DNA of 64,000 nt from positions 1-64,000 of the forward strand of contig CACWXP010000018.1 of the NCBI GenBank assembly GCA_902764875.1. Reading direction: 5' to 3'. This DNA comes from an uncultured Eubacteriales bacterium (GTDB taxonomy: Bacteria; Bacillota; Clostridia; Christensenellales; Aristaeellaceae). Below, in pieces: positions 1-64,000 of this stretch. The translations under genes were made by a program, and so were the position numbers. How positions within the stretch are numbered: position 1 is the stretch's first letter; every line of letters begins with the position of its first letter. The notes under the pieces were generated by a model that saw only the letters and a list, made by a program, of their open reading frames with translations, did no database searches and was not told where the DNA came from.

Positions 1-71
1 TCTTCAGCCAGAGATCCGCATAACGGGCACATCAGCGACAGTATCAGCAGGACAGAAATCAGCTTCTTCAT
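1..71 (-). CDS. Truncated gene, only its signal peptide is in the window
   Basis: Reading leftward from an ATG at 71, the first 23 codons give a basic start (MKK), a hydrophobic core rich in L, I and V, and a small-residue end (GSLAE). This is a Sec signal peptide of an exported protein whose body lies outside the window. A second ATG at 77 is in frame, but the AGGGGG ribosome site is correctly spaced only for the ATG at 71. Nothing more can be said about function. Confidence 0.55.
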   Translation of the reverse strand, partial: MKKLISVLLILSLMCPLCGSLAE

Positions 72-77
72 ATTCAT

Positions 78-815
78 ACCCCCTGTTCTTTTACAGCATA
101 GCTGTGTTCATACATATACTCCGGCGCACAATCAATAGCTCCATTTAGCCAGGTAATTCGTCCTGAATCTTTCTGCCCTCAATTCCAACACACCATTATA
201 TTACAGTAGAAAGCTGGAACGCGCAAGGGATGGACAAAAATCGGATCATACTATCAGGATTAAACATACCGGATTTTCCCATGAATCGTCCCGCTATTTG
301 GACAATGTTATTGTTGAATATCCAGTTGGAATCTTTGTCAGTGGTATTGCGTACAAGTTCAGAATATGCTATTATAATACTGATCTGAGCGATAAGCTCC
401 TTGGATCACCGCAGGCGGGAAGAATTTCCCGTCATTTTTTGGGAGTTTTTTCATGACCAAAGCAAAGACATCACGCCGGAAATCAAAAAACTCGAGGAAA
501 ACGTTCGCTTGCTGAAACATAGTATTGAGTATATTCATACCGGCCCCATTATTCGGAAAGAGGACATCTTTCAGAACTACTCCTTGGATGAGCGAAGAAA
601 AATGATCTTTTCATGAGTATATCATATGATTCTTCATAATTTGCAGTAATCCCAAAGATATCCGCTATGCCTTCCTCCGCGGGGTGCGCATTCATCCATG
701 CCGTTCTTTTTATGCCAAAGCATACCAAATGAGCCATGGACGGAACCGAAGTCCCGCCCATGGCTCATATCATCAAAATCGTTTCAGCCGTTTCCGTTAT
801 TCTGGCTGTTCTCGC
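78..815. other. Gene-poor stretch without a convincing gene
   Basis: I see no well-supported gene here. A 71-codon frame can start at a TTG at 401 and run to 616, and another frame stays open across about 250-456 with stretches that look protein-like (hydrophobic and aromatic runs). Neither has a ribosome site and they overlap in different frames, so this may be a decayed gene. The stretch is AT-richer than the genes from 16 kb onward. Confidence 0.4.
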
Positions 816-1202
816 TTATTCCTCCGCTTCCTCGCCGTCCTCGTTTTCCGCAGCCATCCCGTTTCTCACCCGGAAGAACAGGGCCAGGCCGATCAGAACA
901 CCCACCGCAATGGCGCCTACGGACGTTACACCGGAGAACGCACCGTTTGCCAGATGGCCGATCCCGGAGAAGACGCTTCCGAAAACCGCGATCACGGCGC
1001 TGAGCACCATGCCCGCCAGCGGGATGATCAGCCAGCCGCCGAAGAGCAGCACCGGCAGGAGGGCCAGTCCACCCAGACCGGAGCCGGTGCTCGCGGGGCG
1101 ATTGCTGTTCTGCGGGATTTCTTTGCCTTCGTTCATCCGGCAACGGGAATCCACCCGATCCGTCCGATCCATTGCATTCATCATCAGCAGCATCCACAGC
1201 AT
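816..1202 (-). CDS. Small hypothetical membrane protein
   Basis: A 128-residue protein with no family I recognise. The start at 1202 is chosen because AAAGGAGG sits nine bases upstream; ATGs further upstream lack a site. Residues about 1-40 are polar with many Met, followed by two or three hydrophobic Gly-rich segments (about 45-75 and 85-110) and an acidic tail rich in Glu and Ala. It is likely an integral membrane protein. It lies downstream of the YaiI-family gene on the same strand, separated by a dispersed repeat. Confidence 0.5.
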   Translation of the reverse strand: MLWMLLMMNAMDRTDRVDSRCRMNEGKEIPQNSNRPASTGSGLGGLALLPVLLFGGWLIIPLAGMVLSAVIAVFGSVFSGIGHLANGAFSGVTSVGAIAVGVLIGLALFFRVRNGMAAENEDGEEAEE

Positions 1203-1274
1203 TTTCTGAGTCCTCCTTTCGTTCATTCCGGTCATCCCCTGACCGTGACTGTAATATACAGCATGAACCGAATG

Positions 1275-1317
1275 GAATACAGACCCAAAAGCGAAAAATA
1301 CGGCGGGCTATTTCTCC
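1275..1317 (+). repeat. Dispersed 43-bp repeat, copy A
   Basis: The 43 bases here match 13153-13195 with two mismatches. The core contains AAAAGCGAAAAATACGGC and ends TATTTCTCC; AAATA and TATTT can pair as a short AT hairpin. Both copies lie in gaps between genes. A weaker, shorter match (GCGAAAAATA) is on the minus strand near 2445-2455. Confidence 0.6.
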
Positions 1318-1328
1318 CTCTGGCAACC

Positions 1329-1814
1329 TTATTGCCCGATCTCCCGAATCAGTCGCTCAAAACTCTCGGCAAACCGTTTGTCATCTTCCTCTGTTCTTTT
1401 GGCCGGACCCTTCAGATGATGCTTTCCGCTGCGTCTTGCTTTCCTGGCCAGATGCCGTTCCATCAGCAGGCCGTCGATATTGTCATCGGTGTACCATCTG
1501 CCGCTCTGGTGAATTGCCCTTGCGCCTTTTCCAAGAGCCAGTACCGCAACGCCGTAATCCTGCGTGACGACGACATCCCCGCGCTGACAGAGATTGATGA
1601 GAGCAATGTCCACCGCATCAGCGCCGGCGCCGATGACACTGACAGTGCTGTAATCCGATGCCAACCGGTGATTGGTATCGCATAGCAGGGTGACCGGAAT
1701 TCCATACTTCCGGGCAATATCCTCAGCGATCCGGGTCACCGGGCAGGCATCCGCGTCAATGTAAATCGTCATTGTATCTGTATCCATTTTCATCTGCGCA
1801 AGAGCAATCTTCAT
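1329..1814 (-). CDS. UPF0178 (YaiI/YqxD, DUF188) family protein
   Basis: The 161-residue product carries the family hallmark IDADACPV near its N-terminus (residues about 18-25), followed by LLCDTNH, GADAVDIALI and VVTQDYGVAVLAL, the conserved blocks of this PIN-like fold family. The function of the family is unsettled; a nuclease-like role is suggested by fold only. The start at 1814 has GAGG eight bases upstream; the internal Met that matches the usual family N-terminus has no ribosome site, so a 12-14 residue extension is likely. The C-terminal lysine- and arginine-rich HHLKGP segment is typical of the family. Confidence 0.85.
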   Translation of the reverse strand: MKIALAQMKMDTDTMTIYIDADACPVTRIAEDIARKYGIPVTLLCDTNHRLASDYSTVSVIGAGADAVDIALINLCQRGDVVVTQDYGVAVLALGKGARAIHQSGRWYTDDNIDGLLMERHLARKARRSGKHHLKGPAKRTEEDDKRFAESFERLIREIGQ

Positions 1815-1841
1815 CCCGTTTACCTCATAAATTCATTTCGA

Positions 1842-2118
1842 TCATAACCCCACCGATTTCAACGCCTGATTCAAATCTGCTATGATATCATCCGGGTCCT
1901 CGAGTCCGACACTAAAGCGGATAAAGCCTTTTCTGAATTTCTCCGGATATAGGTTGATTCGCTCATCATAACTCGGTTGTGGGAAAATCAGGCTTTCATC
2001 ATGTGTTTTCCCTCTGCTCAAGCCACTCGGCTATCTTCTGGGAAGATTCATTGATCCGCTGCATTCTGAGAGGGAACGTCACCGAACCTCTGAATATCTG
2101 CCATTGGTGATTGATTCC
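1842..2118 (-). pseudogene. Decayed Cys/Met metabolism PLP-dependent enzyme (C-terminal part)
   Basis: Two frames together recover the C-terminal end of the cystathionine gamma-synthase / O-acetylhomoserine sulfhydrylase / methionine gamma-lyase family. One reads RGSVTFPLRM then INESSQKIAEWLEQ (about 2010-2110). The other reads IRFSVGLEDPDDIIADL and ends at a stop at 1842. They are out of frame with each other, the region normally between them is missing, and the PLP-lysine half of the enzyme is absent. This is a remnant; the intact gene, if any, is elsewhere. Confidence 0.75.
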
Positions 2119-2193
2119 TTATATTCCAGCGTCCGCGATTCTCTCATACCTGTTCCTCCTGCGTCTGTTTCGGCTATAATATACCAGTAATCA

Positions 2194-2235
2194 GACGCAA
2201 AATCAAACGTAAAATTTTGCGTTCGATTTTGCGTC
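2194..2235. repeat. Near-perfect inverted repeat, 16-bp arms
   Basis: The left arm GACGCAAAATCAAACG (2194-2209) and right arm CGTTCGATTTTGCGTC (2220-2235) pair at 15 of 16 positions around a 10-base AT-rich loop. It follows the decayed PLP gene and may be a remnant end of a mobile element or a bidirectional structure; it lacks the clean U-run of a terminator. Confidence 0.6.
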
Positions 2236-2510
2236 CGCTTTCAGGTAATTTCCATGTTCCCTGTAATTAAGCCAACAGACAACTGCCACCGAAGCCAGCT
2301 GATTTCCAGCAAATAAGCCAGCAGACAGCCTGGTTCGGTTGGACGCACAACCGAACCAGCCCGATAAGTAAACCTCTGTGAGCAAACCCTTCGATCGCCG
2401 GAAAGCCCAATAATCAAAACGGCGTTGCTTTCAAGCACTCGCCGCTATTTTTCGCTCAAGCTGCGGGAACGGATGCTTCGCCCTCCGCGCGGGCGATTTG
2501 GTCCAAAATG

Positions 2511-2543
2511 AAAAAACGGCCCCATGGATTACTCCATAGAGCC
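2511..2543 (-). terminator. Rho-independent terminator of the maltodextrin operon
   Basis: Read on the minus strand, an 11-bp stem beginning GGCTCTATGGA pairs (with two G-U pairs) with TCCATGGGGCC around a GTAA loop and is followed by GTTTTTT. It sits 26 bases past the stop of the last transporter gene. The rest of 2236-2568 shows no gene. Confidence 0.8.
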
Positions 2544-2568
2544 TGACGGTTAGCTGACCGCAGTATCC

Positions 2569-3420
2569 TTAACCTTTTACACTCCCGGCAGTCAATCCCT
2601 GTACAAAGAACTTCTGGCACAGGATAAAAATCAGCACAACAGGAATCAATGTCAGAACCGACATAGCAAATACATATCCCCATTGTGTAAACTGATGTTG
2701 ACCAAAGAAACCCGCAATCGCAATAGGAAGCGTTCTCTTACTTGTATCATTGATAACTGTGTTGGCCCACGGATATTCTTCCCATGCTGTCAAAAAGTTA
2801 AAAATGCTGACAGAGGCAATGGCCGGAGAAGCAAGCGGAAGGGCAATTCTGGTATAGACTGTCCATACACTTGCCCCGTCAATCCAGGATGCCTCCATGA
2901 TCTCGCCGGGAATATTCTCCATAAAGCCCTTGATCATGAAGGTGGAGAACGGAATTACCCATGCCACATAAAACGGAATTAATCCCCACAACTGATTTAC
3001 AAGATTCAGTTTTGTCGCCAGTTCAAACTGAGGAACGATCATTGTTGTACCGGGTATGATCATGGTCAGAATGATGAAACCAAATATAAGTTTGTTTACT
3101 TTCAGTTTGAATTTTCCAAGGACAAACGCCATCGCGGAAGAGACTGCTGCTGCCAGAGTGATCGTAGAAAGTGAAACAAAAGCTGAGTTCAGAAAGTTCA
3201 CATAGAATTTGCTTTGGTTGAGAATATAACTGTAGTTCTCCAGCGTCAACGCTTCCCACTTAGGGAAGAAACGAGGCGGATATTCATAAAGCGCACCATT
3301 AGGACGCAGTGATGTCGAAATCATATAGATCATCGGCAAAGTAAAGATTACAGTACCCAGCGCAAGAAGGAAATACCGCAGGATCATGCCACGGATTTTT
3401 GCTCCATTCAGGCTTTTCAC
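2569..3420 (-). CDS. Carbohydrate ABC transporter permease (MalG type)
   Basis: A 283-residue inner-membrane permease with six predicted transmembrane segments, the first at about residues 13-33. The EAA loop that docks on the ATPase is seen as EASWIDGASVWTVYTRIALP around residues 185-205. It starts at a GTG at 3420 with GGAGG upstream. It is the last gene of the operon, 12 bases after the MalF-type permease, and with it forms the channel of a maltodextrin-type importer. No ATPase (MsmK/MalK) is encoded in the operon; many Bacillota use a shared one encoded elsewhere. Confidence 0.93.
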   Translation of the reverse strand: MKSLNGAKIRGMILRYFLLALGTVIFTLPMIYMISTSLRPNGALYEYPPRFFPKWEALTLENYSYILNQSKFYVNFLNSAFVSLSTITLAAAVSSAMAFVLGKFKLKVNKLIFGFIILTMIIPGTTMIVPQFELATKLNLVNQLWGLIPFYVAWVIPFSTFMIKGFMENIPGEIMEASWIDGASVWTVYTRIALPLASPAIASVSIFNFLTAWEEYPWANTVINDTSKRTLPIAIAGFFGQHQFTQWGYVFAMSVLTLIPVVLIFILCQKFFVQGLTAGSVKG

Positions 3421-3432
3421 AACGGCACCTCC

Positions 3433-4317
3433 TTAATTATCGCGATTCCGCATCATGCGGAACTGCACGATCGCCAATAGGCCAAGGGAAAGCGCCATCA
3501 CAAAACTTAACGCTGCTGCGTATCCGAACTTACCGGTACTAAATGCTTTATAGTACATCCAAGTTAAGAGAGTATCAGTCAGATGCGCCGGTTTCCCACC
3601 TGTAATCATTTTGATTGACGTAAAGACATTAAAGCCACCGATTGTCAGTTCAATCAGCGCAAACAGGATTGTTCCTTGTATACCGGGCAGAGTAACATGG
3701 ACAAATTTCCCCCATGCGCCACATCCATCAATCGCAGACGCTTCATACAAATCCTGAGGCACCTGCTGCAAAGCGGCCAAAAAGATGACCATATTCCAGC
3801 CGATGCCTTTCCAAATGCCTAGAATCATAGCAACGCTGATCCCTCCCCAGCGGGTATCCAACCAGCGTATATTTGAGGAAGTCACTCCTGCAATTTTCCA
3901 AAGGAAGTAGTTTAAAAGCCCTTCTGTATTAAAGATATAGCGGAATACCAGCGAGGCGATGACCCATGATGTAACAACAGGGAGATAATTAATCACTCTG
4001 AATGTCACACTGAATCGTTTGATTCCGTTCAGCAGAATCGCTGTGAAAAGTCCGATAGCCATCTGTCCCGGCACAGTAATGAGCGTATATACGATACTGT
4101 TTACAAACACTGTCCAAAAAGTTGGATCCTGAAAGACTTCCTTATAGTTTTCAATCCCATTGAAAGGCTGTGTGAGCATTGAGGAGAAGCTCATATCACA
4201 CAGGCTCATCCAGAACAGGCGGATTATCGGGTATACCGTGAAGGCAGCAAACAGCAAAAGGCCTGGCAAAAGCAAGGCGATCAGCTGAGTTCGATTCAAA
4301 CGGGATTTTGTGATCAT
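3433..4317 (-). CDS. Sugar ABC transporter permease (MalF type)
   Basis: A 294-residue permease of the MalF/UgpA group. The start at 4317 is set by GGAG eight bases upstream; a longer reading frame exists but lacks a site. Features include LLLPGLLLFAAFTVYP as first membrane helix and the EAA loop EASAIDGCGAWGKFVHVTLP near residue 205. Its length and helix pattern fit a family without the large MalF periplasmic loop of enterobacteria. It follows the binding-protein gene by 59 bases and pairs with the MalG-type permease. Confidence 0.93.
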   Translation of the reverse strand: MITKSRLNRTQLIALLLPGLLLFAAFTVYPIIRLFWMSLCDMSFSSMLTQPFNGIENYKEVFQDPTFWTVFVNSIVYTLITVPGQMAIGLFTAILLNGIKRFSVTFRVINYLPVVTSWVIASLVFRYIFNTEGLLNYFLWKIAGVTSSNIRWLDTRWGGISVAMILGIWKGIGWNMVIFLAALQQVPQDLYEASAIDGCGAWGKFVHVTLPGIQGTILFALIELTIGGFNVFTSIKMITGGKPAHLTDTLLTWMYYKAFSTGKFGYAAALSFVMALSLGLLAIVQFRMMRNRDN

Positions 4318-4376
4318 GTACTCATCTCCGGAAAGTGTGGCGGAGCAGACAGCCTGCCCCGCCACAGGGTCAATGG

Positions 4377-5621
4377 TTATTTCAGGAGTTCATCCCACTT
4401 AGCAGCCAGCTCATCCATGGCTTCCTGAGCAGTCTTTTCACCTGTCACAACAGCGGTCATAGCAACCGTCAGATCGTTGTCCATCTCACTCCAGGCAGCG
4501 ACTGTAGGACGGGCTTTTGCGGTCTGGATCGCCTCAATGAAAGGAGCATAATCCGCAGCCTTCACAGTTTCACTTTCCAGAGCAGCTTTGTTTACGGGAA
4601 TCTGTCCGCACTTGGCCATCTCAGTCTCAGCAAATTCGCTGGTCATGAACTGCATGAACTTCCAGGCAACTTCCTTATTCGCGGAATTAAACATAGCGAT
4701 GTCTTCACCGCCCAGTACGGAAATGCTTCCACCTTCACCGGCGGGAATCGGCGCAGTGCCGTAGGCAACATCCGGGTATGCACCGGCCAGTTCAGCAGAC
4801 TTCCAGGGGCCTTCAAGCATCATGGCATAACGGCCAGTACCAAAACCATCCGTCATGGGGATATCACCAGAATTGAACCCGGTGATGCCACCTTCTTTTA
4901 CCAGTTCAGCAAAGGTTTCAACAGCTTTAACAGTAGCGGGTCCATTGATGTAGCCGGTTGCTACAGTCTGATCTTCGTTCGTCAGGCTTCCACCAAAGCT
5001 CCAGATGAAGGGGCAGATGTTCCAGCCAGCCAGAGCAGGCTCGTTCCAGCCCCAGACCTGCTGACCATTGGCGTTTTCGCCAGACAGCTTCTTCACGGCT
5101 TCAACCCACTCATCCATGGTAGTGGGAACCTGTACTCCGGCTTCTTCCAGCATGGCTTTGTTGTAGAATACGATCTTGCTGTTCGTATTCAGAGCCAGAG
5201 CATAGTTATGACCGCTAATCACGCTGGTGGACATGGCGCTGTCAAGCAGTTTGCCGCTTACCTCGGCGAAATCGGGCATTTCTTCATCAAGGGCTACCAG
5301 GATGCCCATCTTCTGGAATTCGGGCAGCCAGGCAATGTCACAACGGGCTACGTCAGGCAGCGCGTTGCTCTTTGCGCTGACCAGCACCTTGTCATGAAGT
5401 TCGGCCCATTCATGAGAGACAGCGTTCACTTTGATTCCGGGATTTTCAGCTTCAAAAGCAGGAATCAGGACATTCATCAGGGTTTCGTTTTCAGCAGATT
5501 GAGCGCTGTAATGATGCCAGAAATTGATCGTAACAGTTTCGCCCTCAGCGAAGGCAGAACCAACGGTCAGGATCATCAGACATGCCAACAGTGCAGCCAG
5601 CAATTTGGTACGGGTACGCAT
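4377..5621 (-). CDS. Extracellular sugar-binding protein (family 1, MalE type)
   Basis: The 414-residue product begins with a clear signal peptide (MRTRTKLLAALLACLMILTV, then SAFA/E), without a lipobox Cys, so a type I cleavage after residue about 25 is expected. The mature part starts with the VTINFWHHYS pattern typical of ABC solute-binding family 1, and contains EFQKMGILVALDE and WGWNEPALAG. Position between a GH13 hydrolase and two sugar permeases points to maltodextrins as ligand (inference). AAGGAGG lies upstream of the start. Confidence 0.92.
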   Translation of the reverse strand: MRTRTKLLAALLACLMILTVGSAFAEGETVTINFWHHYSAQSAENETLMNVLIPAFEAENPGIKVNAVSHEWAELHDKVLVSAKSNALPDVARCDIAWLPEFQKMGILVALDEEMPDFAEVSGKLLDSAMSTSVISGHNYALALNTNSKIVFYNKAMLEEAGVQVPTTMDEWVEAVKKLSGENANGQQVWGWNEPALAGWNICPFIWSFGGSLTNEDQTVATGYINGPATVKAVETFAELVKEGGITGFNSGDIPMTDGFGTGRYAMMLEGPWKSAELAGAYPDVAYGTAPIPAGEGGSISVLGGEDIAMFNSANKEVAWKFMQFMTSEFAETEMAKCGQIPVNKAALESETVKAADYAPFIEAIQTAKARPTVAAWSEMDNDLTVAMTAVVTGEKTAQEAMDELAAKWDELLK

Positions 5622-5634
5622 GGGATCTTCCTCC

Positions 5635-7305
5635 TTAAGATTTCGTTATGATCTTAACGGAATGCGGCTGAACGTCGACTGATTCCTCCGCTTCCGTGAA
5701 GTCCAGATGATGGGAAGTTTCGCCCAAGTTAAATACAGCAATCACGTAATCAGAGCCCAAAGAACGCTTAAAAGCGAACAGATGTGTCTGATCGTCCGTA
5801 ATCAGCGGTTCATATGATCCTTTTCGGACAGCCTCATGTTCTTTTCGAACCTGCACCAGTTCCTTTTCCCAGGTGAGCAGGTTTTGATCCGGGTGTTCCC
5901 AGATCATTCCTCCCCGGCAACCGGGATCATTTTCGCCGGTCATACCGAGTTCATCGCCATAATAAATTGCAGGCGAACCAAGGAAGAGCATCTGAAATGC
6001 CATCGCCTGTTTCAATTTCCATTTTTCATTCCCGCATTCTGTCAGGAAACGCGCTGTGTCATGACTGCCAAGGCAGTTATACATAGCCATATTCATCTGA
6101 TCCGGATAACGCATCAGCATGTTCATCAGACGATTACTAAAAATACTTTCAGTAATCGAGCCATGTGCAAAATAGTCAATCATCGTGTCCCTGAACAGAT
6201 AGTTCATGGCACAATCGAAGCCATCCGGCCCAAGCATGTTTGATGCGTCTCCCCATGTTTCGCACAGGAGAACTGCATCCGGATATTTCTTCTTGACTTC
6301 TTCCCGCCACCAGGTGACAGCATGACGATCCAGTTCATCCGCAACATCAAAGCGCCATCCATCAATATGGGCATGATCCAGCCAGTACAGAAGGACATCC
6401 CGTACATATTTTCTGACATCCGATTTAGCACCGTTCAGCCTCGGCATGTATGGATAATCGCCCACACATTCATAGCATTCCGGTGTGTTTTCAATCGGGA
6501 AGCGTTTGGGATAGAACCACTCCCTGTATTGACTGTCTTCGCCATTTCGAACCAGATCTTCAAAGGGTGCAAAATGAATACCAACGTGATTGAAAACGCC
6601 ATCAAGAATGATTTTGATTCCGTTCCGATGAGCTATATCAACCAGAGAAATCAAATCTTCTTCTGTTCCAAACAACGGATCGATCTGAAAATAATCAGTA
6701 GTGGCATATTTGTGATTAAAATCTGCCAGGAATATGGGATTCAGATAAATACATCCCACGCCCAAATCACTCAGGTATGGAATCTTGTCAGTGATTCCGG
6801 ACAGCGTTCCTCCCATGTAGTTGTCACGCGTGGGGGCAGAATCCCAGGCTGCAAGGTCATTCCTTTCTTCAGATCCTTTGGCAAAACGCTCCGGGAAAAT
6901 CTGATAATAGATGCATCCTTCTGTCCATTCCGGAACAGAGACGATGTCTGTATCATTGATCTGAAGGATTTCGTAGCTTCCTTCCAAAATAAACGTATCC
7001 TGAACACCCAAAGAGTTCAGCCAGCATATTTTTCCTTCTGTATCTGTTAGTTTGAAGGCGTATTTGATATAGTGGGCCTCTTCTGAAAAATCAGCACACG
7101 CTGTCCACTGTGTAATATTACGATCCTCATACCTGACTGCCATAGGAACTGTGTGCCGGGTTTCGGGACTTGTTCTCTTCCACCAAATCAATTCTGCGTC
7201 AGAGAGATCCCGAAATGCAGCATCGAGCATAAATTGAGCGCGGTTCCGTGCAAGCGGTTGCACGAACGGGTAAAAAGAAAGGTGCCGTATGGCAGATGTT
7301 TTCAT
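5635..7305 (-). CDS. GH13 alpha-glucosidase/neopullulanase-like enzyme
   Basis: A cytoplasmic glycoside hydrolase family 13 protein of 556 residues with no signal peptide. It has an N-terminal beta domain (about 1-120) as in neopullulanases and cyclomaltodextrinases. The barrel follows with DGVFNHVG, GWRFDVADE (nucleophile Asp), LLCETWG (acid/base Glu) and LGSHDTARF (third Asp). It would cut imported maltodextrins or cyclodextrins. The ATG at 7305 is one base after the repressor stop, so translation is coupled; a longer frame to 7341 would overlap the repressor. A palindromic LacI-type operator lies inside its first codons. Confidence 0.9.
   Translation of the reverse strand: MKTSAIRHLSFYPFVQPLARNRAQFMLDAAFRDLSDAELIWWKRTSPETRHTVPMAVRYEDRNITQWTACADFSEEAHYIKYAFKLTDTEGKICWLNSLGVQDTFILEGSYEILQINDTDIVSVPEWTEGCIYYQIFPERFAKGSEERNDLAAWDSAPTRDNYMGGTLSGITDKIPYLSDLGVGCIYLNPIFLADFNHKYATTDYFQIDPLFGTEEDLISLVDIAHRNGIKIILDGVFNHVGIHFAPFEDLVRNGEDSQYREWFYPKRFPIENTPECYECVGDYPYMPRLNGAKSDVRKYVRDVLLYWLDHAHIDGWRFDVADELDRHAVTWWREEVKKKYPDAVLLCETWGDASNMLGPDGFDCAMNYLFRDTMIDYFAHGSITESIFSNRLMNMLMRYPDQMNMAMYNCLGSHDTARFLTECGNEKWKLKQAMAFQMLFLGSPAIYYGDELGMTGENDPGCRGGMIWEHPDQNLLTWEKELVQVRKEHEAVRKGSYEPLITDDQTHLFAFKRSLGSDYVIAVFNLGETSHHLDFTEAEESVDVQPHSVKIITKS
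7248..7263. promoter_or_regulatory. LacI-type operator inside the GH13 gene
   Basis: GTGCAAGCGGTTGCAC has six-base perfect arms (GTGCAA/TTGCAC) and the CG-centred form of LacI/GalR-family operators. It resembles the operator at 8326-8339 in front of the repressor gene, so a DNA loop between the two, about 1.07 kb apart, is possible. It is within codons near the start of GH13, so chance cannot be excluded. Confidence 0.5.
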
Positions 7306-7306
7306 C

Positions 7307-8299
7307 TTATTTCGCCAGCCTTTCTGATGATTCTCTGACAATCAAATTCGTGGAAAGCATAATTTGCTGATTCCCACACCGTTTATCAATTCTACGGAAC
7401 AGTAATTGTGCCGTCTGATCTCCTAGCATACCGGTATCAATATCAACAATCGTGAGAGGCGGATCAGTATACTCTGCAAGAGGATAATTATCAAAAGCAA
7501 CGATTCCCATTTCAGATGGAATCTGAATCTTAAGTTTTCTACAAGCCTTTAGCAGACCAAAGGCGGCCATATTATCATTGCAGACAAATGCATCCGGACG
7601 ATCTTTCTTTTCCAGAATCTCCAGCAATGCAGAATAGGCGTTTTCAGTTGTTCCATCTGTAGGAATAACAAGTTCCCCACCGGTAATTGCTTTCTTGTAG
7701 CCGCGAACCCGGCGAATGGTAAAACCGCGTTTCTGATTTCCACCAAGGTAAGCAATATGCTGATAACCCTGTTCTTGAAGATGATGAACCGCCAGATCTG
7801 ATCCCTGCTCATTATTATTATCGACCCAGCAGGTTGCGCCGCGCAGAGTATCAGGTGTTCCTAGAACGACATAGGGGAAATCACCGATTGTCTCCATCAG
7901 GGAAGGATTGACTGTTGTTGGGGGAAGAATCAGCCCGTCAACTTTCCGTTCCTTCATCAGGTTCTCAATGGTTCGTCCTTTGCTCTGCGCACCATTTGCG
8001 ATAATAACCTGATATCCTTTTTCCTGGGCAACCTGCTCAATCGCAAAAAGGCTGCGGCTGAAGAAGAAGTTGCTGAAAGCTTCTGCATCACGTGCATCAA
8101 CGACAACCCCGATAGCACCACACAGTCCACTTGCAAGACTTCTGGCCAAAGAGTTTGGATGAAAGTCGAGCTCCTTCATAGCCGTATAAACACGATCCTT
8201 TGTTTCCTGGGTAATAGAGGCTTTTCCGTTTATAACACGGGATACGGTAGATGAATTGACGCCAGCGAGCTTTGCCACATCACTGATTGTAACTGCCAT
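7307..8299 (-). CDS. LacI-family repressor of the maltodextrin operon
   Basis: A 330-residue regulator. The helix-turn-helix ISDVAKLAGVNSSTVSRVIN (residues about 4-23) is followed by the hinge helix FHPNSLARSLASG, which inserts into the operator minor groove, and by a periplasmic-binding-protein-like sensor domain with GIVAFDNYPLAEY. It is the first gene of the operon and its own promoter carries an operator, so it is likely autoregulated and released by a maltooligosaccharide. The start at 8299 is nine bases from GGAGG; an ATG two codons earlier sits too close to the site. Confidence 0.92.
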   Translation of the reverse strand: MAVTISDVAKLAGVNSSTVSRVINGKASITQETKDRVYTAMKELDFHPNSLARSLASGLCGAIGVVVDARDAEAFSNFFFSRSLFAIEQVAQEKGYQVIIANGAQSKGRTIENLMKERKVDGLILPPTTVNPSLMETIGDFPYVVLGTPDTLRGATCWVDNNNEQGSDLAVHHLQEQGYQHIAYLGGNQKRGFTIRRVRGYKKAITGGELVIPTDGTTENAYSALLEILEKKDRPDAFVCNDNMAAFGLLKACRKLKIQIPSEMGIVAFDNYPLAEYTDPPLTIVDIDTGMLGDQTAQLLFRRIDKRCGNQQIMLSTNLIVRESSERLAK

Positions 8300-8325
8300 C
8301 TTCATCCACCTCCTTCAAGAAATCG

Positions 8326-8339
8326 TGCAATCGCTTGCA
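8326..8339. promoter_or_regulatory. LacI-type operator at the operon start site
   Basis: TGCAATCGCTTGCA is a near-palindrome (TGCAA-TCGC-TTGCA arms) six bases downstream of the -10 box, overlapping the expected start of transcription, the classic place for steric repression by the LacI-family product encoded next. Confidence 0.75.
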
Positions 8340-8345
8340 TAACTG

Positions 8346-8374
8346 ATTATATTCTATACATAATACATTGTCAA
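8346..8374 (-). promoter_or_regulatory. Consensus sigma-A promoter of the maltodextrin operon
   Basis: On the minus strand TTGACA (8369-8374) and TATAAT (8346-8351) are both perfect consensus and separated by 17 bases. A promoter this strong needs repression, which fits the operator just downstream. Confidence 0.9.
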
Positions 8375-8430
8375 TAGTGAATTTTCTAAGATACAGCCTT
8401 TTTTTCAGATATTTTTGATGTTCTCTTTTC

Positions 8431-8577
8431 TTATCTCGTAAGCAAGTCCTTCCAATTTGCGGGGAATCCAATATGCTTTAGCGAAATATTTGGCAAATAC
8501 TTTTTCAGTAGATTGTCTAGCTGCGGTAACATTTCATTGTTCCATTCGGTGCGATTGGGGAATAAATAACTAAGCAT
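8431..8577 (-). pseudogene. C-terminal remnant of an Abi-family (Abi_2-like) protein
   Basis: A 48-codon frame reads MLSYLFPNRTEWNN, then LKHIGFPANWKDLL before the stop. This is the conserved C-terminal end of Abi-family (AbiD/AbiF-like, Pfam Abi_2) phage-abortive-infection proteins, normally about 300 residues. The remaining five-sixths is missing: the sequence upstream is the end of the CotH-like gene. It begins three bases after that gene's stop, suggesting a deletion or recombination joint. Confidence 0.65.
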
Positions 8578-8579
8578 AA

Positions 8580-10247
8580 TTATCCTTTACCCGTCCCAAA
8601 ATACTTCATCATTTCCTCGTTTGAAAGGCCAAAGTATTCCTGCGTCTGAAGATATACATACCACGGCCGTTTGATCATCGTCCCGTTTCTCATTCTGTCA
8701 ATCCGTCCCTTCCAGTATTCGTACGCTTCTTCCGCCGTCGTCGGCGCTTCCTGATTGAGAGCCGGTACATTATAGGGCGCCCAGCGCTCAAAGTGTTTCA
8801 TCATCTCCGGCTCCAGCATGGCCACGCATTGATCCAGTTCCGCCTGCATCACTTCCGTGGTCAGACTTTGATACAGTTTCCCCAGTTTTTCCAGAAACAG
8901 TTCCCTGTATTCATCAATTTCCAGGATCTTCAGGAAAATCGTGTTGTTCTGCTTTGTCGTACCAAAGCCCTCCGGCTTCAGATAGCTCTCCAACGCGTTA
9001 AATGAAGCGTTGAACAGGCCGTAATCCATGTCCAGCAAAGCACACTTCCATTTCTGCCCGTATATTTGATAGGTAAAGAATGTCGAGGCTGCGTCCGCGT
9101 TCCCGAAATACATCTCAATCGCCAGCCAGTTCAGATAACTGTCAATATCGACATTTTTCTCCAGATACTCCCTGTCCTCCGGATTGTTTGCGGGATCGCT
9201 TTTCTGCAGCCGGTTGACAAGCTCCAGGTATTCCATGTTTCCTTTGCTGCCTAACCCTTTCATCGTCGAAAGACTGTTCGATCCTGCAGGTTTTTCATAT
9301 TGAAAGATTGTATCCGCGTCCATGCTCTCCCGTATATTATACTGGCCCCAGTATTCGTCGTTCAGATAGACAACCACCGGCTTCCACGCAAGGGTCAGAA
9401 TGTTCAGGTCCGTATACTTTTCAATCAGCCGGCTCTGCACGCCGTCTGCCACGCGCGTGAGCAGGCAGTCTTTCCCGCCATTCTGCAAAAGAACAGACAG
9501 ATACACGTTATAGGGCCTGTCCTCAAACAGCGGGGTGTCAATCAGACCGTCTTTCACCCGAATCAACAGGCTTTTCTGCGGCATATCCATAGAATAACTA
9601 TCCCCGCCCAATTGTACGGTAACCGGCGATTCTGCCAGCAATTCTCCTGTGGATCCGGACGAATAGGTCATTTTTCCCTCCACGGATTGACCGATCATCT
9701 TCCGGTATACGGCGTTTTCAAAGGGAATCTGGCTTTTTCTGATTTCCGTTCTCTCCGCAAGGATTCCCGTTTCCTCATTCCACAGCAGATCCGGCTCCAC
9801 ATACAGATCAACCCGGTCCAAAGGCGGAACCTGATTGCCCGGTTTCTGCTGCGTGCTGACAGCCATCGGCAGCGGTGTCGGCAGTCCCGTTGATGCAGGC
9901 GTCAGGTCATCGGTTCCGTTGTCAATCAGTTGAGTTGCAGGATCGGGCTGAGTAATCTGATAACTCATATTTCTGTTCCGAATCATCATCCACAGCCCGG
10001 CAAGAAGGACAAAAGCAGCGCATAAAACCAGTGCAGCCCGCAGCCGCCGCAGGCGAGGTTGTTCGCCGGAAGGAAACGCCGGTTTCATCATAGCTTCTCC
10101 GTCACGGTTATAAACTGTAATCACAGGATCCGCCTCCCTTTTAACTTTTTCCAGAATTTCATGCTCCTGGGAAGGAAGCTCGTCCAGTCCTGTCAGGCTG
10201 TCGCGAACGGCCTGCTGAATCCGCTCCTGTACTTCATGCTCTTTCAT
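8580..10247 (-). CDS. Membrane-anchored CotH-like kinase-fold protein, partner of an ECF sigma factor
   Basis: A 555-residue protein. Residues 1-60 are cytoplasmic and acidic, a single membrane helix lies at about 72-92 (ALVLCAAFVLLAGLWMM), then a Thr/Pro-rich linker and an extracellular CotH-type domain with WKPVVVYLNDEYWGQYNIRE near residue 290 and CALLDMDYG near 400. CotH proteins are atypical kinases of spore-coat proteins and cell-surface proteins. The ATG overlaps the sigma-factor stop (ATGA), so the two are translated together; the N-terminal cytosolic part probably acts as anti-sigma factor (inference from position and topology). Confidence 0.8.
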   Translation of the reverse strand: MKEHEVQERIQQAVRDSLTGLDELPSQEHEILEKVKREADPVITVYNRDGEAMMKPAFPSGEQPRLRRLRAALVLCAAFVLLAGLWMMIRNRNMSYQITQPDPATQLIDNGTDDLTPASTGLPTPLPMAVSTQQKPGNQVPPLDRVDLYVEPDLLWNEETGILAERTEIRKSQIPFENAVYRKMIGQSVEGKMTYSSGSTGELLAESPVTVQLGGDSYSMDMPQKSLLIRVKDGLIDTPLFEDRPYNVYLSVLLQNGGKDCLLTRVADGVQSRLIEKYTDLNILTLAWKPVVVYLNDEYWGQYNIRESMDADTIFQYEKPAGSNSLSTMKGLGSKGNMEYLELVNRLQKSDPANNPEDREYLEKNVDIDSYLNWLAIEMYFGNADAASTFFTYQIYGQKWKCALLDMDYGLFNASFNALESYLKPEGFGTTKQNNTIFLKILEIDEYRELFLEKLGKLYQSLTTEVMQAELDQCVAMLEPEMMKHFERWAPYNVPALNQEAPTTAEEAYEYWKGRIDRMRNGTMIKRPWYVYLQTQEYFGLSNEEMMKYFGTGKG

Positions 10248-10759
10248 GATTCTTCGCTCCCTTCCAGTTCCGTTTTCAGTTTCGCGCAGGCTTTCTTGCA
10301 TCTTCTGGACACAGCGGAAGGCGTAATGTGGAGCGCCTCCGCGGTTTCCTTCAGATCCAAACCCTGCACATATCGCAGGATGATCACTTCTGAGTACTTC
10401 GGTGGCAGGTTCATGATAGCGGCCGTCAGCGTCAGGCGATTCTCGTCCGGTGGACTGGCTGAAACAGGAAGATCATCGATCTGAACAGAACGGTTCATAT
10501 GACAAATCCACGCACTGCGCAGATAATCCCGGCAAACATTCACCGCAATGGTCATGAGCCAGCCTTTCTCCTTTCCCGGATCCTGCTGGCTGTCCAGATG
10601 GGTATAGACCTTCAGAAAAGTGTCCTGTGCCGCATCTTTGGCCAGATCCACATCGTGAAGATACAGATAGCACAGGCGCAGGATGTCCTTCTCATACCGT
10701 CGGATCATTTCTGTCAGCCGTTCTTCCCGTCCGCACTCCGGGCCCTGGAGTCGCGTCAC
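10244..10759 (-). CDS. ECF RNA polymerase sigma factor
   Basis: A 171-residue group IV sigma factor. Region 2 is seen as YEKDILRLCYLYLHDVDLAKDAAQDTFLKVY (-10 recognition), with the usual WLMTIAVNVCRDYLR following. Region 4 has LPPKYSEVIILRYVQGLDLKETAEALHITPSAVSRRCKKA, a helix-turn-helix for the -35. It starts at GTG 10759 with GGAGGTGG upstream and is coupled to the CotH-like gene by a 4-base overlap. A TATAAT on the minus strand lies about 25 bases upstream of the start; I see no clear ECF-type -35. Confidence 0.92.
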   Translation of the reverse strand: MTRLQGPECGREERLTEMIRRYEKDILRLCYLYLHDVDLAKDAAQDTFLKVYTHLDSQQDPGKEKGWLMTIAVNVCRDYLRSAWICHMNRSVQIDDLPVSASPPDENRLTLTAAIMNLPPKYSEVIILRYVQGLDLKETAEALHITPSAVSRRCKKACAKLKTELEGSEES

Positions 10760-10942
10760 AGCTCACCACCTCCGTACACTATTATAGACGAAAACAAGCC
10801 GGGAAATTTGATCACCGACTTGTCTTTTTCGATCACATTCTGAGCCGTCTGTGTTTAACAGAAATCTTCATACCTGTTAATCATTCAGGAGTAAACATTT
10901 TCTGTAAAGTCTCAACGTCCAGATAGCGTTATGCAAATCCTA

Positions 10943-10971
10943 TTTACACCGTCTCATAATTGTGCTACAAT
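10943..10971 (+). promoter_or_regulatory. Promoter of the toxin-antitoxin pair
   Basis: TTTACA (10943-10948) and TACAAT (10966-10971) with a 17-base spacer lie 25 bases before the antitoxin start. Type II antitoxins usually repress such a promoter. Confidence 0.7.
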
Positions 10972-10996
10972 AATGATACAGGAAGGAGGAATAACT

Positions 10997-11266
10997 ATGC
11001 CGACAATAAAGCCAATCAGAGATTTACGGAATACCAGTGAGATTTCAGAATTAGCACATAAAATGCAGGAACCCATCTTTATCACTAAAAATGGATACAG
11101 CGACTTGGTTGTCATGAGTTCTGAACTATATGAGCGTTTTGCCCAGATCAATCGAATTGATCAGGCAATCTATGAAGCAGAAACTGAAGTTGCAGAAGGT
11201 GCTGCTCCAATTCCCCTGAATGATGCTAAAGCCAGACTGGACAGGAAGTACTATGGAAAAATATAA
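10997..11266 (+). CDS. Antitoxin, Phd/YefM family
   Basis: An 89-residue protein. The N-terminal half (IKPIRDLRNTSEISELAHKMQEPIFITKNGYSDLVVMS) has the Phd/YefM fold pattern, including the characteristic F-I-T-K-N-G-Y strand that precedes the dimer helix. It would bind its own promoter and neutralise the toxin through the acidic C-terminal tail. The start at 10997 has AAGGAGG eight bases upstream. It overlaps the toxin gene by 14 bases, ensuring coupled expression. Confidence 0.9.
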   Translation: MPTIKPIRDLRNTSEISELAHKMQEPIFITKNGYSDLVVMSSELYERFAQINRIDQAIYEAETEVAEGAAPIPLNDAKARLDRKYYGKI

Positions 11267-11555
11267 GGTTATGCTATATCCCAGAGCTTTTCGGGATATA
11301 GACGGTATATATGCTTATATTGCTTTGGAAAAGCTGGCTCCTGAAAACGCAAAAGGTCAAACAGACAGAATTTGGGCTGCTATTGAATCGCTGGCTTCTT
11401 TCCCATCAGCGCATCAGGATCGTCAGGTTGGAAGATATGCCGGAAGAGGTTATAAACAGCTGCTTATTGATAATTATGTGGTATTATTCAAAATTGATGA
11501 AAAACATAAAACAGTATATGTGGTTACGGTTCAGTATCAGGGAAGAAACATATAA
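11253..11555 (+). CDS. ParE/RelE-family toxin
   Basis: A 100-residue protein. YKVMLYPRAFRDIDGIYAYIA at the start and YKQLLIDNYVVLFKIDEKHKTVYVVTVQYQGRNI at the end are the classic RelE/ParE blocks (the Y-R-v-x-Y-x-v and V-x-x-V-x-x-x-R strands). Whether it cuts ribosome-bound mRNA (RelE) or poisons gyrase (ParE) cannot be decided from sequence. It is the second gene of the pair, starting inside the antitoxin gene, with AGGAAG upstream. Confidence 0.88.
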   Translation: MEKYKVMLYPRAFRDIDGIYAYIALEKLAPENAKGQTDRIWAAIESLASFPSAHQDRQVGRYAGRGYKQLLIDNYVVLFKIDEKHKTVYVVTVQYQGRNI

Positions 11556-11664
11556 TTCCTTTGGATTCCACCCTCGAAATTGTTACAGTCATAGCAGATG
11601 AACCCAACAAAGGGGAATGACATTTGTACCCGGTATCGCTGTCATGGGTGCTTCTGCGGTTGTC

Positions 11665-12768
11665 TCAGACCATCTTTCTTCTCTCGTGTCCGCCGCATTC
11701 AACTGAGTGCGTCCGTTCCTTCACCATATAAAGAGCCTTATCTGCTTCGGATACGAGCAAAAACAGTTCATAGTAACTTGCCGGATCGCCCTGGGCGCTG
11801 CCGATGGAAAGCGACACTTTGACGCCCGATGCCTCGTGGATGAAATCGTATGTATTTGCGCCGTAGTTATCCTGCGCCGGCCGATAGGTCAGCACCAGGA
11901 ATTCATCCCCGCCGTATCTGTAATACCTCGCGCTGGGAAACAGTTTTTTCAGAATCGAACTGGTCTCCTTCAGAATCTGATCGCCGACAACGTGTCCGTG
12001 CTGATCGTTGATTTCCTTAAAATAGTTGATGTCAATCATAAACGCCGTCATATGATCGCCGCTGGTATCTCTGGCATCTTTCTCAAGGGCTAGACGGTTC
12101 CGCAGGCCGGTCAGGCCGTCCCTTCGGCTTGCCTCCTCCAGCGCCTGGTTGGTATCCAGGAGTGTCCTTTCCTTTTTGCAGGAATAAATATGGCTGTGAT
12201 AATGCACTGCGTTGCAGGCAATCGTGAGGAAGGCAAGCACAATGAAGTTCAGCGGTTCGATTCCCGCTGCCCGGTCGAAGAAATACAGTGTCAGATACAG
12301 CACCAGATACGAGCTGCCGGAAAGGATCAGGCCGATCCACGGCTTAAAAATGATAAAGCACGTCATGATCAGATTCACGGAATAGAAGGTCAGCATCTGT
12401 TCTCCGACCTTGTAATGCCGGTAATCCGTAAATATGGCCCACAGGGAAAAAACGACGAAAAAGAACACCTTGAAAGTGATGCACTCACTTCGCGTAAGAT
12501 CCTTTTTCTCCATCATCTTCTTCGAGAAGAAAACCGCCAGGCCGCACATCAGCAGGCAATATGCAACGCAAATCGTGGTGACGATTTCATTGTGGCCGAA
12601 GGACCGAGCGTTTGCGAAAAGAAACACCACAAAAGAAAGGCTCTCAAAAGCCAGAATGATCATTGAAATCCTGTGGATATTCCGCATGCTCATCCGGTCA
12701 ATTTGCTTTGAAATATCCGGATCCACCGACGGTACAATGTATCCTAAAAATCTGCGTATCAGATTCAT
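11665..12768 (-). CDS. Membrane-bound diguanylate cyclase (GGDEF)
   Basis: A 367-residue protein with five or six hydrophobic helices in residues about 35-200 and a C-terminal GGDEF domain (about 205-360). It starts DGLTGLRNR and carries YRYGGDEFLVL, an intact active-site loop, so c-di-GMP synthesis is likely. No RxxD inhibitory site precedes the loop. The helical N-terminal region has no named sensor that I recognise. The start at 12768 has a GAGGTTGAG upstream. It appears to be a lone gene. Confidence 0.9.
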   Translation of the reverse strand: MNLIRRFLGYIVPSVDPDISKQIDRMSMRNIHRISMIILAFESLSFVVFLFANARSFGHNEIVTTICVAYCLLMCGLAVFFSKKMMEKKDLTRSECITFKVFFFVVFSLWAIFTDYRHYKVGEQMLTFYSVNLIMTCFIIFKPWIGLILSGSSYLVLYLTLYFFDRAAGIEPLNFIVLAFLTIACNAVHYHSHIYSCKKERTLLDTNQALEEASRRDGLTGLRNRLALEKDARDTSGDHMTAFMIDINYFKEINDQHGHVVGDQILKETSSILKKLFPSARYYRYGGDEFLVLTYRPAQDNYGANTYDFIHEASGVKVSLSIGSAQGDPASYYELFLLVSEADKALYMVKERTHSVECGGHERRKMV

Positions 12769-12780
12769 TTCTCAACCTCC

Positions 12781-12918
12781 TCATTTCCTGATTTCTTTTA
12801 TCCATAAAAGAACACCGGCCACTTTCGTTCCGTCCAACGCGACAAAGAGATTTTCCCGCCGGAACATCGGATCCCCCGCGCGGATCATTTTCGGAATGAC
12901 GGTTTCAGCCTCCCGCAT
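12781..12918 (-). pseudogene. GNAT acetyltransferase remnant
   Basis: A 45-codon stretch reads REAETVIPKMIRAGDPMF, then ENLFVALDGTKVAGVLLW, matching the N-terminal beta2-beta3 part of GNAT N-acetyltransferases, and then stops. The acetyl-CoA loop and the rest of the fold are absent, and a stop lies just upstream in the same frame. It is best read as a decayed gene. Confidence 0.5.
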
Positions 12919-13456
12919 GTCTGTAGTTCACCTTTCTTCCATCGGAAGTCCACCTGATCAGTCCGTATGCCCCGCCGCTGTTCTTACGGAAGCGGCAAAC
13001 TGGGCGTTTTGGAGTATCGGTTCCTGAGGCTCCCGCTGCACGGACAATTCCGGCATTCAGTAACCAGAAAGCAGTATAGCATGCGAAACGTTCTCGAACG
13101 TGACTCAAATTGCTTTCAAAAGATCAATAATCCCTTCAAGATGAAGCACGCAGAATACAGAACCAAAAGCGAAAAATACGGCAGGCTATTTCTCCGGCGT
13201 TCTTTTTATCTTTCATTTTGTCCGGGTTTATGTCATAATCAAAAAATCTTTTTTCGTGTCTACTTTTCTTGACAAGTACAAGTACAAATTGGTTGGTTTT
13301 TGAAAAGTGCAAAACAAAATGACTGAAAATTGCTCAATAAATCCGTTGAAAAGTGCTCATTGTATCTGTTGAAGATGGTGATGGATCCGGCCTTCGAAAA
13401 ATACACGATCATTGCGCTGACCGGGATGCAGGACCAGGAAAGGGTGTTCGGACCCG
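12919..13456. other. Intergenic stretch with repeat copy and AT-rich segment
   Basis: No supported gene. It includes repeat copy B (13153-13195), an AT-rich part at about 13200-13375 with a direct repeat AAGTACAAGTAC, and short frames without ribosome sites. One 68-codon frame (13330-13536) contains a protein-like run (FEKYTIIALTGMQ) but runs into the next gene antisense, so it is not called. Confidence 0.4.
13153..13195 (+). repeat. Dispersed 43-bp repeat, copy B
   Basis: Matches copy A at 1275-1317 with two differences over 43 bases. The similarity stops abruptly on both sides, as expected of a mobile or structurally conserved short element rather than a gene duplication. Confidence 0.6.
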
Positions 13457-14500
13457 TCAGCTATCACGGATGCGACTATCGAATCGAATCACCTGTTTTT
13501 CCGCATTCACAACCGCATGGACGCCGAAAGGCATAATACAGCGCGGCATGGCATGTCCGATGTTCAGATTAAAGACAACGGGGAGCTCCGGCCGGTCAAT
13601 AACCTCAGTCAGCAGCTGTTTATATTCTTCTGCATAGGTTTCATCCATAGGTTTTCCCGCCAGCACACCGTTGACAGCACTGAACACCCCCGTTTCCTTC
13701 AGGTATTCCAAAGCTTTTTTATATTTTTCCGGCGTCGGTTTCTCTTCACTTGACTCCAGCAGCAGGATACGTCCTTTCCAGTCCTCTGCGTCCGGAAACA
13801 AATGATACTTCCGGCACAATACCGGCATATCGGCATACCGGTCGCAATCAAAGAAATCATACAATGAGTCAATGCATCCGCCGAGTATTTTCCCGGAAAA
13901 CACAGGCTCTCCCTGCAGCAATTCAAACCCCTGGTTCGGATGTGCGGGCAGCTGCTTCCCCACCTGTTCCGGCGTAAAGCATTCTCTCTCTCCGTACCAG
14001 ACATCGCTCGGTGTAATCTCCCGGATTGTTCCGGTGGTGATCAGTTCCTCAAAATATTTCCGTGTATATGGGTGCATCTGCGGACCCAGTTCACAGATAT
14101 CCGAAAAGAACGCCTGGCCGTAAAACGTTTTTAATCCGACTTTATGCAGCATCAGGTGGTTGATGGTCGTATCGGAAAAACCAAGAAACACTTTATCGGT
14201 GACAGCATCCGCCAGTTCATTATGATCAAACAGATAAGGCAGTAGCCGATAGGTGTCATCTCCGCCGATAGCGCACAGGATCATATCGATTTCCGGGTCC
14301 CGGAATGCATCCAGAAGATCTTCTGCCCGTTTTTCCGGATGATTTTTGACATAATCAATTCCCATGCGTGCATGAGGCATAAATTTCACATTCAGTCCGA
14401 ACTCCTTCAGTCTGCGGAGACCGATTTCCACCTCGAACTGAACAAACGGTTCACCGACGATTCCGCTCGAAAGACTGACAATCGCAACATTCCTGATCAT
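13457..14500 (-). CDS. S66-family LD-carboxypeptidase (MccF-like)
   Basis: A 347-residue cytosolic serine peptidase. The catalytic triad motifs are visible: GFSDTTINHLM (nucleophile Ser, residue about 108), ILLLESSEEKPT (Glu) and NLNIGHAMPR (His, near residue 320). S66 enzymes either cleave the L,D-tetrapeptide of recycled murein or, as MccF, detoxify microcin-like aminoacyl nucleotides. The spacing and the ICAIGGDDTYRLLPY block favour the MccF-like branch. The start has an AGGAGG site; no partner gene is adjacent. Confidence 0.9.
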   Translation of the reverse strand: MIRNVAIVSLSSGIVGEPFVQFEVEIGLRRLKEFGLNVKFMPHARMGIDYVKNHPEKRAEDLLDAFRDPEIDMILCAIGGDDTYRLLPYLFDHNELADAVTDKVFLGFSDTTINHLMLHKVGLKTFYGQAFFSDICELGPQMHPYTRKYFEELITTGTIREITPSDVWYGERECFTPEQVGKQLPAHPNQGFELLQGEPVFSGKILGGCIDSLYDFFDCDRYADMPVLCRKYHLFPDAEDWKGRILLLESSEEKPTPEKYKKALEYLKETGVFSAVNGVLAGKPMDETYAEEYKQLLTEVIDRPELPVVFNLNIGHAMPRCIMPFGVHAVVNAEKQVIRFDSRIRDS

Positions 14501-14674
14501 GATGACCTCCTCTGAACAATCACTCCATTGCCTTTTTCACAGCATATGCGGGGAACACTCTGATTCGATCGTAAGCGTTAGAATTTTCCATTGAAACACG
14601 GATGCCATTTGGTATTATACAGCACTGTTTTGAAATTGCCAACCAAAAACAAATCCCACTCCGGAGACAGGGGT

Positions 14675-14702
14675 TTGGAAATACCCGAAAATCTGATATA
14701 AT
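14675..14702 (+). promoter_or_regulatory. Candidate promoter for the PGDYG-domain gene
   Basis: TTGGAA (14675-14680), a 16-base spacer and TATAAT (14697-14702). A transcript would start near 14710 and cover the decayed SLOG-like frame as leader before the PGDYG gene. Confidence 0.55.
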
Positions 14703-14856
14703 GAATTATTGCGAAGATATCTTTATTTCGGCGTCGGCGGCGCACGGGAATTCGACCGGCGGAACGGCGTATACCGTCCGTTACGCCATGAAGCAGGGCG
14801 TTCCGGTGTTCAATACCAGTTCCTGGGATGTGCAACTGGCGTCAAAAAGGGAATGA
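14701..14856 (+). pseudogene. SLOG/DprA-like Rossmann fragment
   Basis: A 51-codon frame contains EDIFISASAAHG, then GGTAYTVRYAMKQGVPVFNT, matching the end of a SLOG/DprA-like nucleotide-binding domain (the GGT-x-x-T-x-x-A-x-x-x-G-x-P-V pattern). The frame is open upstream only to about 14602 without similar content. The promoter overlaps its ATG, so it is probably a remnant. DprA itself is about 300 residues or more. Confidence 0.45.
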
Positions 14857-14861
14857 AATCT

Positions 14862-15407
14862 ATGACATTTGCAATCAAGACAGCAACGCGGGTTCAGGCC
14901 TGGGAATTGGGCGCCGGTTCCGATATGGAGAAGGAAATGCTTCGGAACGGAAAGATCATTGCGCACGCAGACGGAACTTTCGAGGTTTTCACAAAGGAAG
15001 CAACGGGAGAAAAGGGCCAGATCGCCAGGGGCGGCGATTATTTCAAGGTGGATGAGAGAGGCTTTCCATGCCCGAATCGAAGGGAGTTTTTCCTGCAAAA
15101 CCATCAGTATCTGGAAGACGACTGGTTTATTCAGACCGCGCGGCCTTTGAAGATCTGGCGTCTGGGGGATCCGGAATGCAGGGAATTACGTTTTTTGCTG
15201 GACAAGGGTCTTCTCTCCGTTCATCCGGAAGATCCGGAACATTGCTTCATTTCTTCACAGTGGGGCACAACGGAAACAGCCGCTGCGGATGCTGTGATTG
15301 TTTTTTATCGTGTCGAAGTGGATTCGAAAGGCGAAATCAGCGAAACGGATTTCAATTTTGTGGACGCCGAATATTTCAGCACACATTATCAGATCATCCC
15401 GACCTGA
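14862..15407 (+). CDS. PGDYG-domain protein of unknown function
   Basis: A 181-residue soluble protein. The block GQIARGGDYFKVDERGFPCPNR in its first half resembles the PGDYG domain (Pfam PF14083), usually found in small proteins or beside nucleotide-processing domains. The second half is uncharacterised. The start at 14862 is nine bases from GGGA; an earlier ATG at 14853 is too close. Function unknown. Confidence 0.6.
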   Translation: MTFAIKTATRVQAWELGAGSDMEKEMLRNGKIIAHADGTFEVFTKEATGEKGQIARGGDYFKVDERGFPCPNRREFFLQNHQYLEDDWFIQTARPLKIWRLGDPECRELRFLLDKGLLSVHPEDPEHCFISSQWGTTETAAADAVIVFYRVEVDSKGEISETDFNFVDAEYFSTHYQIIPT

Positions 15408-15463
15408 AGAACGGCAGCCTGAAAACGATCAGGATGCCTGCCCGGCGACCCGGAATGCTGAAA

Positions 15464-16225
15464 TCAGAATCCGAGGAGAATCTTTAAAAACAGCAACACC
15501 AATACGATCACAATCACCGGACGAACAATTTTTACTCCGTTTGTGAGCGCCAATCCCGAACCTACATAATTTCCGGCCATATTGCAGACGGCTCCGGCGA
15601 GTCCCAGCAGGAAAACCACCTGTCCGTTCAGCAGGAAGACCGCCAGCGCCGAAAGATTGGAAGTCAGATTGATGACTTTTGCCTGCGCATTGGAGGCGGA
15701 AACAGACATGCCGGCAAATACAGTAAAGGCGATGATCAGGAAAGTTCCCGTTCCGGGCCCGTAGAATCCGTCATAAGCGCCGATGATAAATGCCGAAAGA
15801 ATACAAACGATCAGCGTCCTTCTGTTGAAAACGGCTCCTTCGCTGTGATCTTTGAACAGATGACGGTTGAGCACAAAAAAGGCAGCGACGGGCAAAACCG
15901 CGAACAGAACGTATTTCATGATCTCTTCGCTGATCAGCAGGGACAGGTGCGCCCCCAGGAAAGAGCCCGCAAGCGCGGCAACAACAGACGGAACCGCCAG
16001 TTTCAGATTGATCAGTCCATGCCGCAAAAAGCGGAAGGTGGAAAGGGAGGTTCCGCATGAAGACGACAGCTTGTTTGTGGCAATGGCCTGATGAACCGGA
16101 AGCCCCGTCAGCAGATAGGCGGGCAGAGAAATCAATCCGCCGCCGCCGCCAATCGCGTCAATCAGGCCCGCGAGAAAAAGAAGGGGACAGACAATCAGAA
16201 AAGAGACCGGCGTCAGCTGCATCAT
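15464..16225 (-). CDS. TSUP-family membrane transporter (TauE/SafE)
   Basis: A 253-residue membrane protein with about eight helices. The first helix runs into the family signature DAIGGGGGLISLP (residues about 22-34), with the second-half repeat YDGFYGPGTGTFLII near residue 150. TSUP proteins move sulfite, sulfoacetate or other organic anions; the substrate is not readable here. It starts at 16225 with AGAAGGA upstream and is divergent from the lactate dehydrogenase operon. Confidence 0.9.
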   Translation of the reverse strand: MMQLTPVSFLIVCPLLFLAGLIDAIGGGGGLISLPAYLLTGLPVHQAIATNKLSSSCGTSLSTFRFLRHGLINLKLAVPSVVAALAGSFLGAHLSLLISEEIMKYVLFAVLPVAAFFVLNRHLFKDHSEGAVFNRRTLIVCILSAFIIGAYDGFYGPGTGTFLIIAFTVFAGMSVSASNAQAKVINLTSNLSALAVFLLNGQVVFLLGLAGAVCNMAGNYVGSGLALTNGVKIVRPVIVIVLVLLFLKILLGF

Positions 16226-16314
16226 TCATCCTTCTTTCCGCGCCTTTGGCGCAATATACAGTATATCATCTGAACGGAGAAATGACCAGCACAGAGGGCA
16301 GTAGGGGCACATCC

Positions 16315-16343
16315 TTGACTGCAACAGGCATTGAAGATATAAT
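16315..16343 (+). promoter_or_regulatory. Strong promoter of the glcD-etfBA operon, with a palindrome in the leader
   Basis: TTGACT (16315-16320) and TATAAT (16338-16343) with a 17-base spacer. In the roughly 90-base leader, AAGCGGTGACCGCTT (16379-16393) is a perfect inverted repeat and a good candidate for a GntR-type lactate-responsive operator or a small hairpin; which one is not decidable. Confidence 0.8.
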
Positions 16344-16440
16344 CATGCTACATGATGAACAGCATATTTCAGCCCGCAAAGCGGTGACCGCTTCGGACGA
16401 AGGAATCCCCATCAGAAAGAAGAAAGAAGTGTTGTGCGGT

Positions 16441-17853
16441 ATGTATAACCAGTTAACGCTGGCCCTCGTCGAAAGGATCCGGAGCGTCTCGGATCATGTA
16501 TTCACAGGTGCGGACATCAATCCCGATTACGCCCGGGACGAGATGCCGATCTACGGAACAAAAATGCCCGATCTCGCGGTCCAGCCCCGCTCCACCGAAG
16601 AAGTCGCGGCCATTATGAAGATCTGCTGTGAGAACAGTATCCCCGTCACACCCCGCGGAATGGGTACGGGGCTGGTCGGCGGCGCCGTCCCCCTGTACGG
16701 CGGGGTGCTGATGGACCTTTCAAAGATGAACCGGATCCTGTCCTACGATCTGGAAAACTTCGTCGTAAATATCGAAGCCGGCGTCCTGCTGGCCGACCTG
16801 GCGGCGGACTGTCTCTCCCGGGGCATGATGTATCCCCCCGATCCGGGCGAGAAGTTTGCCTGCGTCGGCGCCAACGTGGCGACGAACGCCGGCGGCATGC
16901 GCGCCGTTAAATACGGGACCACCCGGGATTACGTCCGGGCCATGACGGTAGTGCTCCCGAGCGGAGAAATCACCCGCATGGGCGCCACCGTGTCCAAAAC
17001 CTCGTCTGGCTACTCCCTCATGAACCTGATGATCGGTTCGGAGGGCACCCTCGGCATCATTACGGAGCTGACGCTGAAGATTATCCCCGCGCCGAAGGCC
17101 TCGGCCTCCCTGATCATTCCCTTCCGGGATCTGCGGACGGCGCTTGCCACCGTGCCGAAATTCAGGATGAACCATATGGATCCCCAGGCCATCGAGTTCA
17201 TGGAGCGTCAGATCGTCACCCTCTCGGAGCGTTATGTCGGCAAGGCGGTTTTCCCTCAGGAGCTGGGCGGCGAGCCGATCAACGCCTACCTGCTCCTCAC
17301 GCTGGACGGCCGGTCGACGGAAGAGGTCGACCGGCAGATCGACCAGGCGGCCGATATCGCGCTGGAAGCCGGCGCCATGGATGTGCTGATCGCCGATACT
17401 CACAACCGGATCAAGGACGCCTGGGCGGCCAGGTCTTCCTTCCTCGAGGCCATCATGGAGGAGACGAAGCTGCTGGATGAGTGCGACGTCGTGGTCCCGG
17501 TCAATAAAATCGCGGACTATCTGGAATTCGTCAACGAGCAGGGGCGCAAATGCGGCCTGGAGATCAAAACCTTCGGCCACGCCGGGGACGGAAACCTGCA
17601 TATCTATCAGTGCTCCAACGATCTGGACGAGGCGGAATTCAAAAAGCGCGTGGAGGCCTTCTTCGACATCATCTACCGCGAGGCCACGGCCTGCGGAGGC
17701 CTCGTTTCTGGCGAGCACGGCATCGGCTCCGGCAAGATCCGCTATCTCGTGGATTCCGTGGGCGAAACCAATATGGAACTCATGCGGGGAATCAAGAAGG
17801 TGTTCGATCCGAAGATGATCCTGAATCCCGGCAAAGTATGCTGGCAGCTGTAA
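16441..17853 (+). CDS. FAD-linked 2-hydroxyacid (D-lactate type) dehydrogenase, GlcD/LctD-like
   Basis: A 470-residue flavoenzyme. The PCMH-type FAD-binding domain (about 40-220) shows PRGMGTGLVGGAVP and GANVATNAGGMRAVKYG; the C-terminal FAD-oxidase domain shows TFGHAGDGNLH and SGEHGIGSGK. It lacks a signal peptide and Fe-S domain. The following two genes encode EtfB and EtfA, the arrangement of Etf-linked lactate dehydrogenases such as LctBCD of Acetobacterium woodii, which oxidise lactate with NAD+ while consuming reduced ferredoxin. Substrate and bifurcation are inferred. The start at 16441 matches family length but has no good ribosome site. Confidence 0.88.
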   Translation: MYNQLTLALVERIRSVSDHVFTGADINPDYARDEMPIYGTKMPDLAVQPRSTEEVAAIMKICCENSIPVTPRGMGTGLVGGAVPLYGGVLMDLSKMNRILSYDLENFVVNIEAGVLLADLAADCLSRGMMYPPDPGEKFACVGANVATNAGGMRAVKYGTTRDYVRAMTVVLPSGEITRMGATVSKTSSGYSLMNLMIGSEGTLGIITELTLKIIPAPKASASLIIPFRDLRTALATVPKFRMNHMDPQAIEFMERQIVTLSERYVGKAVFPQELGGEPINAYLLLTLDGRSTEEVDRQIDQAADIALEAGAMDVLIADTHNRIKDAWAARSSFLEAIMEETKLLDECDVVVPVNKIADYLEFVNEQGRKCGLEIKTFGHAGDGNLHIYQCSNDLDEAEFKKRVEAFFDIIYREATACGGLVSGEHGIGSGKIRYLVDSVGETNMELMRGIKKVFDPKMILNPGKVCWQL

Positions 17854-17869
17854 AGCGGAGGTGAGCAGT

Positions 17870-18673
17870 TTGAATATCTGTGTTTGCGTCAAGCAGGTGC
17901 CGGATACCGCCGAAATCCGGATCGATCCGGTCACCCATACCCTGATTCGCGCGGGCGTCCCGAGTATTGTCAACCCGTTCGACACCTACGCCCTGGAGGC
18001 CGCCGTCCGCCTGAAGGAAAAGCTCGGCGGCAGGGTCGTTGTCATTTCCATGGGCCCGCCGCAGGCCGCGGAGGCCATCCGTTCCTGTCTGGCCGTCGGC
18101 GCGGATGAGGGCTATCTGATCTCCGGGCGGAAATTCGGCGGATCCGATACCCTCGCCACCAGTTACATCCTCTCCGAAGCGATCAAGGCGGTGGAAAAGC
18201 GGGAGAACCTCCGCTTCGACCTCATCGTGGCCGGCAAGCAGGCCGTGGACGGAGACACGGCCCAGGTCGCGCCGGAAATTGCCGAGCATCTCCATCTCCC
18301 CCAGGTCACCTACGCCCTGGACATCGTCGAGCAAAACGGCGAACTGCGGATCAAACGCGACTGCCACAGCGGATATGATATCCTTTCCGTTCCGCTCCCG
18401 GCGGTGGTCACGGTGGTTCGCCTGCCGTATGAGCCCCGGTATCCGAGCATCGGCCCCTGGCGGGAATCCAAAAAGCGCACGATTCCGGTGCTGTCCGAGG
18501 CGGATCTTGAAACCATCGATCTTTCCCGGTGCGGCCTCTCCGGTTCTCCCACCAAGGTAAAGAAATCCTATACCCCGGTCCGCGACAAGCACGGAACGAT
18601 TTTCAGCAAAGTGCCCGCCGAACAGGCGGCGGAGAAGGTCGCGTCCATGCTGTCAGAAGCCGGGATCATATAG
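17870..18673 (+). CDS. etfB: Electron transfer flavoprotein beta subunit
   Basis: A 267-residue ETF beta chain, with NICVCVKQVPDTAEIRID at the start, AGKQAVDGDTAQVAPEIAEHL (family signature) near residue 125, and a C-terminal arm that embraces the alpha chain. I choose TTG 17870 as start, eight bases after GGAGG; a GTG three codons earlier lies within the ribosome site. It lies 16 bases after the dehydrogenase and 12 before etfA. It would carry electrons between the lactate dehydrogenase FAD and NAD(H) or a partner. Confidence 0.93.
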   Translation: MNICVCVKQVPDTAEIRIDPVTHTLIRAGVPSIVNPFDTYALEAAVRLKEKLGGRVVVISMGPPQAAEAIRSCLAVGADEGYLISGRKFGGSDTLATSYILSEAIKAVEKRENLRFDLIVAGKQAVDGDTAQVAPEIAEHLHLPQVTYALDIVEQNGELRIKRDCHSGYDILSVPLPAVVTVVRLPYEPRYPSIGPWRESKKRTIPVLSEADLETIDLSRCGLSGSPTKVKKSYTPVRDKHGTIFSKVPAEQAAEKVASMLSEAGII

Positions 18674-18685
18674 CAGGAGGCCGTT

Positions 18686-19705
18686 ATGAATCAGCTGAAT
18701 GAATATAAAAACATGTGGGTTTATATCGAAACCGAAGGCGGAAAGCCGAAAAGCGTCGGCTATGAGCTGCTGAGCGCCGCCCGGCCCCTTGCGGATCGCA
18801 AGTGCTGCGAGCTCGTCGCCGTCGTGATCGGCCATCAGGTCGAAAGCGTCGCCGCGGAAGCCGTCGGCTACGGGGCGGACCGGGTGCTCCTGATCGACGC
18901 GCCGGAATTCGCGTCCTACACGACAGATGCCTTCGCCAACGCCCTCGTGGCCCTGGTGGAAAAGTACAGGCCGGAGACGCTGATGATCGGCGCCACCAAC
19001 AACGGAAGAGACCTGGCGCCCCGCGTGGCCGCGCGTATCAAAACCGGCCTGACCGCGGACTGCACGGAGATCGGTATTGATGAAGAAACGGGGAACATGG
19101 CCTGGACGCGGCCGACCTTCGGCGGCAACCTGATGGCGGTCATCATGTGCCCCGATCACAGGCCCCAGATGGGAACGGTTCGCCCGGGCGTCTTCCGCAA
19201 AGGCGCCTTTGACGCCTCGCGCAGGGGCGAAATCGTGCGCGAGGATTTCCGCGTCTTCCCCGACGAAATCCGCACAAAGCTGATCGAACGCGTCCAGGAG
19301 GTGGCCGACGCGGTCAACCTGGAGGAGGCGGAAATCATCGTCGCCGGCGGCCGGGGCGTCGGCTCCGCGGACAATTTCAGGCTCATTCACGAGCTTGCGG
19401 AGGTCCTCGGCGCGAAGGTGGGCTGCAGCCGGGCTGTCGTCGACGCGGGCTGGCTGTCCCATATTCACCAGGTCGGCCAGTCCGGCAAAACCGTCACCCC
19501 CCGGCTCTACGTCGCCGTCGGAATCTCCGGCGCCATCCAGCATCTGGCAGGCATCGCCGGCGCGGAGAAGGTGCTGGCCGTCAACAAGGATCCCGAGGCG
19601 CCGATCTTCTCCGTCGCGGATGTCGGCATCGTCGGGGATCTCAACGAAGTGGTTCCCGCGCTGATCACCGCCTTCCGCAAGCGCACGAACCCCGCCAAAC
19701 CATAA
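18686..19705 (+). CDS. etfA: Electron transfer flavoprotein alpha subunit
   Basis: A 339-residue ETF alpha chain. The FAD-binding C-terminal domain is clear: GGRGVGSADNFRLIHELAEVLGA, then the VGQSGKTVTPRLYVAVGISG ETF-alpha signature near residues 255-275. It has no N-terminal ferredoxin domain, unlike LctC of A. woodii, so ferredoxin contact would need another route. AGGAGG lies before the ATG. It closes the three-gene unit. Confidence 0.93.
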   Translation: MNQLNEYKNMWVYIETEGGKPKSVGYELLSAARPLADRKCCELVAVVIGHQVESVAAEAVGYGADRVLLIDAPEFASYTTDAFANALVALVEKYRPETLMIGATNNGRDLAPRVAARIKTGLTADCTEIGIDEETGNMAWTRPTFGGNLMAVIMCPDHRPQMGTVRPGVFRKGAFDASRRGEIVREDFRVFPDEIRTKLIERVQEVADAVNLEEAEIIVAGGRGVGSADNFRLIHELAEVLGAKVGCSRAVVDAGWLSHIHQVGQSGKTVTPRLYVAVGISGAIQHLAGIAGAEKVLAVNKDPEAPIFSVADVGIVGDLNEVVPALITAFRKRTNPAKP

Positions 19706-19724
19706 ACAGGAAAAATACTTGCCT

Positions 19725-19752
19725 TTGCGAGCCGGAAGGAATATCGTATAGT
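19725..19752 (+). promoter_or_regulatory. Promoter of the DAACS symporter gene
   Basis: TTGCGA (19725-19730) and TATAGT (19747-19752) separated by 16 bases, 31 bases before the start codon. It gives the symporter its own transcription, although read-through from etfA is also likely since no terminator is seen. Confidence 0.6.
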
Positions 19753-19782
19753 ACGATGTGAAAAAAGTAAGGAGGCTCTTCC

Positions 19783-21045
19783 ATGACCGCAAAACCGAAA
19801 AAGAAGCTCGCTCTCTCGACCCAGATTTTCATTGCATTGATTCTGGCCATCGGCGTCGGCGTTGCTTTGACCGGGAATCCTGACATTGCCAAAAACTACA
19901 TCAAGCCCTTCGGTACCATCTTCCTGAACCTGATCAAATGGATCGTCTGCCCGCTGGTGTTCTTTTCCATCATGGCGGGCGTCATTTCCATGAAGGATAT
20001 CAAAAAGGTCGGCATCATCGGCGGGACCACGGTGCTGTTTTATCTGTGCACAACCGCGTTTGCCGTGGCCATCGGCCTCCTTTTTGCCAACCTACTGAAA
20101 GGCATTTTCCCAGTTCTTTCAACTGCGAATCTGTCCTATGATGCTTCCGCCTCTTCCGTAAACTTCATAGATACGCTGGTGGGCATCTTTCCTTCCAATT
20201 TCGTAAAGCCCTTTGTGGATGCGAACATGCTGCAGATTATCGTAATGTCGCTGATTATCGGCTTTGCCCTGATTATGATCAGCCCCCGCGTCAACAAGGA
20301 ATTCCATTTTGTCAACACCTGCAATGATATGTGCATGAAGGCCATGGAGATGATCCTGAGGTTCTCCCCGATCGGCGTGTTCTGCCTGCTGTGCCCGGTT
20401 GTCGCCGAAAACGGACCAGCCGTGCTGGGTTCCCTGGCCATGGTGCTGCTCGTTGCCTATCTTTGTTACTTTGTCCATGCGATCGTGGTTTATTCCCTGG
20501 CTGTAAAGGCCATGGGCGGTCTCAGCCCCGCAAAGTTCTTCAAGGGGATGCTGCCGGCCATGATGATGGCTTTTTCCTCCGCTTCCTCCGTGGGTACGCT
20601 CCCGCTGAATAAGGAATGCTGCGAAAAGCTGGGCGCGGATAAGGAAGTCACCTCTTTCGTGCTCCCCCTGGGCGCAACCATCAACATGGACGGAACGGCC
20701 ATCTATCAGGGCGTATGTGCGGTGTTTATTGCCTCCTGCTTCGGGATCACCCTGTCCTTCTCCCAGATGCTGACCATCGTTCTCACCGCCACCCTGGCTT
20801 CCATCGGAACGGCCGGTGTTCCCGGCGCGGGCATGGTCATGCTGGCAATGGTGCTCCAGTCGGTCGGTCTTCCCGTCGAAGGTATCGCCCTGGTGGCCGG
20901 CATTGACCGGATTTTCGATATGGGCCGCACGGTGGTCAATATCACCGGCGACGCTGCCTGTGCGCTTGTGGTCTCGAAGCTACAGCAGAATAAAGCCGCC
21001 CGGCGTCCTCTCGCCGCGGGCGGCGCCAACAACAGCGGCAAATAA
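19783..21045 (+). CDS. Dicarboxylate/amino acid:cation symporter (DAACS family)
   Basis: A 420-residue membrane transporter of the GltP/DctA group. Key substrate-site motifs are intact: SSASSVGTLPLN in hairpin 1, ATINMDGTAIYQG in TM7, GTAGVPGAG in hairpin 2, and DRIFDMGRTVVNITGDAACA in TM8. The TM8 residues D and T/R near the substrate differ among glutamate, dicarboxylate and serine/threonine importers; I cannot assign the substrate. Its place after the lactate/Etf operon suggests uptake of an organic acid or amino acid used with it. Confidence 0.92.
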   Translation: MTAKPKKKLALSTQIFIALILAIGVGVALTGNPDIAKNYIKPFGTIFLNLIKWIVCPLVFFSIMAGVISMKDIKKVGIIGGTTVLFYLCTTAFAVAIGLLFANLLKGIFPVLSTANLSYDASASSVNFIDTLVGIFPSNFVKPFVDANMLQIIVMSLIIGFALIMISPRVNKEFHFVNTCNDMCMKAMEMILRFSPIGVFCLLCPVVAENGPAVLGSLAMVLLVAYLCYFVHAIVVYSLAVKAMGGLSPAKFFKGMLPAMMMAFSSASSVGTLPLNKECCEKLGADKEVTSFVLPLGATINMDGTAIYQGVCAVFIASCFGITLSFSQMLTIVLTATLASIGTAGVPGAGMVMLAMVLQSVGLPVEGIALVAGIDRIFDMGRTVVNITGDAACALVVSKLQQNKAARRPLAAGGANNSGK

Positions 21046-21047
21046 AG

Positions 21048-22172
21048 TCAGTCTTTCATTTCTTCTTTGCATTTTTCCAGCAGTGAAATGATCGGAAGGT
21101 GCTGCGGACACACGCTTTCACACTGGCCGCACCCGATGCAGTCCGCCGCCTTTCCCCGGTCCTGCGTCACAATCGTATATTCCCGGACCGTCCGGAAATG
21201 GGGGCTCCCCTCCTTGCGGTTGTAAACCGTAAAGATTTCCGGAATCGGAATGTTCATCGGACATCCCTCCGTGCAGTAGTGGCACGCTGTGCAGGGGATG
21301 TCCTTTGCTTCGTCCAGCGCCTTCTGCGCCCGCGCAATCACCTGCATTTCCTGCTCGTCCAGCGGCCGGAACGGCTGCATCTGGCGCAGGTTGTCCTTCA
21401 TCTGGGCCACGTCGCTCATCCCGCTGAGCACGGCCAGAATGTTGTCCAGTCCCGCGGCAAAGCGCAGCGCCCAGCTCGCGCAGGAAGCGCTGCTGTTCGC
21501 CCCCTCCAGGATTGCCCGCACGGAGGGAATCGGATTGGCCAGGATCCCGCCCTTCACGGGTTCCATGATGATCACCGGTTTCCCGTGGGCTTTGCAGATC
21601 TCCCAGTTGCGTCGGGCGGCCACCCCAGGGTTTTCCCAGTCGGCGTAGTTGATCTGCAGCTGAACGAATTCCGCGTCCGGGTGTTTCTCCAGCAGCTGCT
21701 CCAGCAGCTCCGGATCCGCGTGGAAGGAGAATCCGTAATGCCGGATCAGCCCCCTCGCCTTCTGTTCCGCAACAAAGTCCCAAAGGCGGTAATTCTCGTA
21801 GATCGGAGCATTGGCCCGCTGCAGCGCGTGCAGCAGGTAGAAGTCGAAATACCCCGCGCCGGTGCGCTCAAGGCTTGTAAAGAACTGCTGCTTCGCCGCG
21901 GCTTCGTCCGGGTTTCCCATGAAAGCGTTCAGTTTCGTGGCCAGCGTATAGCGCTCCCGGGGATACCGGTCCGCCACCGCGGCCTTGAACGCCGCCTCGC
22001 TCAGCCCGCCGTCGTAAACATACGCCGTGTCAAAATAGGTTCCGCCTGCCGCCAGAAAAAGGTCTGCCATCTCACAAACCTGCGGAATGTCGATGCTGCC
22101 GTCCGGATTCTTGGGAAGGCGCATCAGCCCGAAGCCGAGCCGGAAAGGGTTCAGGGTGCGAATCTCTTCCAT
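21048..22172 (-). CDS. Aldo/keto reductase with C-terminal 2x[4Fe-4S] domain
   Basis: A 374-residue protein: an aldo-keto reductase barrel (GFGLMRLP, then FDTAYVYDGG with the catalytic Asp/Tyr region, and FDFYLLHAL) followed by a ferredoxin-like module with CTACHYCTEGCP (near residue 295) and CIGCGQCESVCP (near 350). This architecture is common in anaerobes and of uncertain substrate; it may exchange electrons with ferredoxin. It converges with the symporter gene with only two bases between stops. Confidence 0.92.
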   Translation of the reverse strand: MEEIRTLNPFRLGFGLMRLPKNPDGSIDIPQVCEMADLFLAAGGTYFDTAYVYDGGLSEAAFKAAVADRYPRERYTLATKLNAFMGNPDEAAAKQQFFTSLERTGAGYFDFYLLHALQRANAPIYENYRLWDFVAEQKARGLIRHYGFSFHADPELLEQLLEKHPDAEFVQLQINYADWENPGVAARRNWEICKAHGKPVIIMEPVKGGILANPIPSVRAILEGANSSASCASWALRFAAGLDNILAVLSGMSDVAQMKDNLRQMQPFRPLDEQEMQVIARAQKALDEAKDIPCTACHYCTEGCPMNIPIPEIFTVYNRKEGSPHFRTVREYTIVTQDRGKAADCIGCGQCESVCPQHLPIISLLEKCKEEMKD

Positions 22173-22199
22173 CGTTTTGTGCCTCCTTATTCATTTGGA

Positions 22200-23318
22200 T
22201 CAATCTGAAATATCAACATCCGGAACAATCTGGATCTCATAGTCCGGATAGATCGCCCGAATCTCCGCGTAAAGCGTGTCCATGGCTTCTTTCTGGTCAA
22301 CGTCAAAGCTCAGCACCACGTCAAAGCGGATCGTCTTCGCTTCAATGTCCGCGTAAAACCCATGCAGCTGCAGCGCCCAGTCGTGCCGCATCACCGTTTC
22401 CTGCACCCGGTTGCGCATCTGCGCCGCTTCGCTGTTCCCCGTGTTATAGGAATAGACCCCAACGCCGGTCAGGATCACGCCGGTCTCCCGGTAAACCTTC
22501 ATTTCCACCCGCCGGGTCAGCCGGTCCACTTCCTCCACCGTCATCGTGTCCGGCAGCTCCACGTGCACCGATCCGTAGTTCCGGTCCGGCCCGTAGTTGT
22601 GCAGAATCAGGTCGTAGGTACCCCGGATCTCCGGTTCGCTGTTGATCAGATCCCGCACGCTCCTGGTGGTCTCCGGGTCCGCGCGCTGGCCCAGGATCTC
22701 GCTCAGCGTATCCCGGATCATCTCCACGCCGGCCTTCAGGATGAAAGCCGAAATCACCACGCCCACCCAGGCTTCCAGTGAAATATGAAACACCATGAAG
22801 ATCACCGCCGACACCAGCACCGATGCCGAAAGAATCGCGTCAAAGGAAGCGTCCGATCCCGAGGCGATCAGTGCGCCGGAATGAACCTTCTCCCCCTGTT
22901 TTTTCACGTACCGTCCCAGCGCCAGCTTCACGACGATCGCCACCGCCAGAATCACCAGCGTCAGCACCGAGTATTCCGGTTCCTCCGGATGAATGATCTT
23001 CTTGACCGATTCCACCAGTGAGGTAATACCGGCATACAGCACGATCGCCGAAACGATCATGGAGCTCAGATACTCAATCCGCCCGTGCCCGAGGGGATGC
23101 TTCCGGTCCGGCTTTCTTCCGGCCAGCTTGGCCCCGATAATCGTAATCACGGAGGAAAGGGCGTCCGAATAGTTGTTCACGCCGTCCAGCACCACCGCGA
23201 TGGAGTTGGCGATCAGCCCGGTCACCAGCTTGAAAGTAGCCAGCAGCACGTTGGTCAAAATGCCCGTAATGCTGGTCCGGATAATGATTTTTTCTCTCTT
23301 GAGTGCGGATGCTTCCAT
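22200..23318 (-). CDS. Cation diffusion facilitator (CDF) transporter
   Basis: A 372-residue metal/proton antiporter. The binding residues of TM2 and TM5 are visible as LDGVNNYSDALSS and GSDASFDAILS, and HPLGHGRIEYLSS follows TM2. A cytosolic C-terminal domain (about 210-300) is followed by a second region with DVVLSFDVDQKEAM. Likely substrates are Zn, Mn or Fe(II); sequence does not settle which. The start has GGAGG upstream. Confidence 0.92.
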   Translation of the reverse strand: MEASALKREKIIIRTSITGILTNVLLATFKLVTGLIANSIAVVLDGVNNYSDALSSVITIIGAKLAGRKPDRKHPLGHGRIEYLSSMIVSAIVLYAGITSLVESVKKIIHPEEPEYSVLTLVILAVAIVVKLALGRYVKKQGEKVHSGALIASGSDASFDAILSASVLVSAVIFMVFHISLEAWVGVVISAFILKAGVEMIRDTLSEILGQRADPETTRSVRDLINSEPEIRGTYDLILHNYGPDRNYGSVHVELPDTMTVEEVDRLTRRVEMKVYRETGVILTGVGVYSYNTGNSEAAQMRNRVQETVMRHDWALQLHGFYADIEAKTIRFDVVLSFDVDQKEAMDTLYAEIRAIYPDYEIQIVPDVDISD

Positions 23319-23348
23319 CGAAAAAGCCTCCCTGTGGCTTATTTACGT

Positions 23349-24608
23349 TTATGGTTGCTGTTCTTCTGCTTTGCCGTCTTCTGCCGGTGCTGCCGGTCTT
23401 TCTGCGCCTGTGTTTGCTGTTTTTTTCGCTGCAGCAGTGCTCTCTTGAACTCCCGCCGCGCCGGCGCCCTCCGCCGGCTCCGCCTTCGCCCAGCGGCGCT
23501 TGAACCACTCAACCACCAGATCGAAGTCCGCTTTCACGTTCCGGAAAACATCGCCCCGCACGGCACCCACCAGCACCGCCATCGCCACGGGACCGCCGAT
23601 CAGGCCCAGGATTCCGCCCAGGCGCATACCCACAAACATGCCGATCAGGCTCAGCAGCGGTGAAATCCCGATGTTGTTCGACATCAGCTTGGGTTCCAGA
23701 AGTCTCCGCAGCAGCTGCAGTACCCCCGTCAGCGCCAGCACCTGGAAACCCCAGGCCGTGTTCCCCGTCAGGAAGAAAACGATCGACATCATGATGTACA
23801 TCAGGCCGCTGCCCACCATGGGGATCATTTCCATTAGTGCGGCCACCACGCTCAGCACGCCGAAATACTTAAACCCGAAACATTTCAGCGCAATCAGGCT
23901 CACCACAAGAACCATCAGGGCAAACGTGCCCTGCACCCGCAGATAGCCCATCATGCTGCGCGTCGCAGAATTCGTCAGCTGGGTTGTGTTGCTGTCCTGC
24001 CGCCGGCGTTTTCCGCCCGGAAGATAGCTCCGGATCTCGGAATAATGAATCGTAATGAAATACATCGCCATAGCCAGGAAGCTGATATAAATCACGCCGT
24101 AGGGCAGGCTGGTCACCATGCCCACCGTGAAGGAAACCGCGTTCGCGGCGATTTCCGACGCGTAGGCGCTGATCCGGTTCAGTGCGTCCTGCATCGTGTT
24201 GCGCAGCAGTGTCTGCACCTGGGGGCTGAAGTTGGACGTCGAGTTGTTGACCAGGTTTTCAAAGGCCTGCTGAACCGTGTTGATCGCGTCCGTAATCATG
24301 CTGCCGCTCTGGCCCACCAGGGTCGGCGCCTGTTCGAGAACGATGGCCACGCCCCAGTAGGCGAATCCGACAAGGATCGCAAGCATGATCAGCACGCAGA
24401 TCAATGCGCTGATCCCCCGTTTGATTCTCAGTTTTTCCTGGGCAAACCGGATCGCGGGCTGCAGTGCCGAAGCCAGCGGAATCGCGATAATGAACGGGGA
24501 CAGCTTGTCCCAGATCTGCGGAACGGCCCAGCAAAGGAAGACAATCAGCAGGATTGCCCCGACTCCTTTCACCGCCAGCCGCTCGGCCGCTTTTCTCTCC
24601 TCGCTCAT
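23349..24608 (-). CDS. AI-2E family membrane protein
   Basis: A 419-residue protein with about eight helices and the AI-2E/PerM pattern: a first pair of helices (VKGVGAILLIVFLCW), a long soluble stretch (about 100-170), and the conserved second-half PMVGSGLMYIM and LLEPKLMSNNIGISPLLSL. Members export AI-2, sodium or function in sporulation (YtvI); the role here is open. The start at 24608 has AGAGGA six bases upstream, so the open frame further upstream is excluded. The C-terminal 45 residues are Ala/Glu/Lys low complexity. Confidence 0.88.
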   Translation of the reverse strand: MSEERKAAERLAVKGVGAILLIVFLCWAVPQIWDKLSPFIIAIPLASALQPAIRFAQEKLRIKRGISALICVLIMLAILVGFAYWGVAIVLEQAPTLVGQSGSMITDAINTVQQAFENLVNNSTSNFSPQVQTLLRNTMQDALNRISAYASEIAANAVSFTVGMVTSLPYGVIYISFLAMAMYFITIHYSEIRSYLPGGKRRRQDSNTTQLTNSATRSMMGYLRVQGTFALMVLVVSLIALKCFGFKYFGVLSVVAALMEMIPMVGSGLMYIMMSIVFFLTGNTAWGFQVLALTGVLQLLRRLLEPKLMSNNIGISPLLSLIGMFVGMRLGGILGLIGGPVAMAVLVGAVRGDVFRNVKADFDLVVEWFKRRWAKAEPAEGAGAAGVQESTAAAKKTANTGAERPAAPAEDGKAEEQQP

Positions 24609-24719
24609 ACGCGTCCTCTGTTTCTGTTGCTCCCGCCGGTTCGCCGAGGCAGCCCGGCCGGGAGCCCGATTTGTGGATGCAGATATTTTACTCCCTTTTC
24701 CGGCGCTTTTCAACTGTTC

Positions 24720-24748
24720 TTGCGCCGAAATAGGTTGCCTGTTATAAT
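24720..24748 (+). promoter_or_regulatory. Promoter of the BaiN-like flavoprotein gene
   Basis: TTGCGC (24720-24725) and TATAAT (24743-24748) separated by 17 bases, about 90 bases before the start codon. Confidence 0.65.
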
Positions 24749-24838
24749 GACACGGAAGAAAACCGGCCGTCTGCGCGCGCCGCGTTTTCGGCCCAGGCTG
24801 ACAGAGATCAGCAATAAAATCACCGGATGGAACCTGTA

Positions 24839-26095
24839 ATGACAGAAAAAAAGCCGAATGTCATCGTTGTCGGGGGCGGCGCTGCCGGAATGGTCGCTTC
24901 CCTGTTTGCGGCCCGTGCTGGCGCTGCCGTCACGCTCCTCGAGAAAAATGAGAAGCTCGGGAAAAAGGTCTATATCACCGGCAAGGGCCGCTGCAACCTG
25001 ACCAACGATTGTGACCTGGATACCTTCCTTTCCCAGGTGCCGCGCAATCCCCGCTTTCTCTATACCGCCCTCAGTTTCTTTTCCCCGCAGGATATGATGG
25101 CCCTGCTGGAAAGTGCCGGCTGCCCCGTTACGGTGCAGCGCGGCCGCCGGGTTTTCCCCGCTTCGGAGAAAGCCAGCGACGTCACCCGCGCCCTCGCTTC
25201 CCTGATGCGCCAATCCGGCGTCGACGTCCGGCTGAACACGGCCGTCCGCTCCCTGGAAACCCTGCCTTCGGAAGAGGGCGGCCGCCGCGTCGCCGCCGTC
25301 CTGACAAAAGACGGCGAACGCATCCCCGCGGATTCAGTGATTTTGTGTACCGGCGGCGTCAGCTTTCCGGCCACCGGCTCCACCGGCGACGGCTACCGCT
25401 TCGCCGAAGCGGCAGGCCATACCGTTCTTCCGCGCTCTCCCGTGCTGGTCGGGCTGGATACCGTGGAAACCTGGCCCTGTTCCCTCCAGGGGCTGAGCCT
25501 CAGAAATGTGACCCTCACCCTTTCCCGGGGCAAAAAAGTGCTGTATACTGAGCTGGGCGAAATGCTCTTCACCCATTTCGGCGTTTCCGGCCCCCTGGTG
25601 CTGGAAGCCAGCTGTCATCTGCCGGAGGATCTTTCGAAAGCCTCCCTCCGGATCGACCTGAAGCCCGGCCTCACCCCGGAGCAGCTGGACGCCCGCCTGC
25701 TGCGGGATTTCGCCGCCTCCGGAAAAAAACTGCTTCCCACCGAGCTGGCCAGCCTCCTGCCCGCAAGTCTGGCGGGAATCTTTCCGCAGCTCTGCGGCCT
25801 GCCGGAGTCTCTCCGCTGCAACCAGGTCACCGCTGAGCAGCGTCGCTGTCTCGCCGAAACCCTGAAGGCCCTGCCTCTGACCATCCGTTCCACCGGGCCC
25901 CTCTCCGGGGCCATCGTCACCCGCGGTGGCGTCAGCGTCCGGGAGGTGGATCCTTCCTCCATGCGCAGCCGCCTGCTGCCGAATCTGTTTTTTGCCGGTG
26001 AGCTTCTGGATGTAGACGCCCACACCGGCGGCTATAACCTCCAGATCGCCTGGTCCACCGGGGCCCTGGCCGGCCAAAACGCCGCTGAAGTATAA
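24839..26095 (+). CDS. BaiN/RdsA-family NAD(P)/FAD oxidoreductase (HI0933-like)
   Basis: A 418-residue flavoprotein. IVVGGGAAGMVAS (FAD Rossmann) leads, followed by the family block GKKVYITGKGRCNLTN, CTGGVSFPATGSTGDGY, TRGGVSVREVDP and GELLDVDAHTGGYNLQIAWSTG. The family is sometimes annotated as bile-acid-related or aminoacetone oxidase, but activity is unproven for most. I take the ATG at 24839 (with GGATGGA at good spacing) rather than the Met four codons earlier. The stop codon lies inside the first unit of a tandem repeat. Confidence 0.92.
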   Translation: MTEKKPNVIVVGGGAAGMVASLFAARAGAAVTLLEKNEKLGKKVYITGKGRCNLTNDCDLDTFLSQVPRNPRFLYTALSFFSPQDMMALLESAGCPVTVQRGRRVFPASEKASDVTRALASLMRQSGVDVRLNTAVRSLETLPSEEGGRRVAAVLTKDGERIPADSVILCTGGVSFPATGSTGDGYRFAEAAGHTVLPRSPVLVGLDTVETWPCSLQGLSLRNVTLTLSRGKKVLYTELGEMLFTHFGVSGPLVLEASCHLPEDLSKASLRIDLKPGLTPEQLDARLLRDFAASGKKLLPTELASLLPASLAGIFPQLCGLPESLRCNQVTAEQRRCLAETLKALPLTIRSTGPLSGAIVTRGGVSVREVDPSSMRSRLLPNLFFAGELLDVDAHTGGYNLQIAWSTGALAGQNAAEV

Positions 26096-26220
26096 CGCCT
26101 CTGCGCCGATGAAGGTCGCAAACCGGAGCGCCTCCGAAGCACGGCATTGCCGGAACATAGCGCCGCCGAATCATAACACCCCTGTGCCGATGAAGATCGC
26201 AAACCGGAGCGCCACCGAAG
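26080..26220 (+). repeat. Tandem repeat of a 60-bp unit spanning the gene's end
   Basis: Units at 26080-26139 and 26161-26220, 81 bases apart, agree except for about eight bases. The core GATGAAGGTCGCAAACCGGA is nearly unchanged. The first unit includes the final Ala-Ala-Glu and stop of the flavoprotein gene and the second repeats the same Ala-Ala-Glu-x-stop pattern, so it looks like a duplicated gene end. Confidence 0.75.
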
Positions 26221-26254
26221 TCGAAATAACTGAAACAAGAGGAAATTGTTTTTT

Positions 26255-27256
26255 ATGACTTATATTATTGTAGACCTGGAGTGGAATCAGCCCATCTCCT
26301 ACCAGAGCCGCACCTATCGTGAGGTCGGCGACAAACTGATTTTCGAAATGATCCAGATCGGCGCCGTGCGCCTCGGTCCGGATCTGACCCCCGCCGAGGC
26401 CATTTCCATTCCGATTGCCCCGACCCATTATCTCCGGATCCACCCCCGCATCAAGCGCATGACGGGCCTGGATTCCGAAAAGCTGGCCGGCGCCCCGAAT
26501 TTCCGGGAAGCCCTGCTCCAGTTCACCTCCTGGTGCGGCGAGGATTACACGCTTCTCACCTGGGGCTGCGACGATATCAGCGTTCTCTGGCAGAATATCG
26601 CCTTCTTCCACTGCGAGGATATCCCCCTTTCGCCCCTGTGCGACATTCAGAAGCTCTTCAGCGAGGTACATCATCTGAAAGACCGCGCCGGCCTGAAGGC
26701 CGCCATGGACCTGATGGGCATCCGGGCCGAGGAATCCATGGCCTTCCACAACGCGCTCTACGACGCCTGGTATACGGCCCTGGTCTTCAAAACCCTGCCG
26801 GATCCCGACGCCGTCCTGAATTATCCCCAAAAGCCCCGCCAGCTGATCCACGCCCGCAGGAACGCCCGGGAGAAAACGCCGGGCGAAGCCTTTGATTCCG
26901 TCCGTGAGGCGCTGCAGAGCGAAACGGCGCTTCATCCGGTTTGTCCGCGGTGCGGAAGGGTTCTGGCGCTGGACGGCGAATATATTAAACAGAGTGCCGA
27001 CAAATATATCGCCGTGGCCAAGTGCAAAAGTCACGGCCGGATTCTGATCCGTCTGCGTTTCCGGATCGATGAGGACGGAAAAAAGCTCCTCACCCGGACC
27101 ACAGCCCCCGCCACCAATGCGAATGTGGCCTACGTGCATACCAAACAGCTCCAGATGCAGCAGCGGCAGGCCCGCTGGCTCGAGGAGCACGGTACTCTTC
27201 CCGATCCCGACGAAGAGCTGCTGAATGCCGATCTGTCCAGCATGCCCTTCGATTAA
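26255..27256 (+). CDS. 3'-5' exonuclease, DEDDh (KapD/ERI-1-like) with zinc ribbon
   Basis: A 333-residue protein. Exo I is IIVDLEWNQP (DxE near residue 6), exo II lies in TLLTWGCDDISVL, and exo III AFHNALYDAWYTA gives the final His and Asp. The C-terminal third has CPRCGRVLAL with later Cys/His (AKCKSHG), suggesting a zinc knuckle. It is likely an RNA or DNA exonuclease of unassigned substrate. The ATG at 26255 is used; GAGG is about 12 bases upstream. Confidence 0.82.
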   Translation: MTYIIVDLEWNQPISYQSRTYREVGDKLIFEMIQIGAVRLGPDLTPAEAISIPIAPTHYLRIHPRIKRMTGLDSEKLAGAPNFREALLQFTSWCGEDYTLLTWGCDDISVLWQNIAFFHCEDIPLSPLCDIQKLFSEVHHLKDRAGLKAAMDLMGIRAEESMAFHNALYDAWYTALVFKTLPDPDAVLNYPQKPRQLIHARRNAREKTPGEAFDSVREALQSETALHPVCPRCGRVLALDGEYIKQSADKYIAVAKCKSHGRILIRLRFRIDEDGKKLLTRTTAPATNANVAYVHTKQLQMQQRQARWLEEHGTLPDPDEELLNADLSSMPFD

Positions 27257-27275
27257 ACCCGAAGGAGGATCTGCC

Positions 27276-28928
27276 ATGATTATCCGTTCCTTAAACAATC
27301 AGAAAGAATTTCCGGAAGGAACCACCGTACGGAACTGTCTGGTCGGGCTGGATGCTTTTCCCCGCGGAACGCTGGCCGCCCTGTCCGGCGGCATCGTCCG
27401 CGAGCTGAACGATCCCCTGCGCCATGACTGCACGCTCACGCCCCTCACCCTGGAGCACGAGGAAGGCCGCCGCATCTACGAGCGCTCCCTCCGTTTCGTG
27501 ATGCTCCTGGCCCTGCGCCATCTCTATCCGTACAAGCAGGTTCGCATCGAATACTCCGTCGGCTACGGCGTCTTTGTCCGCCTGCCCGAGGTGGAGCTGC
27601 ACCGCCAGGACATCGTCCGTATCGAGAACGAGATGCGCCGCATCGTCGAACTGGATCTGGAGTTCACCCGCAAGGTCTGGACCCGGGAGGACGCCATCGA
27701 GTACTTCCGCGAAGCGCGCCAGCCGGACAAGGTGGAGCTGCTGTCCCGCCGCCCCGTTCCAACCTTCACCATGTATTCCATCGACGGCATGTGGGAGTAC
27801 TTCTACGGCGCCATGACCGTCTCCACCGGCTATGTCAAGGTCTTCACGCTCTTCGAGCTCCGGGGCGGCTTCGTCCTGCAGCTGCCGGCCGGTTCCGATT
27901 TCGATCACGCCGCACCCTATATCTACCGTCCCAAGCACCTGGAAGTTTTCGCCCAGAGTGCCCACTGGTGTGAAATTCTCGGCGTCACCAACGTCAGCGA
28001 CGTCAGCATCATGATTGAGCACGGAAGCCTCCGGAATTTCATCCGTGTCAACGAAGCGCTGCACGAAACCGCCATCGACGACATCGCCAAAAAGATCCAT
28101 GAGCAGAATAAGCATGTTGCGCTGGTGGCCGGTCCCTCCGCCAGCGGCAAAACCACCTTTGCCGCCCGCCTGGCGGTGCATCTGCAGATGTACGGCCACC
28201 CCTCCCGCCGGATCTCCATGGACGATTTCTTCATCAACCGGGAGGATCTGCCCGTACAGCTCGACGGCACCCGGGATTTTGAAACCATCGAAGCCCTGGA
28301 TGTCAAGCTCCTGGCCGACAGTATCACCGGCCTCCTCAACGGCGAGGAAGTCTTCATGCCCGGCTACGATTTCGAGTCCGGCGAAAAGGATTACCTCACG
28401 CCGCCCACCCATCTCGAGCCCGGCGAAATCATTATCCTCGAAGGCATCCACGGCCTCAACCCGAAGATCATTGAAATGCTCCCGGCCGACGAGATCTACC
28501 GAATCTTCGCCAGCGCCCTCACCTGCCTCAACCTCGATGACCATAACCGCATCCGCACCACGGACGTCCGCCTCCTCCGGCGCATCGTCCGCGATCAGCA
28601 GTTCCGCGGCTACCCGCCGGAAGGAACACTCGGCATGTGGCCCAGCGTGCGCCGCGGCGAGGAAAAATACATCTTCAAGTACCAGGAAAACGCGGACAGC
28701 ATGTTCAACACCGCCCTGCATTACGAACTGCCCATCCTGAAGCTCTTTGCCTACAAGCTCCTGAAGGATGTCCCCGCCGATTCCGCAAACTACCTCCTCG
28801 CCCGCCGGCTGATCAAGGCCCTGAATTATCTCCCGGATGTGGATCCATCCCTTCTGGATGAAATCCCGCCCCTCTCCCTCCTCAGGGAGTTCATCGGCGG
28901 CAGCACCTTTGAACACGACGAAGAATAA
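27276..28928 (+). CDS. TGS-domain nucleoside kinase (uridine kinase-like)
   Basis: A 550-residue protein with an N-terminal TGS/ThrRS-like half (about 1-250; SLNNQKEFPEGTTV, then an alanyl/threonyl-tRNA-synthetase SAD-like stretch) and a C-terminal P-loop uridine kinase/phosphoribulokinase domain with VAGPSASGKTTFAARL at about 285-300 and IIILEGIHGLNP. This fusion is widespread in Clostridia and annotated as nucleoside kinase; its exact substrate is unknown. AAGGAGG precedes the ATG. It follows the exonuclease by 19 bases and ends at a terminator. Confidence 0.88.
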   Translation: MIIRSLNNQKEFPEGTTVRNCLVGLDAFPRGTLAALSGGIVRELNDPLRHDCTLTPLTLEHEEGRRIYERSLRFVMLLALRHLYPYKQVRIEYSVGYGVFVRLPEVELHRQDIVRIENEMRRIVELDLEFTRKVWTREDAIEYFREARQPDKVELLSRRPVPTFTMYSIDGMWEYFYGAMTVSTGYVKVFTLFELRGGFVLQLPAGSDFDHAAPYIYRPKHLEVFAQSAHWCEILGVTNVSDVSIMIEHGSLRNFIRVNEALHETAIDDIAKKIHEQNKHVALVAGPSASGKTTFAARLAVHLQMYGHPSRRISMDDFFINREDLPVQLDGTRDFETIEALDVKLLADSITGLLNGEEVFMPGYDFESGEKDYLTPPTHLEPGEIIILEGIHGLNPKIIEMLPADEIYRIFASALTCLNLDDHNRIRTTDVRLLRRIVRDQQFRGYPPEGTLGMWPSVRRGEEKYIFKYQENADSMFNTALHYELPILKLFAYKLLKDVPADSANYLLARRLIKALNYLPDVDPSLLDEIPPLSLLREFIGGSTFEHDEE

Positions 28929-28956
28929 TGCGAAGTCTTCCCCTTCGGTTGACAGA

Positions 28957-28995
28957 AAAGAATCCGGGCTTTACAATAAGTCCGGATTCTTTTTG
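28957..28995 (+). terminator. Rho-independent terminator after the TGS-kinase
   Basis: AGAATCCGG pairs with TCCGGATTCT across a 12-base loop and is followed by TTTTTG. It lies 28 bases after the kinase stop and ends the exonuclease-kinase unit. Confidence 0.9.
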
Positions 28996-29025
28996 TCCGT
29001 ACTTTTGAAGCAGAAAGTATGTTTT

Positions 29026-30399
29026 ATGACGCAGAATGACCGGAAATCCCCCCAGTTGATCAGAGACTTAACAACCGGCAGCGTTCCGGGAACGCTGCTC
29101 CGCTTTGCCGCGCCCCTTTTCCTTTCCGGCCTCCTCCAGATGGTCTACAACATGGTGGATATGATCGTCGTCGGCCAGATGGTCGGTACCGGCGGCCTCT
29201 CCGCCGTTTCCATCGGCGGCGAGATGATGATGCTCATCACCTTCATCGCCATGGGCCTGTCCAACGCCGGACAGATTCTGATCTCCCGCTACGTCGGCGA
29301 GCATCGCCACGACCGCATCGGCGATATGGTGGCCACTCTCTTCACCCTTCTCATGTCCCTGGCGCTCATCATCATGTTCCTTTTCCTCCTGACCTATCAG
29401 GGGATCATGGCCTGGCTGAACACCCCGGATTCCATCTGGGAATACACCCGCCAGTATGTCATCACCTGCATCTACGGCACTGTCTTCATCTACGGCTACA
29501 ATCTGGTTTCCGCCATTCTGCGCGGCATGGGCGATTCAAAGCATCCCTTCATGTTTATCGCCATCGCCTCCGTCCTGAATCTCGTGCTGGATCTGCTCTT
29601 TGTCGGTCCCATGCAAATGGGCCCCCGGGGCGCGGCCCTGGCCACCGTTATCGGCCAGGGGGTCAGCTTTCTCTTCGCCCTCACGCTGCTCTACCGCCAC
29701 CGGGATCAGATCCATTTTGATTTCAAACCTTCCCATTTCCGCATCCGCCGGACGGTGATCCCGCCGCTGCTGTCCCTGGGCATTCCCATGGTCATCCAGT
29801 CCGCCGCCATCACCTTCTCGATGCTCTTTGTGAATTCCTATATCAACCAGTACGGCGAAGTTTCCATCGCCGTCACCGGCATCGCCCGCAAGCTGGAGAA
29901 TATGATCAGCATTGTCGCCCAGGCCATCTCCGCCGCCGGCGGCGCCATGATCTCCCAGGCCCTCGGCGCGAAAAAAACAGAGCGCGTGCCGAAAATCTTC
30001 TTTCACGCTCTCTGGATTGTCGCCATTCCCTCGGCCATTTTCGCGGTCATCACGCTGCTTCGGCCCGAGTGGCTTTTCGGTATTTTCACCCAGGATCCCG
30101 CCGTGCTTCAGGTCGTCCTGGAGCAGTATATCCCTGTCGCCATGATTCAGTATCTGGGCTGCACGCTCCGCCCGCCGTCCTTCGCCCTGATCAACGGCTC
30201 CGGCAATTCAAAGCTGAATCTGGCTGTCGCCCTGCTGGACGGCGTCGCCTGCCGCATCGGCCTCTCCATCCTCCTGGGCGTCACCCTCGGCTGGGGCATC
30301 TCCGGCTTCTGGTACGGCAACGCCATTTCCGGCTGCGTCCCCTTCCTCGTGGGCTTCACCTTTCTCCTCTCAGGCAGGTGGAAACCGAAATCTTCTTAA
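29026..30399 (+). CDS. MATE-family multidrug efflux protein
   Basis: A 457-residue membrane protein with twelve predicted helices. It shows the MATE pattern LLRFAAPLFLSGLLQMVYNMVDMIVVG at the start of the first half and the equivalent IPMVIQSAAITFSMLFVNSYINQYG in the second. It exports organic cations or metabolites driven by Na+ or H+. The ribosome site is weak (AGAAAG), perhaps low expression. Its 3' end overlaps the convergent rqcH gene by 44 bases. Confidence 0.92.
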   Translation: MTQNDRKSPQLIRDLTTGSVPGTLLRFAAPLFLSGLLQMVYNMVDMIVVGQMVGTGGLSAVSIGGEMMMLITFIAMGLSNAGQILISRYVGEHRHDRIGDMVATLFTLLMSLALIIMFLFLLTYQGIMAWLNTPDSIWEYTRQYVITCIYGTVFIYGYNLVSAILRGMGDSKHPFMFIAIASVLNLVLDLLFVGPMQMGPRGAALATVIGQGVSFLFALTLLYRHRDQIHFDFKPSHFRIRRTVIPPLLSLGIPMVIQSAAITFSMLFVNSYINQYGEVSIAVTGIARKLENMISIVAQAISAAGGAMISQALGAKKTERVPKIFFHALWIVAIPSAIFAVITLLRPEWLFGIFTQDPAVLQVVLEQYIPVAMIQYLGCTLRPPSFALINGSGNSKLNLAVALLDGVACRIGLSILLGVTLGWGISGFWYGNAISGCVPFLVGFTFLLSGRWKPKSS

Positions 30400-32113
30400 T
30401 TTCAGATTCCTCCGGCGTTACATACACTGTCTTCTGATGCGTATAAATCACCTTCCCGGGCGCAGCTCCTGAAGGTTTTTTCACATACTTCCGCAGCGTA
30501 TAGTCCACCGGTACGGTGGAGCTGTTTTTCCCCTTGCTGAACCAGGCCGCCAGCAGCGCCGCCTGACGCAGCGTCTCCAGCGGCGCCTCCCCTTCCGTCC
30601 GGATGATCACATGGCTTCCCGGCATGTCCTTTGCGTGCAGCCAGGTCTCGTTCCCGCCGGCCCCCAGGGTCAGCCGGTCGTTCTGGATGGAATTCTTTCC
30701 AACGACGATTTCAATCCCGTCTGCGGAAACATACCGCCAGGGCTTGCTCTCCGGCAGCTGCCGCTGCTGCCGCCGGTTGGTCACCCGCTTCATGTAGCCG
30801 GTCCGGATCAGTTCCCGCCGGATTTCCTCCAGCTCGCTCTCCGCGGTGCAGTTCTCCGCGTCCATCAGCATGTTTTCCAGGTATTCCAGCTCTTCCAGCG
30901 TCTTGTCCCGCTGGATCGCCGCCGTTTCCCGGGCAGACCGGGCCTTCTGATATTTTTTGAAGTATTTCTGGGCGTTCTGTATCGGTGTCAGCCGGATATC
31001 CAGCGGAACGGTAATCGTTCCCCCCTCCGGGTCGTTCCAGTCCGGCAGCACTGCCTCCGTCATACCTTTTTTCAGTTGATAAAGGTTCCCTTGGATCGCT
31101 TCGCCCATCCGGCGGTACTCGTCCATTTTTTCGGCCGAAGCCAGTTCTTCCTCCTGCATCGCCAGCTTCCGTGTGCAGCGGTCCGCCTGTCCCTTCAGCG
31201 TCCGGATCATGGCAGCGCTCTTCTGGTTCATCCGGTCCTTCGCGTCCCGTGTGCTGTAATAAAGATCCAGCGCCCGGCTCAGCGTTTTGCAGGGTTCTTC
31301 CCGTCCGGTGTCCCGGCTCAGATACGGGAAGGGGAATACGTCTTCCGCGTCCCCGTTCTCGCCCCGCAGCACACAGGGCGCCGCCATCCCCGGCAGCCGC
31401 CGGAAAAAGTCTTCCAGCCGCTCGCAGGTCCCCTCCAGGTCCTCCGGCCAGGTTTCTCCCGCCGCCCGCACCCGTGTGGCAATCTCCTCCGCGCTCACTC
31501 GGCTCAGGCCGCTGATTTCCTCCGCCAGCGCCCTCGAAAAGTTCCCGCCGTCCCGGGCCTGCAGCCGCTCCAGCAGTTCCGCTCCCCGCAATGTCTCCGG
31601 GTTCAGCTTGTTTTGTCCGGGCGGTGCCTGGTAAATCATTCCCGGCTGAATCTGCCGCACCCGGCTCATCTCCGCGTTCACATGCCGCGCCGCTTCCAGA
31701 ATCCTGCCGTTCTCGTCCAGCAGCATCAGGTTGGAATGCCGTCCCATGATCTCCAGCACCAGCCGGCGAAGCACGTGGTCGCCCATCTCGTTCACGGCGT
31801 CCAGGTCCACCCGCACAATCCGGTCCCCCGCCTCCTGGCGGACCTCCGTCACCCGGGCGCCCATCAGCTGCTTGCGCATCAGCATGCACAGTGCCGGAGG
31901 TTCCAGCGGGTTGGAAAAGCTGCTGTCGGTCAGGTGGCACCGGGCATTGTTCGGCGAGGCGCAAAGCAGCAGCCGGTGATTCTCGTTTCCCGCGCGAATC
32001 ACCATCACAACGGCGTCCCTCTCCGGCTGGGTAATCCGGTCCACCCGCCCGCCTGCCAAAGTCCGGTCCAGTTCCCGTGCGATAAACCCGACCGTCAGTC
32101 CGTCCATCGGCAT
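30356..32113 (-). CDS. rqcH: RqcH / NFACT-family protein
   Basis: A 585-residue protein with an NFACT-N domain (GLTVGFIARELDRTLAGGRVDRITQP at the start), a long coiled-coil middle (about 270-420), and the NFACT-R domain DGIEIVVGKNSIQNDRLT, AKDMPGSHVII near the C-terminus. It would bind obstructed 50S subunits and add alanine tails in ribosome quality control. It was formerly called fibronectin-binding protein A. The start at 32113 is set by AAGGAGA ten bases upstream. It is separated from ribU by a hairpin. Confidence 0.93.
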   Translation of the reverse strand: MPMDGLTVGFIARELDRTLAGGRVDRITQPERDAVVMVIRAGNENHRLLLCASPNNARCHLTDSSFSNPLEPPALCMLMRKQLMGARVTEVRQEAGDRIVRVDLDAVNEMGDHVLRRLVLEIMGRHSNLMLLDENGRILEAARHVNAEMSRVRQIQPGMIYQAPPGQNKLNPETLRGAELLERLQARDGGNFSRALAEEISGLSRVSAEEIATRVRAAGETWPEDLEGTCERLEDFFRRLPGMAAPCVLRGENGDAEDVFPFPYLSRDTGREEPCKTLSRALDLYYSTRDAKDRMNQKSAAMIRTLKGQADRCTRKLAMQEEELASAEKMDEYRRMGEAIQGNLYQLKKGMTEAVLPDWNDPEGGTITVPLDIRLTPIQNAQKYFKKYQKARSARETAAIQRDKTLEELEYLENMLMDAENCTAESELEEIRRELIRTGYMKRVTNRRQQRQLPESKPWRYVSADGIEIVVGKNSIQNDRLTLGAGGNETWLHAKDMPGSHVIIRTEGEAPLETLRQAALLAAWFSKGKNSSTVPVDYTLRKYVKKPSGAAPGKVIYTHQKTVYVTPEESEIKKISVSTCLRGER

Positions 32114-32147
32114 GAATCTTATCTCTCCTTGTCTCTTTTTCTGAAAG

Positions 32148-32174
32148 AGCGGAGACGCCTGTAGCATCTCCGCT
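32148..32174 (-). terminator. Hairpin between ribU and rqcH
   Basis: AGCGGAGA pairs with TCTCCGCT (8 bp) across an 11-base loop and is followed, on the minus strand, only by CTTTC. A weak terminator or processing hairpin limiting transcription from the riboswitch into rqcH. Confidence 0.5.
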
Positions 32175-32201
32175 GCTGAAAAGGCCCCTCTTTCTGCCCC
32201 C

Positions 32202-32801
32202 TTAACGCTTACTATGCAGGAACGGACTCAGCGGCTTGTAGATAATCGCCGTAATCACGCTCAGCACAACGCCCTTGATCAGGTTGAAAGGTCCGGTCAC
32301 CAGCAGCAGCATTTTGATCTCGCTGTCAACGCCCGCCACCGTCACCATGCCCAGGATCTTTTCCATGTCCATATGGAACGCCGCCATATAGAACGGGAAA
32401 AGAATGAATTTGTTGACGATAATGCTTCCGACGATCATGCAAAGCGTTCCGACGGCCATGCCGATGATCGCGGTCTTCCGGGTCTTGTGATTCTTGTAGA
32501 TCAGCCCCGCCGGCAGGATCATCATCAGTCCCATCAGGAACTCGGCCAGTTTGCCGATGCCCATCGTCGTCGAGTGCGCCCAGCCGATCAGGCACTTCAG
32601 TCCCAGAATGATCACGCCCTCCACCGGGCCCATCGAGAAGGTCCCCAGCAAAACCGGCAGCATGCTGAAGTCCAGTTTGTAGATGTTTCCGAAGATCGGA
32701 ATCCCGGGGATCAGATCCAGCAGGGCTGCCGCCGCTGTCAGGATGCCCATCCGTGCCATGTTCCCCACGCTGAAGACCTGTTGACGTTTGACTGTGCTCA
32801 T
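32202..32801 (-). CDS. ribU: ECF transporter S component, riboflavin type
   Basis: A 199-residue membrane protein with six predicted helices. Its block IYKLDFSMLPVLLGTFSMGPVEGVIILGLKCLI (about residues 45-80) follows the RibU-type S component pattern. An FMN riboswitch immediately upstream identifies the ligand as riboflavin. ATPase and T subunits are not in the window and are shared in ECF group II systems. GGGAGG precedes the ATG at 32801. Assignment rests mainly on the riboswitch. Confidence 0.9.
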   Translation of the reverse strand: MSTVKRQQVFSVGNMARMGILTAAAALLDLIPGIPIFGNIYKLDFSMLPVLLGTFSMGPVEGVIILGLKCLIGWAHSTTMGIGKLAEFLMGLMMILPAGLIYKNHKTRKTAIIGMAVGTLCMIVGSIIVNKFILFPFYMAAFHMDMEKILGMVTVAGVDSEIKMLLLVTGPFNLIKGVVLSVITAIIYKPLSPFLHSKR

Positions 32802-32900
32802 TGTATGTTCCTCCCGTATAATATGTTTCGCCCCCCAAAGCAGCTTCGCTCTGAGGGGCGGCAAGTCATACGGCGAAATTGCGCGTGATAAGCTGTACCG

Positions 32901-33022
32901 TTTCTTCTCTCATCCAGACTGTACTGTCGGCTCCGGAATCGTCACCGGATCGGCTGAGTTTTTCAATCTCAGTTCGCGGGCTATACCGCCGGTAGGGAAT
33001 TGCACCCATCCCCGAAGAAGCT
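32901..33022 (-). promoter_or_regulatory. FMN riboswitch
   Basis: Read on the minus strand, the element shows the conserved FMN aptamer blocks in order: CTTCGGGGATGGGTG, AATTCCC, ACCGGCGGT, AGCCCGCGAAC, GATCCGGTG, ATTCCGGAGCCGAC, and GTCTGGATGAGAGAAG. It lies 100 bases before ribU; FMN binding would turn off riboflavin uptake. Confidence 0.97.
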
Positions 33023-33038
33023 TTAAGTGGCTGCCGCT

Positions 33039-33067
33039 ATTATACCCTTTCTTCCCCGCTTCGTCAA
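33039..33067 (-). promoter_or_regulatory. Promoter of the riboswitch-ribU transcript
   Basis: On the minus strand TTGACG (33062-33067) and TATAAT (33039-33044) with a 17-base spacer, 17 bases before the aptamer. Confidence 0.88.
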
Positions 33068-33137
33068 ATCGTCTTTTCACCCTGCCCGAAATCTGTCCGA
33101 AACCTTGTCCGATACCCGCTCAAAGGCCTTGAAAAGA

Positions 33138-33167
33138 TTGACATTCAACCCCTTTTTGCTGTATTGT
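33138..33167 (+). promoter_or_regulatory. Candidate promoter of gpmI
   Basis: TTGACA (33138-33143) and TATTGT (33162-33167) with an 18-base spacer, about 110 bases before the gpmI start. It is back to back with the riboswitch promoter. Confidence 0.6.
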
Positions 33168-33276
33168 AATAGGTGTGCGTGCGAAAAGCCGCGGCGTCCC
33201 GAACGAAGCAGGCCGCCGGCGGCAGCCGCGCGCTGCATGACTGAATCAACTATACGAAACAGGAGGATGTTTTTTC

Positions 33277-34857
33277 ATGAAAAAGCCCGTTGTTCTGGTT
33301 GTTATGGACGGTGTCGGTGAGTCTTCCGAAGAGCTGGGAAACATGGTTATGAAGGCCACCACCCCGACGCTCGATACCCTGAAGGCCAACGATCCTTTCC
33401 GGATCATCAAGGCGCACGGAACCGCCGTGGGTCTCCCCTCCGACGATGATATGGGCAACAGCGAAGTAGGCCACAACGCCCTCGGCTGCGGCCAGATCTA
33501 TTCCCAGGGCGCCAAGCTCGTCAACGAGTCCATCGAGTCCGGCAAGATCTACGCCTCCGAAACCTGGAAGGCGCTGGTCGCCGGCGTGAAAGCTTCCGGC
33601 GGCGCGCTCCATTTCATCGGCCTCCTGTCCGACGGTAATGTCCACAGCAACATCGGCCACCTCCTGGCCATGCTGAAGGAAGCCAAGGCCGAAGGCGTCG
33701 GCAAAGCCCGCGTGCATATCCTGCTCGACGGCCGTGACGTCCCCGCCACCTCCGCCCTCGAATATGTGGATCAGCTGGAAGAAACCATTGCCAATCTGAA
33801 GGATGCTTCCTACGATGTCCGCATCGCCTCCGGCGGCGGCCGTATGCAGATCACCATGGACCGCTACCAGGCCAACTGGGGCATGGTCAAAGCCGGCTGG
33901 GATATTCATGTCCACGGCGAAGGCCGCGCCTTCGGTTCCGCCCGTGAAGCCATCGAAACCTACCGCAACGAGCAGCCCGGCGTCATCGACCAGGATCTGC
34001 CCGGCTTCGTCGTCGCCGAAAACGGCAAGCCCGTCGGCGCCATGCAGGATGGCGACAGCGTGATCCTCTTCAACTTCCGCGGTGACCGCGCCCTCGAGCT
34101 CTCCATGGCCTTCGACGGCGACGCCTCCTTCGATAAGTTCGACCGCGGTGCCGTGCCGAAGGTGCTCTACGCCGGCATGCTGGAATACGACGGCGACCTG
34201 CATATTCCCCATAAGTACCTCGTCAATCCGCCGCAGATCCGCAACACCCTCACCGAGCTGCTGGTGGAAAACGGCATCAACGAATACGCCTGCTCCGAAA
34301 CCCAGAAGTATGGCCATGTGACCTATTTCTGGAACGGCAACCGCTCCGAGAAATTCTCCGAAGAGCTGGAAACCTGGCAGGAAGTCCCCTCTGATGTCCG
34401 CTCCTTCGATGAATGCCCCTGGATGAAGGGCACCGAGATCACCGACCTGGTCATCGCGGCCATCGAGTCCGGCAAATACGGCTTCATCCGCTGCAATTTC
34501 CCCAACGGCGACATGGTGGGCCACACCGGCAACCTCTACGCCACGGAAATCGCCGTGGAAACCGTGGACCTGTGCCTCACCCGGATCCTCAAGGCCTGCG
34601 ATGAGCACAACTGCATCCTGGTGGTCACCGCCGACCACGGCAACTCCGACCAGATGCTGGAAAAGAACAAGAAGGGCGTGGTTTCCGTCCGCACGGCCCA
34701 CAGTCTCCGTCCCGTTCCCTTCATCATCCACGACAAGGATGCCCGCCATGAAATGGACACCGAAAGTCCTTTCGGCCTGGCCAATGTGGCCCCCACGGTC
34801 GTCGAACTCCTGGGCCTCAAGCCCTACGACTGCTGGGAAAAGTCCATGCTGAAATAA
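33277..34857 (+). CDS. gpmI: 2,3-bisphosphoglycerate-independent phosphoglycerate mutase
   Basis: A 526-residue alkaline-phosphatase-superfamily glycolytic enzyme interconverting 3- and 2-phosphoglycerate. It shows DDDMGNSEVGHNALG (catalytic Ser near residue 62), HILLDGRDVPATSA, GGGRMQITMDRY, NFRGDRALEL, FPNGDMVGHTGNL and TADHGNSDQM, covering the two-Mn2+ site. Length fits the family (about 510-530). AGGAGG precedes the ATG, and the gene has its own promoter and a downstream hairpin. Confidence 0.97.
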   Translation: MKKPVVLVVMDGVGESSEELGNMVMKATTPTLDTLKANDPFRIIKAHGTAVGLPSDDDMGNSEVGHNALGCGQIYSQGAKLVNESIESGKIYASETWKALVAGVKASGGALHFIGLLSDGNVHSNIGHLLAMLKEAKAEGVGKARVHILLDGRDVPATSALEYVDQLEETIANLKDASYDVRIASGGGRMQITMDRYQANWGMVKAGWDIHVHGEGRAFGSAREAIETYRNEQPGVIDQDLPGFVVAENGKPVGAMQDGDSVILFNFRGDRALELSMAFDGDASFDKFDRGAVPKVLYAGMLEYDGDLHIPHKYLVNPPQIRNTLTELLVENGINEYACSETQKYGHVTYFWNGNRSEKFSEELETWQEVPSDVRSFDECPWMKGTEITDLVIAAIESGKYGFIRCNFPNGDMVGHTGNLYATEIAVETVDLCLTRILKACDEHNCILVVTADHGNSDQMLEKNKKGVVSVRTAHSLRPVPFIIHDKDARHEMDTESPFGLANVAPTVVELLGLKPYDCWEKSMLK

Positions 34858-34873
34858 GATCATAAAACTCCGT

Positions 34874-34899
34874 GAGGGCGGTCCGAAAGGACCGTCCTC
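34874..34899 (+). terminator. Hairpin after gpmI
   Basis: An 11-bp stem (one mismatch) closed by a GAAA tetraloop, GAGGGCGGTCC with GGACCGTCCTC, 16 bases after the stop. Only TGTTATC follows instead of a clear U-run, so termination efficiency is uncertain. Confidence 0.6.
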
Positions 34900-34955
34900 T
34901 GTTATCCCCCAAAGTTTCCCTGAACGCTAAACCCCAAAACTTCCCGTACCCCTAA

Positions 34956-35035
34956 CCACTATCCACTATTCACTATCCACTGCCGCGCCGCGGCGCGGCT
35001 CCCCTAAATCCTAAATCCTAACCCCTAAATCCTAC
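34956..35035. repeat. Heptamer microsatellite with palindrome, left of the esterase
   Basis: Four units of a CCACTAT-like heptamer end in the perfect 18-base palindrome GCCGCGCCGCGGCGCGGC (34982-34999), followed by further CTAAATC-type short repeats (to 35035). The same composite occurs at 36112-36163. Confidence 0.85.
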
Positions 35036-35053
35036 CGTTCCGGAGGTGCTCCA

Positions 35054-36106
35054 ATGCAATACATTCCCGTAACCCCCGATACCCCCAATCTCCGCCTTCT
35101 GGGCCGCCTGGACCACTCCCGCATCCCCGTCGCCCTGGACTGGACCGGCTCCGGCCTGGAATGTACCTTCCGCGGCTCGGATCTCTGGGCGGAGCTGGAA
35201 GCCCCCGCTTTCTCCCCGATCATGTGGATGATCGTCCTGGCGGACGGCGCGCCCGTCTGCCGCTTCCCGGTGGAGCCCGGCGTCCGCTTCTATCCCCTGG
35301 TCCTGGGCATGGAACCGCAGAACGCCCGCGTCATCACCCTCCTGAAGGAAACCCAGTGCATGCCGGATGCCCCGGAAGCGACGGTTCTGCTCCATTCTCT
35401 GCGCCTGGAGGGCGCCCTGGAAGCCCTCCCGACCCACGATTGGAAAATCGAATTCGTCGGCGACAGCCTCACCTCCGGCGAAGGCTCCCTGGCGCCCCGG
35501 GGCAACGATGAGTGGATCTCCCTCTGGTTTTCCGCGCGCGGCAATTATTCCTGGGTGGCCTGCGACGAGCTCAATGCCGAGCGCCGCATCCTCTCCCAAA
35601 GCGGCTGGGGCGTCTGCTGGGACTGGGAGCACAATCCGTCCCACACCCTGCCCGCCCATTATGAGGAAATCGCCGGCGTCCTCCGGGGTCCCGCTGCCGA
35701 AAGCCGCGGCTGCACAAAGCCCTGGGATTTTGCCTCCTGGCAGCCGGACGTGGTCTGCATCCGCCTCGGCACCAACGACAACAACGGCATCAACGTCAAA
35801 AACAGCCTCGACACGGACAAGGAAGTCTTCATCCGGGGCGCCCTGGCCTTTCTCCGCCTGGTTCGCCAAAAAAATCCCCCGGCGAAGATCGTCTGGATCC
35901 TGCCCGCCTCCGACTGCCGTCCGGAGCTCCCCGCGGAGGCCGTCCGCCGGGCCAAGGAGGAAGGTCTGGAAAACCTCTTCACCTTCACCCTTCCGGATTA
36001 CCACGACGAAGACACCGGTGCCCGCTTCCATCCGAACGCCGCCTGGAACCAGAAAGCCGGCCGCCTCCTGGCCGATTTCCTGAAATCCGAGGTACTGAAT
36101 CTCTGA
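35054..36106 (+). CDS. SGNH/GDSL hydrolase, two-domain CE2-like esterase
   Basis: A 350-residue protein. Residues about 1-125 form a beta-rich N-terminal domain as in carbohydrate esterase family 2, and the SGNH domain follows with IEFVGDSLTSGEG (nucleophile Ser), CIRLGTNDNNG (block III Asn) and ARFHPNAAWN (catalytic His). There is no signal peptide, so it acts in the cytoplasm, perhaps deacetylating imported oligosaccharides. GGAGG precedes the ATG. It stands alone between two copies of a heptamer-palindrome repeat and ends at a terminator. Confidence 0.87.
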   Translation: MQYIPVTPDTPNLRLLGRLDHSRIPVALDWTGSGLECTFRGSDLWAELEAPAFSPIMWMIVLADGAPVCRFPVEPGVRFYPLVLGMEPQNARVITLLKETQCMPDAPEATVLLHSLRLEGALEALPTHDWKIEFVGDSLTSGEGSLAPRGNDEWISLWFSARGNYSWVACDELNAERRILSQSGWGVCWDWEHNPSHTLPAHYEEIAGVLRGPAAESRGCTKPWDFASWQPDVVCIRLGTNDNNGINVKNSLDTDKEVFIRGALAFLRLVRQKNPPAKIVWILPASDCRPELPAEAVRRAKEEGLENLFTFTLPDYHDEDTGARFHPNAAWNQKAGRLLADFLKSEVLNL

Positions 36107-36111
36107 ATCTC

Positions 36112-36163
36112 TCCACTATTCACTATCCACTACCCACTATCCACTGCCGCGCCGCAGCGCGGC
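36112..36163. repeat. Heptamer microsatellite with palindrome, right of the esterase
   Basis: About five CCACTAT-like heptamers followed by GCCGCGCCGCAGCGCGGC, one base different from the palindrome at 34982-34999. Same orientation as the left copy, so the two are direct repeats about 1.1 kb apart. Confidence 0.85.
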
Positions 36164-36196
36164 CCCCAACCCCTGTACTTTTATTGCCTTTCCGCC

Positions 36197-36230
36197 AAAA
36201 CCCCCGTCCCGCTGCTTGACGGGGGTTTTT
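36197..36230 (+). terminator. Rho-independent terminator of the esterase gene
   Basis: AAAACCCCCGTC pairs with GACGGGGGTTTTT across a nine-base loop. The right arm contains the -35 box of the vor promoter, so terminator and promoter share bases. Confidence 0.92.
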
Positions 36231-36244
36231 GAACACCCTATAAT
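36216..36244 (+). promoter_or_regulatory. Promoter of the vor operon, overlapping a terminator
   Basis: TTGACG (36216-36221), a 17-base spacer and a perfect TATAAT (36239-36244), 35 bases before the ferredoxin gene. Confidence 0.92.
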
Positions 36245-36278
36245 AGTTGCACTACGATTTTGAAGGAGGCGGAATGCC

Positions 36279-36482
36279 ATGGCCAAACTGACCATCGACC
36301 GGGAGACCTGCAAAGGCTGCGGTCTGTGTGCCGACGTTTGTCCCAAACACCTTCTGGCGCTCAGTAAAGAGATCAACGCCAAAGGCTATCACCCCATCGG
36401 AATTGAGCAGCAGGACCAGTGCATCGGCTGCGCGTTTTGCGCCCGGATGTGCCCGGATGCTGTCATTAAAGTTGAAAAATAA
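36279..36482 (+). CDS. vorD: 2x[4Fe-4S] ferredoxin subunit of 2-oxoacid:ferredoxin oxidoreductase
   Basis: A 67-residue ferredoxin-like protein with two CxxCxxCxxxCP clusters: CKGCGLCADVCP (residues about 11-22) and CIGCAFCARMCP (about 48-59). It is the delta subunit passing electrons from the thiamine diphosphate subunit to free ferredoxin. It leads the operon, with AAGGAGG before the ATG; the next ATG is 15 bases after its stop. Confidence 0.92.
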   Translation: MAKLTIDRETCKGCGLCADVCPKHLLALSKEINAKGYHPIGIEQQDQCIGCAFCARMCPDAVIKVEK

Positions 36483-36497
36483 GGAGGAAGCGTATCC

Positions 36498-37574
36498 ATG
36501 GGTCAGAAAATGCTCATGAAGGGAAACGAGGCGATCGCCGAAGCTGCTATCCAGGCCGGATGCCGCTTCTTCTTCGGTTACCCCATCACCCCTCAGAATC
36601 AGATTCCCGAGTATATGTCCAAGCGGCTGCCGAAAATTGAGGGCGGCTGTTTCCTGCAGGCGGAAAGCGAAGTCGCCGCCATCAACATGGTCTATGGTGC
36701 GGCCGGTGCCGGCGCCCGGGTCATGACTTCTTCTTCCAGCCCGGGAATTTCCCTCAAGCAGGAAGGCATCAGCTATATCGTCGGTGCCGAGCTCCCCTGC
36801 GTCATCGTCAACATGGTGCGCGGCGGCCCCGGCCTCGGTTCCATCCAGCCCGCCCAGAGCGACTACTATCAGTCCACCCGCGGCGGCGGCCACGGCGACT
36901 ATCGGATGCTCGTCCTGGCCCCCTCTTCCGTCCAGGAAGCCGTAGAGCTGACACAGGAAGCCTTCGATCTCGCCGATAAATACCGCAATCCCGTGCTCAT
37001 CATGGGCGACGGCCTCATCGGCCAGATGATGGAGCCCGTCGAAATGCCCGAGCATAAGGAGCGGACCGATCTTCCGCCCAAAACCTGGGCGGCCACCGGC
37101 TGGAAGCCCGGCTGCGGCAGGGATCGCGCGGTGATCAACTCCCTGTATATCGATCCCGCCGTGCTGGAGAAGCATGTCAACCGGCTGTATGAAAAGTACG
37201 CCGTCATGGAGCAGACCGAGTGCCGCTGGCAGGAGGAAATGACCGACGACGCCGATTACGTCATCGTCGCCTACGGAACCACCGCCCGCATTGCCCGCAG
37301 CGCCATGCGCAAGCTCCGCGCCGAGGGCATCAAAGCCGGTCTCATCCGCCCCATCACCCTCTGGCCCTTCCCCGCCGCGCCCATTGCGAAGGCGGCGGAT
37401 CACGCCAAAGCGTTCCTGACTGTGGAAATGTCCATGGGCCAGATGGTCGACGATGTGAAGCTGGCTGTCGAAGGCAAAAAGCCCGTCCATTTCTTCGGAC
37501 GCACCGGCGGCATCGTGCCCACCGTCCGTGAAATCATCACCGAGATTGAAAAGCTGGCAAAGGAGGGGAAATAA
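36498..37574 (+). CDS. vorB: 2-oxoacid:ferredoxin oxidoreductase alpha subunit (VorB type)
   Basis: A 358-residue alpha chain. It shows the pyrimidine-binding domain pattern ([25 protein letters not shown]), [29 protein letters not shown], and [20 protein letters not shown]. Close relatives are annotated 3-methyl-2-oxobutanoate:ferredoxin oxidoreductase (Vor), which converts branched-chain 2-oxoacids to acyl-CoA. A 2-oxoglutarate enzyme (Kor) of the same architecture cannot be excluded. Confidence 0.9.
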
Positions 37575-37576
37575 TC

Positions 37577-38314
37577 ATGGCTGTTGTGTATGAAAAAACA
37601 AAGCTGCTCACCGATAAGCCCCTGCATTACTGCCCCGGCTGCACCCACGGCATCATCCACCGCCTCGTGGCCGAAGCCATCGACGAGCTCGGTGTCCAGG
37701 AAAAAACCATCGGCATCGCCCCCGTGGGCTGCGCCGTCTTTGCCTACGATTATTTCAACTGTGACATGATGGAAGCGGCCCACGGCCGCGCTCCCGCCGT
37801 GGCCACCGGCTGCAAGCGGGTCAATCCGAACAATGTCGTCTTCACCTACCAGGGCGACGGCGACCTGGCCTCCATCGGCGCCGCGGAAATCACCCACGCC
37901 GCCACCCGGGGTGAGAACATCACCGTCATCTTCGTCAACAACGCGATCTACGGTATGACCGGCGGCCAGATGGCCCCCACCACCCTGCCGGGCCAGGTGA
38001 CCACCACCTCTCCCTACGGCCGGGATCCGAAGCTCTGCGGCTATCCGATCCGCGTCAGCGAAATGCTCGCCACCCTGGACGGCCCCGCCTATATCGCCCG
38101 CGTTTCCGTTCATGATGTCAAGCATATCATGGATGCGAAGAAGTGCATCAAAAAAGCCTTTGAAACGCAGATCGCCGGCAAGGGTTTCTCCATGGTCGAA
38201 GTGCTTTCCGCCTGCCCCACCAACTGGGGCATGACCCCGCAGGAAGCCCTCAAGTGGCTCGAAGCGAATATGATTCCCCAGTATCCTCTGGGTGTGAAAA
38301 AGGAGGTTGAGTAA
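37577..38314 (+). CDS. vorA: 2-oxoacid:ferredoxin oxidoreductase beta subunit (thiamine diphosphate)
   Basis: A 245-residue beta chain. It has [18 protein letters not shown] (with the Cys pattern of the family), and the thiamine-diphosphate motif [30 protein letters not shown] (GDG to NN, about residues 94-123). It starts two bases after the alpha gene stop. Cys residues here and in the delta subunit carry the electron path. Confidence 0.92.
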
Positions 38315-38317
38315 TCC

Positions 38318-38854
38318 ATGGAAGCTCAATTTCTGATTGCCGGTTTCGGTGGACAGGGCGTCCTCCTCATCGGCCAGCTCCTGGCCAAGGCCGCCATGCA
38401 CGAGGGCATGAATGTGTCCTGGATGCCTTCCTACGGTCCGGAAATGCGCGGCGGCGAAGCCAACTGCGCCGTGGTCATTTCCGACGAGCCCATCGGTTCC
38501 CCCCTGGTCACGGAGATCCCGATCGCCGTCATTATGAACAAGCCCAGCATGATCAAGTTCACCCCCGCCATGGAAAAGGGCGGCATCATGCTCTATAACT
38601 CTTCCCTCATCGATATCACTCCCGACCGGGATGATATCACCGCCATCCCCGTGGATTGCAACGGCATCGCGGAAGAGCTGGGCAACGCCCGCACGGCCAA
38701 TATGGTTATGCTCGGCGCCATCCTGAAGAAGACCGGCGTGGTCTCCATCGATGCCGCCATGGAAGCTCTGAAGGCCACCTTCGGCCCAAAAAAGGAGCAC
38801 CTTCTTCCCATCAACCGCCAGGCGATGGAAAAAGGTGCCGCTTCCGTCGGCTGA
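38318..38854 (+). CDS. vorC: 2-oxoacid:ferredoxin oxidoreductase gamma subunit
   Basis: A 178-residue gamma chain. It begins FLIAGFGGQGVLLIGQLLAKAAMHEG, and SYGPEMRGGEANCAVVISDEPIGSP follows, both family signatures. It starts three bases after the beta stop and ends at a strong terminator, so the operon is complete at four genes. Confidence 0.93.
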   Translation: MEAQFLIAGFGGQGVLLIGQLLAKAAMHEGMNVSWMPSYGPEMRGGEANCAVVISDEPIGSPLVTEIPIAVIMNKPSMIKFTPAMEKGGIMLYNSSLIDITPDRDDITAIPVDCNGIAEELGNARTANMVMLGAILKKTGVVSIDAAMEALKATFGPKKEHLLPINRQAMEKGAASVG

Positions 38855-38910
38855 TTTTCCGGAGATTTTCAGGATGCCCCAAAGGTTTTCCGTATTTCTC
38901 AAAGGATTTG

Positions 38911-38946
38911 CAAAGGCGATCTCCGAATCCCGGAGGCCGCCTTTTC
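38911..38946 (+). terminator. Rho-independent terminator of the vor operon
   Basis: AAAGGCGATCTCCG pairs with CGGAGGCCGCCTTTT (one internal mismatch), followed by TTCC. It lies 56 bases after vorC. Confidence 0.85.
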
Positions 38947-38959
38947 CTGTGCCGTTCTT

Positions 38960-39040
38960 TTATTCGGCATAGCCGATGATCCCCGCCACCTCGTGCCTGG
39001 AGTTGAAAACCGGGGTATACGCGCTGTAGAAGGATCCCCC
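38960..39040 (-). pseudogene. Cache-like sensor fragment, in frame behind a TGA
   Basis: 26 codons read SFYSAYTPVFNSRHEVAGIIGYAE then stop. This resembles the end of a single Cache or PAS-like extracellular sensor domain. It continues, in the same frame and without a gap, from the TGA that ends the TIGR04076-type gene. It has no start of its own. Best read as a decay remnant joined there by deletion. Confidence 0.35.
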
Positions 39041-39403
39041 TCACGTCTGATCCGGGTATTCCCAGAACCCGCCCTTATGGAAGTTCTCATTTCCCAAAGG
39101 CTTCGCCGTCAGCTTGAAGATCACGCACCCGTCCGGGCAAACGATCGTCTTCGTGTATTTGCCGTCGCCGCCGAGGTTTTCAAGATCCCCCCCGCTCCGC
39201 ACAGCCTCCATCAAAGGATAAAGCATCATCATCGTTTTCGAGCAGATGCCGTATCCGTCCTCATTCACCGGACATCCGTACGTGCAGGTATACCGATCCC
39301 CGATTTCCTCCCCGTTCCGGCAGTACCGTTCCGTATGGTCGCCGTGCAGAAACCCCGTCACCTCAACGGTAAACTCATATTCCTCATCATACCACTTTTT
39401 CAT
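39041..39403 (-). CDS. TIGR04076-like small Cys-rich protein
   Basis: A 120-residue protein with conserved Cys spacing (CRNG, CTYGCPV, ICSKTMM, IVCPDGCVIFKL) and the MEAVRSGGDL segment. It resembles the TIGR04076 family, whose function is unknown but often found in anaerobes; the Cys pattern suggests metal or Fe-S binding. The start at 39403 has AAAGGAGAAG upstream. The in-frame reading goes on past the TGA, see the neighbouring entry. Confidence 0.7.
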   Translation of the reverse strand: MKKWYDEEYEFTVEVTGFLHGDHTERYCRNGEEIGDRYTCTYGCPVNEDGYGICSKTMMMLYPLMEAVRSGGDLENLGGDGKYTKTIVCPDGCVIFKLTAKPLGNENFHKGGFWEYPDQT

Positions 39404-39492
39404 TTTTTCTTCTCCTTTGTGGGCTGCTCCCGTCTTTTTCATGCTTACTATAAAGCTATTCTTCCGTTTTTGCAACTTTCTTTTGATTGAAA

Positions 39493-39521
39493 TTCCCCGA
39501 ACCGCTTTACGGTTCGGGGAA
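39493..39521. terminator. Bidirectional hairpin after the fumarate-reductase-like gene
   Basis: A perfect 12-bp stem, TTCCCCGAACCG with CGGTTCGGGGAA, around a five-base loop (CTTTA). It stands 26 bases past the stop of the flavoprotein gene (minus strand). The U-run is short on either strand. Confidence 0.75.
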
Positions 39522-39546
39522 AATCATCTCAACAAGGGTATATGCC

Positions 39547-41310
39547 TTACTTAATATACTCCAGCGCGCTCTCCGCCGCAATCCGGCCGAAGATCACGAT
39601 GTCCGCAACCGCGTTGCCGCCCAGGCGGTTGCCGCCGTGCACGCCGCCGGTCACTTCGCCCGCGGCGAACAGTCCGGGAATGGCCTGGCCTTCGGTGTTG
39701 ATCACCTGTGCCGCCGTGTTGATCTTCACGCCGCCCATCGTGTGATGGATGCCGGGAGCGATCTTGATGGCGTAGTAGGGCGGAGTCGTCAGATCCGCGT
39801 CCATGCCGGTGGTGCGCCCGAAGTCGGGATCCCGCTGGTTCTTGACGTACCCGTTCCAGTCTTCCAGCGTCTTCGCCAGCGTGGCCGGGTCAATCGCCAG
39901 CAGTTCCGCCAGGCCTTCAATCGTGTCCGCCTGCACGGTGATGCCGCTCTTCACGTACTTCTCCGTCGCCTTCAGGTGATCCCGCAGGTTCTGGTCAAAG
40001 ATGATCCACGCGTACTGTCCTTCCTGCTCCAGTTCCGCGGCAGAAACCGCGTCGCGGGTCAGCAGTTCGTTCGTGAAGCGCACGCCGCTCTGGTTCACCA
40101 GGATCGCGCCGTCGCCGCGAACGGATTCGGTAATCAGCATGGAAGTCGTCTGTTCCACCGTCGGATGCAGCTGAATCTGTTCAATGTCCACCAGATCCGC
40201 GCCCAGCGCCTGGGCCATCACGATGCCGTCGCCCGTCGCTCCGGGGGCGTTGGTCGTAACGGTGCCCTTCAGGTCCGGCCGGTACTGGGTGTACATGTCC
40301 TCGTTCGCCCCGAAGCCGCCCGTCGCCAGGATCACCGCCTTGCAGTTGATGGTGTAGTTGCTGTCTTCGCCTTCCGCCTTCACGCCGCAGATCTTGCCTT
40401 CCGCGTCCGTCAGCAGCTCCGTTGCCGCCGTGTTGAACATGATCTGCACGCCCAGTTCGTCCAGCTTCGCGCTGAACCGGTCCACCAGATATCCGCCCAC
40501 GCCGCTGCCGTCTTCCGGCGCGTGGATGCGGTTCACGGAAGCGCCGCCGGAATAGGAAATCTTCGGCAGTGACGCGCCGATGGTGTCCAGCCAGTCAATG
40601 GCCTCCGCGCTCCGGTTCGCCAGTGTTGCCACCAGTTCCGGATCGTTCAGCGCGTGGCCGCCTTTCATCGTGTCCGCGGCAAACAGCGCCGTGGAGTCCT
40701 CAATCCCCTGTTCTTTCTGATAGTGGGTTTCCGCGGCGTTCATGCCGCCGGTCGCCTTGGTCGTGTTGCCGCCGGCATAGGGCATTTTCTCAAGCAGCAC
40801 GAATTTCTTCCCCGCCTGATGCACCATGATCGCCGCCGACATGCCGGCGCCGCCCGCGCCGATGATCACGATTTCCGTGTCGATGGTCTTTTCTTCCTTG
40901 GGACCGGTCTCTCCCTGGTCCTTCCGGTTTGCGTCCAGCACGTCGATGTCCGCGCCCGCCGCCTCCAGGGCCGCCGTCGCCGCCTTGATGATCGCGTTGC
41001 TGGTCACCGTTGCGCCGCTCAGCGCGTCCACGTTCGGCGTCTGCGCTTCCATGATGCTCGCCGACAGCTTTCCGGCCGCCAGTCCGCCAAGCTCCGGCGT
41101 CTCGCCGGTGGCATCAATCAGCACGCCGGTAATCGCGTTTTCGCTCACCGTGATTGTAACCTTCACCGGTGCGAAAATGCCCTGTTCCTCCGCCGTATAT
41201 GTTCCGGGGGTAAACAGGTTTTCCGCCGGGGCTTCCGCGGCTTCCCCGAAGGCGCAGGCGCAGCCCAGCATCATCGCGAGGGTCAGTAACAGGCAAATCA
41301 GTTTTTTCAT
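39547..41310 (-). CDS. Exported FMN/FAD flavoprotein, fumarate-reductase-like (FrdA family)
   Basis: A 587-residue exported protein. A signal peptide (MKKLICLLLTLAMMLGCACA) is followed by an FMN-binding domain (about 35-125) with the covalent FMN motif LSGATVTSNA at residues 97-106, and then a FAD-dependent fumarate/succinate reductase-type domain (IVIIGAGGAGMSAA at about 147, ILATGGFG, HPTVEQ, and GLFAAGEVTGGVHGGNRLGGNA). It would reduce an external acceptor such as fumarate, urocanate or another enoate with electrons from a membrane donor. LGC may also serve as lipobox. It has its own promoter and lies downstream of the Rnf-Nrf operon. Confidence 0.92.
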   Translation of the reverse strand: MKKLICLLLTLAMMLGCACAFGEAAEAPAENLFTPGTYTAEEQGIFAPVKVTITVSENAITGVLIDATGETPELGGLAAGKLSASIMEAQTPNVDALSGATVTSNAIIKAATAALEAAGADIDVLDANRKDQGETGPKEEKTIDTEIVIIGAGGAGMSAAIMVHQAGKKFVLLEKMPYAGGNTTKATGGMNAAETHYQKEQGIEDSTALFAADTMKGGHALNDPELVATLANRSAEAIDWLDTIGASLPKISYSGGASVNRIHAPEDGSGVGGYLVDRFSAKLDELGVQIMFNTAATELLTDAEGKICGVKAEGEDSNYTINCKAVILATGGFGANEDMYTQYRPDLKGTVTTNAPGATGDGIVMAQALGADLVDIEQIQLHPTVEQTTSMLITESVRGDGAILVNQSGVRFTNELLTRDAVSAAELEQEGQYAWIIFDQNLRDHLKATEKYVKSGITVQADTIEGLAELLAIDPATLAKTLEDWNGYVKNQRDPDFGRTTGMDADLTTPPYYAIKIAPGIHHTMGGVKINTAAQVINTEGQAIPGLFAAGEVTGGVHGGNRLGGNAVADIVIFGRIAAESALEYIK

Positions 41311-41363
41311 GGGTCTCCTCCTGTCTGTCGTGTCGTCGTGTATAGGATTGTCCGTCTGCCACG

Positions 41364-41392
41364 ATTATATAGGAACAAGTCCCTCCGCGCAA
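41364..41392 (-). promoter_or_regulatory. Promoter of the fumarate-reductase-like gene
   Basis: On the minus strand TTGCGC (41387-41392), a 17-base spacer and TATAAT (41364-41369). Confidence 0.75.
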
Positions 41393-41407
41393 CTGTTTCT
41401 TTTTTAA

Positions 41408-42523
41408 TCACTCCGCCGCCTTCAGCACCTCAAGCCTCCGCGTCAGCATCTCTTCCGCCCGCATCCCGGTCAGCCCGTTCAACTTCCGGAACAGCCCATT
41501 CAAATCCTCCGGCAGTGCCTCCACCTGATTCAGCCCGATCGCCCGCACGCCCCGAACCGCCGCGTCCATCTGTGAGATATTCTCCCTAACCGTCAGGCAT
41601 CGTACCCCTTCCAATGTATCATACGCACGGAAAGCCCGGTTAAAGTCCATCAAAGGATGCAGTTTTCCAAGCCGGTTGTCCGCGTTGTTCACCCGGAATC
41701 CCCAGTTGCCCCAGTGTCGGTCCGTGTTCCCGATCAGATAGTCCACAATGTTCATCATGTGGAATCCGTAAAGATCCTGCTTCCGCACAATCTCCTCCAG
41801 CGTCTTTCCGTGGTTCGCCGCGTAAATATCCACATACTCTGCGGAAACGATGCTTTCGGCCTTGCCGGTCATCAAGCCGCTGGCGCTGACCGCCAGTCCC
41901 TCATATTCTCTCGGCTCGTAAAGCACCTGATCCACCCGAAAGCAGCGGGCAATCCGGCTGGCCGCCAGTTCCGCTTCCATCTCGGCCGCCTCTCCGTCCT
42001 TCAGCAGGAAGAACTTCCCGCCCCGCCGGATCCAGGCCTTCGGCGCAACGCCGCTGGTCGCCAGATCTCCGGCGCTGTCTCCCTTTGCGATCATCTCCGC
42101 GTTCTGCGCCGTCAGCGCCCGCCCCCGCAGGCTGACATCCACAAAGGCATCCGACAACGAATGGTCGTAGAGGTTGATCTCCGCGTATGAAACCTTTTCC
42201 CCAATCTCCCGAACCCAGAAAACGTCCGTCAGGCACAGCGCGTGATAGGAGATCGCAATCTCCGCCCTCTCCCAGTCCGTCACCGCCTGCTTCATCCCGA
42301 GCGAATTCAGAATCTCCTTCGCATATTTCCGGTCCATGGTGATCAGCCGCGTCGCGCACCAGTAATGGAAGTTGCTCAGGTTGTTCATCCGCCCGCTCAG
42401 ATCATCCGCCTTTTCCAGATAAAGGTTGTACGGCATAAACTGCGGATAATAGACCGTGCATGAACCGTCGCCCCGAACCGTGGCGACGTGCCGGTCCAGG
42501 TGCATCACCGCGTAATCCCGCAT
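41408..42523 (-). CDS. HipA-like kinase-fold protein
   Basis: A 371-residue protein. The C-terminal half has the HipA-type catalytic core: YLIGNTDRHWGNWGF (catalytic Asp-Arg-His loop) and HPLMDFNRAF (metal-binding DFN). The N-terminal half lacks the usual HipA-N1 signature, and no HipB-like DNA-binding partner is beside it. The start at 42523 is set by AGGAGCTGC upstream. It follows ccsA on the same strand, but a link with cytochrome maturation is not evident. Confidence 0.72.
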   Translation of the reverse strand: MRDYAVMHLDRHVATVRGDGSCTVYYPQFMPYNLYLEKADDLSGRMNNLSNFHYWCATRLITMDRKYAKEILNSLGMKQAVTDWERAEIAISYHALCLTDVFWVREIGEKVSYAEINLYDHSLSDAFVDVSLRGRALTAQNAEMIAKGDSAGDLATSGVAPKAWIRRGGKFFLLKDGEAAEMEAELAASRIARCFRVDQVLYEPREYEGLAVSASGLMTGKAESIVSAEYVDIYAANHGKTLEEIVRKQDLYGFHMMNIVDYLIGNTDRHWGNWGFRVNNADNRLGKLHPLMDFNRAFRAYDTLEGVRCLTVRENISQMDAAVRGVRAIGLNQVEALPEDLNGLFRKLNGLTGMRAEEMLTRRLEVLKAAE

Positions 42524-42562
42524 GTCCGCAGCTCCTTTCTGTCTCATCTCAGGCTCCCGCCG

Positions 42563-43378
42563 TCAGGCATAGCTGTGAATGCCGGGCAGGAAGGTATTCA
42601 CGCCGATATAGGTAAAGATCACACAAACGAATCCGATCACAGCGAAAATCGCCGCCGCCTTTCCTTTCCATCCTCTTCGCAGCCGCAGGTGCAGATACAC
42701 CGCATAGATAATCCACGTCACCAGCGACCAGGTCTCCTTCGGGTCCCAGCTCCAGTAGCTTCCCCAGGCCCGCTCCGCCCAGATCGCGCCGGTAATGATC
42801 GTGAGGGTCAGGAACAGAAGCCCCAGGCACACGCTGCGGTAGGCAATCAGGTCCAGCTTGTTTTCCGTCGGAATATGCTGATCCAGGAATCCGTTTTCCT
42901 TCAGTTTCCCCCGCATCAGGAAAATGGCGCTCAGCGCGGCGCTCACCCCGAACGAGCCGTAGGCAATGATCGCCGTGGAAACGTGGAACGCCAGCCATCC
43001 GCTCTGCAGCGCGGGCATCAGCGGTTTGATGTCCCGGCTTTGCATCGCCGCGTATCCCATGATGATGAAGATAATTGGCATGGCGAAAACGCCCAGCACC
43101 GAAAACCGGTATTTCCGGATGAAAATCAGACTCACCAGGCATAGCGCCCACGCGAAGCACGTGGCAAACTCATACTGGTTCGTCATCGGCAGCCGCCCCG
43201 CCGCGATGCCCCGCAGCACCAGCGCCGCCGTGTGCAGGATCAGCGCCGCGCCCTGAAGGATCCCGGCCGCCCGGGCCAGCTGTTCCTTCTTCAGAACCAC
43301 AAAGAGGAAGTACAAAGCCATCGCGCCGAAGTACCCGATCATCGTGATCGTAAACAAAATATTCTCAGCGTTTTGCAT
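42563..43378 (-). CDS. ccsA: Cytochrome c biogenesis protein CcsA
   Basis: A 271-residue membrane protein with about eight helices. The WWD haem-handling motif of System II is clear: WGSYWSWDPKETWSLVTW near residues 203-220. With ResB it exports haem and attaches it to CxxCH apocytochromes. It starts one base after the resB stop. Presence of its only visible client, the pentaheme NrfA, three genes upstream on the same strand suggests dedication to it. Confidence 0.95.
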   Translation of the reverse strand: MQNAENILFTITMIGYFGAMALYFLFVVLKKEQLARAAGILQGAALILHTAALVLRGIAAGRLPMTNQYEFATCFAWALCLVSLIFIRKYRFSVLGVFAMPIIFIIMGYAAMQSRDIKPLMPALQSGWLAFHVSTAIIAYGSFGVSAALSAIFLMRGKLKENGFLDQHIPTENKLDLIAYRSVCLGLLFLTLTIITGAIWAERAWGSYWSWDPKETWSLVTWIIYAVYLHLRLRRGWKGKAAAIFAVIGFVCVIFTYIGVNTFLPGIHSYA

Positions 43379-43379
43379 T

Positions 43380-44660
43380 TTAACCGTTTCCCTTCTTCGT
43401 CCGGTGAGTTCCCGCCGTCTTCACGGCTTCTTCAATAGCCTCCGCCATCAGCGCCTGCCCCTTCCGGCAGCGTCCCCGCAGGATCCATTTCCCGTTCTCC
43501 CCGCGGATCGTCCACAGTGTCTTCGGCTGCAGGCAGAAAGCCATCAGCAGCCCGATCATCGTGATCACGCCGCCCACCAGTGCCAGCGGTGCGAACCGGT
43601 CCTGCCGCGCCACCAGCAGGGTGAAAGTCCGCGGGCTGAAGGTCACCTGATCCCCGCCCACGTCGATCGTTCCGTCTCCTAAGAAATAGTAGTCCTGCTG
43701 CAGCGTTCCGTTCCGGTAAAGATCGTAGAAATAGAGCGTCCGGTCTTCCGCCCCTTCTTCCCGCATCGTCCGGATCCCGGCAAAGTAGAAGGCATATTCC
43801 GGCTGATCCTCCAGGCCCAGAACGCTCTCCGCCATTGTTCCCTGCGGCAGCAGCGTTTTCCGCTGAATCTCCTGCCCGTCCCGTTCCACCGTGGCCAGCG
43901 CCGCCGCTCCAGTGTTGTTCTGATAAAGGGTAAATCCGCCGAAGGACGCCGGGTGGTTCACGCTCACGGAGGCTTTTTCGGTTTTGCCGGAAACGGGATC
44001 CGTCACCGTGATTTCCGTCACATATTGATCCACGCTTCCGTCTTCCCGCGTTTCCGTCCGGAAGTCGTCAATCGTCACCGTCAGTCCCGTCTCCGGCAGT
44101 TCCTTCGTCTCTCCCGGAATCCCCCACACGGTATTTTCCTTCAGTGTCATCTGTCCTAGAGCAAATCCCGCAATCAGCAGCAAAATCCCCAGGTGGCAGA
44201 TCCAAGCGCCCCAGATGCCGGCAGCATTCTTTCCGGCAATCAGGGCTTCCCTGCCGTCTTTCGTCGTGTGCTTCTCCGGCGTGCCCATGTGCAGCGCGCC
44301 GAACACGCTTTCCGGATCGCCGGTTTCCCTCTCTCCCAGGTTGCCGTCCGTTTCAAGCGCTCCCGCAAAATCCTTTTCCGCGCGGTATCTGCGCCGGAAA
44401 AATGGAAACCGGATCACGCTGCAAAGAATCAGGTTCAGGCAAAGGAATCCGCTCAGCGCTATAAACCAGATGCTGTGATACGCGTCGTTCACCTGCAGCG
44501 CCATAATCAGCGAGGCAGTTCCTTCCCCATACCGCGCGGCATACATTTCTTGCGTCAGCCCCTGTTCCACCAGCGAACTCAGCGCGCAGGCCGCCGCCAG
44601 CACCACCAGCAGCGTCACCGCAAAGCCCATGGAGGAAAGGAATTTACCGATCTTCTTCAT
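43380..44660 (-). CDS. resB: Cytochrome c biogenesis protein ResB (CcsB)
   Basis: A 426-residue protein with helices near residues 10-30, 62-85, 150-172 and 370-390 and a large extracytoplasmic domain between the last two. ResB hallmarks are the SSMGFAVTLLVVLAAACALSS start, NDAYHSIWFIALSGFLCLNLILC, and HLGILLLIAGFALGQ. It is the second half of the System II synthetase. An intra-operon hairpin separates it from nrfA. Confidence 0.93.
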   Translation of the reverse strand: MKKIGKFLSSMGFAVTLLVVLAAACALSSLVEQGLTQEMYAARYGEGTASLIMALQVNDAYHSIWFIALSGFLCLNLILCSVIRFPFFRRRYRAEKDFAGALETDGNLGERETGDPESVFGALHMGTPEKHTTKDGREALIAGKNAAGIWGAWICHLGILLLIAGFALGQMTLKENTVWGIPGETKELPETGLTVTIDDFRTETREDGSVDQYVTEITVTDPVSGKTEKASVSVNHPASFGGFTLYQNNTGAAALATVERDGQEIQRKTLLPQGTMAESVLGLEDQPEYAFYFAGIRTMREEGAEDRTLYFYDLYRNGTLQQDYYFLGDGTIDVGGDQVTFSPRTFTLLVARQDRFAPLALVGGVITMIGLLMAFCLQPKTLWTIRGENGKWILRGRCRKGQALMAEAIEEAVKTAGTHRTKKGNG

Positions 44661-44677
44661 AGTCCCTCTTCACAAAG

Positions 44678-44709
44678 GGAGACCGCAATCACGGTGGAAT
44701 GCGGTCTCC
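44678..44709 (-). terminator. Hairpin between nrfA and resB
   Basis: A perfect 10-bp stem, GGAGACCGCA with TGCGGTCTCC, around a 12-base loop. It is followed on the minus strand only by CTTTG. It may attenuate transcription or shield the nrfA end, lowering resB/ccsA output relative to nrfA. Confidence 0.6.
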
Positions 44710-44739
44710 GCAGTTATTCTTTTTCAGTCAGCCACACGC

Positions 44740-47121
44740 TCAGCGAATTTTCGCCAGGATCTCCGTCACGGCTTCCTTCACGGCGTCCGAGGAAATCGTC
44801 GCGCCGGTCACGGTGTCGATTTCCGCCCCCTGGGTTTCCACAATCGCTTTCGCCCAGTTCGCTTCGTTTTCGTCCGTCACCAGATCCGTCTGTCCCTCTT
44901 TCGCGTCGCAGATCACCTTACATTCGACAATCTCTCCGCTGTGGGTGCTGATAATCACCCGGATGGTGCTGAAGGCCGTTTCCTTTTCTGCCAGGTAGCC
45001 GCCGTAAGCACTGGGAGTCTTTGTTTCTTCGGTCTTGGCTTCCTCCGCAGGCTTCTCCTCAGCGGGTTTTTCTTCAGCAGCCGGTTCTTCGGCTTTGTCT
45101 TCCTCAGCAGGTTTCTCTTCAGCAGCCGGTTCCTCGGCCTTTGCTTCTTCCGCCGGCTGTTCCGCCGCGGGAGTTTCTCCTGCGATCTGCTGCAGAATCT
45201 CCGCCACGGCTTCCTTCACAGCGTTCGACGAAACCGTCGCGCCCGTCACGTTATCCAGTTCGGCTCCCTGGGTTTCCACAACCGCTTTCGCCCAGGCTTC
45301 TTCGTTTTCATCCGTCACCAGATCCGTCTGTCCTTCTTTGGCTTCGCAGATGATTTTGCAGCCGGTGATCACGTCGTTCTTAGTGTTCACAAGCACGCGG
45401 ATCTTGCTGAAGTCGGTTTCCTTCTCGGACATATAGCTGCCGTAAACCTGTCCGTCGGAAGCGCTGCTTTCTGTCTTCGCAGCCGTCTCTGCAGGCTGTT
45501 CCGTCTTTTTCTCTTCAGCAGTTTTTTCCTCCGCAGCCGGTTCTTCCGTCTTGGTCTCCGCTGCCGCGGGTTCCTCAGTCTTAGTCTCCTCCGCAGGAGC
45601 CGCAGCAGTACCGCCGACCAGTCCGTTAATCGCCTCCAGCACAGCGTTCGAAGTAATCGTCGCGCCGCTCAGGGCGTCAATCCCGTTCTCCCCATAGGTG
45701 AACGGTCCGGCTTTGCCGATAAACTGATCTGTGAATTCCGCCTCACTAGCCCGCTGGCCAAGGCCCGCGGTTTCATTCGGCGTGTCAATCGTAAGCGTCT
45801 TCACGGTGCCGTCGTCGTTCAGTTCCACCTGAACCGTCACGTCGCCGCCAAAGCCCTGCACCGTCGCGCTCAGCGCGCCGTCCGCCGCCGGAGTCTCCTC
45901 CGCAGCCGCCGCCGGCGCTTCACCGGTCAGCAGTGTCATGGCCTCCGCGATCTTCTCGTCCGCGGTGTCCAGGCACCGGATCGAAAGCTTGCTGTTATGC
46001 GCGCCTTCCGAGTTCTCCACGTAGCAGAAGTCGAAGAACCACTGGGCTTCCCGGTGCAGCTTCCGAACCGCGTCCAGCTCTTCTTCCGTCATCTTCGCTT
46101 CTGAAACAGCGACCGTCAGCTTGTCCTTCAGCTCGCTCAGGCGGTTCCCGGTCTCGGTCTCCCGTGCGGTCACCTTTTCCTGCGTGCTGGTCACAAGCGC
46201 CTTCGCCGCGTCCGCGCTGCCGTGGCAGCTCGCGCAGGTCGCCATCAGCGTCTCGCTCTTCAGCGGGCTCACCAGGTAATGGCTGTGATAGGTCGTGCCG
46301 TCCTCGGCTTTTTCCTCCGCCATGTGGCAGCTCGAGCAGTTCAGGCCCATCGTCGCGTGGGCGCTGGCCAGGAAGGTTTCCATTTCCGGATGCTGCGCCT
46401 TCAGCATCTTCGTGCCTGTCCCGGGCTGCTCCCAGTCGCTGAAGCCCTTCTCGTCGTAGTAGGCCAGAATCGCTTCCGGCGTCATCTCTTCCTTGCTGGA
46501 ATACGGCATCATCGTCTCGCTGTCTTCCGGCGTGAAGTAGTATTCAATGTGGCACTGACCGCAGTTCAGCGTCTTCGGATCGATGGCGGAAGCGTTCTCG
46601 CCCAGCGCCTTGTCCACATAGCTGTGGGTAATCACGATCTGCCCGTTGTTCCCCTTGTCGTCCCCGTGGCAGGTGTAGCAGGAGATCGCCTGGGTCATCT
46701 GCCCCATCACGTCGTCAAAGGGCCGGCTGTAAACCTCAACGCCTTCCTCGTTCACCATTTTCGTGAAGTCCGGCGTTTTGCAGGTAATGCAGTTCGCCTT
46801 GGCGTGGGGCCGCTGGGTCTTCGTCACGTCTTCCAGCGTGTACGCGTGCCCGCGCGCCGCCTTGTAATCTTTCGCAAATCCGTATCCCTCATAGATATTG
46901 ACCAGATAAGGATCCTGCTCCAGATAGTCCTCGGCCTCGCTGTTTTCCGCGTTTTGCGCCATGGTGTCGGTAATCCCCTGCAGCATCGGTGTCAGCGGCT
47001 CTTCCACCTGATACGTCAACGGTTTCCCGCCGATGATCCCTGTCAGGAAGATCACCGCCACAGCCACCGCCAGGATGCTCACGCCGATCCGGGTCGCCTG
47101 TTTTTTCCTGAAATAATTCAT
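44740..47121 (-). CDS. nrfA: Pentaheme nitrite reductase NrfA fused to three FMN-binding domains
   Basis: A 793-residue protein. Residues 12-32 form an N-terminal membrane anchor. The NrfA body (about 35-400) has five haem sites: CITCK (111-115, the Lys-ligated active haem), CYTCH (148-152), CGQCH (187-191), CSSCH (262-266) and CASCH (296-300). Active-site residues match E. coli NrfA: R104, Y194 (in CHIEYYF), and H244 (in KAQHPE, whose K and Q bind Ca2+). A late His ligand lies in SEGAHN. Then come FMN-binding domains with LSGAT (484-488), VTGAT (625-629) and VTGAT (771-775), joined by Glu/Ala/Pro/Lys-rich linkers. It lies between rnfB and resB. NrfH is absent. Confidence 0.93.
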   Translation of the reverse strand: MNYFRKKQATRIGVSILAVAVAVIFLTGIIGGKPLTYQVEEPLTPMLQGITDTMAQNAENSEAEDYLEQDPYLVNIYEGYGFAKDYKAARGHAYTLEDVTKTQRPHAKANCITCKTPDFTKMVNEEGVEVYSRPFDDVMGQMTQAISCYTCHGDDKGNNGQIVITHSYVDKALGENASAIDPKTLNCGQCHIEYYFTPEDSETMMPYSSKEEMTPEAILAYYDEKGFSDWEQPGTGTKMLKAQHPEMETFLASAHATMGLNCSSCHMAEEKAEDGTTYHSHYLVSPLKSETLMATCASCHGSADAAKALVTSTQEKVTARETETGNRLSELKDKLTVAVSEAKMTEEELDAVRKLHREAQWFFDFCYVENSEGAHNSKLSIRCLDTADEKIAEAMTLLTGEAPAAAAEETPAADGALSATVQGFGGDVTVQVELNDDGTVKTLTIDTPNETAGLGQRASEAEFTDQFIGKAGPFTYGENGIDALSGATITSNAVLEAINGLVGGTAAAPAEETKTEEPAAAETKTEEPAAEEKTAEEKKTEQPAETAAKTESSASDGQVYGSYMSEKETDFSKIRVLVNTKNDVITGCKIICEAKEGQTDLVTDENEEAWAKAVVETQGAELDNVTGATVSSNAVKEAVAEILQQIAGETPAAEQPAEEAKAEEPAAEEKPAEEDKAEEPAAEEKPAEEKPAEEAKTEETKTPSAYGGYLAEKETAFSTIRVIISTHSGEIVECKVICDAKEGQTDLVTDENEANWAKAIVETQGAEIDTVTGATISSDAVKEAVTEILAKIR

Positions 47122-47139
47122 CTGTCTTTCCCCTCCCTG

Positions 47140-47934
47140 TTAATTCACCGGAGTGGTAATGACTTTCGCCGGGCACTTGGCCGCGCATTTGCCGCACAGC
47201 GTGCACTTCTCGGGGTTCACCCTTGCCAGCGTCCCGTCAAATTCAATCGCGCCGAATTCGCACTGCTTCGCGCATAGGCCGCATCCGATGCACCCCGCGC
47301 TGCAGATCTTCCGAACCACCGGGCCCTTGTCCCGGTTCGAGCACTGCACCCGCACGATCCGGCTTTCCGGAATCAGCGAGATCAGTCCCCGCGGGCAGGT
47401 CTTCACGCACAGTCCGCAGCTCACGCACCGGCTCCGGTTCACAACGGCAACGCCGTTCACAACGCTGATCGCCTGCTCCGGGCAAACCTCCGCGCAGCTC
47501 CCGAATCCGAGGCACCCGTAGGTGCAGTCCGTAATATTCATCCCGCTCAGCACCGCCGCCCGGCAGTCCTGAATGCCCGTGTAGTTGCCCTGGTTCTTCG
47601 TCACTTCGCATGTGCCCTTGCAGGCCACGAAAGCGGTCTTCCGTTCCATGGCCCCGGCCTTGGTGCCCATGATGTCGCCGATCGCCTCGGCCACCGGCCC
47701 GCCGCCCACCGGGCAGGCGTTCACCGGCGCTTCCCCGGCTGAAATCGCCGCCGCCAGCGCGTCGCATCCCGCGAATCCGCAGGCGCCGCAGTTGTTCCCC
47801 GGCAGTTTCCCGCGGATGGCCACCACCCGCTCGTCGACCTTCACGGCGAATTTCTTCCCGGCGTAAACCAGTCCCACGGCAACCAGCACCGCGATCACCG
47901 CGATCACAAGGGTCGTAATCCAGATAATATCCAT
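47140..47934 (-). CDS. rnfB: Rnf complex subunit RnfB
   Basis: A 264-residue protein with an N-terminal helix (4-25) and the RnfB cluster CGACGFAGC (49-57, plus C74), then further [4Fe-4S] motifs, including CTYGCLGFGSCAEVCP, CVSCGLCVKTCP, CIGCGLCAKQCE and CTLCGKCAAKCP. RnfB takes electrons from reduced ferredoxin. It starts 13 bases after rnfA and is followed, 18 bases later, by nrfA. Confidence 0.96.
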   Translation of the reverse strand: MDIIWITTLVIAVIAVLVAVGLVYAGKKFAVKVDERVVAIRGKLPGNNCGACGFAGCDALAAAISAGEAPVNACPVGGGPVAEAIGDIMGTKAGAMERKTAFVACKGTCEVTKNQGNYTGIQDCRAAVLSGMNITDCTYGCLGFGSCAEVCPEQAISVVNGVAVVNRSRCVSCGLCVKTCPRGLISLIPESRIVRVQCSNRDKGPVVRKICSAGCIGCGLCAKQCEFGAIEFDGTLARVNPEKCTLCGKCAAKCPAKVITTPVN

Positions 47935-47947
47935 CTTTCGGCCCTCC

Positions 47948-48526
47948 TTAAATGTTCAGTCCGCCGAAGCCCATAAACGCGATGGACATCAGCGCCGCGG
48001 CGATCATCACGATCGGGGCACCCCGCAGGGGCGCGGGCAGGTCCTTCTCGTTGATCCGGCTGCGGATGCCCGCCAGCAGGACGATGGCGATCGTGTAGCC
48101 CAGGGCGGTGCCGAAACCGCTGGCCACGCTCTCGATGAAGTTGAATCCGTCCTTCACGTTGTTCAGCGCCACGCCCAGCACCGCGCAGTTCGTGGTGATC
48201 AGCGGCAGGTAAATGCCCAGCGACTGGTAAACCGCCGGCGATTTTTTCTTCAGGAACATTTCAACGATCTGCACCAGCGCCGCGATCACCAGGATGAAGA
48301 TGATCGTCTTCATGAAGTCCATGCCCAGGGGCTTCAGCACGTTGTCGTACAGCAGGCTCGCCACCGCCGATGCGATGGTGATAACGAAGATGACCGCCGC
48401 GCCCAGGCTGATGGAGGCCTTCATCTGTTTGCTCACGCCGAGGAAGGAGCAGATGCCGAGGAACTGGTTCAGCACCACGTTGCTGATCAGCGCGCTGCCG
48501 ATGATGATCATGATCAGGCTCTTCAT
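47948..48526 (-). CDS. rnfA: Rnf complex subunit RnfA
   Basis: A 192-residue membrane protein with six helices. Two half-helix Cys, C26 (in FLGICSFLG) and C114 (in TTNCAVLG), are the RnfA ligands of the intramembrane [2Fe-2S] cluster shared with RnfE. The start overlaps the end of rnfE by four bases (ATGA), so the two homologous halves are translated together. Confidence 0.96.
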   Translation of the reverse strand: MKSLIMIIIGSALISNVVLNQFLGICSFLGVSKQMKASISLGAAVIFVITIASAVASLLYDNVLKPLGMDFMKTIIFILVIAALVQIVEMFLKKKSPAVYQSLGIYLPLITTNCAVLGVALNNVKDGFNFIESVASGFGTALGYTIAIVLLAGIRSRINEKDLPAPLRGAPIVMIAAALMSIAFMGFGGLNI

Positions 48527-49302
48527 TTCGCCGCTCCCCCTTCCGCTTTATTTTCCGCCGCCTTCGGGTCCGCTTTCTCTGCCGGTTTCTCCGCCGCCGC
48601 TTTCACCGCGCCGCCCGCGGCCGCGTCCGCCGCCGGTTTCGTCTCGCAGCTTCCGGCCGTCGAGCAAAGCGCGCAGTTCCCGTCGCATCCGCTTTCAACC
48701 AGCTTCCGCTGCCGCGTCTTGATGCCGATGGCGTTCATCACCGCGATGATCAGCGCGAACACCAGGAAAGCTCCCGGAGGCTGAATGAAAATCGTCATTC
48801 CGAAGCCTTCCGGCAGAATCTGCGCGCCGAAGATCTTTCCGCTCCCCAGCAGCTCCCGGATCGCCCCGGCCAGCGTCAGCGCCGCCGTGAAGCCCAGGCC
48901 CATGCCGATGCCGTCCATCACGGAGAGCAGCGGCGTGTGCTTGTTGGCATAGGCTTCCGCCCGGCCCAGGATGATGCAGTTCACCACGATCAGGGGAATA
49001 TAGATGCCCAGTGCCTCATAAATGTCCGGCAGATAGGCTTTGATCAGCAGCTCCGTCACCGTCACCAGGCTGGCCACTATCACGATGTACGCGGGCAGCC
49101 GAACCTGGTCCGGAATCACTTTCCGCAAAATGCTGATCACCAGGTTGCTCAGCACCAGCACCGCCAGCGTGCTCAGGCCCATGCCGATGCCGTTGGCCGC
49201 CTGCGTGGAAACCGCCAGCGCCGGGCACATGCCCAGCATCAGCACCAGCACCGGGTTTTCCTTCAGCAGGCCGTTAAAGAGGCGTTCCCAGTATTTTTTC
49301 AT
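48523..49302 (-). CDS. rnfE: Rnf complex subunit RnfE with a Cys-containing C-terminal extension
   Basis: A 259-residue protein. The membrane part has C26 (GMCPALAV) and C109 (VVNCIILGR), the [2Fe-2S] ligands. Most RnfE proteins end near residue 200-210; this one continues with CDGNCALCSTAGSC (Cys 206, 210, 213, 219) and an Ala/Lys/Glu/Pro tail of about 40 residues. The cluster may bind metal. It starts three bases after the stop of rnfDG. Confidence 0.93.
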   Translation of the reverse strand: MKKYWERLFNGLLKENPVLVLMLGMCPALAVSTQAANGIGMGLSTLAVLVLSNLVISILRKVIPDQVRLPAYIVIVASLVTVTELLIKAYLPDIYEALGIYIPLIVVNCIILGRAEAYANKHTPLLSVMDGIGMGLGFTAALTLAGAIRELLGSGKIFGAQILPEGFGMTIFIQPPGAFLVFALIIAVMNAIGIKTRQRKLVESGCDGNCALCSTAGSCETKPAADAAAGGAVKAAAEKPAEKADPKAAENKAEGGAAK

Positions 49303-49304
49303 GG

Positions 49305-50843
49305 TCAGTTGCCTCCCTTCAGAACCGTGTCGTAGAGTTCAAGTCCGGCGTTCAGCGCTTCCGTTACCGCGCCCGATGTCACCGATGCGCCCGTAATCGC
49401 GCTGATCTCCGATTCGCCCTCCGCCGTGCCTTTCACCAGGGTCAGCGTCCCGCCCTTGCCGATCAGCTGATCCTTGAAGGCCGGTTCGTCCGCCCGCATG
49501 CCGAGGCCCGCGGTCTCCTTCAGTTCCGTGAAGGAGATGCCCGTAATCTTTCCGTCCGCGTCCAGGCCCATCGCCAGCGTAACGTCGCCGCCGAAGCCTT
49601 TCCCCGTCACGCTCAGCGCGTAGCCGATGGTGTTCCCGCCGGCGTCCTTGGCGATGTACGCCTTGTTCACCCGGGGCGTCGTCTCTGCCATGGCCGCGAT
49701 TTTGTCGTTCGCCGCCTCCGCCACTTCGAAGCTGTCCGCGTCGGCGCAAACCGCCTTGTAGGCTTCCGTTTCCTTGGCCAGTTCCTGTCCTTCGATCGTT
49801 TCCTTCGTCATCGAGAACACGCCGCTCAGCGCCACCCCGGCGATCAGCGCGATGATCGTCAGCGCGATCACCGGCTTCGGAATCCGGAAGGGCTCGCGCT
49901 TCACCGGCCGGGTCTTCCCGATCTTCCGGTAGGCCAGCGGCTTCTGAACGATGTAGGTGTCAATCAGCGGCGTGCAGACGTTGCCGATGATAATCGCATA
50001 GCTGAAGCTGTCCGCCGTGTTGCCCCACAGGCGGAAAATCCCGCCCAGCACGCCGATCAGGCAGCCGTAGATGAACTGCCCCAGCCGGCTCACCGGGCTG
50101 GTCACGTAGTCCGTCGCCATGAAGAAGGCGCCCATCACCACGCCGCCGCCGCAAAGATGCGCCAGCAGGAAGCGCGGCTCAAATCCCTCGCCGCCGAACA
50201 GGCCGATCAGCAGCGTGAAGCCGATCAGCACGCTGAAGCAGATCTGCCCGTGAATGATGTCCAGGCTCCACAGCAGCAGCCCGCCCACCAGCAGCGCCAG
50301 GATGGAGCTGCCGATCACGCCGTCCGCCGTCCCCAGGAACATTTTCGTAATGTCAACCTGCTCGAAGGCTTTCAGCGCGCCCACCGGCGTCGCCGAGGCC
50401 ACCGCGTCCAGCGAGGGCTTGATCGTCATCGCGTTCGCGAAGGAAATCAGCAGGAAGCACCGGGCCGCCAGCGCCGGGTTGATGAAGTTCTTGCCCAGTC
50501 CGCCGAAGCAGCCTTTGCAGACCACGATCGCGAAAACCGATCCGATCACCGGCAGGTAAAGGGGCGTCTTCGGCCCAAGGCTCAGGCCCAGCAGCAATCC
50601 CGTCACCACCGCGCTCCCGTCCCAGATCGTGTCCGGCTTGTGGCACACCTTGTTGAAAACCCATTCGGAAGCCACCGCGGCCACAACCGCCAGCGCCACG
50701 ATCCCGAAGGCCTGCCATCCGTGCACCAGGATGCCGACGATGGTGGCCGGCATCAGGCTCAGCGCCACCATGCGCATGATGAATGGCGTGGTCCATTTGT
50801 CCCGAATGTGCGGGGACGAAGAAAGATTCAGCACACCGTTCAT
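49305..50843 (-). CDS. RnfD-RnfG fusion protein
   Basis: A 512-residue fusion. Residues about 1-310 are RnfD: helical, with the covalent FMN site SATP (150-153, Thr 152). From about 328 a further membrane helix (VIALTIIALIAGVALSGVF) begins RnfG, whose external domain carries the FMN motif ITGASVTSGA with Thr/Ser 484-487. In most bacteria these are separate genes. The order rnfC-D-G-E-A-B is that of Clostridia. The fusion fixes a 1:1 ratio and orders the two flavins in the external electron path. It overlaps rnfC by four bases. Confidence 0.93.
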   Translation of the reverse strand: MNGVLNLSSSPHIRDKWTTPFIMRMVALSLMPATIVGILVHGWQAFGIVALAVVAAVASEWVFNKVCHKPDTIWDGSAVVTGLLLGLSLGPKTPLYLPVIGSVFAIVVCKGCFGGLGKNFINPALAARCFLLISFANAMTIKPSLDAVASATPVGALKAFEQVDITKMFLGTADGVIGSSILALLVGGLLLWSLDIIHGQICFSVLIGFTLLIGLFGGEGFEPRFLLAHLCGGGVVMGAFFMATDYVTSPVSRLGQFIYGCLIGVLGGIFRLWGNTADSFSYAIIIGNVCTPLIDTYIVQKPLAYRKIGKTRPVKREPFRIPKPVIALTIIALIAGVALSGVFSMTKETIEGQELAKETEAYKAVCADADSFEVAEAANDKIAAMAETTPRVNKAYIAKDAGGNTIGYALSVTGKGFGGDVTLAMGLDADGKITGISFTELKETAGLGMRADEPAFKDQLIGKGGTLTLVKGTAEGESEISAITGASVTSGAVTEALNAGLELYDTVLKGGN

Positions 50844-52189
50844 TTTCCTGCGCCCCCTTCCCTCTTTTTCTTCTCCTGAATCTCGGCCTTGGCGTGTTTA
50901 AACACCTGCATCAGTGGCCGCTTCGCCGGACAGGCCACCGTGCAGCTGCCGCACTGGATGCATTCCAGGCCGTACAGTTTCTTTTCATACCGTTCCAGGT
51001 TCCCCGCGATCGCGGCTTCCGCCATTAGCTGGGGCATCAGCCCGACCGGGCAAACCGTCGTGCACCGGCCGCACCGCAGGCACGATGTCATCAGCTTCTC
51101 CGCCGCCACCACCGGGTCCTCCGCCAGCAGCGTCAGGCCGTTGTTCTGCTTCTGAATCGGAACGTCGAGGCTGCCCATCGCCACGCCCATCATCGGGCCG
51201 CCGGCCAGCGCCTTCACGGCTTCCTTCCCTTCCTTTATGCCGCCGCATGCCGCCAGCAGTTCCGCATAGCTCGTTCCCACGCGCACGAAGAAGTTCCCGG
51301 GCTCCGCCACCGCCTCGCCCGTCACCGTGAAGCACTGGCTGAACAGCGGCTCGCGGTAAAGCACCGCCCGCTGAACCGCGTAGAGTGTCCCCACGTTCTG
51401 CACGATGCAGCCCACGTCCGCCGGCAGCTTGCTGATCGGGAAGTCAACCCCCGTCACCGCCTGAATCAGGCTGCGCTCGCCGCCCTGGGGATATTTGGTG
51501 ATCATCCCGTGAACGCTGATCTTCTGCTTGCCCTGGGCCGCCAGTTTCATGGCCTGAATGGCTTCCGGCTTGTTGTCTTCGATACAGATCACGCCCTCCG
51601 CGTTCGGGAAAAGCCGCAGCACCAGTTCCAGCCCTTCCACGATCGCCGGCGCATGGGTCCGCATCAGCTGATCGTTGCATGTCAGGTAAGGTTCGCATTC
51701 CGCGCCGTTGGCGATCACGTATTTGATCGCCTCCGGATCCTTCGGCGCCAGTTTCACGTGGGTCGGGAATCCCGCGCCGCCCAGGCCGACGATGCCCGCG
51801 TCCTGAACCCGCTGAAGAATCTTGCTGGGGCTCAGGTTGGCCTCCTTGTCGCGCTTGGAATAGTCCGCCGCCGGCGTAAACGCCCCGTCGTTGTCGATCA
51901 CGATGCATTCCGCCATGCCGCCGCCCAGCACCCGCCGCTTTTCAATCGCCTTCACCTTGCCCGAGCAGCTTGAATAGATGTGGGCGGAAACAAATCCGTC
52001 CGCCTCCGCGATCTTTTGGCCGACCAGTACGTCGTCCCCTTTTTTGACGATGGCCTTCGCGGGTTTGCCGATGTGCTGCTGCAGGGGGAATACCATCTCG
52101 CCCTGCGGGTCAAACAGGCGCAGCCGCGCCTCCCGGCTCAGCTCCTTGCGCCCTTCCGGATGAACGCCGCCGTGAAAAGTGTTTTTCAC
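50840..52189 (-). CDS. rnfC: Rnf complex subunit RnfC
   Basis: A 449-residue soluble subunit that meets NAD(H). It shows the Gly-rich VGLGGAGFPTHVKL (FMN/NADH site, about 137-150), IANGAECEPYLTCND, and two [4Fe-4S] motifs CLRCGRCTTVCP and CIQCGSCTVACP near the C-terminus. It starts at a GTG with AAAGGAG about 11 bases upstream and heads an eight-gene unit ending with ccsA. Confidence 0.96.
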   Translation of the reverse strand: MKNTFHGGVHPEGRKELSREARLRLFDPQGEMVFPLQQHIGKPAKAIVKKGDDVLVGQKIAEADGFVSAHIYSSCSGKVKAIEKRRVLGGGMAECIVIDNDGAFTPAADYSKRDKEANLSPSKILQRVQDAGIVGLGGAGFPTHVKLAPKDPEAIKYVIANGAECEPYLTCNDQLMRTHAPAIVEGLELVLRLFPNAEGVICIEDNKPEAIQAMKLAAQGKQKISVHGMITKYPQGGERSLIQAVTGVDFPISKLPADVGCIVQNVGTLYAVQRAVLYREPLFSQCFTVTGEAVAEPGNFFVRVGTSYAELLAACGGIKEGKEAVKALAGGPMMGVAMGSLDVPIQKQNNGLTLLAEDPVVAAEKLMTSCLRCGRCTTVCPVGLMPQLMAEAAIAGNLERYEKKLYGLECIQCGSCTVACPAKRPLMQVFKHAKAEIQEKKKREGGAGK

Positions 52190-52276
52190 AGTCTTCCCGA
52201 CTCCTTTCTGTCGGCAGCCGTCCGTCCCTCCCGGAATCGAAGCGCTGCCCCAGCTTTTGTTTTTGCTATCTGTCTT

Positions 52277-52305
52277 ATTTTACCAGACATTTATTGGAAA
52301 GTAAA
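52277..52305 (-). promoter_or_regulatory. Promoter of the rnf-nrf operon
   Basis: On the minus strand TTTACT (52300-52305), a 17-base spacer and TAAAAT (52277-52282), about 90 bases before rnfC. Its -35 end lies five bases from the -35 of the divergent promoter, so a regulator bound here would affect both. Confidence 0.65.
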
Positions 52306-52310
52306 GAAAT

Positions 52311-52339
52311 TTGACAAGCGGCCGGAATCAACGTAAAAT
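52311..52339 (+). promoter_or_regulatory. Promoter of the PBP-GGDEF gene
   Basis: TTGACA (52311-52316), a 17-base spacer and TAAAAT (52334-52339), about 45 bases before the start codon. Confidence 0.85.
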
Positions 52340-52384
52340 ATTGGAAAATGACGTTTATCTCCGTGCGGAAAAGAGGTCTTGTGT

Positions 52385-54241
52385 TTGTCCGGAAGAATGT
52401 ACAAAATCGCGTATTTCACCGTGGACTGGAATTACGAACTCGTGGACCAGACCCTCCATGGCCTTAAGGAGTACGTGGATGCCCATCGTAATGTCGTCCT
52501 CCGCATCTTCGACTGCTTCGGCAAGGATCTGGACAACGATAAGGATAAAAGCGAATACCGCATTTTCTCCCTTCCGGATCTGTCAACCTTCGACGGCGCC
52601 ATCCTCCTCAGCAACCAGCTCATTCTCGAGCGCGTCCGCGATGAGCTCGTCAAAAAGATCGATGCCGCCGGCATTCCCGCCGTCTCCATCGGCTGCCCCC
52701 TGCCCGGCTGCGTCCTCGTCGATCACGATAACCGCGCCGCCCAGAAGGCCATGGCCAGCCATGTCATCCGGCAGCATAACGCCCGCCGCCTCGTGTATCT
52801 GACGGGGAATCTCGCCAACAACTGCCCCGAGGGCCGCCAGCGGCTCGACGGCTTTCTCGATGCCTGCCGCGAAAACGGCATCTTCTCCGAAAATGTCCAG
52901 GTCCTGGAAAAAACCTGGCGCACCACCGACGGCGCCGATGTCGCCCGCCAGTGGATCGAAGAGGATCTCCCCCTGCCCGATGCCTTCATCTGTGCCAACG
53001 ATGAAATGGCCATGGGCCTCCTCGAAACCCTCCAGGAAAGCAAAATCCGCGTCCCGCAGGATGTCATCGTAACCGGTTATGATAATCTCGACAGCGCCCA
53101 GCTCTCCTGTCCGCGCCTGTCCTCCGTTTTCTGCGATTACCGTCTTCTCAACTACCGGGCTATGGAAACCCTGATCGATATGATCAATGAGAAGCATGTC
53201 CCCTCCGTGGTCAACGGCGATTACGAAATCATCACTTCCGAGTCCTGCGGCTGTCCCGAAACCAGCCAGGCGACCGTCCTGCGCGACCGCGTTTTCCGCC
53301 AGACCCGTTTCCTCCGCTCCTTCTATCTGCTGCAGGGCCAGCTCGCGGAAGAGCTTTTCGAGGCCAATAATCTAAAGGATCTCACCGCCGCCGTCCTCCG
53401 CAACCGGGCCATCTTCGGCTGCCATGATATTTTCCTCTGCATCAACGATTATTATTTCGATAACTATGAAAAAGCCGAATGGGCCCATGATTCCGAGTCC
53501 TACGGCGCGGAAATGGTTCTGGCCGGCCGAAGCTATATCCGCTTCCCGACCCGCCAGCTCCTGCCCGAGCCCTATCTCTCCCGCGAGCGGTTCCTCATCT
53601 TCTATCCCCTGCATTATAATACCTATTCCATCGGCTATATCGCCATGGACGGCCTCTCCGAAGCCGCCAAGATGAACCTCCACGAGAGCATCTTCAACTT
53701 CCTCGAAATCGCCATCGAAAACATCCGAAAAAAGGAGCTTCTCCGCCGCTTCAATGAAATGCTCGACGATCTCTATGTCCATGACGGCCTCACCCATCTC
53801 TTCAACCGTTTCGGTCTCGAGCGCTATGGCGAGGAAACCCTCCTCCGCCTGGTCAAGAAATACGGCTCCGCCCAGGTCCTCTTCACCGATCTCGACGAAA
53901 TGAAGGAGATCAACGATACCTACGGCCACGAGGCGGGCGACACCGCTCTCTGCGCCGTCGCACAGATCCTGCAGGACAGCTGCGGCGACGAGGATTTCAT
54001 CATGCGCTACGGCGGCGACGAGTTTGTCGTCATCGCCGTCGGCACCAACGAGGATCTCACCGACCAGATCCTCGCCTCGGCCGATGCCTGGAACGAATCC
54101 TCCGGCCAGCCCTTCCGCCTGGGCCTCTCCATCGGCCATATCAAGGTCACCAAGAAGGAAAAGCGCTCCCTCGAGGACTGCATCCGCGAAGCCGACACCC
54201 TCATGTACGAAATCAAAACCGCCCGCCGGGTGGGCAGATAG
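52385..54241 (+). CDS. LacI-type sensor domain fused to GGDEF, no DNA-binding domain
   Basis: A 618-residue cytoplasmic protein. Residues about 1-285 form a periplasmic-binding-protein-like domain as in LacI/GalR regulators (ILLSNQLILERV, CANDEMAMGLLETLQE, VTGYDNLDSAQ), but it starts where LacI proteins would have a helix-turn-helix. The middle (about 290-445) is GAF-like. The GGDEF domain holds DGLTHLFNRFGLERYG and RYGGDEFVVI, an intact loop without an I-site. It probably makes c-di-GMP in response to a small ligand. Start codon is uncertain: TTG 52385 (spaced from GAGGT) or ATG 52397. Confidence 0.85.
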   Translation: MSGRMYKIAYFTVDWNYELVDQTLHGLKEYVDAHRNVVLRIFDCFGKDLDNDKDKSEYRIFSLPDLSTFDGAILLSNQLILERVRDELVKKIDAAGIPAVSIGCPLPGCVLVDHDNRAAQKAMASHVIRQHNARRLVYLTGNLANNCPEGRQRLDGFLDACRENGIFSENVQVLEKTWRTTDGADVARQWIEEDLPLPDAFICANDEMAMGLLETLQESKIRVPQDVIVTGYDNLDSAQLSCPRLSSVFCDYRLLNYRAMETLIDMINEKHVPSVVNGDYEIITSESCGCPETSQATVLRDRVFRQTRFLRSFYLLQGQLAEELFEANNLKDLTAAVLRNRAIFGCHDIFLCINDYYFDNYEKAEWAHDSESYGAEMVLAGRSYIRFPTRQLLPEPYLSRERFLIFYPLHYNTYSIGYIAMDGLSEAAKMNLHESIFNFLEIAIENIRKKELLRRFNEMLDDLYVHDGLTHLFNRFGLERYGEETLLRLVKKYGSAQVLFTDLDEMKEINDTYGHEAGDTALCAVAQILQDSCGDEDFIMRYGGDEFVVIAVGTNEDLTDQILASADAWNESSGQPFRLGLSIGHIKVTKKEKRSLEDCIREADTLMYEIKTARRVGR

Positions 54242-54347
54242 CTGAAAACCGCCCGCCAGGTGAGCCATAAACCAATTATCTGACCGCACGGCCGGCCCGA
54301 AATCCTCCTGATTGTCCCTTCTCCCCTGTTTTTCATATGCCGATGTG

Positions 54348-54380
54348 AAAACCCGGATTCCTACAAACCCGGGTTTCTTT
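54348..54380 (+). terminator. Terminator of the PBP-GGDEF gene
   Basis: AAAACCCGG with CCCGGGTTT across an 11-base loop, then CTTT. It is 107 bases past the stop; the gap 54242-54347 holds no gene. Confidence 0.8.
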
Positions 54381-54392
54381 ATACCTGTGATC

Positions 54393-54422
54393 AAAACCCG
54401 GGCTCAATGCAAAGCCCGGGTT
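54393..54422 (-). terminator. Terminator overlapping the end of the MOSC gene
   Basis: On the minus strand AACCCGGGCT pairs with AGCCCGGGTT across an eight-base loop, followed by TTGATC. The stop codon of the MOSC gene is inside the stem. Confidence 0.75.
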
Positions 54423-54868
54423 CCGTTTTCCAAAACCGTTATCAGGTCTCCGGCTTTGGCGTCACCTTCGGAAATCACAATCGCAAAGATCCCCTCCCGG
54501 GGCATCACGCAGTCTCCCGCCGCCTGCCGGATCGCGCAGTCCGCGTGGCATTCCTTGCCGATCTGCGTCACCTCGCAAACCGCCGTCCCGATCGCCAGCC
54601 GCGTCCCGACGGGAAGCTCCCGCAGCGCAATCCCTTCGCATCGGATGTTCTCCGCGAAAACTCCCGGCCCCAGCGGAACCTCCGTGCGCGCCTGCATCCC
54701 GTCCACGCTCTCCTGCGCCAGCAGGCTCACCTGCCGGTGCCAGTTCCCCGCGTGCGCGTCGCCCTCAATCCCGTGTTCCGGCCGAAGGTGAATCGTCTCC
54801 ACGGGATGCTTCTGTTCGCCCTTCCGCTCGCTGATGCAAACAGCCCGGATCACTGCCCTGTCCTTCAT
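54404..54868 (-). CDS. MOSC-domain protein
   Basis: A 154-residue protein. It shows HGIEGDAHAGNWHRQVSLL, LPVGTRLAIGTAVCEVTQIGKECHADCAI, and the conserved Cys of MOSC domains in that region. MOSC proteins handle sulfur or molybdenum-cofactor sulfuration and often stand alone in anaerobes. It overlaps the next upstream gene by one base (shared stop/start), suggesting coupled translation with the NGN-domain protein. Confidence 0.9.
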   Translation of the reverse strand: MKDRAVIRAVCISERKGEQKHPVETIHLRPEHGIEGDAHAGNWHRQVSLLAQESVDGMQARTEVPLGPGVFAENIRCEGIALRELPVGTRLAIGTAVCEVTQIGKECHADCAIRQAAGDCVMPREGIFAIVISEGDAKAGDLITVLENGTRALH

Positions 54869-55815
54869 CAGATCAGCTCCTGCAGCGCCTTCCGAAGCTT
54901 CTCCACCTGCGCTTCCATTTTTTCAATTTTTTCCCGTAAAATGGCGTTCTCAACCTTCAGCGCTTCAATGTTCCCCGAAGCCGCCGTCTCCGTGGCGGTC
55001 GCCGTTTCCGCCGGCGTTCCCGCGGCCTTGGGCGCAGCCTCCCCGGCCGTCGTCTTTTCCGGCGCTGCTGCCGTCTCCGGCGCCTTCGGCGCCTTCGCGG
55101 GCTTCTTTTCTTCGGCCGCTTCCTTGCCGCCGTTCTTGGCTCTCCGTTTCATCCCGGCAACCACCTGCCAGTTCACGCCGTATTCTGCCGCCGCCGCCCG
55201 CACGCCGATTTCCTCCGCCCGGGCGATCATCTGCGCCTCCTGTTCCTTTGTATATCCGCTTCTTGCAATCTCGCTCATGTCCTCTGCTTCCCCTTTCGCT
55301 GTCTCTCCGGCGCCCTCCGCCGCAATCGTTCCGTCCGAACCGTCAGCCCCGGCGCCATCCGCCGCAGCCCCGTCCGAACCGTCGGCCCCGGCGTCACCCG
55401 CCGCGCCGGTCCCGTCCGAACCTTCCGCCGCTTCCGGCACAAAGGGCACAACCGCCAGCCGGTACCACCGGTTCTCCCCCAGCAGGTTCGCGTAAACCCG
55501 GATCCGGTTCTCCTCAAAGGCGGTAATGTTGCCCTCCACCGCCTGCAATGGCCCTTCCACAATCTTCCTGTTCGCAAAGTCCAGCGTTGAAGGCGCGGGG
55601 TCGGAAATCGCCTCGATCATCTTCCATTCCTCTTCCGGAACCGGTACAGCCCCCGGGGCATACTGCAGCATAAACACATATCCCGGAACCACAAACCGTT
55701 TTCTCTCGTCCGGCCTTCCCGTCTCGTCCGCTTCCCGATAGCTCGGCAGGAATCCGCTCGCCACCTGCCGCACCTTGATCCGTTCTTTTCCGGGTTCAAC
55801 TTTCACGCAGTACAT
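54868..55815 (-). CDS. NusG N-terminal-domain chimera with coiled coil
   Basis: A 315-residue protein. Residues 1-125 match the NGN domain of NusG-type elongation factors: MYCVKVEPGKERIKVRQVAS, ERKRFVVPGYVFML, and the ISDPAPSTLDF segment. There is no KOW domain after it; instead come a GADGSDGA-type low-complexity repeat (about 130-180), a helix-turn-helix-like segment (YTKEQEAQMIARAEEIGVRA, about 188-225), an Ala/Lys/Pro/Glu linker, and a C-terminal coiled coil (about 283-315). It may be a specialised NusG/LoaP-like transcription factor or a non-transcriptional derivative. Confidence 0.7.
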   Translation of the reverse strand: MYCVKVEPGKERIKVRQVASGFLPSYREADETGRPDERKRFVVPGYVFMLQYAPGAVPVPEEEWKMIEAISDPAPSTLDFANRKIVEGPLQAVEGNITAFEENRIRVYANLLGENRWYRLAVVPFVPEAAEGSDGTGAAGDAGADGSDGAAADGAGADGSDGTIAAEGAGETAKGEAEDMSEIARSGYTKEQEAQMIARAEEIGVRAAAAEYGVNWQVVAGMKRRAKNGGKEAAEEKKPAKAPKAPETAAAPEKTTAGEAAPKAAGTPAETATATETAASGNIEALKVENAILREKIEKMEAQVEKLRKALQELI

Positions 55816-55923
55816 CGTCTTCGTCTCCTTTATCTTTCAGTTCCAAAACCGTTTCCGTTCAGATCCGGGCCCCGCCGCATCACGGTCTCAGTCTTCTTGC
55901 AGCCCGTCCGGCCGCGCGGCCCG

Positions 55924-56916
55924 TCAGATCTCCGCCAGCGTTTCCCCTTCGTCCAGCATGCCTTCCACCGTCACCTGCCGGGGTTTGTGCTCCTCCGGCT
56001 TCTCAATGGCTTCCAGCAGCAGCCCCAGGGCTTCCCGTGCCAGGGCTTCCGTGTTCTGCCGATAGGTCGTCAGCATCGGCCGGATCATCCGGCTCATCCG
56101 AACGCCGTCGTATCCGATCAGGCTCACATCTTCCGGAATCCGAACGCCCGCTGCCTTCAGGTCCCAAAGGGCGCCCATGCAGCTGTAGTCGTCCGGGCAG
56201 AGGATGCATGTCGGTTTGTCCTCCCCGCTCATCATCTCCCGCGCAATCTCCGCGCATCTCTCCGGGTCGTGGAACTGTCCTTCCCGAACAAACCCATCCG
56301 TCACCCGGATCCCAAGCTCCGCGCAGATTTTGTAGAAGCCGCTCAGCCGCTCCCGCATCACCGCGCTCACCTGTCCCGTAATGAACGCAATCTTCCGGTG
56401 TCCCTTCTCCCAGGCATATCGCACAATCCGTTCCACGCTGGCCCGGTTGTCGCTGCTCACGCAGTCGCATCCTTCGAAGTTTTGGTCAATCACCACCGTC
56501 GGAATGTCGCTCCCCGCCAGCCGGATCACGTCCGGTGATTCAAAGTCCGCCTGGATCACGATCACCCCGTCCAGGTTCCGCCGCCGCGCGTGGTCGTAGT
56601 AGGTTTCCCTGCCGTTTTCCGTCCGGCCGATCAGCGTCAGGTCGTATCCCCGCTCGTCCGCCGCGCTGCGCAGCTCGTCCAGCAGCGAGCTGAAATATTC
56701 GTGGTTCATCCGGTCTTCATAGAGAATCCCGATGTTCCGCGACCGGCTGGTTTTCAGCGTCCGTGCCGCCGCGTTCGGATAGTATCCCATCTGCCGCGCC
56801 GTCTGGCAGATATAGGCCGTCCGTTCCTTGTTTTCGTTTGTAACGCCGTTCAGCGCCCGCGATACCGTTGCAACGGAAACGCCGCAGGCTTCCGCGATGT
56901 CCTTCAGTCGAATCAT
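55924..56916 (-). CDS. LacI-family transcriptional regulator
   Basis: A 330-residue regulator. The helix-turn-helix IRLKDIAEACGVSVATVSRALN is followed by YPNAAARTLKTSRS and the sensor domain (IGILYEDRMNHEYFSSLL, SLIGYDGVRMSRMIRPMLTT). The start at 56916 is preferred since the family N-terminus begins there; the ribosome site is weak. Its own operator lies just upstream. The target other than itself is not apparent; no sugar genes follow it in the window. Confidence 0.92.
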   Translation of the reverse strand: MIRLKDIAEACGVSVATVSRALNGVTNENKERTAYICQTARQMGYYPNAAARTLKTSRSRNIGILYEDRMNHEYFSSLLDELRSAADERGYDLTLIGRTENGRETYYDHARRRNLDGVIVIQADFESPDVIRLAGSDIPTVVIDQNFEGCDCVSSDNRASVERIVRYAWEKGHRKIAFITGQVSAVMRERLSGFYKICAELGIRVTDGFVREGQFHDPERCAEIAREMMSGEDKPTCILCPDDYSCMGALWDLKAAGVRIPEDVSLIGYDGVRMSRMIRPMLTTYRQNTEALAREALGLLLEAIEKPEEHKPRQVTVEGMLDEGETLAEI

Positions 56917-56946
56917 ATACTTTTTCCGGTTCTCTTTCTGAAAACT

Positions 56947-56961
56947 TTGCAATCGTTTGCG
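56947..56961. promoter_or_regulatory. LacI-type operator upstream of the second repressor
   Basis: TTGCAATCGTTTGCG is a near-palindrome of the same TGCAA-CG-TTGC form as the operator at 8326-8339 and sits about 30 bases before this repressor's start, suggesting autoregulation. Confidence 0.6.
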
Positions 56962-56996
56962 ACTAAATCATACCGCATTTCAAACCCGCTGTCAAC

Positions 56997-57023
56997 GGAC
57001 CGGAGGGACGGTTCTGCCGGTCC
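56997..57023. repeat. Small GC hairpin with GGGACGGTTCT core
   Basis: GGACCGG pairs with CCGGTCC around a core GAGGGACGGTTCT. The same GGACCGGAGGG and GGGACGGTTCT words occur at 63690-63790. It also lies downstream of tex-side intergenic DNA and could double as a terminator. Confidence 0.55.
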
Positions 57024-57045
57024 ACCCAAGTCTCGTCACACCAAT

Positions 57046-59193
57046 TCACATTTTGTTCTTAACCATCGTCAGCCCGATCCGCTGCTTCTTCTCATCCACG
57101 CTCACAACCCAAACCTTCACCACATCCCCAACCTTCAATACCTCCGAGGGATGCCGGATGAATTTGTCCGCAATCCGGGAAATATGCACCAGTCCGTCCT
57201 GATGCACGCCGATGTCCACAAACGCGCCGAAATCGATCACGTTCCGCACCGTCCCCGTCAGCTCCATTCCCGGCTTCAGGTCCTTGATGTCCAGCACGTC
57301 CGTCCGCAGCACCGGCTTGGGCAGCTCGTCACGGGGGTCCCGCCCCGGCTTCTGAAGCTCCGCAATCATGTCCTTCAGCGTCGGCAGCCCGACGCCGATC
57401 TCCGCCGCCAGTTTTTCCTCCCCGAAGGCCCGCGCCTTCAGGGGAATCTCCGGAATCCCGCCCTTCAGGTTCTTCAGGTCATATCCCAGTTTTTCCTGCA
57501 AAGCCTTCGCCGCATCATAGCTCTCCGGGTGCACCCCTGTAGAGTCCAGCGGATTCTTGCTGTCCGCCACCCGCAGGAATCCCGCGCACTGCTCAAAGGC
57601 CTTCGGCCCAAGCTTCGGCACCTTTTTCAGCGTCTGCCGGGTAGGAATCCCGTTCTCCTCCCGATAGGCAACGATGTTCTTCGCCAGCGCCGGCCCGATC
57701 CCGGCCACGTGGCTCAGCAGCTCCGCCGAGGCGGTGGCCACTTCCACGCCCACCTGGTTCACGCATTGCTCCACGACGCCGTCCAGCGCCTCCGTCAGCT
57801 CGTTCTGCTTCAGGTCGTGCTGATATTGCCCCACGCCGATGGCCTTCGGATCAATCTTCACCAGCTCCGCCAGCGGGTCCTGCATCCGCCGTGCGATGGA
57901 AACGGCGCTCCGCTGCGTCACGTCGAAGTCCGGAAACTCCTCCGCCGCCAGCTTGCTCGCGGAATAGACGGAAGCCCCGGCTTCGCTCACGATCATGTAG
58001 GCCACCCCCGGCATCTCCGGCAGCAGCGAAACGATGAACTGTTCGCTCTCCCGGCTGGCCGTGCCGTTGCCGATGGCGATCGCCGTCACCCCGTATTTCG
58101 CGACCATACCCTTAATCAGCCGCGCCGCCGCCGCTTTCCCGGCCTCATTTCCGGGCAGCGTGAAATATCCGACTCCCGTGTCCAGAACCTTCCCGTTCTC
58201 GTCCACCACCGCCAGCTTGCATCCGGTCCGGAATCCGGGGTCTACCCCCAGCGTCACCTTGCCCTTGATCGGCGGCTGCATCAGCAGCTGGTGCAGATTC
58301 TGCGAAAAAACCTTGATGGCCGAAACGTTCGCCCGGTCCGTCAGCTCGTTCCGAATCTCCCGCTCAAGGGATGGGAAAATCAGCCGTTCCCACGCGTCGC
58401 CGCAGGCTTCCGCCACCTGGGCCGAAACCGCGCCGCTGCCGCGCACATACGTCCCCCGGATGCTCTCCAGGGCCTTCTCCTCCGGAACCTCAAGCGAGAC
58501 CTTCAGATATTCTTCCCGCTCGCCCCGGTTCACCGCCAGAATCCGGTGGGCCGCCATGCTCCGCACCGGCTCCCGGAAGTCGTAGTACATGCTGTAAACG
58601 CTGTCCTCTTCCTTCGCCGCTTTGGTCACCAGCACGCCTTCCCGCATCATCATCCCGCGCAGCGCCTTCCGGATGTCCGCGTCGTCGCTGACGGTCTCGG
58701 CCAGAATGTCCCGCGCTCCGGCCAGGGCGCTCTCCGCGTCCGGCACTTCCTTTTCCGCGTCGATGTATTTCCCGGCCTCCGCCATGGGATCCCCGTGCGG
58801 ATCCTGCATCATCAGCCAAAGCGCCAGCGGTTCCAGTCCCCGTTCCTTCGCCACGGTGGCCCGCGTCCGCCGCTTCGGCCGGTACGGCCGGTAAAGGTCC
58901 TCCAGCTCGCTCAGCGTCCGCGCCGCCGCCAGTTTTCCTTCCAGCTCCTCCGTCAGCACGTCCTGCTCCGTCAGGCTCTTGCGGATCTCCTCCCGCCGCT
59001 TGTCCAGGTTCCGCAGGTATTCAAGCCGCTCCGCCATCTCCCGCAAAACCTGGTCGTCCAAAGACCCCGTGGCCTCTTTCCGATACCGCGCGATAAAGGG
59101 AATCGTATTCCCCGCGTCCAAAAGCTCCACCGCCGCCGAAACCTGCGCCGGCCGCAAACCAAACTCCGCAGCCAGAATAGAAACATAATCCAT
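57046..59193 (-). CDS. tex: Tex-family RNA-binding transcription accessory protein
   Basis: A 715-residue protein of usual Tex length. In order: N-terminal helical domain (AVELLDAGNTIPFIARYRKEATG), YqgF-like RNase H fold (LGVDPGFRTGCKLAVVD, about 318-335), a helix-hairpin-helix region (LLSHVAGIGPALAKNIVAYREENG, KVPKLGPKAFEQCAGFLR), and a C-terminal S1 domain (GTVRNVIDFGAFVDIGVHQDGLVHIS). Tex links RNA polymerase or the ribosome with nucleic-acid processing. It is a single gene between a LacI regulator and the opp operon. Confidence 0.97.
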   Translation of the reverse strand: MDYVSILAAEFGLRPAQVSAAVELLDAGNTIPFIARYRKEATGSLDDQVLREMAERLEYLRNLDKRREEIRKSLTEQDVLTEELEGKLAAARTLSELEDLYRPYRPKRRTRATVAKERGLEPLALWLMMQDPHGDPMAEAGKYIDAEKEVPDAESALAGARDILAETVSDDADIRKALRGMMMREGVLVTKAAKEEDSVYSMYYDFREPVRSMAAHRILAVNRGEREEYLKVSLEVPEEKALESIRGTYVRGSGAVSAQVAEACGDAWERLIFPSLEREIRNELTDRANVSAIKVFSQNLHQLLMQPPIKGKVTLGVDPGFRTGCKLAVVDENGKVLDTGVGYFTLPGNEAGKAAAARLIKGMVAKYGVTAIAIGNGTASRESEQFIVSLLPEMPGVAYMIVSEAGASVYSASKLAAEEFPDFDVTQRSAVSIARRMQDPLAELVKIDPKAIGVGQYQHDLKQNELTEALDGVVEQCVNQVGVEVATASAELLSHVAGIGPALAKNIVAYREENGIPTRQTLKKVPKLGPKAFEQCAGFLRVADSKNPLDSTGVHPESYDAAKALQEKLGYDLKNLKGGIPEIPLKARAFGEEKLAAEIGVGLPTLKDMIAELQKPGRDPRDELPKPVLRTDVLDIKDLKPGMELTGTVRNVIDFGAFVDIGVHQDGLVHISRIADKFIRHPSEVLKVGDVVKVWVVSVDEKKQRIGLTMVKNKM

Positions 59194-59234
59194 AAAAATC
59201 TCTCCTCATCCGATAACCTGATAAGAACCCTCTG

Positions 59235-60200
59235 TTATGCCCGATCCTCCAAAAAACAAGCACACTCCCGTCCGCCAAGGTCGCGCAGTGCCGGCTCGTC
59301 CGCCCGGCACCGCTCCGTCGCAAATGCGCACCGGTTGCTGAACCGGCATCCCTGCGGCAGCTCGTAAAGCTGCGGCACGTTCCCGGGAATGGTCTCCAGC
59401 AACGCGGTCTCCTCCTGAAGCGACGTCACCGCCCGCAGCAGCCCCTTCGTGTAGGGGTGCGCAGGGTCCGCAAACAGCGTCCCGATCTCCGCGTGCTCCA
59501 CAATCTTCCCCGCGTACATCACGTAAACGTCTTCGCACATCCGCGCAATCACGCCCAGGTTGTGGCTGATCAGCAGGATGCTCGTCCCGCCCTCCCGCAG
59601 CTTTTCCATCAGCTCCAATATCTGTGCCTCAACCGTAACGTCCAGCGCCGTCGTCGGCTCGTCCGCAATCAGCAGTTTCGGCTTGCAGATCATCGCCATC
59701 GCGATCATCACCCGCTGCCGCAGGCCGCCGCTCAGCTCGTGCGGATAAGCGTCGTACCGCCGCTCCGGATCTGGAATCCCAACCGCCGCGAACATCTCGA
59801 TCGTCCGCCGCCGGGCCTCCCCGGCGTCCGTCCCCTCGTGCAGCCGGATCACTTCGTCAACCTGCTTTCCGGCTTTCATCACCGGGTTCAGGCTGCTCAT
59901 CGGATCCTGAAAAATCATGGAAATCTCGCGTCCCTGCAGCAGCCGGCGCTCCTTCGCCCCCATCTGCCCAAGGTCCCGCCCCTCCAGCAGGATCCGCCCC
60001 CCGGTCATCTTTCCGGGTTTCTTGATCAGGTTCATCACGGCCCGGGCGGTCATGCTCTTTCCGCATCCGGATTCGCCCACCAGGCCCGTAATCGTGCCCG
60101 TCCGAATCTCAAGGGAAACCCGGTCCACCGGCCGGATCTTCCCCTTTTCCGTCGGAAATTCAACGCACAGATCTTCAATCTCAAGCAGTTTTTCGTCCAT
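59235..60200 (-). CDS. Oligopeptide/dipeptide ABC transporter ATPase (OppD/DppD type)
   Basis: A 321-residue ATPase. Walker A is [16 protein letters not shown], the signature [16 protein letters not shown], and Walker [13 protein letters not shown]. The C-terminal [14 protein letters not shown] matches the OppD/DppD Cys extension. The start at 60200 has GGAGGTG upstream. It is the last gene of the operon: the second ATPase (OppF/DppF) that normally follows is missing, and tex begins 41 bases on. Confidence 0.93.
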
Positions 60201-60205
60201 GCGTT

Positions 60206-61042
60206 TCACCTCCTCCGCAGCCGCGGGTCGATCGCGTCCCGCAGCCCGTCTCCGAGGAAATTGAAGCTCAGCACCGCCAGCATAATCGCCCCGCTCGGCG
60301 CAAAGCTCAGCCACGGCGCGTTAAAAAGATACTGCCGCCCCGTGTTCACCATCAGACCCCAGCTCGCGCTCGGCGGCTGAATCCCCAGTCCCAGGAAGCT
60401 CAGCGCGCTCTCCGTCAGGATCGCGGAGGGAACGTTCAGCGTGAACAGCACGATCAGCGTCGGAATGCAGTTCGGCAAAATATGCCTCATGATAATCCGC
60501 CCTTTGCTCATGCCGATGCTCCGCGCCGCCTCCACATAGTCAATCGTCTTCAGTTTCAGCGTCTCCGCCCGCGCGATCCGCGCCACCGTTCCCCAGTTCA
60601 TCAGCGTCAGCGTCAGAAAAACGTTGAACAGCCCGTCCCCAAGCGTGTACATAATCACCATCGCCAGCAGCATCGACGGAAAAGCCAGCACGATGTCCGC
60701 CAGCCGCATGATGATCGAATCCACGGCCCCGCCCAGGTATCCGGCCGTCACGCCCAGCACCGCCCCGATCACCATGCTCAGCAGCGTCGGCACAATCCCG
60801 ACCATCAAAGAAACCCGCGATCCGTAAAGCAGCCGCGTCAGTACGTCCCGCCCGGCTTCGTCCGTGCCAAGCAGGTGCTCCGCCGAAGGCGGCGAAAGCC
60901 GGTGCATCAGGTCCATGTCCGCCTCCCCGTAGGGGGTCAGCCACGGCGCCAGGATCGAGAAAAGAATCAGCAGAAAAATCACGATCAGCGAAACCAGCGA
61001 AAGCTTGTTCGCCCGGATCATCCGTCGCAAAGCGTCTTTCAT
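60206..61042 (-). CDS. Oligopeptide ABC transporter permease (OppC/DppC type)
   Basis: A 278-residue permease with an N-terminal helix then LLGTDEAGRDVLTRLLYGSRVSLMVG, the DppC/OppC signature, and the EAARSIGMSKGRIIMRHILPN docking loop. It overlaps the OppB-type gene by four bases. Confidence 0.95.
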   Translation of the reverse strand: MKDALRRMIRANKLSLVSLIVIFLLILFSILAPWLTPYGEADMDLMHRLSPPSAEHLLGTDEAGRDVLTRLLYGSRVSLMVGIVPTLLSMVIGAVLGVTAGYLGGAVDSIIMRLADIVLAFPSMLLAMVIMYTLGDGLFNVFLTLTLMNWGTVARIARAETLKLKTIDYVEAARSIGMSKGRIIMRHILPNCIPTLIVLFTLNVPSAILTESALSFLGLGIQPPSASWGLMVNTGRQYLFNAPWLSFAPSGAIMLAVLSFNFLGDGLRDAIDPRLRRR

Positions 61043-61953
61043 TCCTTGACCTCCCTTCTGGTGCGGGGGTCCAGCACCTTGTAAAGGAGGTCCGCAATCA
61101 GGTTGCCGAAAATCACCAGTGCCGTGGCAAACAGCACCGTCCCCTGCAGCAGGGGAATGTCCCGTCCGTTAATGGCCTGCACGGCCAGCCGCCCGATCCC
61201 GTTGATGGAAAAAACCGTCTCCGTAATCACCGCGCCGCTCAAAAGGCCCGAGAGCTGCAAAGCCATCATCGTAACCGTGGGCAGCATCGTGTTCCGCAGC
61301 GCGTGCCGCCAGATCACCGCCGTCTCGCTCAGGCCCTTGGCCCGCGCCGTGTCGATGTAGTCGTCCTCCAGCGTATCCGCCAGCGTCGACCGCACCAGCC
61401 GGGCAATGCTCCCCGCGCTGTTCCAGCCCAGCGCAATCGCCGGCAGGATGAACGACCGCCAGTCCGAAACGCCGCTGATCGGCAGCCAGTGCAGCCAGTA
61501 GCCGAAAACGTACTGAAGAATCATCGCCACCATGAATACCGGCATGGAAATCCCCAGCAAAGAAAAGCCCATAAACAGGCGGTCCGGAATGCTGTTTTTC
61601 CGGATCGCCGCCAGCAGCCCGCAAAGCCCGCCCACAATCCACGCGAACAGCGCTGCCGCCAAAGCCAGCAGCAGCGTGTTCACAAACGCGGCCCCCATCA
61701 GCTGCGATACAGGTTTTCCAAGAGAATAGCTCGTGCCGAAGTCCCCGCGGATCGCCCCGCCCAGGTATCGGAAGAACTGCACGTGAATCGGCTGATCCAG
61801 CCCAAGTTCCGCCGTCAGCCGTTCAATGGTCGCCTCGTTGGCGTGTTCGCCCATCAGAACGGCCACCGGGTTCCCCGGCACAATCCGCAGCATCACGAAA
61901 AGTGCCAGGGAAACCAGCAGCAGCACAAGCACAGCCTGTAAAAGTCGTTTCAT
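61039..61953 (-). CDS. Oligopeptide ABC transporter permease (OppB/DppB type)
   Basis: A 304-residue permease. MLRIVPGNPVAVLMGEHA near the start and DTARAKGLSETAVIWRHALRN (docking loop near residue 200) mark DppB/OppB proteins, with RDIPLLQGTVLF near the end. It starts 57 bases after the binding-protein stop. Confidence 0.95.
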   Translation of the reverse strand: MKRLLQAVLVLLLVSLALFVMLRIVPGNPVAVLMGEHANEATIERLTAELGLDQPIHVQFFRYLGGAIRGDFGTSYSLGKPVSQLMGAAFVNTLLLALAAALFAWIVGGLCGLLAAIRKNSIPDRLFMGFSLLGISMPVFMVAMILQYVFGYWLHWLPISGVSDWRSFILPAIALGWNSAGSIARLVRSTLADTLEDDYIDTARAKGLSETAVIWRHALRNTMLPTVTMMALQLSGLLSGAVITETVFSINGIGRLAVQAINGRDIPLLQGTVLFATALVIFGNLIADLLYKVLDPRTRREVKE

Positions 61954-62010
61954 ATCGGTCCTTTAGAATGCTTAGTTAATGATCATTCGATGCCAACCAT
62001 GTCGTCAGTT

Positions 62011-63606
62011 TTAGTCGTTCAGCACCACATCAGTGACATAGAAGTCGGTGAATCCGGCCCACTGGGGAGTAAAGGAAGCCACCCGCGGTCCTCTGCACCA
62101 CAGGTGCATTGACGCGTAAAGCGGAATCCATGCGGCGTCTTCGCTGATGATTTTCTGCTCCAGCGCCTGATATTCGGCCTTCCGTGCCTCGTCGTCAACG
62201 ATGGCGGGCGCAGAGGCCACCCGGGCGATGATCGCCGTGTCCGGATAGTTCAGGCTCCGGGCCTTCACGTTGGCTTCGCTGCCGAAGAACGTCACCATGA
62301 TGTTCGCCGGATCGTTGTAGTCCATGCCCCAGCTGGCCACGAAGCTGTCCATCGTGCCGCTTCTCCGCACGTCCAGATACGCGGCGTGGTCATAGTTCTT
62401 CACCGTCGTGTTGAATCCAACCTTGTTCAGCGACTGGCTGATGTACTCGGCCGCGGTCTTCACCGTGGAGGACAGGGCGTTGTCCACCGCGATTTCAAAG
62501 GAAATCTGCCCGTCGGTGTATCCGGCGTCCGCCAGCAGCTTCTTCGCCGTCTCCGGGTCATAGGTAAAGCCCTGCAGATTGTCGTTGTGTCCCCAAACGC
62601 CGGTGGGAATGATGCCGTTCTCCCGGATCGCGTCCCCGTTGTAAAGCGCCGTGATGATCGTGTCCACGTCGATGGCCGCGCCGATGGCCTTCCGAACGCT
62701 CACGTCCTTCAGGAACTCGTTGTTCTCGTTCAGCGCGATGAAGATCATACCCACGTTCGGAGCGCTCACCATCCGGTCCGCATACTGGGTCTTGTAAACG
62801 CTTTGAATAATGGCGCTGTCCTGGTTCTTCAGATCGATCAGGTCCAGTTCGCCGTTCTGGAACATCAGGTTCTGGGTGTTGGCGTCCGCAATCACCTTCA
62901 CGATGATCTTCTTCACCGTGGGTTCCGGTCCCCGGTATTTCTCGTTGTAAACCATCGTGTAGTGGTCGTTCGCAACCCATTCCGTAACGATGTAGGGTCC
63001 GGTGCCGATCATCGCCGCCGGATCCGTGCCGAATCCGTCCGTCATGCTCTCTTTGTCAACAATGGACATCACCGGTGAGGAAAGCTCCGCCAGGAATCCG
63101 GCGTTCGGCGCGCTCAGCGTAATGGTGAAGTGCGTGTCGTCCGCAACCTTGAAGCCTTCCAGCGTCTCCGTCTTCTTGTCCATCACGTCCTGCCCGCCCA
63201 CGACTTCCAGCGGGATGTCCGTGTTCTGGTTGGCCAGGATCAGCAGCCGTTCAAAGCTGTACTGAACGTCCGAAGCCGTCAGCGCGTTCCCGTTGCTGAA
63301 AACCACGCCGTCCATCAGCGTGAATTCATAGGTCAGCCCGTCCTCGCTCACCTTGTATTCCGTGCAAAGGCTGGGAACCACAACGGCGTTTCCGTCCTGA
63401 ACCCGGGTTTCAAAAAGCCGGTCGAAAACGTTCATGGGAATCATGTAGTCGTCCGTCGTCTTCGCCACGTCCATCGTCGTGATGTCATAGTTGATCGCTG
63501 TCCGCAGCAGTCCCTTCTCCTCGTCCGCTCCCGCGAAGCAGCCGCAAATCATCACCGCGGCCAAAACCAGGGCCGCAAAGCTCAATAAACGATATCGTTT
63601 CGTCAT
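62011..63606 (-). CDS. Peptide/solute-binding lipoprotein (SBP family 5)
   Basis: A 531-residue exported protein. The signal peptide ends in a lipobox (ICGC) with lipidated Cys 23. The mature part has family-5 marks: AINYDITTMDVAKTTDDY, YEFTLMDGVVFSNGNALTASDVQYSFERL, and VTFFGSEANVKARSLNYPD. The ligand is probably a peptide, but related nickel- or sugar-binding members exist. The start at 63606 has AAAGGGGA upstream. It leads a four-gene importer operon. Confidence 0.93.
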   Translation of the reverse strand: MTKRYRLLSFAALVLAAVMICGCFAGADEEKGLLRTAINYDITTMDVAKTTDDYMIPMNVFDRLFETRVQDGNAVVVPSLCTEYKVSEDGLTYEFTLMDGVVFSNGNALTASDVQYSFERLLILANQNTDIPLEVVGGQDVMDKKTETLEGFKVADDTHFTITLSAPNAGFLAELSSPVMSIVDKESMTDGFGTDPAAMIGTGPYIVTEWVANDHYTMVYNEKYRGPEPTVKKIIVKVIADANTQNLMFQNGELDLIDLKNQDSAIIQSVYKTQYADRMVSAPNVGMIFIALNENNEFLKDVSVRKAIGAAIDVDTIITALYNGDAIRENGIIPTGVWGHNDNLQGFTYDPETAKKLLADAGYTDGQISFEIAVDNALSSTVKTAAEYISQSLNKVGFNTTVKNYDHAAYLDVRRSGTMDSFVASWGMDYNDPANIMVTFFGSEANVKARSLNYPDTAIIARVASAPAIVDDEARKAEYQALEQKIISEDAAWIPLYASMHLWCRGPRVASFTPQWAGFTDFYVTDVVLND

Positions 63607-63650
63607 AACCGAATCCCCTTTCAATATGAAAAATACAGATCTTAAATCGT

Positions 63651-63656
63651 ATTATA
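63651..63656 (-). promoter_or_regulatory. -10 box of the peptide transporter operon
   Basis: TATAAT on the minus strand, 45 bases upstream of the binding-protein start. The expected -35 position (TTTCAT, 17-base spacer) is poor, so the promoter may need an activator. Confidence 0.5.
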
Positions 63657-63660
63657 TCAC

Positions 63661-64000
63661 GTTTCTCTCCAAAATGAAACGGTAACCAGCGGACCGGAGG
63701 GCGCAGGCGCCGGTGGCGCCTGCGTATGGGGCGGTGGGCCTATGGGGACGGTTCTTTTAGGCTCACTTGAACCGGAGGGCGGTCCGTTTCAGCCGCTCCT
63801 GTTGAGTGCACCAAGATCCCGCCCAGCCCTTGATTTTCCTGCAACCAAAGCCCTTTTAAGTGCACTAAAAATTAAGTGTACCAGGCCGATTTTGCTACAT
63901 GTGCAAGTTTTCTTGCGTTTGCATTGCTCTCCCTTCGCAATCCGCTTTCATAGCCCCCTCACAGACAATCCGCCGCAAATCGCTTCATAGCCCCCTTGTA
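63661..64000. other. Intergenic DNA with GC-rich hairpin and short repeats
   Basis: No gene is supported. A perfect hairpin CGCAGGCGCC-GGT-GGCGCCTGCG lies at 63702-63724, just after GGACCGGAGGG, and GGGGACGGTTCTTTTAGG with CGGAGGGCGGTCCG follows at about 63743-63788, echoing the element at 56997-57023. Near the end, CGCTTTCATAGCCCCCT and CGCTTCATAGCCCCCTTG are direct repeats about 40 bases apart and may continue outside the window. Confidence 0.5.

Follow-up and report, generated by a model that had tools for sequence, protein, structure and literature searches.

The locus described here raises the question of how a nitrite reductase that carries its own flavin domains receives electrons. NrfA is known to take its electrons from quinol-linked cytochromes, either NrfH or NrfB with NrfCD. 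In the window (the whole stretch of 64,000 nucleotides that was analysed, from an uncultured Eubacteriales bacterium), one gene encodes an NrfA followed by three FMN-binding domains, and the original prediction was that these flavin tails replace NrfH.

NrfA and three FMN-binding domains in a single chain

Positions 44740..47121, on the minus strand like the parts of the protein and the genes from rnfC to ccsB given below, form a single open frame of 793 amino acids with 0 internal stops. The pentahaem NrfA domain comprises residues 46-409 (45895..46986), as supported by Cytochrom_C552, aligned residues and Foldseek; the Pfam match to Cytochrom_C552 itself covers residues 55-409 (E 2.6e-82; 277.6 bits versus a cut-off of 24.1). 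Motif searches identified CITCK at residue 111 (46777..46791), the catalytic haem attachment site with its Lys ligand, followed by CYTCH at 148, CGQCH at 187, CSSCH at 262 and CASCH at 296. FMN_bind was found in three stretches (E 1.4e-32), and each of the three domains carries an [ST]GA[ST] attachment motif: domain 1 at residues 415-505 (45607..45879; SGAT at 485), domain 2 at residues 556-648 (45178..45456; TGAT at 626) and domain 3 at residues 702-793 (44743..45018; TGAT at 772). Domain 2 is 66% identical to domain 3 and 28% identical to domain 1, the latter being RnfG-like, as RnfG models match this stretch below their cut-off. The linkers at residues 506-555 and 649-702, in which Ala, Glu, Thr, Lys and Pro abound, are predicted to be disordered (pLDDT around 30 in the structure model). 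One ApbE gene was found in the window genome, and the three FMN groups would be attached covalently by ApbE.

The chain begins with a hydrophobic N-terminal segment (residues 1-31; 47029..47121), of which residues 2-27 form a helix in the predicted model and which is likely to act as an uncleaved membrane anchor. Residues 1-39 show 74% identity to the start of a multi-FMN protein without NrfA from another genome, G012.

Alignment with E. coli NrfA (b4070, numbered on the precursor) pairs R104 with R106, K115 with K126, E193 with E215, Y194 with Y216, K241 with K261, Q243 with Q263 and H244 with H264. In an alignment of 92 rows, one being the window protein itself and two stemming from a single genome (G030), R104 is kept in 91 rows and the other six residues in all 92; the exception is G006, where the active-site Arg is replaced by Trp, which we count against our preferred reading. 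Residues H92, H255, H281 and H375 align with His residues of E. coli NrfA, are kept in 92/92 rows, and are taken here to be the four distal haem ligands, while Arg, Tyr and His constitute the NrfA active site and Glu, Lys and Gln the Ca-site residues. Foldseek retrieved the NrfA structures 2rdz_A (E 2.9e-16) and 3ubr_A (E 2.0e-15); the target-normalised TM score to 2rdz_A was 0.67, for a model that lacks the haems and is of moderate confidence in parts of the haem domain. Tyr194 is the equivalent of Tyr218 of W. succinogenes NrfA, for which a role as Ca ligand is described (PMC8840924). The physiological substrate would be nitrite. The single-frame pentahaem NrfA with three FMN_bind domains, the Arg, Tyr and His in NrfA contexts, the SGAT and TGAT motifs and the linkers rich in Pro, Glu, Ala and Lys were all correctly anticipated in the original prediction.

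Purifying selection across the fusion, as measured by dN/dS, is strongest on the NrfA part; values were 0.14-0.19 for the first FMN domain and 0.24-0.42 for the second and third, based on close pairs only and with dS near saturation. Values from L034 for FMN domains 2 and 3 were excluded as short chance alignments, since that contig ends after the first domain. The window genome is a draft of 67 contigs, and an assembly artefact or a chance join of two genes could be invoked to explain the fusion. This has a negligible probability and was rejected: the frame is free of stops, its tail domains show the dN/dS values above, matches at 62-80% identity span the junction of NrfA and tail in G020, G034 and G033, and 18 complete fused proteins of various types were counted (see below). 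An intact frame and a fusion type that recurs in other assemblies also settle the concern, raised with the original prediction, that a sequencing error had joined two genes.

The fusion gene follows a complete Rnf operon

In the window, the genes run in the order rnfC-rnfDG-rnfE-rnfA-rnfB-nrfA-resB-ccsB, and from rnfC to nrfA every gap or overlap is at most 18 bp. All six Rnf functions (rnfABCDGE) are present, and RnfC, D, E, A and B score above their NCBIfam cut-offs: rnfC (50840..52189; TIGR01945, 488 bits, cut-off 246), rnfE (48523..49302; TIGR01948), rnfA (47948..48526; TIGR01943) and rnfB (47140..47934; TIGR01944). RnfD and RnfG are fused in one frame (49305..50843), with NQR2_RnfD_RnfE at residues 7-302 and FMN_bind at 416-502; the latter is the RnfG part, which scores 84.6 bits with TIGR01947, below the cut-off of 102. 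The predicted model of RnfDG has a mean pLDDT of 73. Behind nrfA lie two genes of system II cytochrome c maturation, resB (43380..44660; PF05140, E 4.4e-46, with no NCBIfam match) and a ccsB-type haem lyase gene (42563..43378; TIGR03144, 268.9 bits, cut-off 187.6).

A frd-like FMN protein is encoded near the operon at 39547-41310, and similar proteins occur near it in several relatives. A scan for promoters and terminators gave results at chance level overall (3 promoters versus 2.2 expected, 11 terminators versus 9.5 expected), including a weak minus-strand promoter box 88-116 bp upstream of rnfC.

Rnf genes are conserved where the flavin tail is absent

Peptides of the window protein identified 79 loci with closely related NrfA proteins, labelled Clostridiales, Clostridia, Lachnospiraceae, Spirochaetales and others. 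CxxCK is present in all 79, and five haem motifs in 77 (L073 has ten, L097 four). In 65 of the 79 the NrfA frame shows no FMN domain, 63 of these 65 frames being complete. Sixty loci have 5.5 kb or more of upstream sequence, and 59 of them carry rnfC-DG-E-A-B in this order on the nrfA strand, a proportion that is uninformative on NrfA at large because the relatives are close kin found with window peptides. In 56 of these 59, rnfB and nrfA overlap or lie no more than 150 bp apart; resB occurs in 76 of 79 loci and ccsB in 74, and RnfD is fused to RnfG in 67 of 67 rnfD frames. No second frame with three or more CxxCH motifs was flagged within the available sequence of these loci. Three loci count against our preferred reading: L106 has nrfA-resB-ccsB with rnf absent over 9.7 kb upstream, and nrfA lies 1.4 kb (L059) and 3.5 kb (L072) behind rnfB.

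Since most of these NrfA proteins have no FMN domain and the Rnf order is nevertheless kept, it is Rnf rather than the tails that appears to replace NrfH, and the proposal that the flavin tails do so did not hold as originally worded. More likely, Rnf substitutes for NrfH through the FMN of RnfG, with the tails as an optional relay.

Flavin domains were joined to NrfA more than once

The number of FMN domains in fused proteins ranges from 1 to 6, and they may precede or follow NrfA. Among 18 complete ones, 1, 3, 4, 5 and 6 domains were found in 1, 6, 1, 6 and 4 proteins, respectively, and we therefore rejected as a rule the notion of a capacitor in which three FMN hold the six electrons for one nitrite. 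This count took in L032-L110, the same-genus stretches L126, L127, L128, L132 and L137, and the window, and includes some near kin (e.g. L039 and L127); outside it stand the complete fused proteins of L003, L005, L006, L007 and L016 (3-5 FMN domains), some of which duplicate counted loci. The FMN domains of the surveyed fused proteins have a strict [ST]GA[ST] motif in 57 of 74 cases and variants such as AGAT, SGVT or SSAT in the other 17. In L065 and L132, a FAD fumarate-reductase-like domain and NrfA lie within one chain.

On the tree, the fused label requires at least 5 changes over the starred branches. Part of these may represent frames that were truncated or split: L046 stops at a contig end, and in L079 the NrfA frame is overlapped by FMN frames in a different reading frame. 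L128 and L065 are apart on the tree regardless. A single origin is not supported, and FMN-NrfA fusions, as far as sequences tell, arose more than once.

A second NrfA lineage and exchange of the protein behind rnfB

A second NrfA lineage has 48% identity to the window NrfA. Its member L128 encodes a protein of 1083 amino acids composed of RnfG, four FMN domains and NrfA. The RnfG part scores 225.4 bits with TIGR01947 over five stretches (cut-off 102), the best of which covers positions 3-185 of the 187 in the model, and the gene ahead of the fusion matches ApbE below the model cut-off. In G013, a relative of L128 (77% complete), rnfD is directly followed by rnfE in an rnf operon without rnfG, and a single RnfG-like match was obtained, to an apbE-linked protein with three FMN domains elsewhere in the genome. 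An FMN frame on contig C220 of G013 is probably not a second RnfG: a signal of lipoprotein type and two stretches of FMN type stand at its start, the contig end cuts it, and by eye it does not resemble RnfG. Other features of this lineage count against our preferred reading: Rnf genes were not found beside NrfA in L128 or beside the unfused NrfA of G009, G013 and G023. The rnfDG-type operon of G023 is not followed by nrfA, a search of G009 gave no RnfDG relative, and RnfD was not detected in G032 (54% complete).

In G012, G004 and G011, a multi-FMN protein without NrfA occupies the slot that follows rnfB, and resB and ccsB were not found in the stretches examined. The examined stretches of G003, G017 and G036 contain FMN proteins but neither rnf nor nrfA.

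Searches for NrfH, NrfB and a quinone route

Among 61 genomes from the genus and the order, none matched the NrfH/NapC family (PF03264) and none had an NrfB-like protein (PF22678); PF03264 was likewise without a match in 50 genomes among those of the 79 loci. E. coli served as positive control and matched each time. The original expectation that no nrfH serves this NrfA is thus upheld by a PF03264 search that is leaky (in G472 an NrfH-like frame split by two Ns was missed) and that covered mostly drafts. A missing NrfH is by itself weak evidence, because three further members of the class, G242, G320 and G427, encode NrfA although they lack both a PF03264 match and Rnf genes adjoining it. A quinone search with the MqnA/D and UbiA families found no MqnA/D protein, and the one member of the UbiA family looks like decaprenyl-phosphate phosphoribosyltransferase, with a score under the cut-off of that model.

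A possible route of electrons from Rnf to nitrite

We consider it reasonably likely that the fusion is a membrane-anchored, extracytoplasmic, ammonia-forming nitrite reductase serving as terminal reductase of the Rnf complex. This reading draws on what the sequences record, namely domains, catalytic residues, gene order and its conservation, undetected NrfH and NrfB, and repeated gain of flavin domains; the electron path and its direction, as well as ion pumping, we infer. Reduced ferredoxin, or NADH through RnfC, would supply RnfB and then RnfA/E, from which electrons would pass to the covalent FMN of RnfDG, the NrfA chain and haem 1, where nitrite would be reduced to ammonium with neither quinone nor NrfH. 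RnfG would donate directly to NrfA in the majority of the relatives seen, and in the window and its close kin the ApbE-attached FMN domains on flexible linkers would form a movable relay added to NrfA. Such a relay probably lets the reductase act further from the membrane, or Rnf serve additional acceptors. The most likely function would be quinone-independent, Rnf-driven nitrite ammonification, and the data suggest that Rnf can feed electrons straight to nitrite, bypassing quinones, in a gut-type bacterium. We give about an even chance to a broader scheme, a modular quinone-free respiratory platform in which Rnf passes electrons derived from ferredoxin through covalent flavins to exchangeable extracytoplasmic reductases, with NrfA as a nitrite module that can be swapped, doubled, joined with a fumarate-reductase-like module on one flavin chain or, in one lineage, fused to RnfG.

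Other explanations were weighed. The tails could stand in for NrfH as the chief point of electron entry, fed by soluble flavin, an extracellular shuttle or another flavoprotein, with Rnf a mere neighbour; the occurrence of FMN domains both before and after NrfA, additional FMN_bind stretches elsewhere in the window genome, on other contigs, and an L128 fusion that has no adjoining rnf would agree with this. It is made quite improbable by the tail-less majority of relatives, by the Rnf genes ahead of nrfA in nearly all testable loci and by the full RnfG with which the L128 fusion itself starts. We find it unlikely, too, that the flavin chain works mainly for other acceptors (fumarate-like substrates, iron or shuttles) and that NrfA is one module on a multi-acceptor platform. 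The combined chains of L065 and L132, the frd-like FMN proteins near the operon and the NrfA-less proteins in the slot of G012, G004 and G011 point that way, whereas the complete NrfA catalytic set, the cytochrome maturation genes adjoining nrfA in 74-76 of 79 loci and the stronger purifying selection on NrfA speak against it.

The main substrate might also be hydroxylamine, NO or sulfite, in a detoxification that conserves no energy: sulfite is reduced by the W. succinogenes NrfA and also by its Tyr218Phe variant (PMC8840924). Here, 91-92 of 92 rows retain Tyr194, Arg104 and His244, and with a complete Rnf set ahead of nrfA at 59 of 60 loci we regard this as a distinctly weak candidate. If Rnf-driven nitrite reduction is correct, an NrfA whose tie to the ferredoxin-oxidising Rnf lies in gene order and, for one lineage, in covalent fusion to RnfG would represent a new nitrite respiration in fermenting gut bacteria. 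Ferredoxin electrons would then go to nitrite and not to hydrogen, which would bear on rumen methane and nitrite detoxification. The natural series of fusions, with 1 to 6 FMN domains on either side and with or without a second reductase, offers a ready test set for multi-flavin electron transfer.

Comparison with known systems

In Methanosarcina acetivorans the multihaem cytochrome MmcA, which to our knowledge carries no flavin domains, is thought to work with Rnf. A parallel with Rnf-MmcA is drawn in section 18 of Méheust et al. 2021 (PMC8238504), where the role of multi-flavin chains in electron transfer is called generally unclear; MmcA has been placed with the tetrathionate reductase family, with NrfA only as outgroup (PMC11024163). 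One sentence of that section and the legend of Fig. 6H (PMC8238504) mention 'multi-flavinylated RnfGs' with 'a multi-heme cytochrome domain' in Christensenellales. These share with the window fusion more than one FMN_bind domain, a multihaem domain and an RNF cluster, and are very probably proteins of the same kind. The architecture is thus partly known already and not wholly new, and the original view that it had gone undescribed stands in part: in section 18 and the related passages of PMC8238504 the protein is neither called NrfA nor tied to nitrite and its sequence features are not given, and 'nrfA' is absent from the main text. Among the matches listed in a literature search (mostly open-access journals, no preprints), no title or abstract opening names an NrfA-FMN_bind fusion or an Rnf-NrfA operon. 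Unlike those RnfGs, the window fusion is an extra chain, RnfG being fused to RnfD, and it scores 64.7 bits with TIGR01947, below the cut-off of 102 that L128 exceeds.

Repeated FMN_bind domains on flexible linkers are also found in SaFMN3 and CbFMN4 (PDB 8p2a and 8p2b; PMC10339131), both of which the window protein matches by sequence. The available part of that paper mentions no haem domain in either, unlike the window fusion, and gives a measured potential of -184 mV for SaFMN3. With E. coli NrfABCD and the NrfHA of Wolinella and Desulfovibrio, the window protein shares the NrfA fold, CxxCK plus four CxxCH, and the Arg/Tyr/His and Glu/Lys/Gln sets; it differs from them in its likely anchor, its three FMN_bind domains, its encoding with Rnf and in that NrfH and NrfB were not found. 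The loop preceding CxxCK is 9 residues shorter in the window NrfA than in the E. coli and S. oneidensis enzymes.

Domains and catalytic residues of the fused nitrite reductase

As originally observed, the gene at 44740-47121 (minus strand) carries NrfA and three FMN_bind domains in one frame of 793 amino acids with no internal stop. The protein starts with a hydrophobic helix (residues 2-27 are helical in the structure model), and family searches place a Cytochrom_C552 domain at residues 55-409 (E 2.6e-82) and three FMN_bind domains with the motifs SGAT 485, TGAT 626 and TGAT 772. All five haem motifs were found. The model matches NrfA structures in Foldseek (2rdz_A, 2.9e-16; 3ubr_A, 2.0e-15; 1fs7, 2.5e-14), and every catalytic residue (Arg, Tyr, His), the Lys ligand and each Ca-site residue has its counterpart in the alignment to E. 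coli NrfA. Across 92 aligned rows of related NrfA, which take in the window's own row and one genome twice, Tyr, His, the Lys ligand and the Ca-site residues are present in all and the catalytic Arg in 91. The sole deviation, Arg to Trp, matches the sequence of genome G006 (L014/L134), whose NrfA carries IDPETMMRPRP-like repeats at the C-terminus, where FMN domains would be.

The second and third FMN domains (FMN2, FMN3) share 66% identity; the first, FMN1, is of a different, RnfG-like type, with 25-28% identity to the other two. When comparing the window protein to those of loci L032 or L033, dN/dS was 0.10 for NrfA, 0.14-0.17 for FMN1 and 0.24-0.42 for FMN2-3, with dS near saturation; thus, every part appears constrained, NrfA most.

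NrfA is encoded behind an Rnf operon

In the window, tightly packed genes on one strand run in the order rnfC, rnfD-rnfG fusion (rnfDG; 49305-50843, minus strand; RnfD and RnfG in one frame), rnfE, rnfA, rnfB, the NrfA-FMN gene, resB and ccsB, the last two serving cytochrome c maturation. Downstream of the operon, family search identified an FMN_bind and FAD flavoprotein of the fumarate/urocanate reductase type (39547-41310, minus strand). The genome holds one NrfA match, one ApbE and nine FMN_bind stretches by family search, which gave no MqnA/D-type match; its only UbiA-family protein was matched best by decaprenyl-phosphate phosphoribosyltransferase models, at scores below their cut-offs.

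We scanned genome contigs with the NrfA-FMN protein and obtained 79 loci from the best 80 of 104 relatives, many of whose titles name ruminant gut samples. All are closely related to the query and do not represent NrfA at large; since this protein was the only query, association with Rnf was not selected for. In this set from the best 80 of 104 relatives, rnfC, rnfDG, rnfE, rnfA and rnfB occur in this order on the strand of nrfA in 59 of the 60 loci with at least 5.5 kb upstream, the single exception being L106 (nrfA-resB-ccsB, with no rnf gene in 9.7 kb upstream). Of these 59 loci, 56 have no more than 150 bp separating rnfB and nrfA, overlaps counted, and one has 180 bp; the interval is 1.4 kb in L059 and 3.5 kb in L072, with an frd-like gene between the two. 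Within the same 79 loci, rnfB was present in 71 of the 74 with at least 0.8 kb upstream (not in L067, L079 and L106), resB in 76 and ccsB in 74, and all 67 rnfD frames are fused to rnfG; the two genes are separate in the Rnf operons of G320, G427 and G242, genomes of the same class. In L094 (8954-11071), rnfB and nrfA are continuous as one 705-residue frame, which may reflect either the loss of a stop codon or an assembly error.

Electron donor of NrfA

The flavin tails had been proposed to replace NrfH as electron entry. In the set from the best 80 of 104 relatives, FMN domains are found on only 14 of the 79 NrfA frames; the other 65, of which 63 are complete, have none, yet the Rnf order is kept in 59 of 60 loci, which argues against that role for the tails. 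NrfH/NapC family proteins were found in none of 61 genomes of the genus and order, none of the 50 genomes queried from the 79-locus set, and none of an additional 12 overlapping both; an NrfB-like protein was likewise absent from the 61. E. coli, the positive control in every search, was detected each time. No additional frame with at least three CxxCH was flagged in any of the 79 loci (best 80 of 104 relatives), and this count is able to detect an NrfH-like frame, since it revealed one adjoining nrfA in G472 (L146:1121-1620), a frame that two Ns interrupt in the sequence record and that the family model did not detect.

Of 391 genomes drawn from across the class, only 5 have NrfA, counting the window's own, and in three of the other four (G242, G320, G427) neither an NrfH-like frame nor rnf genes lie beside it. 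The absence of NrfH thus holds in the sets searched, but is not peculiar to Rnf-linked NrfA, and the case for Rnf as donor rests on gene order and the RnfG fusion. Sporomusa ovata NrfA has the ordinary pairing with NrfH, according to PMC12780646.

The outward-facing flavin of RnfG is the most likely exit point for Rnf electrons, which would reach NrfA without an intermediary where it is unfused, as in most relatives, and via the tethered FMN domains in the window protein. The nitrite/ammonium couple lies at about +340 mV and ferredoxin at about -400 to -500 mV. With -184 mV given for SaFMN3, a comparable multi-FMN protein, in parts of PMC10339131, the electron direction would therefore be favourable. 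The linkers of the window protein, of about 50 residues with low predicted order, are consistent with a mobile relay. The original proposal is partly supported, with Rnf rather than the tails as the probable substitute for NrfH and the flavin tails as a relay.

Fusion architectures and earlier descriptions

Parts of Méheust et al. 2021 (PMC8238504) describe "multi-flavinylated RnfGs" with a multi-heme cytochrome domain in Christensenellales. These proteins are very probably of the same kind as the window fusion, and the architecture is therefore not new in outline. In the parts covered of PMC8238504, PMC11334425, PMC12052999, PMC10339131, PMC12285233 and PMC12998184, we found no recognition as NrfA, no conserved Rnf-NrfA gene order with unfused NrfA, and neither fumarate-reductase-NrfA fusions nor an RnfG-FMN4-NrfA chain.

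We counted 18 complete fused proteins from the 79 loci (best 80 of 104 relatives), five same-genus stretches and the window. They carry 1 to 6 FMN domains, located only before NrfA in 7, only after it in 3 and on both sides in 8. Single chains with a fumarate-reductase-like FAD domain are encoded in L065 (8129-11050; FMN-FAD-NrfA) and L132 (2238-5897, genome G030; FMN-FMN-FAD-FMN-NrfA). In a second NrfA lineage, L128 (genome G032) encodes an RnfG-FMN4-NrfA chain downstream of a gene that matches ApbE; its kin G013 has an rnf operon in which no rnfG separates rnfD from rnfE, and it encodes an RnfG-like protein with three FMN domains next to apbE, on a contig other than that of the operon (L154, C253; L162, C1). 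The slot behind rnfB is occupied in G012, G004 and G011 by a multi-FMN protein without NrfA, in stretches holding no resB or ccsB, and G023 has no nrfA behind its rnfDG-type operon, its NrfA being on a separate contig. This variety indicates that NrfA and the flavin domains behave as modules that can be separated within a common Rnf-linked scheme. Placing the fused label on the NrfA tree takes at least 5 changes over well-supported branches. A tandem NrfA pair with ten haem motifs (811 amino acids) is encoded in L073 (9962-12397).
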